A DNA stretch of 41,785 nucleotides, from contig PBDG01000022.1 of the NCBI GenBank assembly GCA_002717225.1, forward strand, positions 5,649 through 47,433. The letters run 5' to 3'. The position numbers were made by a program, and so were the translations under genes. The first letter of the stretch is position 1. Every line of letters begins with the position of its first letter. Below are positions 1 through 41,785 of the stretch, one piece after another. Source of the stretch: Rhodospirillaceae bacterium (lineage in GTDB: Bacteria > Pseudomonadota > Alphaproteobacteria > UBA828). The notes beneath the pieces were generated by a model. It worked only from the letters and a program-made list of their open reading frames with translations, did no database searches and was not told the origin of the DNA.

Positions 1-1
1 C

Positions 2-817
2 CTAGATCTTACCTTTGGCGGAACCCGATTGAAAAATTGGATTGCTCGCGCCGAAGGCTTCGATCGCCGTTCCAGTGACAGCGGAGGAGCGCTGTGAAGC
101 AAGGAAGAGTGCCAGTTCAGCGATTTCCCCCGGGGCCATAAGATTGGCGTCCTGGGCGCGCCCCCTATGGTCAAAGGCATGGCGGAAGCCCTCCGTATCA
201 GTCGCGCCAGGGCAGATGCAGTTCACGTCGATACCGTGCCGTTTTACCTCAGCGGCGGTACTTTGAGTAAGGTTGATCAGCCCGGCCTTCGCTGCGCGAT
301 AGGCTGAGCGCCCGGCGCCACCACGCGTTCCTCCGACACTCGACATATTGACGATCTTGCCCGCGCCACGCGCGATCATATGGGGCAGCACCGCCCGGCT
401 CAGCATCGCCGGAGCCACGAGATTGACTTTGATGACCTGCTGCCAGAGGGTCGGATCAAATTCAGCTAGATCGAAGGAATCATGGATAATCGCAGCATTG
501 TTGATTAAGACGTCGATGCGGCCGAAAGCCTCCATCGAGGTATCCGCTATACGCATGGGACTCTCGTCCATGGCGAGGTCTGTAATGAGTTTGACCGCGC
601 GAACGCCCGCACCTTCAATCTCGGTGCTCAGACGATCGAGCTCCGCTTCGTCGCGGCCAGATATCAGAATATTCGCGCCTTCCCTGGCAAAGGCAAGCGC
701 AGTGGCGCGGCCGATGCCCTTGGTCGCGCCGGTGACAATGACTGCCTGATCCAAGAATTCCAGTGTTTGTCGCGCATCGCTCACAGCTTTCGATACTAGA
801 CGGAGTCTTTCACCCAC
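2..817 (-). CDS. SDR-family NAD(P)-dependent oxidoreductase
   Basis: [23 protein letters not shown] (Rossmann TGxxxGIG), [13 protein letters not shown] (YxxxK). The track start is a GTG overlapping trxA; a GTG at 784 is an alternative. Confidence 0.9.
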
Positions 818-1116
818 TCCGCCAATTTGGCCTTGGGTAACGCACCGACCTTCATCGACGAGACCTCACCATCCTTGAACAGGATCAGGGTAGGGATGCC
901 GCGAACGCCATATTTAGCGGGAGTCAAGGGATTGCTGTCAACATCCACCTTGGCAATAGTTATCGAGCCAAGCATCTCCTGGGATATCTCTTCCAACGCC
1001 GGTGCGATGGCCTTGCATGGACCGCACCACTCGGCCCAGAAATCGACCAGAACCGGCCCCGGCGCGTTGAGAACTTTTTCATCGAATTCAGCGTCGGTAA
1101 CGTTGGTAATGGTCAT
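796..1116 (-). CDS. trxA: Thioredoxin
   Basis: [21 protein letters not shown] active site; [10 protein letters not shown]. Confidence 0.97.
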
Positions 1117-1169
1117 GATTCTCTCCTGCTAATGGGACGGAATCAATTTAGGTGCGGGTTAACAGAGCG

Positions 1170-4100
1170 TCAAGGCGCGTGCAGCTTTAACAAAGAATTC
1201 TGCAGCCAGATCAACTCCGGTCCATCGGTAAAGAGCAGCGCAGCACGAATTTCTCGCCCCGGGAAGATCGCCTGCAGCACCGCGTAGTAGCCAGCCATCT
1301 GCACAAGATAGGCTAATGGGATTTTCGAATCTACCGCCGATGCCGGGCAACCGGACTTGTAATCAGCCACCAGCACCTGATCCTCTGTGACCAGAAGGCG
1401 ATCCACTTGGCCAGAAACCACGGTCTCTCCCAGTACCGCGGCGAGCGGCACCTCGGCCCGACTGCCAGGGCCGAAAAGCGGCGCTGCCGCTGGCTCTTCG
1501 AGAACCGCTAATACTTCCGCCACGATCACCTTCTGCTCCTTTGCCGACAGGCCATGAACCGAGCGTGCGAGATAGCGTGACGCCGCGTCGGGCCGCTTCT
1601 CTGGGCTTAGTTCAGGAAGTGTTTCCAGAAGGCGATGTATAAGCCGTCCTCGCATAAAGGTACTAGCACCGTGCTCGTTAAGCGGCCCTCGCACCGGTGG
1701 CTCGATGCCAAACAGACGTGACGGCGCGATAGGATGCGACAACTTTTGCTCGGGCGAGGCCGGCTGTAGAAAATGGTCTGGCAAAGTTTCGGTTTGATCC
1801 CTTTCAGGTGGTGGTCCGGTTGTTGACACAGCTGAGGTTTGCAGGCATGACAACGCCCATGCTTGGCCCGACCAACCCTCTGCCCCGACAAAACTGAGTT
1901 CAAGCTCCTCAGCCTTGTCAAGCCGCGCTAAGCCTTCTTGGATCAACTCATACCAACAGCCATCCTGGGCCTCCTGAGCGCCATGCCAGCCGGAAATATA
2001 AAGCCGGTCCTCGGCACGGGTCATGGCGACGTAGAGTAGGCGACGATATTCTTCGAGATCTTGCGTACGAGAAGCATCACGCAAATCTCGGCTCAGCCGT
2101 TCTTCTCGCGCACGGCGGCCCGGCCAAAACGGTACGTCTCCCTTCGCCCAAAGTATTGCCCTACGATCGCCGGGGAGAGACATAGTATCTGGCATGAAAA
2201 CGATCGGCGCCTGAAGCCCCTTGGCACCGTGAACGGTCATTATTTGTACTTCGTCCCGAGCCCGTTCTGGATCACGCTTGAGTTCCGTCTTGGCAGCACG
2301 CAACCAATGAAGGAAGCCCTGTAACGATGGTGGATGTTGGTGCTCATAGGAAAGAGCGGCGGAAAGAAATTCGTCGATCGGGTCAGCCGCCTCCATGCCA
2401 AGGCGTTGAAGTAATTGCTGGCGCCCACCACCCGCACCGAGAAATTCATTATAGAACTCGAAAGGCGGTTTGTAATCAGCGATGGTGAGAAGTGCGCTCA
2501 AGGTCTCATGGGCGCGGGAAAAATCGATGTTTTCATCCCGTCGGGCGTTGAGCGTTTGCCATAGGCTGGAATGTGCGCGCTTATGGGCAAGTTCGAACAG
2601 ACGATCCTCGCTGAAGCCAATGAACGGCCCCTTGAGCAAACAAGCTAGGGTGAGGTCATCTCCAGGCAAGAGTACAAAATCGCCCAGAGCCATCAAGTCC
2701 ATCACCGCCAGCTGTTCAGTCAGATTCATGCGGTCGACCCCAGCGACCTCGACACGGCGAGTCTTAAGGGCACGCACCAGAGTAGCTGCAAAACTGCCGC
2801 GCTGACGTACCAGAATCATAATATCGCCGGCTCGGATAGGACGACCTTTAGATTCAAGCCAGCCATCCGAGCTCGGTCCCGGAGTACCGTTCAGCCAGTC
2901 AGAAATCTTTTTGGCGATGGCGCCAGCAAGTCGGTGCGCCGGGTCATCGCCGCCACGACGCGCCATCGGCGGACTCCAGGGTGCGTCTTTGGGTGTTTCA
3001 CAAAGTACCGCGGCCGGCCAAAGTTCGACCCGCCCACCCTGACCAACCCGCACCGCCTGGTGATGAAGCTGCTGCCCGGGCTGTACCACCCCGGCTTGGG
3101 CCTGCGGCAAGGCAAACACCGCATCTACAGCATCAAGCACCGCTGCCGTTGAGCGAAACGAACGCTCTAACGGTACTTCGCGCCATTGATGGCGCGCTCC
3201 TTCAACACGCTGCTGGAATTTTTCACGGGTTTCCAGCAGAGCCGGGGGGTCGGCGCCCTGAAAACTGAAGATAGACTGTTTTTCATCTCCGACGGAAAAT
3301 ATCGTCCGCACCGTCGTCCGGCGATCCTCATGGGAGCTCTCGCCGACAAAAAATTCCTCCGACAGAGCATCGATTACGGCCCATTGTGCGGGGCTAGTAT
3401 CCTGTGATTCATCTACTAATATGTGATCAAGCCCGCCATCTAGCTTGAAAAGCACCCAAGGAGCAATATCCGGCGCGGCCAGAAGCTTGCGCGTCTCCAT
3501 GATCTGATCGTCATAGTCAAGCATAGCGCGAACGATTTTCTCATCACGGTAATTGTCAAGTAGCCTTACGCCGAAGTGAATCAGAGCAGCGCTATTTTCA
3601 GCTACCGCCAGGGCTTTTAGTCGTTCCTGAAAAGCAAGCAGGCGGGACTGCTCCTTGGTCAGAATATCAATCATATTAGGGGTCAACTTCAGAACGGATT
3701 TGGTTGCGAGTCGAGCAAGAGGTCCGCCATCCTTACGGAGAAACGCGCGACAATATACGCCAAACCCAATCAAGCGAGCGGGCTCGTCGACGGCCAACCA
3801 GTCGGAAATAATACCGGAGCGTTCGAAATCGGTCTTGGAGCCGTCCATCAACGCCGCAGCAGCCATGACAAGCCCCTCACGATCAAATACACCCTCAGCA
3901 CAAGCTGCCTTGAGCAACGTTTCTTCGCTCACGCCGCAATCGACGCTGAGAAGTCGAGCTGCAGCAGCCGCTAGGCCTTCACTACCTGAGCGCTCCTCGA
4001 GCGCTCCCTGTAGCCTAGCTCGAGCGCTGGTCCATTCGTTTATCAGATCGGCGAATTTGTCCTCACCCAATTGCGCCGTGATGGCGTAGAGCGCCCTAGC

Positions 4101-4607
4101 GAGGACCTCGTCCGCGCCGTAGCGGGCATGACCAAAGGTTCGGTTCTGCGCTTCCTTGAGGAGCTTGCTCTGGGTGCGTTCATCAGCTACGGCGAAGTGA
4201 GGCGCAATACCGGCTTCCACGGGGAACCGACGCAATAGAGACTGACAAAAAGCATGAATAGTGAGGATCTTCATGCCACCCGGCGTATCCAGCACCTCCG
4301 CGAACAGGCTGCGGGCGCGTCGAATTTCCGCATCCTCCGGTGCACGGGCAAGCAGCAATTGCAGCGCTTCATCAAGAACGGTGTCATCTGCAGTGATCCA
4401 GTCACCGAGTGTGTTGGAAATGCGGATCGACATCTCCGCTGCCGCCGCGCGAGTAAAAGTGAGGCAGAGGATGCGCTCTGGCTCGGTGCCGTTTAGGAGG
4501 AGTCGCAGCACCCGGTCGGTCAGCACCTTGGTCTTGCCGGTTCCGGCCGAAGCGGTAACCCAAACGGAAGCTTGGGGATCGGCTGCGTCATGTTGCGGAT
4601 TTCTCAT
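1170..4607 (-). CDS. addA: Double-strand break repair helicase AddA
   Basis: Walker A VTASAGTGKTKVLTDRVLRLL, UvrD-like motifs (DESQDTSPAQWAVID, LYVAMTRAEDRLYISGW), C-terminal nuclease VADYKSG. Start MRNPQHD at 4607 overlaps the addB stop (ATGA). Confidence 0.95.
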   Translation of the reverse strand: MRNPQHDAADPQASVWVTASAGTGKTKVLTDRVLRLLLNGTEPERILCLTFTRAAAAEMSIRISNTLGDWITADDTVLDEALQLLLARAPEDAEIRRARSLFAEVLDTPGGMKILTIHAFCQSLLRRFPVEAGIAPHFAVADERTQSKLLKEAQNRTFGHARYGADEVLARALYAITAQLGEDKFADLINEWTSARARLQGALEERSGSEGLAAAAARLLSVDCGVSEETLLKAACAEGVFDREGLVMAAAALMDGSKTDFERSGIISDWLAVDEPARLIGFGVYCRAFLRKDGGPLARLATKSVLKLTPNMIDILTKEQSRLLAFQERLKALAVAENSAALIHFGVRLLDNYRDEKIVRAMLDYDDQIMETRKLLAAPDIAPWVLFKLDGGLDHILVDESQDTSPAQWAVIDALSEEFFVGESSHEDRRTTVRTIFSVGDEKQSIFSFQGADPPALLETREKFQQRVEGARHQWREVPLERSFRSTAAVLDAVDAVFALPQAQAGVVQPGQQLHHQAVRVGQGGRVELWPAAVLCETPKDAPWSPPMARRGGDDPAHRLAGAIAKKISDWLNGTPGPSSDGWLESKGRPIRAGDIMILVRQRGSFAATLVRALKTRRVEVAGVDRMNLTEQLAVMDLMALGDFVLLPGDDLTLACLLKGPFIGFSEDRLFELAHKRAHSSLWQTLNARRDENIDFSRAHETLSALLTIADYKPPFEFYNEFLGAGGGRQQLLQRLGMEAADPIDEFLSAALSYEHQHPPSLQGFLHWLRAAKTELKRDPERARDEVQIMTVHGAKGLQAPIVFMPDTMSLPGDRRAILWAKGDVPFWPGRRAREERLSRDLRDASRTQDLEEYRRLLYVAMTRAEDRLYISGWHGAQEAQDGCWYELIQEGLARLDKAEELELSFVGAEGWSGQAWALSCLQTSAVSTTGPPPERDQTETLPDHFLQPASPEQKLSHPIAPSRLFGIEPPVRGPLNEHGASTFMRGRLIHRLLETLPELSPEKRPDAASRYLARSVHGLSAKEQKVIVAEVLAVLEEPAAAPLFGPGSRAEVPLAAVLGETVVSGQVDRLLVTEDQVLVADYKSGCPASAVDSKIPLAYLVQMAGYYAVLQAIFPGREIRAALLFTDGPELIWLQNSLLKLHAP

Positions 4608-7567
4608 TCGCCGTCTCCGGCGTAGCCAAACAACCATTCTTGAACACGCTCGAGATGTTCGTATTCATTCCAGGCAGGCATGGCTTCCGGGCGCGGCAAC
4701 GGGTGATAGGGTGTTGCTGGGTCGTCGAATTTCATGATCAACTTTTCAAGGCCCCGACGCGCCGAGTCGGTTAGCTCCCCCACTTTCTGTTTAAGGGGCT
4801 TTTGCTCGCCTGGCGGCTCGCTGCCAGTAAGCCTCCAATAGGCGAGCTCCATCACCTCTTCTGCAGGAACGCCAATGAATCCGCCAGCTTCGGCGATCAA
4901 CGCCTCCAGGGGAAGCTGCGGTCGGCGGCCAGCGACCACCTTTGATTCACTCGGCACCGTACCAGTTTTGTAATCGATGATTACTAGACCACCCTCCTTG
5001 AGGCGGTCGATGCGATCGGCCTTCGCCTTCAAAATAAATGGCCCTGCCCTACCATCGAGCACTAACTCACCACTGACTTCGGAAGCGAGCGGTGCGGCGC
5101 ATTTGCGCCAAGCGATTTCATTGTCTACGAACCAGTGGGCGATTCGCTCAAAGCGCGGCCACCAGAAGGCCATCACTCCGGGCATACGTTTATAGCGCGC
5201 GAATTCCTGGCGTCCGAGAGCAATAAGTTGGGGCAGTGCGCCCTTCGGCGGCTCATTTCCTAATTCGGTGATGAACCGGTCAAGGATATGGTGGATGATC
5301 GCGCCCTTGTCAGCAGAGCTAGGATCTACATCTATCTCCTCCAAGGTCCGCAAGCCGAGAATATGGCGGGCATAGATAGCATAAGGGTCGGTCAGCCAGG
5401 TTTCGACCTGGGTAACGGATAGTTGGCGTGGGCGGGCCGAAATTGGTGGACGCGGCGCCGGGGGCTCGGCCGGGCCCGGAAGCGCATTCGGAGCGTCAAG
5501 AAGTTCCTGCCAACGGAACCAAACATCGGAATCCAATGCGAGTTGCTCATCCAGCCGCTCCGGCGCCAATACCGCCTTAAGGCGAGTGAGCCAGCGCGAT
5601 GGTACTGTGGGTGCGCCTTCGACCTGTCGGGCGCGGGTCAGCATAACTTCGGTCGCACCGAAGCATTGCGTGAAATCATGAGCTGAAAGGCCTATGCGCC
5701 TCTCATGGGGCGGTAGGCCGAACTCAACGCGCATCGCCTGACTCATCCAAGGATCAACGTCGGGTTCGGATGGCCAGCTTCCTTCGTTGAGGCTGCCCAA
5801 AATCATCACATCGGCGCGCTGCAGACGGGCTTCAAGTGGGCCCCAAATAAAAAGGCGTGGATGGCCGCCATAACGCGGACGAACAGTACGACCCTCCATG
5901 AGAACATCAAGCAGAGCGGGATATTTTCGCCCCGAAAAGCTCGGCGCATGGGGTGCATACTCAGCCAGCTCCGCCATGAACATTGAAGCCGCCTCGCCAG
6001 CCTCTCCCGCCCATACGCATTCGGCACCGGGTTCGCTATCGTGCGCAGCGAGCCATTCAGCGAATTCGATATGTGCGCACACTAAAGGCGCCAGTTCGGT
6101 TTGCTCCTGGGTCAGCGCCATAAAGGTTGCTGCCGCCTCAACAATAGCGCCAAGCCAGTCTGCTGCCTGGTCCTCTCCCTGCACCCGCAGCGCGTGTACG
6201 ATGCCCTCAAGGCCGGGTTCAGGCCTAGTGCCACGCAGCACCGTGCGCTCCACCACGCGCACCATACGACGGAAGTACTCCGGCGCTATTCCGCCTGCCG
6301 CCATTGGATGCTTAAGCGCAGCGAGAAAGGGAACGGGTGCCGCGCGCTCGGCAGCGAACCGCGCAGAAAGTCGCAGAAACACGCCGGGCATCGTCTTTGC
6401 CAGCGATGTTCCAGCAGAATCGTCAATCTCGATTCGCCAGCGCTTGAGCTCTGATGCGACGCGACGTGCGAGACCGCGATCCGCCGTCACGAGTGCCGCT
6501 GTCCTACCGTCCTGCCGCAAACTTGCACGCAAACGAAGCGCAATCGCACCCGCCTCTGCACCAGAAGTGGCACATTCTAGTATAGTAAGATTTTCTAGTG
6601 CCCTAGGGTCGACCGACGGCATGTTACGCCAGCAGCCAACCGTCTCCGCCGGATACATCGCCTGCGCAATTAGTGTTATGCGGGATTGAGAGCCAGTAGG
6701 AGTGCCCAGCGCAGGCCAAGGTAGCACGTCACTCCGCGCCGCGCCGATCCTAGCGAGCAATTGCTTCAGGCCGAATTGCGGGTGACTCGGCCCGAGGGCC
6801 CGCCAACTCTCTTCGGCGAGCTTCTTGTCGAGGCCAGGGAGAATGACGCAACCCTCTGGAAGCCGCGCAATCACTGCTAACAAATCCGCCGTGGCAGGGA
6901 GGCTACCGGTCGAGCCAGCGGCAATCACCGGATTAATGGGGGCGGCCTCGCGCCACTCCTCCGCCAAGTCTTCAAGCACCGCGTTACGCCGCGCCGCAGC
7001 ATCGAGCGCGCCGTTTTTAGCAAGAATAGCCGGCCAGTGTTCAACAAGAATTTTGAGAAAATCGAGCACCTTCTGCCAATGAACAGCATGCCGTTCCGGC
7101 GCCAGCTTGTCGAGGTCAGCGAGATCTAGTCGCTCGCTACCCGCCTGGTCGAGAAGTGTGCCAAGCTCTTCGGCGAGACGCATGGCCTGATCGATATGAC
7201 CGTCTGGTTCAACCGCGAGAATCAACTTAGCGAGCAGGAACTGTCGGTGAAGCGGCGCCAAAGCCGGTGGCAGCTCGCCATCTTCTGCCAATCCGGTGGG
7301 CCCGGCTTCGTCCTCGTCGAGATCGCCAATCGGCCGAATGCGCGGCAACAGCATAGCGCCGGAATCAGACTGCCTCAGAAACGCCTCGCTTAAAGCCCGA
7401 CAGGCGCGCCGGGTGGGCAGTAGAATGGTTAACCGGCTAAGAGCCAAAGGGTCTTCCCCAACTCCGTCGAATATCCCGCTATGGAGAACACCATCGACCA
7501 ACGCATCAGCAAAAGGGAACTCGGGCCCGATCGTAAAGATCCGAGGCTCGAGCCGTAGCTCTTTCAC
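4604..7567 (-). CDS. addB: Double-strand break repair protein AddB
   Basis: PTRRACRALSEAFL, C-terminal PD-(D/E)xK nuclease region (IIDYKTGTVPS). The GTG at 7567 overlaps the upstream stop (GTGA); the track start is 7639. Confidence 0.92.
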   Translation of the reverse strand: MKELRLEPRIFTIGPEFPFADALVDGVLHSGIFDGVGEDPLALSRLTILLPTRRACRALSEAFLRQSDSGAMLLPRIRPIGDLDEDEAGPTGLAEDGELPPALAPLHRQFLLAKLILAVEPDGHIDQAMRLAEELGTLLDQAGSERLDLADLDKLAPERHAVHWQKVLDFLKILVEHWPAILAKNGALDAAARRNAVLEDLAEEWREAAPINPVIAAGSTGSLPATADLLAVIARLPEGCVILPGLDKKLAEESWRALGPSHPQFGLKQLLARIGAARSDVLPWPALGTPTGSQSRITLIAQAMYPAETVGCWRNMPSVDPRALENLTILECATSGAEAGAIALRLRASLRQDGRTAALVTADRGLARRVASELKRWRIEIDDSAGTSLAKTMPGVFLRLSARFAAERAAPVPFLAALKHPMAAGGIAPEYFRRMVRVVERTVLRGTRPEPGLEGIVHALRVQGEDQAADWLGAIVEAAATFMALTQEQTELAPLVCAHIEFAEWLAAHDSEPGAECVWAGEAGEAASMFMAELAEYAPHAPSFSGRKYPALLDVLMEGRTVRPRYGGHPRLFIWGPLEARLQRADVMILGSLNEGSWPSEPDVDPWMSQAMRVEFGLPPHERRIGLSAHDFTQCFGATEVMLTRARQVEGAPTVPSRWLTRLKAVLAPERLDEQLALDSDVWFRWQELLDAPNALPGPAEPPAPRPPISARPRQLSVTQVETWLTDPYAIYARHILGLRTLEEIDVDPSSADKGAIIHHILDRFITELGNEPPKGALPQLIALGRQEFARYKRMPGVMAFWWPRFERIAHWFVDNEIAWRKCAAPLASEVSGELVLDGRAGPFILKAKADRIDRLKEGGLVIIDYKTGTVPSESKVVAGRRPQLPLEALIAEAGGFIGVPAEEVMELAYWRLTGSEPPGEQKPLKQKVGELTDSARRGLEKLIMKFDDPATPYHPLPRPEAMPAWNEYEHLERVQEWLFGYAGDGE

Positions 7568-8295
7568 CTGCCTATCTCCAGTCTTAGTCGACGTTCTGCC
7601 TCCGCAAGGGCCTCGGGCGTGCCGACATGATACCACCAACTGTCGTGCTCGACCGCAAATAGTCGGTCGTTCTCTGCTGCTTCGTCATAATGGCGATTGA
7701 GCGAGTAGGAGCCGGCAGGAGCGCCCGTGAACAGGCGCGGATGGAGCATTTGCACACCACAAAAGATATGCGCGTCTGTAATACCGTGAGCGCGCTCCGG
7801 GCGACCATCCGCACCAAAGCGGAAATCACCGCCGCCAGTATGACCGATCGCACGCGCTTTGGGGCAAAGGAGAAGCAACGCATCCATGCGTATATCATCC
7901 CATGCCGCGGAGAGCCGAGCCAAGGCCCGCACGCCATCCTGTAAAACTGTATCACTGTTCTGTACGAAAAACGGCTTCTGGCCTAAATAAGGCAATGCCT
8001 GAGCTACGCCACCACCGGTATCCATCAGAACATCTTCCGGCGACATCTGGATTGAGAGTTCTGGGTGACGCGCGGCATAGTTCGTCACATGAGTTGTCAA
8101 TAGATCGGCAAGATAGTGGCTATTGACCAACATCGATCGCACTCCGAAATCAGCCAAGTTGTCGAGGGCGTGATCAATCAGCGGTTTGCCCGCACATGGT
8201 ATTAGCGGCTTGGGGAGCGCGGAATTGGCAGCGCGTATACGCTTCCCCAGTCCAGCAGCAAGCACCATGGCATGGCTTGGCTTAGCGTCGGTCAC
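7564..8295 (-). CDS. murU: Nucleotidyltransferase family protein (MurU-like)
   Basis: AMVLAAGLGKRIRAANSALPKPLIPCAGKPLIDHAL; coupled to an aminoglycoside-phosphotransferase-like kinase. Confidence 0.8.
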   Translation of the reverse strand: MTDAKPSHAMVLAAGLGKRIRAANSALPKPLIPCAGKPLIDHALDNLADFGVRSMLVNSHYLADLLTTHVTNYAARHPELSIQMSPEDVLMDTGGGVAQALPYLGQKPFFVQNSDTVLQDGVRALARLSAAWDDIRMDALLLLCPKARAIGHTGGGDFRFGADGRPERAHGITDAHIFCGVQMLHPRLFTGAPAGSYSLNRHYDEAAENDRLFAVEHDSWWYHVGTPEALAEAERRLRLEIGR

Positions 8296-9272
8296 GGCGC
8301 AACCCTCCTTCGATCCGGCGGGACATGGCGCTCAAGCCACTCGTTAACCGGCGCAAGAACTGGATGGGCAAGATCAGCTTCGATATGGCGCCAAACCCGA
8401 GGCAGATATTTGAGATAACCCGGCTTGTCATCGCACTGAGCGAGGCGCACAAAAACGCCTGCGATACGGAGATTGCGATGCGCGCCCAGAATGGCATAGG
8501 CAGCACTAAATGCCTCGGCTTCAATAGCGGGATAAGCCTTCGCAAAGCGAGCAATCATGTTAGCTTCCAATCCTTCCGGAAGGTCGCGACGCACATCCTT
8601 AAGGAGCGATACGAGATCGTAGGGTAGCGGCGCGATAACAGCATCCTGAAAATCGAGCAAGCCTACTTTCGCAATACCGTCTCGTTCCTCCAACCACATC
8701 AGATTGGAGGCATGAAAATCGCGCAGGGCGAGGCATGATGGTACCGTTAGCGCAAGGTCATGAGCTTCGCGCCAGGCTGCGACCCAGCTTTCCACTTCCG
8801 TTGTCAAATCCGTACAATCCTCCGACGGCCACCATTCGGCGAACAGCCGAATTTCCCGAGCGAGATAATCTTGGTCCATAACTGAAAAACCGTCACTGAC
8901 CGGGGCATGACCAAGTGCCGCGAGAAGGTCAACCGCCAAACCATAGAGCAACCCTTCGTCCGGACCGGTACCTGCGTCAAGGCAATAGGTAAAAGTGAGA
9001 TCTCCAAAATCCTCTAACAGCAGCAAGCGAAGAGCGGCATCTTCAGCGTAAATTTCTGGGACACTCAGACCTAGGGCTTTCAGTTGCCGGGCAGCAAAGC
9101 AGAAGGCAGTGACTTCTTTATGAGCCGAATCCATCAGAATGGCACTATCGGAATCCCGGCACAGGCGAAGATACCGGCGTCCAGACGCATCGTCGGCGAG
9201 CAGCATCCGCGTCGCACCGGACCAGCCCTCGACTGCGAGAAAGTGATCAATGCACTCTGCTCTCTCAGCCAT
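8292..9272 (-). CDS. amgK: Aminoglycoside phosphotransferase-fold sugar kinase (AmgK-like)
   Basis: LRDFHASNLMWLEERDGIAKVGLLDFQDAVIAPLPYDL (HxxxxN / DFQD); between tsaE and murU. Confidence 0.8.
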   Translation of the reverse strand: MAERAECIDHFLAVEGWSGATRMLLADDASGRRYLRLCRDSDSAILMDSAHKEVTAFCFAARQLKALGLSVPEIYAEDAALRLLLLEDFGDLTFTYCLDAGTGPDEGLLYGLAVDLLAALGHAPVSDGFSVMDQDYLAREIRLFAEWWPSEDCTDLTTEVESWVAAWREAHDLALTVPSCLALRDFHASNLMWLEERDGIAKVGLLDFQDAVIAPLPYDLVSLLKDVRRDLPEGLEANMIARFAKAYPAIEAEAFSAAYAILGAHRNLRIAGVFVRLAQCDDKPGYLKYLPRVWRHIEADLAHPVLAPVNEWLERHVPPDRRRVAP

Positions 9273-9756
9273 CGACTGCCATCAAGCCAACTAGAAGATC
9301 CGCCGAACGCGGCCCATGCGGTGTTAGGCTTGCACTCCGAGCTTCTTCTCCATCACCGGGATCAAGACGCAATTCGAGCCAGTCGAGCGGTTCATTGCCG
9401 GCCATTTTTTCCGGCCATTCGATGAGTGAAATCGCCGTTTCAAAAGCCTCTTCGATACCAAGTTCATAAATTTCTTCAGAATTTTGAAGCCGGTAAAGGT
9501 CAAAATGCCATATTGGCGCGCCGACACCTTCATAAGTTTGCACCAGAGTGAATGTGGGGCTCGGAACTTCCGTACTACCGAAACGGGCGCGGATAAATGC
9601 GCGGGCAAAGGTTGTCTTACCAGCGCCAAGCTCACCGGCCAGACCAACGATGTCCCCCACTGCTGCCAGTAATGCCAACCGCACAGCAAGTGCATCAGTG
9701 GCAAATTTATCGCCAAGGGTCATAACGAAGGGTTGGGACACGTCACGAAGCGGCAT
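9265..9756 (-). CDS. tsaE: tRNA threonylcarbamoyladenosine biosynthesis ATPase TsaE
   Basis: GLAGELGAGKTTFARAFIRA, VPSPTFTLVQTYE, HFDLYRL. Start MPLRDVS at 9756. Confidence 0.93.
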   Translation of the reverse strand: MPLRDVSQPFVMTLGDKFATDALAVRLALLAAVGDIVGLAGELGAGKTTFARAFIRARFGSTEVPSPTFTLVQTYEGVGAPIWHFDLYRLQNSEEIYELGIEEAFETAISLIEWPEKMAGNEPLDWLELRLDPGDGEEARSASLTPHGPRSADLLVGLMAVDG

Positions 9757-9823
9757 GGTGTAATCTATATCGCATCGCAGCACAGAGCCCAAAACACCTT
9801 TGAAACGCTGTCTCTTGCGGCAC

Positions 9824-10080
9824 CTAATGTTTGATCTGGAACATGCATGTCACGGTGGTGTCTTTATCAAGTACCTTCCTTAGGGTCACGCTATCGCCGT
9901 GCAGTTAGACAAAATTTTTAACCAGCGAAATTCCAAACTCAAAACCACCCTCATGCGCCAGAAATGTCCAAATGCCCAGCCCAGCTCTTCCTAAGGAATG
10001 CCGATGTTTGTATCAACAAGCTGGTAGCACAAATTCAGATTATCGACTTTGGTGCCGATCACCCAAATGACATAGCTACG
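9824..10080 (-). pseudogene. Sensor histidine kinase remnant (HATPase C-terminal part)
   Basis: Minus-strand translation: frame a (10080-9961) VIGTKVDNLNLCYQLVDTNIGIP*EELGWAFGHF; frame b (from 9955) HEGGFEFGISLVKNFV*LHGDSVTLRKVLDKDTTVTCMFQIKH*. These resemble the recalled histidine-kinase pattern DTGIGIPEEDLPRVFEPF...HEGTGLGLPLVKSLVELHGGSLTLES..GKGTTV. Confidence 0.8.
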
Positions 10081-10091
10081 GACGTTGATTA

Positions 10092-11387
10092 TTAATAACG
10101 GTAATGATCGGGCTTGAACGGACCTGTTTGAGAAACGCCTATATAATCTGCCTGTTCGGAGCTTAATTTGGTGAGCTTTACACCCAGCTTCTCCAAATGA
10201 AGTGCCGCGACCTTTTCATCAAGATGCTTAGGCAAGGTGTAAACCTTTTTATCGTAGGAGTCGCCATTCTGCCAAAGCTCAACCTGCGCCAGTACCTGGT
10301 TCGAGAAAGAGGTGCTCATGACGAAGCTCGGATGGCCGGTGGCGCAACCGAGATTCACCAAGCGTCCCTTCGCGAGTACGATTAGGCGCTTTCCGTCGGG
10401 AAATTCAACTTCGTCGACCTGCGGCTTGACCTCGTACCAAGGATAGTTCTGTAGTGCACTAATCTGAATTTCGGAATCAAAATGGCCAATATTGCAAACG
10501 ATGGCACGGTCTTTCATCTGCCGCATGTGATCTAGGGTGATGACATCGAGATTTCCAGTCGCGGTGACAAAAACATCACCCTGGGAAGCAGCCTCGTCCA
10601 TGGTCGTTACTTCATAGCCTTCCATTGAGGCCTGTAACGCACAGATTGGGTCAATCTCAGTTACCAGCACACGCGCGCCCTGGCCCCGCAGCGATACAGC
10701 ACAGCCCTTTCCAACATCACCATATCCGTTCACCACGGCTACCTTGCCTGCCAACATGACATCAGTAGCGCGCTTGATGCCGTCAACTAGGCTTTCTCGG
10801 CACCCGTAGAGATTATCAAATTTCGATTTAGTTACCGAATCATTAACGTTGATGGCAGGCACTTTGAGCGTACAAGCCTTCTCCATCTCATATAAGCGCA
10901 ACACTCCGGTGGTAGTCTCTTCGGAGATGCCTTTAACCGCACCCATGCAGTCTCCATAATCGTCGTGCATAATCTTTGTCAGATCACCGCCATCGTCGAG
11001 GATCATATTGGCCTGCCAGCCACCCGGCGCTTCTATAGTCTGCCGGATGCACCATACATATTCTTCCTCTGTCTCGCCTTTCCATGCAAAGACTGGCACA
11101 CCGGTCGCGGCAATCGCGGCTGCCGCATGATCTTGAGTCGAAAAGATGTTACAACTCGACCAGCGAACTGAGGCACCAAGCGCTTCAAGGGTCTCGATTA
11201 GTACAGCAGTCTGGATGGTCATGTGCAAACAGCCAAGAATATGTGCACCAGCAAGCGGCTTAATCCCGCCTAACTCATCGCGTAGGGACATCAGGCCAGG
11301 CATTTCGGTTTCGGCAATAGCTATTTCCTTGCGTCCCCAATCAGCGAGCGAAATGTCCTTGACTTTATAATCGGTGGCGTCCGACAT
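10092..11387 (-). CDS. ahcY: Adenosylhomocysteinase
   Basis: [61 protein letters not shown]-terminal FKPDHYRY. Start MSDATDYK at 11387. Confidence 0.97.
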
Positions 11388-11480
11388 GAATGTTTCTCCG
11401 ATAACATGAGCTGGTGAATTGAAATTGCGGAGCGGCCTTTTAGCACCGCCACACGAGGTGCACAACAATACCGAACAGGG

Positions 11481-13286
11481 CTAGTCAAGGGCGTTGAAAT
11501 CGTCGATTAGGGTTGCGATAACACCGGAATCGGTCTGTTCCATGATTTGTTCAGCACGCTTTTCGGCATCATTAATACCCAGGCCCAGAATGCGTTGTTT
11601 GACACGCGGCAAATTTGGAGCCGCCATCGATAGATCCCTTAAGCCCAAGCCGAGAAGCAATGCGGTAAAACGCGGATCACCCGCCATTTCACCGCACAGA
11701 TTGACCGGAATGCCAGCACTTCTCCCGGCCTCAACAGAAATTTTAATAAGCCGTAACACAGCGGGGTGTAAGGGATCATAAAGATGCGCGACCTGCTCAT
11801 CACCCCGGTCAGCAGCGAGGGTGTACATGGTGAGGTCGTTAGTGCCGATAGAAAAATAATCGCACGACTTAGCTAGGCTATCAGCGGCCAGTGCCGCACC
11901 GGGCGTCTCAATCATGATACCAAGCTTGGGCAGCGGATTGGACATTGCGACGCGCTTGCGGGTCAAGCGGCGCACGACTTTGTCCATTGCTTCTTGGACG
12001 CGCTTGATCTCACTGGCCGAGTTGATCATCGGCAGAAGAATGCGGAGCTCCCCATGCGCGCTCGCGCGCAACATAGCGGCAAGCTGAGTTTCCAACAGCT
12101 TGCGCACTTTGAGTGACAGGCGAATAGCTCTTAAGCCAAGAGCCGGATTGGTGCTAGGGCTAATATGTTCGCCTAGCGAATAGGCCAGTTTGTCGCTACC
12201 GACATCGAGGGTGCGCACCGTCACCGGATGCCCCTCCATGCCTTCAACGATTTCCTTGAAAGCGACAAATTGTTCGTCTTCGCTCGGCAAGGTATCACGG
12301 TTCATATAAAGAAATTCACTACGCAACAGACCGACCCCCTCAGCGCCGACCTGCCGTGCCAAAGCAAGTTCATAAGGAAGTTCCAAATTGCATTGCAGCA
12401 AGATGCGCATATCATCCCGGGTCGTTGCCGGCACGCTGCGGAGACGCTCAAGTTGACGCTGGCGCCGGAACAGGGCCTCGCGCCGACGCTCGAAGCGGGC
12501 AATGGTTGCTTCGGTCGGATTGACGACCACCGTCCCGCGCACACCATCAACCACAATCATATCGCCTGGACGAACCTGATTCACCAAACCCGACACACCG
12601 AGGACAGCGGGCAGGCCTAGGGAGCGCGCCATGATCGTAGTATGGTCTTCCGCGCCGCCAAGGGCAGAGGCAAATCCACCAACAATGTTGGGGTCCATAA
12701 GTGCTGTATCAGCCGGTGTAATTTCCTCAGCGATGATGATGGAGCCCGGCGCCAGCCCGGAAAATGCCTGATAGCCTGCCTTGGTAAGATTGCGCACAAG
12801 CCGCGCGCTGACTTCGCGCACATCCTGAATCTTGCTGGCAAGATAGGAATCCTCCATCTCTGAAAAGGCATGAGCGATTTCGGAAAGCTCCGCCTGCACT
12901 GCCGCTTCAGCATTGAGCTTTTCACTCCGGATGCGCTTCTCAACACCACGTACGAGGCGTGATCCGGCAAGCATCTGGAGATGAGCCTCTAGAAGATAGT
13001 TAAGTTCTTCCGCAGCCGCTTCGGAAAGGGTTGATGCCTTAACACGAAGTTTTTCGACCTGCTTGATCGAAAATTTTGCAGCTTTATCGAAGCGCGCGAG
13101 CTCCTCTTCAACATCGGTCACGATATATTCAGGAACGTCGATCAAGCCCTGTTCCATGACATGAGCTGGGCCAATGGCGATACCAGCGGAGACGCCCAAA
13201 CCAGAATATTTTAGGTCCTCCCGCACTGACAAAGCTAGTGAGGGGACTGACGGAATTCGGGCTTCACGTTTTGTCTTAGTCTTCAT
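11481..13286 (-). CDS. ptsP: Phosphoenolpyruvate-protein phosphotransferase (PTS enzyme I; no N-terminal GAF domain)
   Basis: GGAEDHTTIMARSLGLPAVLG active-site His; LLRSEFLYMNRDTLPSEDEQ; FSIGTNDLTMYTLAADRGDEQV. Confidence 0.93.
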   Translation of the reverse strand: MKTKTKREARIPSVPSLALSVREDLKYSGLGVSAGIAIGPAHVMEQGLIDVPEYIVTDVEEELARFDKAAKFSIKQVEKLRVKASTLSEAAAEELNYLLEAHLQMLAGSRLVRGVEKRIRSEKLNAEAAVQAELSEIAHAFSEMEDSYLASKIQDVREVSARLVRNLTKAGYQAFSGLAPGSIIIAEEITPADTALMDPNIVGGFASALGGAEDHTTIMARSLGLPAVLGVSGLVNQVRPGDMIVVDGVRGTVVVNPTEATIARFERRREALFRRQRQLERLRSVPATTRDDMRILLQCNLELPYELALARQVGAEGVGLLRSEFLYMNRDTLPSEDEQFVAFKEIVEGMEGHPVTVRTLDVGSDKLAYSLGEHISPSTNPALGLRAIRLSLKVRKLLETQLAAMLRASAHGELRILLPMINSASEIKRVQEAMDKVVRRLTRKRVAMSNPLPKLGIMIETPGAALAADSLAKSCDYFSIGTNDLTMYTLAADRGDEQVAHLYDPLHPAVLRLIKISVEAGRSAGIPVNLCGEMAGDPRFTALLLGLGLRDLSMAAPNLPRVKQRILGLGINDAEKRAEQIMEQTDSGVIATLIDDFNALD

Positions 13287-13575
13287 CGAAATTATCGTCC
13301 ACCAACTTAGCCAATGCTTCTAGTACTTCATCAGTCTGGGGACCACATGCCTCCATGAGGATTTCTGATCCCGGCGCTGCCGCTAACATCATAAGCCCAA
13401 GGATGGAGACGCCGGAGACCCGAGTACCGTTGTGCACCACCCAAACTTCAGCGTCGAAAGAACCTGCCATGCGAACAAATTTGGCAGCCGCCCGGGCGTG
13501 CAGCCCCAGCTTATTACCGATGAGACAATAACGCTGCCCAGACTCCGTCTCTCTCGGCACGTCTGCGTCACTCAT
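13276..13575 (-). CDS. ptsH: HPr family phosphocarrier protein
   Basis: GLHARAAAKFV (His-15 motif), VSGVSILGLMMLAAAPGSEI (Ser-46 region). Confidence 0.93.
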   Translation of the reverse strand: MSDADVPRETESGQRYCLIGNKLGLHARAAAKFVRMAGSFDAEVWVVHNGTRVSGVSILGLMMLAAAPGSEILMEACGPQTDEVLEALAKLVDDNFDED

Positions 13576-13597
13576 GCACGATCCGCCGCCCGGTCAC

Positions 13598-14005
13598 TCA
13601 TTTTCCGTCTCCCTCCAGCAGGCTGCTGGCGACGTTTATGTATTTTCGCCCGGCCTCCTGGGCAAGAGCGACCGCCTCCACCAAATTGTTTTGATCGCGC
13701 ACACTCGCTAACTTAATCAACATTGGTAAGTTCATGCCGGCTACGACCTCTACCTTCGCTTGGTCCATCACGGAGATCGCAAGGTTAGAAGGCGTACCAC
13801 CAAACATATCGGTGAGCAGGATCACGCCATGGCCGTCATCAACATCACCGATCGCAGCGATGATATCCTTACGCCGGAGTTCCATGTCGTCGTCCGCGCC
13901 AATGCAAACGGCTCGGATGTTGGCCTGACGGCCAACCACATGCTCCGTCGCCGCGACAAATTCCTCAGCCAAACGGCCATGGGTCACCAAAACGAGACCT
14001 ATCAT
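13598..14005 (-). CDS. PTS mannose-family EIIA component (regulatory PTS)
   Basis: MIGLVLVTHGRLAEEFVAATEHVVG; LLTDMFGGTPSNLAIS. Start at 14005. Confidence 0.9.
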   Translation of the reverse strand: MIGLVLVTHGRLAEEFVAATEHVVGRQANIRAVCIGADDDMELRRKDIIAAIGDVDDGHGVILLTDMFGGTPSNLAISVMDQAKVEVVAGMNLPMLIKLASVRDQNNLVEAVALAQEAGRKYINVASSLLEGDGK

Positions 14006-14117
14006 TTTCTCTCCCAAGCATGTCCACCGCCATCGGAGGCGGCGTGTTTCAACCAAGCGCGGCAACTTTCCCGTCGCGTAAATCTAGCTGCGTTCTTTGG
14101 CTTTACCGCGCCCGGGA

Positions 14118-15023
14118 TCACTTCTCTAGGTCGCGGTGGCGCACGCCGACCTGTCGACCAAACTCTCTCATTAACTGGGCAACCCGTTCGGCAACAAACA
14201 CAGAGCGGTGCCGTCCTCCCGTACAGCCCAGGGCAATCGTCAAATAGGACTTACCTTCCCGCTCATAGGCGGGCAAGAGCGTGACCAGCATATCCTTCAA
14301 ATTAGCAAAAAATGCGGAAAAGACCGAGTCTGCCTCGATATGTCGGCCAACGGCTAAATCCAAGCCACTCAACGACCTGAGGTTCTCTTGATAATGAGGA
14401 TTAGAAAGGAAACGTACGTCGAACAACAGGTCTGCGTCTGCCGGCAATCCTCGCGGATAGGAAAAGGACATTACAAAAATACTAAGCTCTCGAGCCTTCG
14501 GGTGAGAAAAATGCCCCGCCAACAGCCGGCGCAGGTCGCGAATTTCAAGATCAGTGGTGTTTACCGTGAGATCAGCGCGTCGCTTCAACCAATCGAGGCG
14601 TTCACGCTCGCGCCGGATGCCGTCGATAACCGGACGGTCTAAGGCGAGAGGATGAGGCCGCCGCGTTTCGGTGAAACGACGGCGCAAGGCTTCGTCATCG
14701 CCATCCAGAAATAGTAGGGTCACATCAAGGTCAGTACGATCCAGCAGAGGTGCTATGTCATGCTCAAAATGCTCGAGGTCAAATTGACGCGTGCGAACAT
14801 CGATACACAGCGCGAGCGGTCGGTTAAACACCGCGACACCATCTCTGTCGGCCGAGTCACGCGGACGCACCAAATCAGAGAGCAGCGACAGCGGCAGATT
14901 ATCGACCACTTCATAACCGATATCCTCGAGCACATTCAGCGCTGTAGATTTTCCAGCACCGGACATGCCTGTAACCAAAAGAAGTCGGCGACGAGACGCC
15001 TTGGCTTCGGTGATGACACTCAT
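14118..15023 (-). CDS. rapZ: RNase adapter protein RapZ
   Basis: LLLVTGMSGAGKSTALNVLEDIGYEVVDNLPLSL; FSYPRGLPADADLLFDVRFLSNPH; IALGCTGGRHRSVFVAERV. Start at 15023 overlaps the hprK stop. Confidence 0.95.
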   Translation of the reverse strand: MSVITEAKASRRRLLLVTGMSGAGKSTALNVLEDIGYEVVDNLPLSLLSDLVRPRDSADRDGVAVFNRPLALCIDVRTRQFDLEHFEHDIAPLLDRTDLDVTLLFLDGDDEALRRRFTETRRPHPLALDRPVIDGIRRERERLDWLKRRADLTVNTTDLEIRDLRRLLAGHFSHPKARELSIFVMSFSYPRGLPADADLLFDVRFLSNPHYQENLRSLSGLDLAVGRHIEADSVFSAFFANLKDMLVTLLPAYEREGKSYLTIALGCTGGRHRSVFVAERVAQLMREFGRQVGVRHRDLEK

Positions 15024-15484
15024 GATCCTTCCGCCCTCCTCGACCCCAATTTCATCAGCGGTGACTCGCCGCGTAGTGACATTTGGCAAGCGAGGGTGAC
15101 TTTAGCCGGCGCCGAGGCCTCAAAAGGTGCGAGAGGAACCAGCGGCAGTTCGACACCCTGAAGACGGTAGACAGTGGGGACTGGCACACGCTCAATACGA
15201 TCCGGCGTCATAAGATCAAATACCAGCCGAAGTGGAGCGCATCGCAGATAATCCATAGATACCGGACCGAAACCGCGCACCTCAATCACTCCGGCAAGCG
15301 TCGATGGTGGGGAAGCATAGAGGGCCTCACCGTCGCGCCGGCAACAAACCTGATCGTCAGCTACGAGGCTGGCACCTACATCAATAAGGCGCAAGGCTAA
15401 ATCAGACTTACCGGCACCGGACGGTCCAAGCAAAAGAACGCCCTGGCCGTCCAAAGAAATACAAGTTGCGTGTATTAGATGCAT
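15020..15484 (-). CDS. hprK: Short HPr kinase/phosphorylase
   Basis: GVLLLGPSGAGKSDLALRLIDVGASLVADDQV; IEVRGFGPV. Confidence 0.92.
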   Translation of the reverse strand: MHLIHATCISLDGQGVLLLGPSGAGKSDLALRLIDVGASLVADDQVCCRRDGEALYASPPSTLAGVIEVRGFGPVSMDYLRCAPLRLVFDLMTPDRIERVPVPTVYRLQGVELPLVPLAPFEASAPAKVTLACQMSLRGESPLMKLGSRRAEGS

Positions 15485-15555
15485 GCCGCCAACAGGGTGA
15501 AACGCTGCCAGTCCGCTGTCAATCCAACACGGTCGGAAAACTGGGTCAGGGTCCT

Positions 15556-16020
15556 TTAAGCGATGGGTGCTTCAGCTGTCTGGGTGAGAAGGGCGTAAAG
15601 CGCCTCCGCATTATCCGAACCGCGTAGGCGGGCGCAAACATCTTCGTTGCGTAACAGGCGAGAAATCCGCGCCAAAGCCTTTAGATGATCAGCGCCAGCG
15701 GTCTCGGGCGCGAGAAGGAGAAAAATCAGATCAACCGGTCGCTCGTCGATTGCCTCAAATTCTACCGCCGCCGGCAGCTTCGCAAAGACGGCATAGAGCT
15801 GGTCAATATTGCATAGTTTGCCATGAGGGATGGCGATCCCCTTACCAACACCGGTTGAACCAAGTCGTTCGCGCTCGAGCAGCACGTCGAATATCGCCCG
15901 CTCATGAACACCCGTTTCATGCGCGGCTACAGCAGCCAGTTCCTGCAGCAACTGCTTCTTGCTCCCAGCCTTAAGATTAGCCAGAACAGCTTTCAACGGA
16001 AGGATATCTGCTATTTCCAT
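15556..16020 (-). CDS. ptsN: PTS IIA-like nitrogen regulatory protein PtsN
   Basis: RERLGSTGVGKGIAIPHGKL (active-site His); VDLIFLLLAPETAGADHLKALARISRLLR. Confidence 0.93.
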   Translation of the reverse strand: MEIADILPLKAVLANLKAGSKKQLLQELAAVAAHETGVHERAIFDVLLERERLGSTGVGKGIAIPHGKLCNIDQLYAVFAKLPAAVEFEAIDERPVDLIFLLLAPETAGADHLKALARISRLLRNEDVCARLRGSDNAEALYALLTQTAEAPIA

Positions 16021-16038
16021 CGCCTTATCTCCAACCCG

Positions 16039-16290
16039 TTACACGGCAGCCTTTGTTTGCGCATCGACCCAGACAACGTTGCTGTTGGCGCGACAGAACA
16101 CGACGCCACGCCACCATGACTGCGGTTGAGGAACAACAGGGATTGCGATTCCGCCAAAACCCTGCGCATGGCACCCTTTTCCGACGGCCAATTCGGCGAT
16201 CTCGATGGTCGCCCCGGTTCAGAAAGGCGGCAGCAACATAGTTCCAGGCCGGAAACGAGTCAATAGGCCCGCCTGGAGCTACCATTTTCA
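16039..16290 (-). pseudogene. hpf: Decayed hpf/raiA (long-form ribosome hibernation factor, C-terminal domain)
   Basis: Minus-strand pieces in alternating frames: TIEIAELAVGKG, then GAMRRVLAESQSLLFLNRSHGGV, then WRGVVFCRANSNVVWVDAQTKAAV*. They resemble the recalled HPF C-terminal pattern TTEIPTLTVGEAVMRMDLADAPALLFRNRAHGGLNVVYRRADGNIGWVDP. Located directly upstream of ptsN. The 5' boundary is approximate. Confidence 0.75.
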
Positions 16291-16324
16291 GACATTTCTA
16301 CCATTGTTTCAATGAGTTATACTA

Positions 16325-16897
16325 TTATCTGCGGCTCGTTTTCGTCAATTTCCTGCATCTCTGCACCGATGAGGAAATACCCATTGATACGTGGTATTTT
16401 GCTATGGTCCAGCGCGATATATCTACTCCCGACATCTTCAATATTTCGGCGATAGGGTAATCAAACAACACCTTGCTTTAAGTTCTGCCATCGATCAAAT
16501 CACATATTTGATTTAGCGCTGCCTCGGAGGCATGGGCTTCCCCGCCAGCGCGGCCAGAAAAATCGCAGGGGAAGACGAATCTGATCTCATAGGTTGCACG
16601 CGGAGTGCTGATGCATTCATTTTTGCTAAACTAGCTCACAGCACGCACACAAACACCACATCTCTCTGCCACAGCAGAGAGGGTCAAGGGGCGCCCCTTT
16701 CGCATCAAGTCAGTTAAAAACACGTCCTGTAGTTCAACCAGTTCGGTCACTACTTTCATAATGGCGTGAGAGCGCCGGTCAACATTACGCATTAATCAAT
16801 GGGCGTTTTGATAACGATTGGCGATGAAACAGCACGCTTCGTAGTCAATCACGTGCTCACGCAAGGTCGGATGCGCCCTTTCATTGAGCTCAACGTC
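16325..16897 (-). pseudogene. rpoN: Decayed rpoN (RNA polymerase sigma-54 factor)
   Basis: One minus-strand frame: DVELNERAHPTLREHVIDYEACCFIANRYQNAH*LMRNVDRRSHAIMKVVTELVELQDVFLTDLMRKGRPLTLSAVAERCGVCVRAVS*FSKNECISTPRATYEIRFVFPCDFSGRAGGEAHASEAALNQICDLIDGRT*SKVLFDYPIAEILKMSGVDISRWTIAKYHVSMGISSSVQRCRK. It matches the C-terminal half of RpoN, including the RpoN-box region (ARRTVAKYRE to SRWTIAKYHV). TGA, TAG and TAA stops are in frame. Confidence 0.93.
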
Positions 16898-16956
16898 CTC
16901 TATTTTCCTCTCGCCACGCCGTGCACCGGACGCGACACCATTATGAGAGAAGAGCT

Positions 16957-17757
16957 CTATAACTGGAACCGATCGCCCAGATAAACTCGTCGAACCTCTT
17001 CGTTGCTGACGATGTCCGAAGGCGCACCTTCCATCAGAATTGCACCCTCATAGAGGATATAGGCACGGTCGACAATTTCGAGGGTCTCGCGCACATTATG
17101 GTCGGTCAGCAACACACCGATGCCTCGGTCCTTAAGGTGGGCCACCAGTTCACGAATTTCAGCCACGGCAATCGGGTCAATGCCAGCAAGCGGTTCATCG
17201 AGCAGCATAAAGCTCGGCTTAGAGGCAAGTGCCCGCGCAATCTCCACCCGCCGTCTTTCTCCTCCAGACAACGCCAGCGCCGGGGTGCGTCGAAGATGAG
17301 TCACAGAAAACTCAGCGAGGAGTTCATCGAGCAAGATTTCACGTTTCTCGCGCACCGGCTCGACCACTTCAAGTACCGCTCGTATATTATTTTCAACTGT
17401 GAGGCCGCGGAAGATTGAAGCCTCCTGAGGCAAATAGCCAATGCCAAGACGTGCTCGGCGATACATCGGTAAATCGGTAATATCGTGACCGTCGAGTGAG
17501 ACCGTACCATATTCAGAAGCAATCAACCCGGTCATGACATAGAAGCATGTAGTTTTGCCAGCGCCGTTCGGACCGAGCAAGCCAACCGCCTCACCACGCC
17601 GAACATAAAGGCTCACATCGCGCAAAACCGGACGCTTTTTAAAGCGCTTACCGAGATTATGCGCGGACAGACCTGTGCTTTCAGCGACCAGCCACGGTTC
17701 AGCACCATCACCGCCATTCTGGCTCAATTGAACAACCGAATCATCACCGTCTGGCAT
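16957..17757 (-). CDS. lptB: LPS export ABC transporter ATP-binding protein LptB
   Basis: GLLGPNGAGKTTCFYVMTGLI, LGIGYLPQEASIFRGLTVENNIRAVLE, LSGGERRRVEIARALA, LLDEPLAGIDPIAV. Start MPDGDDS at 17757. Confidence 0.96.
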   Translation of the reverse strand: MPDGDDSVVQLSQNGGDGAEPWLVAESTGLSAHNLGKRFKKRPVLRDVSLYVRRGEAVGLLGPNGAGKTTCFYVMTGLIASEYGTVSLDGHDITDLPMYRRARLGIGYLPQEASIFRGLTVENNIRAVLEVVEPVREKREILLDELLAEFSVTHLRRTPALALSGGERRRVEIARALASKPSFMLLDEPLAGIDPIAVAEIRELVAHLKDRGIGVLLTDHNVRETLEIVDRAYILYEGAILMEGAPSDIVSNEEVRRVYLGDRFQL

Positions 17758-17776
17758 GTCTTCCTTATAACCCAGA

Positions 17777-18318
17777 TTAGTTAATCTTTTTCCTCTTTGG
17801 CACAAAAAGACCACGCACTCGCTCACGTTTGCCGTCCCCAGTCGTGGTGCTCGAAACCTTGCTTTTACCGGTGACCAAATCGAGTTCCAGCTGCTCCCCC
17901 TGGATAATGTTGTCGCCTTGGGTCAGCACAACCTGACCGGCCAACCAAATTTTTTTATTATCGACGTCATAGATACCGCGCACGCCTTGCGCCGTCTCGT
18001 TGGGCGAAGAAACGAAGACATTCCCTTCTGCGTCGATTTGAGAGATGCCCGGCTTATCTGGAGATTCCTTGTTCTCACGGTAATGCACAACGAGCATATC
18101 CGCCTTGAGCAGCATATTGCCCTGAATTGCATCAACGTCGCCGCGGAAAATGGCAAGATTCTCGTCCTGCCGGACTTCGAGTGTATCAGCCGTAATTTCG
18201 ATTGGCGTGGTACTATCATAATCGTCGTTTAGCTTATCGAGCTGCGCGCTGGTCGGCGAAATAGCAGCAGCCGATAGAAACGCGAACACAGCCAGGGAAG
18301 CGAGCCATCTAAATATCA
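17777..18318 (-). CDS. lptA: LptA/OstA family LPS transport periplasmic protein
   Basis: PIEITADTLEVRQDENLAIFRGDVDAIQGNMLLKADMLVVHY; between lptB and lptC. Confidence 0.9.
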
Positions 18319-18323
18319 TGCCG

Positions 18324-19019
18324 TCAGCTCCGACCACTCGGAAATATGGTCATCTTCACACCACCACCAAAAAACATGGATTGGGCATTTTCATCCAAGA
18401 AGAAATTACCGGCCTCTAAAAGACCGAGAGGCCCCTGACCCGAAAGCGGCACATCACCGTCAGCTATACGTGCTGCAAGGTCGATGTGAGCGCGATCCGT
18501 ATGAAACTCGTGACCTTGGTCGGAGAAAATTGAAACGTCACCAACTAGATCAAGCTGGCGTGCATCACGCTCGTAAAGGCCTTCGCGAGCAGTGATTGCA
18601 ATCCATTGCCCGCTGCCCGAATCGGCAAACACATCAGCAGAAATTTCTTCCAGGGTGACGAGGGGTGAGTTGGGATCGGGCTGATTGGCCTCGGCAGCGG
18701 TGACAGTGTAGGGTTGATTACGGTTGTCGACACCAATGTAGCGAGCATTCACCATGCGGAGCGAACCGTCAAGATCAGGCGCATCGCTGAAGGTAATACG
18801 AAAGCCCTCCTCGCGTCCTGTCGCCAACGGCCAAACAATAACCAGTCCGAGCAACAAAATTGCACCAAGCGGCAAGACATAGCGCATAATTCCGACAAAA
18901 TTACTGTAACTAACGGTACGCCCAGCAGCGCCCTCGCGACCACGTGCCTGAAGGCCAGCGAGGCGCGGCGGGTTTTCCTTGGGCGGTACCGTGCCACCAT
19001 ATTCTCCTGAAGCGCTCAC
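18324..19019 (-). CDS. lptC: LPS export protein LptC
   Basis: Single TM segment (YVLPLGAILLLGLVIVWPL), LptC-like beta region, position upstream of lptA. The GTG at 19019 overlaps the kdsD stop. Confidence 0.85.
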   Translation of the reverse strand: MSASGEYGGTVPPKENPPRLAGLQARGREGAAGRTVSYSNFVGIMRYVLPLGAILLLGLVIVWPLATGREEGFRITFSDAPDLDGSLRMVNARYIGVDNRNQPYTVTAAEANQPDPNSPLVTLEEISADVFADSGSGQWIAITAREGLYERDARQLDLVGDVSIFSDQGHEFHTDRAHIDLAARIADGDVPLSGQGPLGLLEAGNFFLDENAQSMFFGGGVKMTIFPSGRS

Positions 19020-20035
19020 GAAATACCTGCTCGGAGACAATCATGAATATGCAGGATGCCAACCGGGCGAGCATCGTCGGTAACGAATAAGCCAGTAATC
19101 TCATTTGCGTTCATTACACGAACCGCTTCGGCAGCGAGTGCATCTTCGTGGATCGTCTGCGGCTGGATTGTCATCAAGTCGCCGGCCGTACGCTCGAGGA
19201 GGTCATCCGCTAGGTTACGGCGCAAATCTCCATCCGTGACAATGCCAAGAAGATCACCCGACTCGTCAACTACGCCGACGCAGCCAAAGCGCTTCGCCGT
19301 AATAATTATTAGCACTTCCGACATAAGCATGTCAGGGCCTACTAGCGGCAGGTCTGCCTCACCATGCATGATGTCGCGTACGCGCACCAGACTCTGGCCT
19401 AGCTTGCCACCCGGGTGAAAGACATGGAAATCGGATTCGGTGAACTGCTTACGCTCGAAGAGAGCTACCGCTAAGGCATCGCCAAGCGCAAGTGTCATGG
19501 TGGTGGATGTGGTAGGCGCGAGGCCGAGGGTTCCGGCTTCAGGTTCGTCGGCCATTATCAAGGCCACGTCGGCGCTTTCTGCTAAGGTGCTATTGGCACG
19601 TCCAACGATCGCGATAAGCGGTATCTCATAGCGCCGGGAGAAATGTACCATGTCACTTAGCTCGGTAGTCTCGCCAGAATTGGAAAGCACCAACAGCGCA
19701 TCGTCTCGGGTGATCATGCCAAGGTCGCCATGGCTTGCCTCCGCCGGATGTACAAAAATCGCTGGCGCTCCAGTCGAGGCCAAAGTCGCTGCTATCTTGT
19801 TTCCGATGTGACCGCTTTTGCCCATACCGGAGACGACGATCCTACCCTTAGCGCAATCCAAGATATCGACCGCACGAGTAAAACCAACATCAAGTTCCTG
19901 GGCAAGACACCAAAGGGCGCGGGATTCCAGCTGCAAAACCCGGCGCCCGGCGGCAAGATCGTGATTCTCCACCGACTCAGTAGGCTTCGCCTTAGCAGGC
20001 ACGGCCGTCTTTAATGGTGCGTTCATATCGGACAT
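19016..20035 (-). CDS. kdsD: KpsF/GutQ-family arabinose-5-phosphate isomerase (SIS + 2 CBS)
   Basis: GKSGHIGNKIAATLASTGAPAIFVHPAEASHGDLGMI; FHPGGKLGQSLVRVRDIMH; GIVTDGDLRR. Confidence 0.94.
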   Translation of the reverse strand: MSDMNAPLKTAVPAKAKPTESVENHDLAAGRRVLQLESRALWCLAQELDVGFTRAVDILDCAKGRIVVSGMGKSGHIGNKIAATLASTGAPAIFVHPAEASHGDLGMITRDDALLVLSNSGETTELSDMVHFSRRYEIPLIAIVGRANSTLAESADVALIMADEPEAGTLGLAPTTSTTMTLALGDALAVALFERKQFTESDFHVFHPGGKLGQSLVRVRDIMHGEADLPLVGPDMLMSEVLIIITAKRFGCVGVVDESGDLLGIVTDGDLRRNLADDLLERTAGDLMTIQPQTIHEDALAAEAVRVMNANEITGLFVTDDARPVGILHIHDCLRAGIS

Positions 20036-20256
20036 ATACGAATTCGCTTCCGCCCTCGGCTCAATACGAATCTCCGAAAGCAACTAATTGGATAGAACAT
20101 ACTCGCTTCCACAGAAAAATTAACCGAATATTCGCCTGACAGTACTGAGAAATGGCCTGCCGATATTGCACCGCCGCATCAAGACCTGTAGCGTGCGGCA
20201 ACCGTACAAACACCAGATATGGCGCTGGGAAACGAAACAACAAGAGGAATCCTGGA

Positions 20257-21348
20257 ATGGCTGCGGCGCCACAAAGCCCCAAATCACACCCAACGTCGCC
20301 CAGTTATGACGCCTCTGGCGTCAAAACCGATGCGGTCGAAGCTGGTCTTGGGCGGCTTGTTGAGTATGTTAAATCGACCTGGCAGCTAGGCGAAGCACCG
20401 GTCAAGCTTGATCTTGGCTATTTTGCCAATGTCATCGATGTTGGTGGCTTAGGCATCGCCATTTGCACCGACGGCATCGGCACCAAAGCGCTAGTCGCGC
20501 AGATGATGGGAAAATATGACACCGTCGGCATCGATTGCGTGGCCATGAATGTCAATGATCTCGTCTGCGTTGGCGCGACTCCGCTAACGATGGTCGATTA
20601 TGTTGCTGTGGAGAATGCCGAACCATCGATGCTAGAAGCAATTGGCGTCGGCCTCGCAGAAGGTGCGCGGTTAAGTAACATTTCGATAACCGGCGGTGAA
20701 ATCGCACAGTTGCGCGATATCATCAAGGGCTATGGCGAGGGGCTCGGCTTCGATCTCGCTGGCACAGCAATCGGACGCGTCGACCTCGATAAAATTAATT
20801 TTGGCGATGGAGTACGACCCGGAGACGTGATTCTTGGCATTGCCAGCAACGGCATTCACTCGAATGGCCTCAGCCTCGCACGGCGAGCCTTTTTTGAAAT
20901 CGCAGGGCATGACGTGGATACGCATATAGAAGAACTTGGTGCTACGGTGGGCGAGGAGCTATTGCGTCCTACATATATATACGTTGCCGAAGCGCTAGAG
21001 GTGCTGGAAAAGATTTCCGAGGTTGGTGCGCTCGTGCATATCACTGGGGACGGTTTTCTGAACCTAACCCGGGTGAAGGCTGAGGTGAGCTTCGTAATTG
21101 ATGACCTGCCGCCGCCGCCAGCGCTCTTTCAAATGATCCAAAGAATTACTGGATCTGATGCAATGGAGATGCATCACGTTTTCAATATGGGCATTGGATT
21201 CTGCCTGGTGGTTCGCCCTGAGTATGAGAGCTCAGCACTCGAGATCATACGCCGCCATGGGAAAGCGTGCCAGCGCATCGGTCGCGTCACTGACGACCCA
21301 ACCGGGCGAGTTAAACTCACCCAGGCCGGAATCGAAATGGGCCGCTAA
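20257..21348 (+). CDS. purM: Phosphoribosylformylglycinamidine cyclo-ligase, archaeal-like PurM subfamily
   Basis: TDGIGTKALVAQMMGKYDTVGIDCVAMNVNDLVCVGATPLTMVDY; GIHSNGLSLARRAFF; LVHITGDGFLNLTRV. Start MAAAPQSP preceded by AAGAGGAAT. Confidence 0.85.
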   Translation: MAAAPQSPKSHPTSPSYDASGVKTDAVEAGLGRLVEYVKSTWQLGEAPVKLDLGYFANVIDVGGLGIAICTDGIGTKALVAQMMGKYDTVGIDCVAMNVNDLVCVGATPLTMVDYVAVENAEPSMLEAIGVGLAEGARLSNISITGGEIAQLRDIIKGYGEGLGFDLAGTAIGRVDLDKINFGDGVRPGDVILGIASNGIHSNGLSLARRAFFEIAGHDVDTHIEELGATVGEELLRPTYIYVAEALEVLEKISEVGALVHITGDGFLNLTRVKAEVSFVIDDLPPPPALFQMIQRITGSDAMEMHHVFNMGIGFCLVVRPEYESSALEIIRRHGKACQRIGRVTDDPTGRVKLTQAGIEMGR

Positions 21349-21363
21349 CCCCGTTGCACTCGA

Positions 21364-21984
21364 CTAGTGATGAAAAATATCGACCTCGTCCCATCCAGCG
21401 AGATCGAGTTTTGCACGGTAAGGTAGAAAATCGAAACAAGCCTGGGCCAATTTCGTTCTCCCCTCGCGCACCAACAATTCATCCAAAATATTCTTAATGT
21501 CGTGCAGATAGAGTACGTCCGAAGCGGCATAGGACTGCTGCTCGGGCGTCAGTTCCATCGCGCCCCAATCAGAGGATTGCTGCTGCTTGGAAAGATCGAC
21601 CCCGAGAAAATCACGGCATAAATCCTTGAGACCATGACGGTCGGTGAAAGTGCGTACCAGCTTGGAAGCAATCTTGGTGCAATAGACCGGCGTACAAGTA
21701 ATCCCTAGGTAATGCTCGATAATTGCGACATCAAAGCGCGCAAAATGAAAAATCTTGAGCACAGCAGGATCCGCCAGAATGGCCTTCAGATTCGGTGCTG
21801 CATAATTGCCAGCGGGCGGAAAATGCACGAGATGACAATCACCGTCGCCACGCGACATTTGGACCAAGCAAAGCCGGTCGCGATGCGGATGCAGGCCCAT
21901 CGCCTCGCTATCGATAGCAACGCTATCGCCGAAGGTGAGTCCTGGCGGCAAGTCGTTGATATGCAGATGATTCGCCATATTCAT
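21364..21984 (-). CDS. rnd: Ribonuclease D (short form, DEDD exonuclease domain)
   Basis: VAIDSEAMGLHPHRDRLCLVQMS; YAASDVLYLHDI. Confidence 0.9.
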   Translation of the reverse strand: MNMANHLHINDLPPGLTFGDSVAIDSEAMGLHPHRDRLCLVQMSRGDGDCHLVHFPPAGNYAAPNLKAILADPAVLKIFHFARFDVAIIEHYLGITCTPVYCTKIASKLVRTFTDRHGLKDLCRDFLGVDLSKQQQSSDWGAMELTPEQQSYAASDVLYLHDIKNILDELLVREGRTKLAQACFDFLPYRAKLDLAGWDEVDIFHH

Positions 21985-22104
21985 GTTGGGTATCCCTGCC
22001 GTATTATCCTGTCAATACTTATTGGAGTGTCATTTCTCCTGGCCGCGCAGCGCGAAGTATCCTAAGTAGAGGCTGCAACCAAATGACTGTCGACTTTGAG
22101 TATT

Positions 22105-23124
22105 ATGAGCAATCGGATCGTAACGGTATTTGGCGGCTCCGGTTTTCTGGGGCGCCATCTAATTCAACAGCTAGCGCAACAAGGCGCTCTAATCCGGGTT
22201 GCCGTCAGGCGGCCGGAATTTGCCGGGTTTCTCCGCCCTATGGGCGGTGTTGGCCAGGTAACTTTAGTGCAGGCCAATGTGCGCAACGACGCCTCTGTGG
22301 CTCAGGCAATTGAGGGCGCGAACGAGGTAGTCAACCTCACAGGCATCCTCTATGAGCGTAGCCGCCAGCGTTTCGGCGAAATACATAGCACAGCGCCCGG
22401 TCGCATTGCCCGTGCGGCGAGAGCGGCAAAAGTTAGCAAGTTGGTACATGTCTCAGCCATTGGAGCGAACCTGGCAGCCAACAGCGCGTATGCCCGCAGC
22501 AAGGCCGCCGGTGAGGTGGCGCTCCTAGAGGCTTTTCCTCAGGCGACGATATTGCGGCCCAGCCTCATGTTTGGTCCGGAGGACGATTTTTTTAACAAAT
22601 TTGGTGCACTAGCTCGCATTGCGCCCGGGCTTCCGGTGTTTTTTGATGTTCGACAAAAACCAAAATTCCGATTTGAAGGCCTCTACATGATGCCCGAAAT
22701 CGAGGCTGGTACGACCCGTTATCAGCCAGTCTATGTTTCCGATGTGGCACAGGCCATCAACCGCGTGCTTGCTAACCCGGTCGACGACTGTGCAGGCAAG
22801 GTCTATGAGTTAGGAGGACCAAAAATATACAGCTACCGCGAATTGATGCAGCTAGTGGCGCACGAGACGCAATACAAGCGTCTTATTGTACCGGTTCCCT
22901 TTTTCGTCGCCGATATCTTGGGCTTCTTTGCACAACTCATGCCCGAACCGCCCTTCACTGTAGATCAGGCAAAAATGCTCCGCGCCGACAATGTGGTGGA
23001 GGAGGGAGCGCTAACACTGGCGGATCTGGGCATCTCAGCAAGTGCAGCGGAGCTTGTCTTGCCAACTTATCTGCACCGCTTCCGGAAGGCGCGCACGGAT
23101 TCTAGGCCCCAAACTCAATCATGA
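22105..23124 (+). CDS. NAD(P)-binding epimerase, complex I NDUFA9-like subunit family
   Basis: VTVFGGSGFLGRHLIQQLAQQGALIRVAVRRPE; ATILRPSLMFGPEDDFFNKFG; YQPVYVSDVAQAI. Confidence 0.88.
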   Translation: MSNRIVTVFGGSGFLGRHLIQQLAQQGALIRVAVRRPEFAGFLRPMGGVGQVTLVQANVRNDASVAQAIEGANEVVNLTGILYERSRQRFGEIHSTAPGRIARAARAAKVSKLVHVSAIGANLAANSAYARSKAAGEVALLEAFPQATILRPSLMFGPEDDFFNKFGALARIAPGLPVFFDVRQKPKFRFEGLYMMPEIEAGTTRYQPVYVSDVAQAINRVLANPVDDCAGKVYELGGPKIYSYRELMQLVAHETQYKRLIVPVPFFVADILGFFAQLMPEPPFTVDQAKMLRADNVVEEGALTLADLGISASAAELVLPTYLHRFRKARTDSRPQTQS

Positions 23125-23127
23125 GAC

Positions 23128-23943
23128 TTAACTTCCCAACGTCCAACCGAAACCGTAATGGAGCACCAGCAGACTAATTCCCAATAACACCCGGTAGATG
23201 ACGAAGGGCGCAAAACTCGCGCGCTTCAGCATGACCATGAGAATGGCGATCGAAACAAGTGCTGTAAGGAATGCGATGGCGGCGGCGATTCCGGCATCAC
23301 CAGTGATAATTGGCTCACCCTTCTCTACCAAGTCACGCCCGGCGACAGCGCCCGCAGCAAAGATCACCGGAATCGACATAAGCATAGAGAAGCGCGCAGC
23401 GGCGCTCCGCTCGAAGCCTAGGAACCGCGCAGCCGTAATGGTAATGCCGGAGCGGCTGGTGCCCGGAAGAAGCGCCAGCATCTGTGCAATCCCTATAATA
23501 AAAGCACTGCTGTAGGTCATATGCTCGATCCGTCGCACCGTCATGCCAACATGATCAGCAAGCCATAACAGTATACCAAAACCGAGCATGGTCCAGGCGA
23601 CGATCAGTGGTGAACGGAAAATCTCAGGCGCAAAATATGCCATCAAACCGCCGGCGATGATAACCGGCGGAACAGAGACGAGAAGATTGAAACCAAGCGC
23701 TCGGCCTGCCTTTCGCTCGCGCTTCATACCACCGAGAAAGCCGCGCAGAATCCTCCAGATGTCGCGATGAAAGTAAACCAACACGGCTCCAAGGGTGCCG
23801 ACGTGGACGGCAATATCGATGTTGAGACCTTGGTCCCGCCAGCCTGCCAAATGAGGTAGCAGGACCAGGTGGCCGGACGAACTGACCGGAAGAAACTCAG
23901 ATATGCCCTGGACAGCCGCCAGGATGATCAGGTGCAGCAGCAA
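23128..23943 (-). CDS. uppP: Undecaprenyl-diphosphatase (TTG start)
   Basis: LHLIILAAVQGISEFLPVSSSGHLVLLPHL; LLPGTSRSGITITAARFLGF. Confidence 0.95.
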   Translation of the reverse strand: MLLHLIILAAVQGISEFLPVSSSGHLVLLPHLAGWRDQGLNIDIAVHVGTLGAVLVYFHRDIWRILRGFLGGMKRERKAGRALGFNLLVSVPPVIIAGGLMAYFAPEIFRSPLIVAWTMLGFGILLWLADHVGMTVRRIEHMTYSSAFIIGIAQMLALLPGTSRSGITITAARFLGFERSAAARFSMLMSIPVIFAAGAVAGRDLVEKGEPIITGDAGIAAAIAFLTALVSIAILMVMLKRASFAPFVIYRVLLGISLLVLHYGFGWTLGS

Positions 23944-24297
23944 AATTCAGATGGCTCTATAGGTGTTCATTTACTCCAGCAACTTTCCAGAGAAATTATA
24001 ACACATTATGACCTATGGATAATTGCTAATAGACAGGAATTCCAAATACTCACAGGCAACAAAAAGGTCCTATATCGGAACCAAAATATCATCAACCAAA
24101 TCGAGAAATTGGAATAATTCCAATAAATAAAATCATTAAAGACAATTATGTCAGTAATTGTGACTTATTTATAATTTTTTTATAGTAATTTTTAGGTTTT
24201 TATCCTATGTTGCGTGCAACAGGGTGCGCCATAAAATTTTTACTGGCAGCTCTAACCAAAACCCAAAACCGCAAATTCGGGAGCGCGCAGAAGCTGC

Positions 24298-25722
24298 ATG
24301 CTTAAGTTCGTTGATATTGAGGCCAAAAGGCCGGACAAACGTGAAGCGAGCAACCGCCGACAGGACTGGGACGAGGTCTATACCGATTACGTCTCGGAAA
24401 AAGCAATAGAGCAGGCCTCTCGCTGTTCGCAATGCGGCGTGCCGTTCTGTCAGATCCATTGCCCAGTGCAGAACAATATACCTGACTGGCTGATGCTGAC
24501 CGCTGCCGGCCGCTTGCAAGAAGCATATGAAGTCTCGTCGGCAACCAATAATTTTCCCGAAATATGCGGCCGTATCTGTCCCCAGGATCTACTGTGTGAA
24601 GGCAATTGTGTGATAGAAAAGGGCTTCGAATCGGTCACCATTGGCTCGGTAGAGCGGTACATTACCGACACCGCGTTCGAAAATGGCTGGGTCAAGCCGC
24701 CCCATCCAGAGAACGAGCGGCCGGAATCGGTCGGCATTATCGGGGCCGGGCCAGGCGGCCTGGCAGCGGCGGAAATGCTCCGACGACTTGGCTACCAAGT
24801 ACATGTCTATGACCGCTACGACCGCGTCGGGGGCTTGCTGATCTATGGCATTCCCAATTTCAAGTTGGAGAAATCCATAGTCGCGCGGCGCGCCGAGCTA
24901 CTTATCGCAGCGGGTGTTGAGTTCCATTTGGAGTTCGAGGTCGGGCGGGACGCTTCACTCACCGATCTGCGTAATCAACACGATGCCGTTCTGATTGCCA
25001 CCGGTGCCTACAAGGCACGTGATATCAAGGTGCCCGGCGTCGGCCTCAACAACATCTTCATGGCGATGAACTACCTCACCGCAAGCAACCGTAAGGGGCT
25101 TGGTGACAACGTATCAAAATTCGACGACGGCACGCTCAATGCCGCAGGTAAAAATGTGGTGGTGATTGGCGGTGGTGACACGGCGATGGATTGCGTACGC
25201 ACCGCGGTCCGTCAAAAAGCAAAATCTGTCACCTGCCTGTATCGCCGCGATCGGGTCAACATGCCTGGTTCGCTGCAGGAAGTCACTCATGCGGAAGAAG
25301 AGGGTGTTACGTTCGCCTGGCTCTCCGCACCGGAGGCCTTTGTCGGCGATCAATCAGTGGAAGGTGTACGCGTGGTGCACATCCATCTCGGCGTTGCCGA
25401 TGCGTCTGGCCGGCAAACGCCGCAGCCCATTGCCGGTTCGAGCCACACCCTCAAGGCCGACCTCGCTATTAAGGCGCTCGGCTTTGATCCGGAGGACCTA
25501 CCGGTGATGTTTGATGCACCGGAGCTCGAGGTTACCCGCTGGGGAACAGTGAAGGTAGATTGGTCCTCGATGATGACCAATCTCGACGGCGTCTTCGCAG
25601 GTGGTGATATCGTGCGCGGTGCCTCCCTCGTAGTCTGGGCGATTAAGGATGGGCGCGACGCTGCAGCGGCGATCCACCGCTATATCGCTGCGCAGGCCGT
25701 ACCCATAACTCGGGCGACTTGA
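24298..25722 (+). CDS. gltD: Glutamate synthase small subunit
   Basis: ASRCSQCGVPFCQIHCPVQNNIPDWL; GIIGAGPGGLAAAEMLRRLGYQVHVYDR; VVVIGGGDTAMDCVRTAVRQ. Confidence 0.95.
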   Translation: MLKFVDIEAKRPDKREASNRRQDWDEVYTDYVSEKAIEQASRCSQCGVPFCQIHCPVQNNIPDWLMLTAAGRLQEAYEVSSATNNFPEICGRICPQDLLCEGNCVIEKGFESVTIGSVERYITDTAFENGWVKPPHPENERPESVGIIGAGPGGLAAAEMLRRLGYQVHVYDRYDRVGGLLIYGIPNFKLEKSIVARRAELLIAAGVEFHLEFEVGRDASLTDLRNQHDAVLIATGAYKARDIKVPGVGLNNIFMAMNYLTASNRKGLGDNVSKFDDGTLNAAGKNVVVIGGGDTAMDCVRTAVRQKAKSVTCLYRRDRVNMPGSLQEVTHAEEEGVTFAWLSAPEAFVGDQSVEGVRVVHIHLGVADASGRQTPQPIAGSSHTLKADLAIKALGFDPEDLPVMFDAPELEVTRWGTVKVDWSSMMTNLDGVFAGGDIVRGASLVVWAIKDGRDAAAAIHRYIAAQAVPITRAT

Positions 25723-25732
25723 GGCTGGACGC

Positions 25733-28700
25733 ATGACAAAGCGACAAAACATCGAAAATGGCCAAGCCTTCAGTGCCGCCTGGCGCGATAACGCCGAACA
25801 GCTTGAACGGGATGGTCTCTACCGCGCATCCGACGAAAAAGATTCCTGCGGCGTTGGGCTGATCGCCGCAATTGATGGCAAACCTCGGCGAGATGTAGTG
25901 GAAGCCGGCATCGCAGCACTCAAAGCTGTATGGCATCGGGGGGCAGTCGACGCCGATGGCAAGACCGGAGATGGCGCGGGCATCAAACTCGAAATCCCTC
26001 AAAATTTCTTCAAACGACACGTTGAAGACACTGGCCATCAGCCGAAGCCCGGCCGCCTCGCGCTTGGTATGATGTTCTTGCCAAAAACTGATCTCAGCGC
26101 ACAGGAAACTTCGCGTGGCATTGTCGAGACGGAGATCTTACGCTTTGGCCACGGAATCTACGGCTGGCGCCAAGTGCCAATTGACCCCACGGTGATCGGC
26201 GAGAAGGCGAATGCAACTCGCCCAGAAATCGAACAGGTAATGATCTCAAACGACCGTGGTGTCGACGATGACCAATTCGAAATCGACTTGTTTATCATAC
26301 GTCGGAGAATCGAGAAGATCGCTCTCGATCATCATATCAAGGAGTTCTACGTCTGCTCCCTAAGCTGTCGGACAGTGGTTTATAAGGGCATGTTCCTCGC
26401 TGAACAGCTCACCGCTTTTTTCCCAGATCTTCTGGACGAGCGTTTCATCTCGAGCTTCGCCATATTCCATCAGCGCTATTCCACGAACACCTTCCCCACT
26501 TGGCGCCTCGCACAGCCCTTCCGCCTGCTTGCCCACAATGGCGAAATCAACACCATTAAGGGAAATGCTAACTGGATGAAGAGCCATGAGACCCGCGCGG
26601 CGAGCAAGGTTTTCGACGAATTTAACGAAGAAATTTTTCCGCTCATTGAACCAGGCGCATCCGATTCCATGGCTCTCGATTCGGTCATAGAGGCGCTGGT
26701 TCACGCTGGTAGGCCGATGCCGGCAGCGCAGTGTATGCTGGTGCCTGAATCTTGGTCACACCGCCCGCACATGCCGCAGACGCATCGCGACTTCTTCGCC
26801 TATTGCAATTGCGTGATCGAACCGTGGGATGGCCCGGCAGCACTCGCCGCCTCAGACGGGCGCTGGGTCATTGCGAGCATGGATCGCAATGGTCTCCGCC
26901 CTCTTAGGTATAGCGTTACCACCGACGGGCTGGTTGTCGTTGGCTCGGAGACCGGAATGGTTCCGCTCGATGAGAGCGACGTGATGGAGAAAGGTCGCCT
27001 CGGACCGGGGGAGATGATCGGCGTCCAGCTAGAAGAAGGCCGTTTCTATCATGACCATGAGCTCAAGGACATGCTAGCTGCACGCCACCCCTATAGCGAC
27101 TGGGTCAAAAATATTGTTGAGATGGATAGTCTAATCGGCGCTGAAAAAGAGCCTATTATTTACGACGTCGAGGAACTGCTTAACCGCCAACGGGCATTCG
27201 GCTACACCATGGAGGAACTTGAGCAAATCCTCCATCCCATGGTTGCTACCGGAAAGGAACCGACCGGCTCAATGGGCGACGACACGCCAATCGCGGTGCT
27301 CTCAAGGCAATATCGTGGCCTGCAACATTTTTTCCGACAGAATTTTAGTCAGGTCACCAATCCACCGATCGACTCGTTACGCGAATACGGTGTGATGAGC
27401 CTCAAGACCCGGCTTGGCAATCTAGGCAACATGTTTGCCGAGAGCAGAACCCAGACAGATCTTCTGATGCTCAACTCGCCGGTTTTGAGTAATGCCGAGT
27501 TCGCTGCCATGCGCCGTTATATGGGTGACCAGGTGGCTTGGATTGATTGTACCTTCGAAGCCGGTGAGGGCCATAACGAACTCACCATAGCAATGAACCG
27601 CATCCGCCGCGAAGCAGAGGAAGCTGTCAGAGGCGGTGCCGTACACCTCGTGCTGAGTGATGAGAACACCACTGCCGAACGCGCGCCGGTGCCAATGATT
27701 CTTGCCGCCGGTGGTGTGCACAGTCATCTCGTCAGAGAAAAACTACGCACCTTCACTTCAATCAATGTGCGCTCGGGAGAATGTCTCGATGTACATTATT
27801 TTGCTGTTCTTATCGGTGTCGGCGCAACAACGGTCAACGCCTATATTGCTCAGGAGTGCATCGCCGATCGTCAACGGCGCGGCTTGTTCGGCAACCTCAG
27901 CCTCGATGAGTGTTGCCAACGCTACCGCGCAGCGATCGATGCCGGTCTCCTGAAGATCCTGTCCAAGATGGGTATCTCGGTGCTCGGTTCCTATCGCGGC
28001 GCCTATAACTTCGAGGCGGTTGGTCTCTCCCGCGCACTTGTCGCCGAGTTCTTCCCCGGCATGAGTTCGCGGGTCTCGGGCATCGGCCTTTCCGGAATCA
28101 AACGACGCGTCCTCCGTTTACACAAAAATGCCCACGAGATCGCGCTAAAGACCCTGCCAATGGGAGGCCTTTATAAAGCCCGCAGCTCCGGCGAGGTGCA
28201 TGCTTTCGACGGCCGTCTGATTCACATGCTGCAACACTCACTGGCAACCGATTCTTATGCAACTTACAAGAAATATTCCGCGGGCGTGAGCAAGATGCCA
28301 CCGGTTCATCTGCGCGATTTGCTTGATTTGAAGAATCAAGACGAACCGGTAGCGTTGGAAGAGGTCGAATCGATCACCGAAATTCGCAAGCGTTTCATGT
28401 CGGGCAGCATGTCGCATGGTGCGCTTTCTCGCGAGGCACACGAAACTCTTGCGATCGCTATGAACCGAATCGGCGCCGCGTCGTGCTCCGGCGAAGGCGG
28501 CGAAGACCCTGCGCGCTACGAGCCCCGGCCCAATGGTGACAATGCTAATTCGGCAGTCAAGCAGATAGCCTCGGGCCGATTTGGCGTTACAGCAGAATAC
28601 CTCAACCATTGCCGCGAAGTCGAAATTAAGATGGCCCAGGGCGCAAAACCAGGTGAAGGTGGCCAGCTTCCTGGATTCAAGGTGAGTGAGGAGATTGCCC

Positions 28701-30277
28701 GCCTGCGTTACGCCACCCCCGGCGTAACCCTGATCTCACCGCCGCCGCATCATGATATCTACTCGATCGAAGACCTCGCGCAACTTATCTACGATCTCAA
28801 GCAAATAAGTCCGCAGGCCCGCGTATCGGTCAAGCTAGTAGCCGAGGCAGGCATCGGCACGATCGCGGCCGGCGTCGCAAAAGCCAAGGCGGATATCATA
28901 TTAATCTCCGGCCATAACGGCGGCACCGGCGCTTCACCACAGTCCAGCTTGAAATATGCCGGCGCACCGTGGGAAATGAGCCTAGCAGAAATAAATCAAG
29001 TGCTAACTCTTAACCGATTGCGCCACACCACGACGCTGCGGGTAGATGGTGGCCTTAAGACCGGGCGTGACGTAGTAATCGCGGCAATGCTTGGCGCCGA
29101 GGAGTTCGGCATTGGCACTGCCTCTCTGGTTGCCATGGGCTGCATCTTGGTGCGGCAATGCCACTCTAACACTTGCCCGGTCGGTATTTGCACCCAGGAT
29201 AGCGCGCTACGCGCGAAATTCGAGGGTACTCCAGAGAAAGTGGTCAATCTGTTCAGCTTCATCGCTGAAGAGGTGCGCGAAATCCTCGCATCACTCGGCG
29301 CCCGCACCCTCGATGAAATAGTTGGACGCAGCGACCTCCTGCGTCAAGTAAGCCGCGGCAGCCGCGACCTCGATGACCTCGATCTCAATCCGATTCTAGT
29401 GCAGGCTGATTCAGGCAGCTTCGCTCGCACCTCAACCCGTGAGGGCCGCAACGAGGTGCCTGAGAGCCTTGATGAGCAAATGATTCGCGACGTGGATGAC
29501 GCACTCGAAATACCTGAAAAAATGCAACTCGCCTATACAGTGCGCAATACGCATCGCACAATCGGTGCCAAGCTCTCCTCCAGCTTGACGCGGCGCTTCG
29601 GCATGACTGGCCTGCCACCGGATTATTTTACCGTGCGCATGCGCGGGGCCGCCGGCCAATCGCTTGGCGCCTTTGCTGTACAAGGGCTAAAGCTCCAAGT
29701 GATAGGCGAGGCCAACGACTATGTCGGCAAAGGCCTCTCCGGCGGTACCATTGTAGTCCGTTTAGCAACCTCGAGCCGGTTGATTTCCAACGAGAACGCG
29801 ATCATAGGCAACACGGTTCTCTATGGTGCAACATCAGGTAAGCTATTCGCCGCTGGCCAGGCCGGTGAACGCTTCTGCGTACGCAATTCCGGTGCGCTCG
29901 CCGTGGTTGAGGGTTGTGGCTCGAATGGCTGCGAATACATGACTGGCGGCGTCGCCGTCATTTTAGGTCCCGTTGGCGACAATTTTGCTGCCGGCATGAC
30001 CGGCGGCATGGCCTTCGTCTACGACACAAATGGCAGTTTAGAACAGCGTGTCAATCCAGACTCCGTGGTGTGGCAGCGTATCCAAAGCCGTCACTGGGAA
30101 AATATCTGCCACGGCCTGGTTCGAGAGCATCAAAAAGAAACACAAACCCGTTTCGTCGAGCGATTACTAGCGGATTGGGATCTCGAGCTAAGCAAGTTCT
30201 GGCAAATTTGTCCTAAAGAAATGATTCCCCGCCTTGAACACCCCCTAAGCGACAGCCAAATCGCCAAGACCGCGTAA
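25733..30277 (+). CDS. gltB: Glutamate synthase large subunit
   Basis: [28 protein letters not shown] (N-terminal Cys amidotransferase); [48 protein letters not shown]. Confidence 0.97.
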   Translation: [1514 protein letters not shown]

Positions 30278-30304
30278 TCAAATTTTACCAACTATGTAAC
30301 ACAC

Positions 30305-30340
30305 CAAATATTTGTATATTAGGCATAAAAACAAATATTT
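30305..30340. repeat. Palindrome CAAATATTTG with a second partial copy (CAAATATTT) upstream of the HD-GAF gene
   Basis: CAAATATTTG at 30305-30314 is a perfect palindrome; CAAATATTT recurs at 30332-30340. Confidence 0.5.
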
Positions 30341-30415
30341 TTAATAAATGCTCACATCTGGTAGAACAATCGCCAGGGCTAATCATATTTTTTGCTTTAG
30401 CTATCCAGGCGAATT

Positions 30416-31756
30416 ATGAGCACAATCTCGATACCTAGTTTTTTGGCCGTACTTAAGTCCAGAAGGGATCAGATATTTCCTGATTCATCCGGCCATTATT
30501 GGCAAGTCATATCCGATACCGCACAAACAGCCTTAAATATTATAAGTTCGTCTGACGCTCTATACCATGACGTTGAACACACATGCTTAGTCACTCTGTG
30601 TGGTCAGGAAATATTTATTGGAAAAAAGATTTTAGATGGAGATTTAACTGAGGAAGATTGGGTTTATTTTACTATTGCACTTCTACTGCATGATATCGGT
30701 TATGTACGTAATATACTTTCCGAAGACTCCGGACTCCTGCAAACAACATCGCTCGATGGGAAAAAACATTCGTTGACATCAGGAGACACCGACGCATCGC
30801 TCACCCCCTTTCATATTGAAAGAGGAAAACTTTTTATAGAAAATAGAAATTGGCCTGATGGCATAAACAAAAACATTATTTCCGAGATGATTGGGTACAC
30901 CGAGTTTCCAATACCTAAATCGAGAGAGCAAAAATCAGATAAATCTACTAAAGCAGAATTATTGGCCACCCTCGTTGGATCAGCCGACTTGATTGGACAA
31001 TTAGCCGATCCATCTTACGATATTAAAATACCACGACTGTATTTCGAATTTTTAGAAACTGGGACCGCTAATAATTTAGGATATCGCTCTGCAGAAGATC
31101 TCAGAAGGTCATACCCATCTTTCTTTTATAACTTCGTAAATCCAAATATCGCATTATCTATCAAATATTTAAATGCCTCACCAGAAGGGCAAAAATGGAC
31201 CTCTCTTTTAAATTACCATGTGTTTTCCCAGGAAAATCGAGCTATTTTAGAGCAGGATGGTGTTAAACTTTTACAAGAGATACACTCCTATTGCGGAGAT
31301 GCAGAGGATTTAGACAAGGTCATAGAATTCACACTAAGCAAAGTATGTTCATACCAATCGTGGCCAATAGGACACGCTTACAAAAGAGTTGATACGGACG
31401 CTGGGCCTATTTTATCAAGCAGCAAAATATGGCACTTATCAGAAAACAATGACTTGTTTGAAAAGTGGAAAAACATATCAGAGGATCACACATTTACATC
31501 TGGAGAGGGATTGCCGGGACGCGTTTTTCAGAAGGGGGAACCAGCTTGGATTACTGATGTAACTAAGGACAAAAACTTTCCAAGATCCGATCTTGCTTCT
31601 GATATCGGTGTAAAAGGAGCATTTGCGTTTCCAGTTTACGGAAAAATTGGGATAGGATTTGTTCTTGAATTCTACAGTCAGGAAGCTGAGGATTTAGATA
31701 GTTCTGTTTTATCATTTATGGAACAAATATCGTATGAAATAACAAATCACGTATAG
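30416..31756 (+). CDS. HD-domain putative phosphohydrolase with C-terminal GAF domain
   Basis: HD motifs: YHDVEHT, LLLHDIGYVRNIL, PFHIERGKLF, GSADLIGQLADPSY. GAF: WPIGHAYKRVD...SSSKIWHL...FTSGEGLPGRVFQKGEPAWITDVTKDKNFPR...AFAFPVYGKIGIGFVLEFYS. Confidence 0.85.
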   Translation: MSTISIPSFLAVLKSRRDQIFPDSSGHYWQVISDTAQTALNIISSSDALYHDVEHTCLVTLCGQEIFIGKKILDGDLTEEDWVYFTIALLLHDIGYVRNILSEDSGLLQTTSLDGKKHSLTSGDTDASLTPFHIERGKLFIENRNWPDGINKNIISEMIGYTEFPIPKSREQKSDKSTKAELLATLVGSADLIGQLADPSYDIKIPRLYFEFLETGTANNLGYRSAEDLRRSYPSFFYNFVNPNIALSIKYLNASPEGQKWTSLLNYHVFSQENRAILEQDGVKLLQEIHSYCGDAEDLDKVIEFTLSKVCSYQSWPIGHAYKRVDTDAGPILSSSKIWHLSENNDLFEKWKNISEDHTFTSGEGLPGRVFQKGEPAWITDVTKDKNFPRSDLASDIGVKGAFAFPVYGKIGIGFVLEFYSQEAEDLDSSVLSFMEQISYEITNHV

Positions 31757-31766
31757 GTTTAAGATA

Positions 31767-32561
31767 ATGATTTTCACCCGAATCACCCTGCAAGAGGTAA
31801 TAAAAGAAGTTGAAAATAACGGGCATTACTTGTTTTTCAATGATCCGGATGAAGAAAAATATTTAAAGGTTTTACTTGCCATGGCATTTGCTACAATGGC
31901 TAAAAGTGATAGCCTATATTTCTCTGCGGAAAACCTAGTTTCAAATGCAAAAGTTGCCCTAGAAGTATGTCGCGCATTATCGGTGCAAGGGGGACCGCCA
32001 GAAAAGCATTTCTATACTTCCAATTTTTTCGCTTCTGTATTGTTTGCAAATGTAGGGGTGATAAGGGGAATATTACGGGAAGATCAAGGAGATGAATATT
32101 TAGTAAATAAAAATACTCTCCAAAAAATATTACCAAATCATACGGATTCGATTTTGTGGAAACATCGTCGTCAGAGAAGCATTATTTATTTAAATAACAA
32201 TAAATTTACAAGTAGGACGTTAGATCTAAACGTTGTATCGTCAGCCATCGAAAACTCTGACTTCAGTCTTGACGTCGACCTAAATTCGTTATCCGAATTT
32301 GATAAATTGATAAGATCCACATTTATCATAGGTTTTTTATCGGGTGTCAATTTTGAAAGAAAATTGGTTCAATATTATCACTCAGCCGATGAAGGGGGTG
32401 CGTTAAGTAACTTAGGGTACAAAAATGTTAAGGAATTTAGGGAGAATTTTAAAGATTTTTTTTGGGGAAAATTATATGGTGAAGCTGCGGAAACACTGGA
32501 ATTACTGAAAACAACTGAAAACGGAAAATATTACGTATCATCTCTTTTTCAGCACGTTTAA
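31767..32561 (+). CDS. Degenerate HD-domain homologue lacking the HD metal-ligand motifs and the GAF domain
   Basis: Aligns with the HD half of the upstream protein: SDALYHDVEHT / SDSLYFSAENL; LLHDIGYVRNILSEDSG / LFANVGVIRGILREDQG; NNLGYRSAEDLRRSYPSFFYNF / SNLGYKNVKEFRENFKDFFWGK; ASPEGQKWTSLLNYHV / TTENGKYYVSSLFQHV. Starts 10 bp after the upstream stop. Confidence 0.8.
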   Translation: MIFTRITLQEVIKEVENNGHYLFFNDPDEEKYLKVLLAMAFATMAKSDSLYFSAENLVSNAKVALEVCRALSVQGGPPEKHFYTSNFFASVLFANVGVIRGILREDQGDEYLVNKNTLQKILPNHTDSILWKHRRQRSIIYLNNNKFTSRTLDLNVVSSAIENSDFSLDVDLNSLSEFDKLIRSTFIIGFLSGVNFERKLVQYYHSADEGGALSNLGYKNVKEFRENFKDFFWGKLYGEAAETLELLKTTENGKYYVSSLFQHV

Positions 32562-32580
32562 TAAACTATCAAATCTAAAA

Positions 32581-32610
32581 GAAATTGAGCCGAATTTATT
32601 TATCAATTTC
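32581..32610. terminator. Possible weak bidirectional hairpin between convergent genes
   Basis: Inverted repeat GAAATTGA (32581-32588) / TCAATTTC (32603-32610), 14-nt loop; overlaps the stop of the minus-strand FAD gene. Confidence 0.3.
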
Positions 32611-33814
32611 GAGAAATGATACTATCTACATTTTTGGGACTCATAAAATCATCGGGTGAACAAGTTAAAGATACTGCGCCAAAAAGTTGTGCGCGCCCTT
32701 GTTCGTCGTCAATAAGGGCTCGGTTTAACTTCTCTTGTCTTTTATTGGGTTTTGCAAAAGAAGCCAGTTGCAAGGTAAAATGGTAATATGGCATGAGCCA
32801 TTTGTCTCGGGCTCGTTCATATTCAGCAAGCTCTGCGTCAAGATTACCTGAACGAATTCCATGGTCGACTGCCAACGCCAGCATATCAGCAGACGCAAAA
32901 GCCGTCGCAATGCCTTGTGCAGTAACCGGATCCTTTTTCATACCCGCGTCCCCCACTAATGCCCAGCCTGGTCCATGGGAACGTCGAACAAAACTTCTAG
33001 TACATCCTGAGTAGAATCTATCAACGCGCTCACCAGATGATACTTTAGCGGCAATATGAGGTGCGGTTTGATTCAACCGCTCGTAAAATGCTGCTTCCTT
33101 GCGACGTCGGGCATCTAAAAACTCGCCATACATTAGATTGCTGGCGATGAGAACGGTGTCATCGCTGGATGGAAAAGCAAAGACACCAGCGTTTTGATGA
33201 ACAGTGATGTAGAGATGCTTGATATCAACGTTTTGCCAATAGCTCCAGATATTGCTCTGGAGCGGTGGCTCGACATGATACTCCTCGGCAGCTGTACATT
33301 TAGCCACCATCGAGCCCGGACCGTCTGCACCAATGACTAGCTTTGTTCGGGCCTGGAATTTACAACCCTCCTTGTCCTTTGCCTCAACGCCAACGACTCG
33401 CCCATCCTCAAACATGAGGCCATTGACGCGGCAATTGAATTGAAGTTCCGCGCCCGCGCGTTCAGCAGCAGCGGCCAGTTCACCATCGAGTATATCTCGC
33501 CTAGGCGCAATGGAATGTGCCACACCAGAAAATGGCGGCGGGGGTCCATGCATTACAGCGCCATGTAGATCCACTGTCCAGTCGGTGAAAGGTGTGCTAC
33601 GCGCTTCTATGGTTTTGAGCAGCCCCCAGTCTTTGAGATACGCAACGCCAAGTGGGTGAATGAGATGGGTCGAATGCATCATGTTCGACGGAACGCCGTC
33701 ACGCTCGAGAAGAAGGACACGATACCCCTTCTGTGCCAGAATCATCGCTGTCGGCGCCCCGGCACAACGTGCACCGACAACGATGATATCGTATTTAGGT
33801 AAATTTGAGCGCAT
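32603..33814 (-). CDS. FAD-dependent oxidoreductase/monooxygenase (PHBH / geranylgeranyl-reductase fold)
   Basis: YDIIVVGARCAGAPTAMILAQKGYRVLLLERD; LVIGADGPGSMVAK; ALVGDAGMKKDPVTAQGI. Confidence 0.88.
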   Translation of the reverse strand: MRSNLPKYDIIVVGARCAGAPTAMILAQKGYRVLLLERDGVPSNMMHSTHLIHPLGVAYLKDWGLLKTIEARSTPFTDWTVDLHGAVMHGPPPPFSGVAHSIAPRRDILDGELAAAAERAGAELQFNCRVNGLMFEDGRVVGVEAKDKEGCKFQARTKLVIGADGPGSMVAKCTAAEEYHVEPPLQSNIWSYWQNVDIKHLYITVHQNAGVFAFPSSDDTVLIASNLMYGEFLDARRRKEAAFYERLNQTAPHIAAKVSSGERVDRFYSGCTRSFVRRSHGPGWALVGDAGMKKDPVTAQGIATAFASADMLALAVDHGIRSGNLDAELAEYERARDKWLMPYYHFTLQLASFAKPNKRQEKLNRALIDDEQGRAQLFGAVSLTCSPDDFMSPKNVDSIISRN

Positions 33815-33825
33815 CCAGATACCGT

Positions 33826-35490
33826 TTATCTACCTACCTCTTTGCTACGCAAAATGAAGCGCTGCACTTTGCCACTGGGCGTCTTGGGTAAGGCATCCAC
33901 GAATTCGATCTCGCGCGGATAGGAGTGACTTGATAAGCGGCGACGTACTAATTGCCTTAGTTCATCGGCTTGCTGGGGTGAGCCGTTATATCCAGCGCGA
34001 AGCACTACGAAGGCCTTGACGATTTCACCACGCTCCTCATCTGGCTTGCCGATGACAGCAGATTCCACAACCGCCGGATGTTCAATCAAACAGCTTTCAA
34101 CATCAAAAGGGCCAATACGGTATCCGGCGGAAAGAATTACATCGTCAGCACGACCCATGAATGTAAAGATGCCATCCAATCCAAGTTCAGCGGTATCACC
34201 AGTCAGAAAATAATCTCCGTGAAGTGGCGATTCCGCACCGCCCTGATATCCCTGAAAATGATAAAGCGGGGAATTCGCTATGTCGATGGCGATCTGTCCG
34301 GAGCCACCGGGCGCAACTTCTTCAAAATTCTCATCGAGTATCACCATGCGAAAACCTGGTACTGCCCTACCCATGGAGCCAAGCCGCATGGCATGGCTCA
34401 ATCCATGATGGTTACAGATTACCATGCCTACTTCTGTCTGACCGTAATGATCGCCAACCCGACATCCGAGATGTTCGCTAATCCAGCTAATTACCTCGGG
34501 GTTGAGCGGTTCGCCGCCACTGCAAGCAACTCTAAGGCGGCAATCACACGCATCCGCCAATTCATCTCCAGCAGCCATCATCATACGATAGGCAGTCGGT
34601 GCTGAGACGAGCGCGGTGATACCGTATTGCTCGAACATTTGATAACAACTCTCCGGGCTGAAAGCACCCTCGTAGAAATGTGTCGTCTGGCCGAGCACTA
34701 ACGGCCCGACCACAGCATAAAAGAGCCCATAGGCCCAGCCCGGATCAGCCATGTTCCAAAACCGGTCGTCGTCACGAAGTCCGATGCCATAGCGCATATA
34801 GACGATAATGTCAGCGAGCGCCCTCACAGGAACCTTTACACCCTTGGCACTACCTACGGTGCCTGAAGTGAACATCATGATGAAGGGGTCCTCGCCTGTA
34901 AGCATGACGGGTCCGAAGTCCGTCGGCTGTTCACTCATCGCTTGAGCAAAATCTATATCACCGACGCGCACATCTTCACCTGCCGAGCGAGTAACCAGCA
35001 TAACGGGTGGCGCATCCGCGATCTCGTCGAGTTTTGGACGATTGATGGCGTCGGTTACAACGAGCTTAGCAGCGCTACGTTCAAGGCGGTATTCAATAGC
35101 TTTGGGACCAAATGCGGTAAAGAGGGGCACATAGACCGCACCAGCGCGCCAAGTGCCAAGAGCGACGATGAAAAGCTCGGGGATGCGAGGTAGCATACAG
35201 GCAACCTGATCGCCCGGCTCTACACCCCGGGCAATCAGGAAATTGGCGAAGCGTGCCACACTCTCCTGCAGTTCATCGAAGTTGAGCGACGTGCTATCGC
35301 CATCATTGCCTTCCCAATTGAGCGCCACACGGTCAAACTCAGCCCAACGGTCGCACGCCTCGTAACAGACATTAATTCCACTCTCGAGATCGCCAGCAAG
35401 GAGGTCAGTAATGTCCGCCGGCTCAAAAGTGGCAACAAAACCTTCATAGTCTGGTGAAAAACTGTCACCCGTTACACTGTTATTCGCCAT
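33826..35490 (-). CDS. AMP-binding acyl-CoA synthetase
   Basis: MMFTSGTVGSAKGVKVP; DHYGQTEVGM; DYFLTGDTAELGLDGIFTFMGRADDVILSAGYRIGPFDVES; LPKTPSGKVQRFILR. Confidence 0.92.
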   Translation of the reverse strand: MANNSVTGDSFSPDYEGFVATFEPADITDLLAGDLESGINVCYEACDRWAEFDRVALNWEGNDGDSTSLNFDELQESVARFANFLIARGVEPGDQVACMLPRIPELFIVALGTWRAGAVYVPLFTAFGPKAIEYRLERSAAKLVVTDAINRPKLDEIADAPPVMLVTRSAGEDVRVGDIDFAQAMSEQPTDFGPVMLTGEDPFIMMFTSGTVGSAKGVKVPVRALADIIVYMRYGIGLRDDDRFWNMADPGWAYGLFYAVVGPLVLGQTTHFYEGAFSPESCYQMFEQYGITALVSAPTAYRMMMAAGDELADACDCRLRVACSGGEPLNPEVISWISEHLGCRVGDHYGQTEVGMVICNHHGLSHAMRLGSMGRAVPGFRMVILDENFEEVAPGGSGQIAIDIANSPLYHFQGYQGGAESPLHGDYFLTGDTAELGLDGIFTFMGRADDVILSAGYRIGPFDVESCLIEHPAVVESAVIGKPDEERGEIVKAFVVLRAGYNGSPQQADELRQLVRRRLSSHSYPREIEFVDALPKTPSGKVQRFILRSKEVGR

Positions 35491-35580
35491 AAACTGGCCT
35501 CCCCACAAACGCCCGCTTACATAGCGGTATTTTACTCCAACTAGCCGCCGGACTCCGCCCAGTATCGGAGCCCAACAATT

Positions 35581-35757
35581 TTACACACCTTGACTTAGCC
35601 AATTCTTAACAGCGCTTACCCCGCCAAAGCGAAGCGCAAGCATCTCATTGGACGTTGTCGCCAGCGGCGGCCTCATTTTCATCTCACACGTAAACGATCG
35701 GAACTTCGCTGCGTCCGAAAAGTGGTTTAGCTTCTTTCGAACTGTTGGCGAGCACAT
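35581..35757 (-). CDS. Candidate 58-aa small protein (below the ORF track cutoff)
   Basis: MCSPTVRKKLNHFSDAAKFRSFTCEMKMRPPLATTSNEMLALRFGGVSAVKNWLSQGV*. ATG at 35757 preceded by GGAGG with 7-nt spacing (GGAGGtaaaaaaATG). Confidence 0.4.
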   Translation of the reverse strand: MCSPTVRKKLNHFSDAAKFRSFTCEMKMRPPLATTSNEMLALRFGGVSAVKNWLSQGV

Positions 35758-35801
35758 TTTTTTACCTCCGCCCGCAATTCAAATAGATATGCTCATCACA
35801 C

Positions 35802-38498
35802 TTAAATTAACCCCGCGAGCCCTCTTAAGACATAGTGTAGTATTCCACCATGACGATAATATTCGGCCTCCTGCGTTGTATCGACGCGGCATTTCAGATC
35901 GAGCTTTTCTTCGCTGCCGTCAGCGCGGGTGATGCGGCAGGCGACCTCCATGCCCGGAGTGATACCAGCATGAACACCCTCAAGATCGATCACTTCAGAG
36001 CCGTCCAATTTCAAGGATTTACGTGTTACACCTTCGGGGAACAGGAGCGGCAACACACCCATACCAACCAAATTAGACCGGTGGATGCGCTCGAAACTTT
36101 CGGCTATTACCGCCTTGACGCCCAAGAGCCGTGTACCCTTAGCGGCCCAGTCGCGTGACGAACCAGTGCCGTATTCCTTACCAGCGATGACGACGAGTGG
36201 TATATCTTCTTCATCATAGATCATCGCCGCTTCAAACATGGAAGTCTGACGACCATCCGGCATGTGGCGCGTCAGACCGCCTTCGGTATCTGGAGCGAGC
36301 TCGTTGCGGATACGCACATTGGCGAATGTGCCGCGCATCATCACCTCGTGATTGCCGCGCCGGGAGCCATAGGAATTGAATTCCCTCTCGGGGACTTGGC
36401 GCTCAACGAGATAGGTGCCGCCAGGCGAATCATATTTGATCGCACCTGCTGGCGAGATATGATCGGTCGTTACACTGTCGCCTAGAAGCGCAAGGATGCG
36501 CGCACCTATAATGTCCGCAAGCTGTCTAGGTTTGGCCTCCATGCCATCGAAATAGGGCGGGTGCTTCACGTAGGTGCTGCCATCCTGCCAATCGTAGGTA
36601 AGGCCAGCCGGTGCATCGATCGCCCGCCACTCGGCGGATCCGGAGAAGGCGTCGGCATATTGCTCTCCAAACATCTCCGGTGTCACCGCCTGTTCGATTG
36701 CGGCACGCACCTCTCCATTGCTCGGCCAAATATCCTTGAGATAAACCGGCGCACCGCTTTCGTCCTCGCCGAGTGGCTCGGATGTAATATTGATATTCAT
36801 ACTACCGGCTATGGCATACGCCACTACGAGCGGCGGCGAAGCAAGATAGTTGGCACGGACATGCGGGCTAATGCGGCCCTCGAAATTCCGATTTCCAGAG
36901 AGCACCGAGGTAACGACGAGGTCGCCCTCGTTAATAGCAGAAACAATCTCATCAGCAAGCGGCCCAGAATTGCCGATACAGGTTGTGCAACCATAGCCCA
37001 CTATATTGAACCCGAGAGCGTCGAGGTCACCCTGCAGTCCAGCTTTGGCAAGATATTCGCTCACCACCTTAGAACCAGGTGCGAGGGAGGTCTTGACCCA
37101 GGGTTTGACTTTGAGGCCAAGCTTTACGGCATTGCGCGCTAGCAAGCCGGCGCCGAGCATAACGCTCGGATTGGAGGTATTAGTGCAACTGGTGATCGCG
37201 GCGATCACCACATCACCATGGGCGAGATTGTGATCCATTTCTGCGACCGATGCAGTGGCGTTACTCGCATCACTGGAAACGCCGAGATCGTCTGTCAGAG
37301 ATTTAGCAAAGGCTGGTGCTGCATCAACTAGAAAAATCTTATCCTGCGGTCGTTTTGGCCCGGCAATACTAGGAGTAACATCACCAAGATCGAGTTCAAG
37401 CGTATCTGTAAATACTGGGTCCGGCGTGCCGCTGTCGCGCCACATGCCCTGGGCCTTGGCATAGGCTTCGACAAGGGCTATGCGATCTTCGTCTCGCGCG
37501 GTGAAACGGAGATAATTAATGGTTTCAGCATCTACGGGGAAGAAACCGCAAGTGGCGCCATATTCTGGCGCCATATTAGCGATGGTCGCCTGATCCGCCA
37601 GCGATAACTCGTCGAGTCCGGGACCGAAGAATTCGACGAATTTTCCAACCACGCCCTTTTTGCGCAGCATCTGCACCACAGAAAGCACTAAATCGGTAGC
37701 AGTTGCGCCTTCCGCGAGCCCGCCAGTTAGACGGAAGCCAATCACCTCGGGCACCAACATGGAGACCGGTTGGCCGAGCATCGCAGCCTCAGCCTCAATG
37801 CCGCCGACCCCCCAGCCAAGAACCGCCAAGCCATTCACCATAGTGGTATGGCTGTCGGTACCGACCAGAGTATCAGGATAGGCTATTTCTGACGCTCCCA
37901 CCTCCGCCGTCCATACGACTTGAGCGAGATGTTCAAGATTGACCTGATGGCAAATGCCAGTGCCCGGCGGTACAACACGAAAGTTAGAGAATGCCTGCTG
38001 GCCCCAACGCAAAAAGGAATAACGCTCGCTATTGCGCTCCATCTCGATAGCAGTGTTCTCGGCAAGCGCCGTAGAGCTGGCGAAGCGGTCAACCATTACC
38101 GAATGGTCAATCACCAGGTCGACCGGCGAGAGTGGGTTAATCTTACTGACATCGCCGCCAAGCGCTTTCATGGCAGCACGCATCGCAGCAAGGTCAACCA
38201 CTGCTGGCACACCGGTGAAATCCTGCATGAGAACCCGCGCCGGGCGATAACTGATCTCCTGTTCAGAACGTCGATTCCTGAGCCAGGCAACGAGCCCCTT
38301 GATGTCGTTGACGGTCACGCTTTGGCCATCCTCGAACCGCAATAGGTTTTCCAGCAACACTTTGAGTGAATAGGGCATGCGGGAAATTTCGCCGAGCCCA
38401 GCGCTCTCTGCCGCTTCGAGGCTGAAATAATCATAGTTGCGTCCGCCGACAGTAAGGGTGCGGCGGGTGTTTAACGAATCCTGGCCAAGCGCAATCAC
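35802..38498 (-). CDS. acnA: Aconitate hydratase AcnA
   Basis: [89 protein letters not shown]. Confidence 0.97.
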
Positions 38499-38613
38499 GA
38501 TGGCTTCTCCTATCTTTTCGGTATGACTCTAAAAATGGAGCGAGGAGTGTAGCATTCAAACCTCTAACTCGGGAGGAGGGAGTTCTTCCGGTTCGGCCTT
38601 TTTTTGCTTCTTC

Positions 38614-39441
38614 TTACGACCTAGCATCGGCAATGAAGTTGCGTGCTGCCTCAATGACGGTCTCACACGCTTGGATGTGGGGCACATGGGAGCAATTGGG
38701 AATAAGCAATGTGCGCGCCCTCTCACCAACCCCAGCCTCGATACGACGCAATTGCTCAGGGGTGCCATATTGGTCTTCCGCTCCCTGAATGGCGAGGACC
38801 GGCGCCCTGATATTGCCAAGGATCTCTGGCGAAATAGACCAATCTCGGAACTCGGGCGAGAGCCAGATATCAGCCCAGCCATGAAACATTGTCTCCGTAT
38901 TGTTGCCATGATAGACGCTGAGGCGATTTTTCATATCACTCGCCTCGAATCGCTCGACGGTAGCCCGCACACCAGAGAGGGACTCCTCCTCGACAAAGAC
39001 ATGCGCCGCCTCTGCAACCACGCCGAGCGTGCGGGCGGGAAAGCGCGCAGCAAACAGTAGAGCGATGCTACCACCATCGCTATGGCCATAGAGAAAGACC
39101 TTGTCGAGGCCTAAAGAATTGAGCAACTCAGGCAAAACATGCTCCGCCTCACTCTCCATGAAATCCGGCTTGCGTTTGCTGGTCAGCGGATCTGAACCAC
39201 CATGCCCCTGGCGTTCATAGACCAGCGCACTACACCCTGTCGCACGCGCCAAGTTATCAGGGAAATGCTTCCATTGACCAATGCTACCAAGGCCCTCATG
39301 CAGAAAGACGATGGTTGGACCCAAGCGCCGACCCCCGCCATAGGTGAGTACGCGCAGCAGAGTGCCATCGGCGCAAACTCGCGAGACTGGTGGATCAACC
39401 GACATAAACCCCCTGTTGCTCGAGATTAAACCTAGGCGCAC
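38614..39441 (-). CDS. Alpha/beta hydrolase
   Basis: IVFLHEGLGSIGQWKHFPDNLA; LYGHSDGGSIALLFAARFP (GxSxGG nucleophile elbow). Confidence 0.9.
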   Translation of the reverse strand: MRLGLISSNRGFMSVDPPVSRVCADGTLLRVLTYGGGRRLGPTIVFLHEGLGSIGQWKHFPDNLARATGCSALVYERQGHGGSDPLTSKRKPDFMESEAEHVLPELLNSLGLDKVFLYGHSDGGSIALLFAARFPARTLGVVAEAAHVFVEEESLSGVRATVERFEASDMKNRLSVYHGNNTETMFHGWADIWLSPEFRDWSISPEILGNIRAPVLAIQGAEDQYGTPEQLRRIEAGVGERARTLLIPNCSHVPHIQACETVIEAARNFIADARS

Positions 39442-39617
39442 GACGACGGTGAAAATAACTTTTGCTTGAAAAAATGTCTTAGCATGTTTGGGTCTACGCT
39501 CCTTTACCTTGCCGACCGAGTGACGCGCCGATAGCTTAACCAGTGTTTTTTAGATACACCGAGGTGCTTGGAGCATTTTTAGACTTGCCGGCAATTTGAC
39601 GCAACGACAGGAAAAGG

Positions 39618-40310
39618 ATGGTCAGCGACCACATAACACTCGAAGCACGCGATCTTGCCTGTGTCCGGGGGGGACGCCCAGTATTTAGGAGAGTTTCTTT
39701 TGCGCTTGAGCCGGGCGAAGCTCTTCTTTTGCGTGGCCCCAACGGCTCTGGCAAATCAAGCCTGTTGCGCATTCTCGCCGGGTATTTGCGCCCTGTGAAT
39801 GGCATGTTAGCGTGGAGAGGAGAGAATACGCTCCACACACCTGACGCACACCGTGCACGCACTCACTATGTTGGCCATTTGGAGGCTGTAAAGCCGACGC
39901 TCACCGTGGCCGAGCATCTTGCCTTCTGGTCTAGGATCAAGGGTTTTAACCAAGCGGCAGAGGGTATTCTCGCTGCGCTCGACCTTGAGGACCTTGCTGA
40001 TGTTCCCGGTCGCTTTCTCTCCGCCGGGCAAAAGCGTCGCCTGTCACTGACTCGCCTACTAGCTTCACCGGCAGAGCTATGGCTGTTGGACGAACCGAGC
40101 ATCACCCTCGACGTAGCATCGACCAGACGCCTAGAAACGATGCTCGCTCAGCACCGCGGACAGGGTGGCTTGACGGTGGTCGCAACCCATACGGAGATTG
40201 CCCTACCTGAAGCGAAGACCATCGATATGGCACAACACGCAGTGCCCGTGGAAGTACTTCTGGGCGCTGCACCAAAACAGTCGGGCGAACCGGATTACGG
40301 CGAATGGTAA
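39618..40310 (+). CDS. ccmA: Heme ABC exporter ATP-binding protein CcmA
   Basis: LLLRGPNGSGKSSLLRILAGYLRPVNG; LSAGQKRRLSLTRLLASPAELWLLDEPS; followed by ccmB and ccmC. Confidence 0.95.
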   Translation: MVSDHITLEARDLACVRGGRPVFRRVSFALEPGEALLLRGPNGSGKSSLLRILAGYLRPVNGMLAWRGENTLHTPDAHRARTHYVGHLEAVKPTLTVAEHLAFWSRIKGFNQAAEGILAALDLEDLADVPGRFLSAGQKRRLSLTRLLASPAELWLLDEPSITLDVASTRRLETMLAQHRGQGGLTVVATHTEIALPEAKTIDMAQHAVPVEVLLGAAPKQSGEPDYGEW

Positions 40311-40972
40311 CGGCCTTTTTGAACCTGATCGGACGCGATCTCCGCCTCGCGCTGCGGGGCGGCATAGGCAGTTTAGTGGCAGTAGTCTTTTTCATCATTG
40401 CAGTGGCCCTCTTTCCGCTCGGCATAGGTCCGGAAAGCATCCTGTTGGAACGAGTGGCTCCCGGAGTACTTTGGGTCTGCGCCCTTTTAGCTACCATGCT
40501 GTCCTTAGGACGCATGTTCGAGGAGGACTACGAAGACGGCAGTCTTGAAATTACCGCGCTCGGCCCCCTCCCGCTAGAAGCGGTAGTGCTGGCCAAAGTG
40601 CTTAGCCATTGGTTGACCACCGGCCTTCCACTGATTATCGCTGCCCCGGTGTTAGCCGTCCTAGTCAACATGAGCACGGAAGGTTTTACCGTCCTCATGG
40701 TCTCTCTCCTCCTTGGCACGCCAATTCTTAGCTTGATTGGCTCAGTGGGCGCGGCACTCACGGTCGGACTCCGGCGTGGTGGGGTTTTGATTTCCCTCCT
40801 GGTGCTGCCGCTCTATGTTCCGGTATTAATATTCGGCGTAGGCGCAGTGGAGGGCGCTATATTCGGCTTGGGCGCGAGCGCTAATTTGCTTATTCTCGCT
40901 GGTGGCTTCCTTGTCGCCCTCGTGCTCACTCCCTGGGCCAGCGCGGCGGCACTCAGAATGGCTTTGGAGTAG
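40304..40972 (+). CDS. ccmB: Heme exporter protein CcmB
   Basis: RDLRLALRGGIGSLVAVVFFIIAVALFPLGIGPE; FEEDYEDGSLE; hydrophobic. Confidence 0.95.
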   Translation: MVTAFLNLIGRDLRLALRGGIGSLVAVVFFIIAVALFPLGIGPESILLERVAPGVLWVCALLATMLSLGRMFEEDYEDGSLEITALGPLPLEAVVLAKVLSHWLTTGLPLIIAAPVLAVLVNMSTEGFTVLMVSLLLGTPILSLIGSVGAALTVGLRRGGVLISLLVLPLYVPVLIFGVGAVEGAIFGLGASANLLILAGGFLVALVLTPWASAAALRMALE

Positions 40973-40990
40973 GACGTAGCACGGAACGTT

Positions 40991-41743
40991 ATGGCCAAAC
41001 GTAAAAAGAAAACCAGTATTGGCATTCATTTCCTCGCTAATCCGGCGCGTTTTTTGCGCTTTGCACACAGAATCTTTCCATGGATTACGGTGATTGCTAT
41101 CATCTGCATCGTCGCCGGGCTCGTCCTCGGACTCGCCGTAGTGCCACCGGATTATCGACAGGGCGATGCTTACCGCATTATTTTCATCCATGTGCCGTCA
41201 TCCTGGATGGCACTGATGATCTACGTGATCATCGCTGTAGCATCGGCTGCAGGCTTTATTTGGCGCCACCCGCTAGCGGATCTTATTGGAAAATCTAGCG
41301 CACCGATCGGTGCATGTTTCACCTTTCTAAGCTTAGTTACCGGATCGCTCTGGGGCGAGCCGATGTGGGGGACCTGGTGGGTGTGGGACGCACGGGTAAC
41401 CTCAATGCTGGTACTGTTTTTTCTCTATCTCGGCTACATCGCACTCAACAGCGCCTATGACGACCCAACGAAGGGGGCGCGCGCCTCGGCCATTTTAGCG
41501 CTTGTTGGCATCGTTAATATCCCTATCGTCAAATTTTCTGTAGATTGGTGGAACACATTGCACCAGCCGGCGACTCTCTCAAAATTTGACCGACCATCCA
41601 TGGATTCCTCCATGATCGCGCCACTCCTACTGATGGCAACGGGTTTCATCGCGTTTTATCTTGTCGTACTAATTATACGCCTGCGCTCGGAAATTACCGC
41701 ACGGCGCATCCGCAATATGCGCCTAGCTCAGGTCGAAAATTAG
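40991..41743 (+). CDS. ccmC: Heme ABC transporter permease CcmC
   Basis: DYRQGDAYRIIFIHVPSSWMALMIY; SLWGEPMWGTWWVWDARVTSMLVLFFLYLGYIAL; VDWWNTLHQPATL. Confidence 0.97.
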   Translation: MAKRKKKTSIGIHFLANPARFLRFAHRIFPWITVIAIICIVAGLVLGLAVVPPDYRQGDAYRIIFIHVPSSWMALMIYVIIAVASAAGFIWRHPLADLIGKSSAPIGACFTFLSLVTGSLWGEPMWGTWWVWDARVTSMLVLFFLYLGYIALNSAYDDPTKGARASAILALVGIVNIPIVKFSVDWWNTLHQPATLSKFDRPSMDSSMIAPLLLMATGFIAFYLVVLIIRLRSEITARRIRNMRLAQVEN

Positions 41744-41773
41744 TCGACTTCTGAAAGATCACACTAAATTAAT

Positions 41774-41785
41774 ATGAAATATCAC
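41774..41785 (+). CDS. ccmD: Possible start of ccmD, truncated by the window end
   Basis: ATG AAA TAT CAC at the edge, where ccmD usually follows ccmC. Only four codons are visible. Confidence 0.25.

Follow-up and report, generated by a model that had tools for sequence, protein, structure and literature searches.

As the earlier note had claimed, two open reading frames, ORF1 and ORF2, lie 10 bp apart in the window, i.e. the whole stretch of 41,785 nucleotides that was analysed. The locus comprises the following features:

25733-30277: gltB, upstream neighbour of ORF1
30280..32600, no strand: AT-rich accessory segment between gltB and the FAD oxidoreductase gene, recognised by its GC content and by the absence of the pair in congeners
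30416..31756, forward strand: ORF1, 446 aa, HD metalloenzyme of catalytic type (approx. residues 1-275) with a C-terminal GAF domain
30416..31243, forward strand: HD domain within ORF1 (residues 1-276), resembling class I phosphodiesterases in motif order and fold
31304..31744, forward strand: GAF domain of ORF1, residues 297-443, Pfam GAF_2 (PF13185), E=1.8e-7
31757..31766, forward strand: gap of 10 bases from the stop of ORF1 to the start of ORF2
31767..32561, forward strand: ORF2, 264 aa, pseudoenzyme of predicted HD fold with replaced ligand residues
32603-33814, opposite strand to the pair: FAD oxidoreductase gene, downstream neighbour

The alignment showed a complete ligand set for ORF1 (H51, H55, H92, D93, H133 and D191), and its AlphaFold model comprises an HD and a GAF domain with a pLDDT of 89.7; the GAF domain, which had been proposed before, was also recognised by Pfam. 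The HD half received no name from Pfam, and a PDB sequence search with ORF1 as query returned GAF relatives only. In a profile search, this half matched NCBIfam NF045583 (Npun_R2479 family HD domain-containing metalloprotein) with 249 bits and an E of 3.6e-74, and the same profile covered ORF2 end to end with 100 bits and an E of 9.3e-29. Since both scores lie below the curated equivalog cut-off of 400 bits, ORF1 and ORF2 are homologues of NF045583 and, by the cut-off rule, not members; nearly all scored relatives also fall under this value. The HD family is widespread (Cyanobacteria, Pseudomonadota, Chloroflexota, Myxococcota and others) and uncharacterised, and no paper naming Npun_R2479 was found in the literature. 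In one alphaproteobacterial genome (G145; L013, L029, L034, L035), the HD family is represented by four to five copies, with one copy split over two frames.

The pair showed a GC content of 0.371 compared to 0.548 for the rest of the window, and a GC3 of 0.33 (ORF1) and 0.31 (ORF2) compared to 0.62 for gltB, which bears out the AT-rich island described from the sequence. In G001, G002 and G004, the three congeners whose interval after gltB was readable, the pair is absent from this interval and other genes are located there. Based on these two observations, the window pair looks horizontally acquired, as had been supposed. The HD-GAF relatives closest to it show about 50% identity and are found in other contexts with a GC content of about 0.39-0.42. 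Since pair and flanks show similar GC contents in L037, L038, L040, L042, L008, L009 and L161 (the last determined via L027, a shorter copy of it), the AT-richness marks an acquisition at this locus and is not a trait of every pair. The interval itself (30278-32602 in the window) is variable in the genus: the window has the HD pair, G001 (L155) a small GFA-like gene, and G002 and G004 (L156, L157) larger PhoX-like and flavin-oxidoreductase-like genes, named by eye. Promoter and terminator scans gave no excess over shuffles.

An AT-rich, accessory pair in a variable interval could also represent a horizontally carried defence or other conflict module, and the locus had indeed been called defence-like. 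However, PADLOC gave no meaningful match (a partial methyltransferase match of 16 bits for ORF1, nothing for ORF2), no relatives were found in phage and viral collections, and the flanks comprise ordinary metabolic genes without recurring defence genes. The term was therefore abandoned, and a role of this kind is considered very improbable.

The degenerate HD homologue

ORF2 aligns with ORF1 over 236 aa with 22% identity (BLASTP, E=1e-13), and together with the match of both to NF045583 this agrees with the claim that it is collinear with the HD half. The alignment score of 63.9 bits compares to 30.4 bits for the best of 2000 shuffles of ORF2, by which a chance likeness is ruled out. At the level of families, the profiles of live and dead proteins were collinear over 279 columns with an E of 4e-76.

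In the register of ORF1, the substitutions in ORF2 are H51F, D52S, H55N, H92A, D93N, H133R and D191F. The motif losses listed in the earlier note thus stand for H51, D52, H55, H92, D93 and D191, while a detail differs for H133, which aligns with an arginine and is preceded by a histidine one residue earlier. This histidine is not conserved in other ORF2s, and no conserved histidine column was found at the metal-site positions across the ORF2 set, by which relocated histidine ligands are ruled out. Since the profile alignment is collinear and a conserved metal-site histidine is missing, the ligands have not simply moved within ORF2. An AlphaFold prediction based on a 36-sequence alignment resulted in a confident helical fold (pLDDT 91.5, pTM 0.89); a PDB search with the ORF2 profile gave nothing useful. 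Ligands elsewhere in ORF2 or a missing HD fold had been named beforehand as findings against the pseudoenzyme reading; no such ligands were observed, and an HD fold is predicted. Homology to an enzyme, a retained predicted fold and the absence of the catalytic residues are the characteristics of a pseudoenzyme, all of which ORF2 shows, and altogether the data support ORF2 as a homologue of the HD half that is degenerate but has retained its fold, rather than a random or decaying ORF.

A family-wide alignment in the numbering of the window ORF1 comprised 68 unpaired members, 16 ORF1s and 14 fully aligned ORF2s. H51, H55, H92, D93, H133, D191, R136 and Q195, among other positions, were identical in all 68 unpaired relatives and all 16 ORF1s, whereas H92, D93, H133 and D191 were lost in 14 of 14 ORF2s. 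The replacements at the lost ligand positions vary by group; for example, in L037, L038 and L040 the HD motif is changed to CN and D191 to Q, while in L020, L045, L048 and L063 HD is changed to FA and D191 to H. The pocket residues of the ORF2s in the HD-GAF group diverge widely. Residues specific to ORF2 recur, e.g. W at position 130 in nine of 11 ORF2s of the GAF-less and window type.

The ORF2s of the GAF-less pairs in L020, L045, L048 and L063 retain H51 and H55. Since these residues are kept and a histidine takes the place of D191, a metal site may persist in these four pseudoenzymes in residual or altered form.

Conservation and evolution of the pair

A survey of GTDB species genomes and whole genomes, comprising 80 plus further loci, was searched for a conserved adjacency of the two genes. 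The HD-GAF gene was found in 11 genomes (the window, L008, L009, L161, L037, L038, L039, L040, L041, L042 and L172), and in all 11 a degenerate HD-type ORF follows directly downstream. Six further genomes (L020, L044, L045, L046, L048 and L063) carry a pair of an HD gene without GAF and a dead HD gene, one of them, L048, being the cultured organism Oceanibacterium hippocampi. The pair therefore occurs in 17 genomes and is not limited to one, with gene order and close spacing conserved; the junctions range from a short overlap (L037-L040) up to 73 bp, and the frames are intact in all pairs. Within a pair, the live and dead proteins share 34-44% identity in the GAF-less type and 18-28% in the HD-GAF type. 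L040 is labelled Burkholderiales and has flanks in common with L037, an uncultured proteobacterium; it is possibly a misbinned contig. In the family of the window organism, L004, L007 and L010, two of them from congeners, each have only one HD gene of this protein family, which is located elsewhere and has no dead copy beside it.

Since the pair is kept together in 17 genomes, the dead copy is suggested to serve the live one as partner or regulator, and ORF2 is probably a dedicated partner pseudoenzyme. Among 386 genomes of the class, 16 contain a family member and four of these the pair, and no ORF2 without ORF1 was found. Another explanation would be that ORF2 acts on its own as a sensor or binding protein, whose HD pocket binds a nucleotide without hydrolysis, and which is co-transcribed with ORF1 but forms no complex with it. 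The retained fold with a lost catalytic site would fit this explanation, as would the four GAF-less-pair ORF2s described above, in which some pocket chemistry may remain. The absence of orphan ORF2s in the 386 genomes and the short-range ORF1 neighbour in every pair argue against it, and the wide divergence of the pocket in the HD-GAF group is more in line with a scaffold than with a conserved ligand site. A stand-alone sensor is thus regarded as unlikely.

In a 52-row tree, the 14 ORF2s formed one clade with a support of 96/95, which changed to 90/92 once the longest branches were removed. A separate duplication within the HD-GAF lineage was 6 log units worse, a difference that is not significant in the AU test (p-AU 0.16), and an independent loss in this lineage appears less likely. 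A single origin of ORF2 is most likely according to the sequences, and due to the long branches it is called likely rather than proven. The distances among ORF1s and among ORF2s correlated with r=0.91 over 14 pairs, part of which reflects shared descent.

The dN/dS of ORF2 was about 0.14 (L044/L046), 0.13 (L008/L009) and 0.03 (L042/L027), with dS near saturation in some comparisons. ORF2 evolves faster than ORF1, as seen from the dN of 0.119 compared to 0.024 between L044 and L046 and from the mean pairwise identity of 29% compared to 48%, but is under clear purifying selection. The higher rate alone would be expected for a functionless, decaying duplicate. This explanation is contradicted by the three dN/dS values, all well below 1, together with the intact frames in all pairs, and the confident predicted fold and the conservation of residues specific to ORF2, e.g. 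W at position 130, also speak against it; it is hardly credible. Neutral evolution of ORF2 and occurrence in a single genome had likewise been named as findings against the pseudoenzyme reading, and neither was observed.

Proposed function and related systems

A comparison of the ORF1 model with the PDB (Foldseek) gave PDE1B (4npv) as the best HD-fold match with an E of 1e-4 and a TM by target of 0.52. For the ORF2 model the best matches were PDE1B and PDE5, with probabilities of 0.99-1.0 but an E of about 0.08, none reaching 0.001; small HD nucleotide hydrolases, e.g. YpgQ, were also among the matches. The family profile matched PDE10A weakly, with an E of 0.02 over 47 residues at YHN..H..HD. 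Pfam PDEase_I gave no match for ORF1 and an E of 0.05-0.09 in two unpaired relatives.

A membrane class III cyclase (PF00211, E=7e-28) is the next gene after ORF2 in L042, L161 and L172, with a spacing of 25-27 bp in L161 and L042. The order of HD-GAF, dead HD and class III cyclase genes was observed at L042:6194-7471, L161:4818-6098 and L172:1792-3093, representing three species within a single genus of marine Alphaproteobacteria. Class III cyclases also directly adjoin unpaired relatives in four other lineages (L173, L060, L076 and L119/L120). Cyclases made up 3 of 151 immediate and 1 of 312 further neighbours (Fisher p=0.10), a suggestive difference based on small counts, and most loci, including the window, are without a nearby cyclase. 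No flanking operon is conserved across lineages, the only recurring neighbour of the pair being the cyclase in this one genus.

Based on the likeness to class I phosphodiesterases in fold and in the motif order YH(N/D)..H...HD...D, and on the cyclase neighbours, the hydrolysis of a cyclic nucleotide would be the most likely reaction, and a cyclic mononucleotide is tentatively proposed as substrate from these sequence features. It could also be that the pair represents another HD nucleotide hydrolase, e.g. for nucleotide or oligonucleotide processing, and that the phosphodiesterase likeness reflects the general HD fold. The YpgQ-type hydrolases among the ORF2 matches, the marginal sequence likeness to PDE10A and the lack of a cyclase neighbour at most loci are in line with this, while the top HD-fold matches of both models are catalytic domains of class I phosphodiesterases, an invariant first histidine in YH(N/D)xxH is shared with these enzymes, and a cyclase lies directly beside the HD gene in five lineages. 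Another HD hydrolase is therefore a realistic possibility, though not the favoured one.

Altogether, it is on balance assumed that the pair is one functional unit, in which ORF1, as the active HD metallo-phosphohydrolase, is combined with the dead paralogue ORF2, which arose by duplication and was kept as a dedicated partner. We infer a heteromeric partnership and a gating by the GAF domain, and a physical ORF1-ORF2 heteromer appears rather probable. An ancestral HD homodimer would have become a heteromer after the duplication, with ORF1 supplying the active site and ORF2 stabilising, activating or restraining it. In one lineage, ORF1 would have gained the C-terminal GAF domain, by which a small ligand could gate the activity, and the reaction would be the hydrolytic cleavage of a cyclic nucleotide or of a comparable nucleotide phosphodiester. 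In its boldest form, which we regard as possible but doubtful, the proposal would describe a bacterial signalling enzyme new to the literature, a class I phosphodiesterase-like hydrolase that is gated by its GAF domain and is an obligate heteromer. Its pseudoenzyme subunit would have been fixed by one ancient duplication and would since have almost lost its sequence likeness, while its linkage with the partner and, for one lineage, with a cognate cyclase was kept. If true, the compact bacterial pair with its graded stages would allow a test of the route from homomer to obligate heteromer, and the uncharacterised HD family would obtain its first functional hypothesis, i.e. the turnover of nucleotide messengers.

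Compared to NF045583, to which the HD half of ORF1 and the whole length of ORF2 are homologous, ORF1 comprises all the catalytic-site residues of the family and adds a GAF domain, whereas ORF2 is without every ligand residue. The HD-GYP c-di-GMP phosphodiesterases share the HD superfamily with the pair, but their structures match the ORF2 model much more weakly than the phosphodiesterases above do; a pattern search for HHExxxGxGYP found the motif absent from ORF1, by which an HD-GYP identity is rejected. The nearest solved HD folds are the catalytic domains of class I phosphodiesterases (PDE1, PDE5 and PDE10), which have the order of the YH(N/D)xxH and HD motifs in common with ORF1. Some mammalian class I phosphodiesterases also join GAF domains to this catalytic fold. 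In contrast to these enzymes, ORF1 lies below the detection by Pfam PDEase_I, carries its GAF domain at the C-terminus and is accompanied by a separately encoded dead paralogue.

Pseudoenzyme subunits are best known in eukaryotes, and no description of such a bacterial pair was found in open-licence papers. The trypanosomatid prozymes of AdoMetDC and deoxyhypusine synthase are eukaryotic, have unrelated folds and imply no pairing of adjacent genes, and an activation by ORF2 would be an analogy to them. Like ORF1 and ORF2, however, these systems combine a live enzyme with a dead paralogue, and there the dead paralogue allosterically activates its live partner (PMC5201418, PMC3663545).
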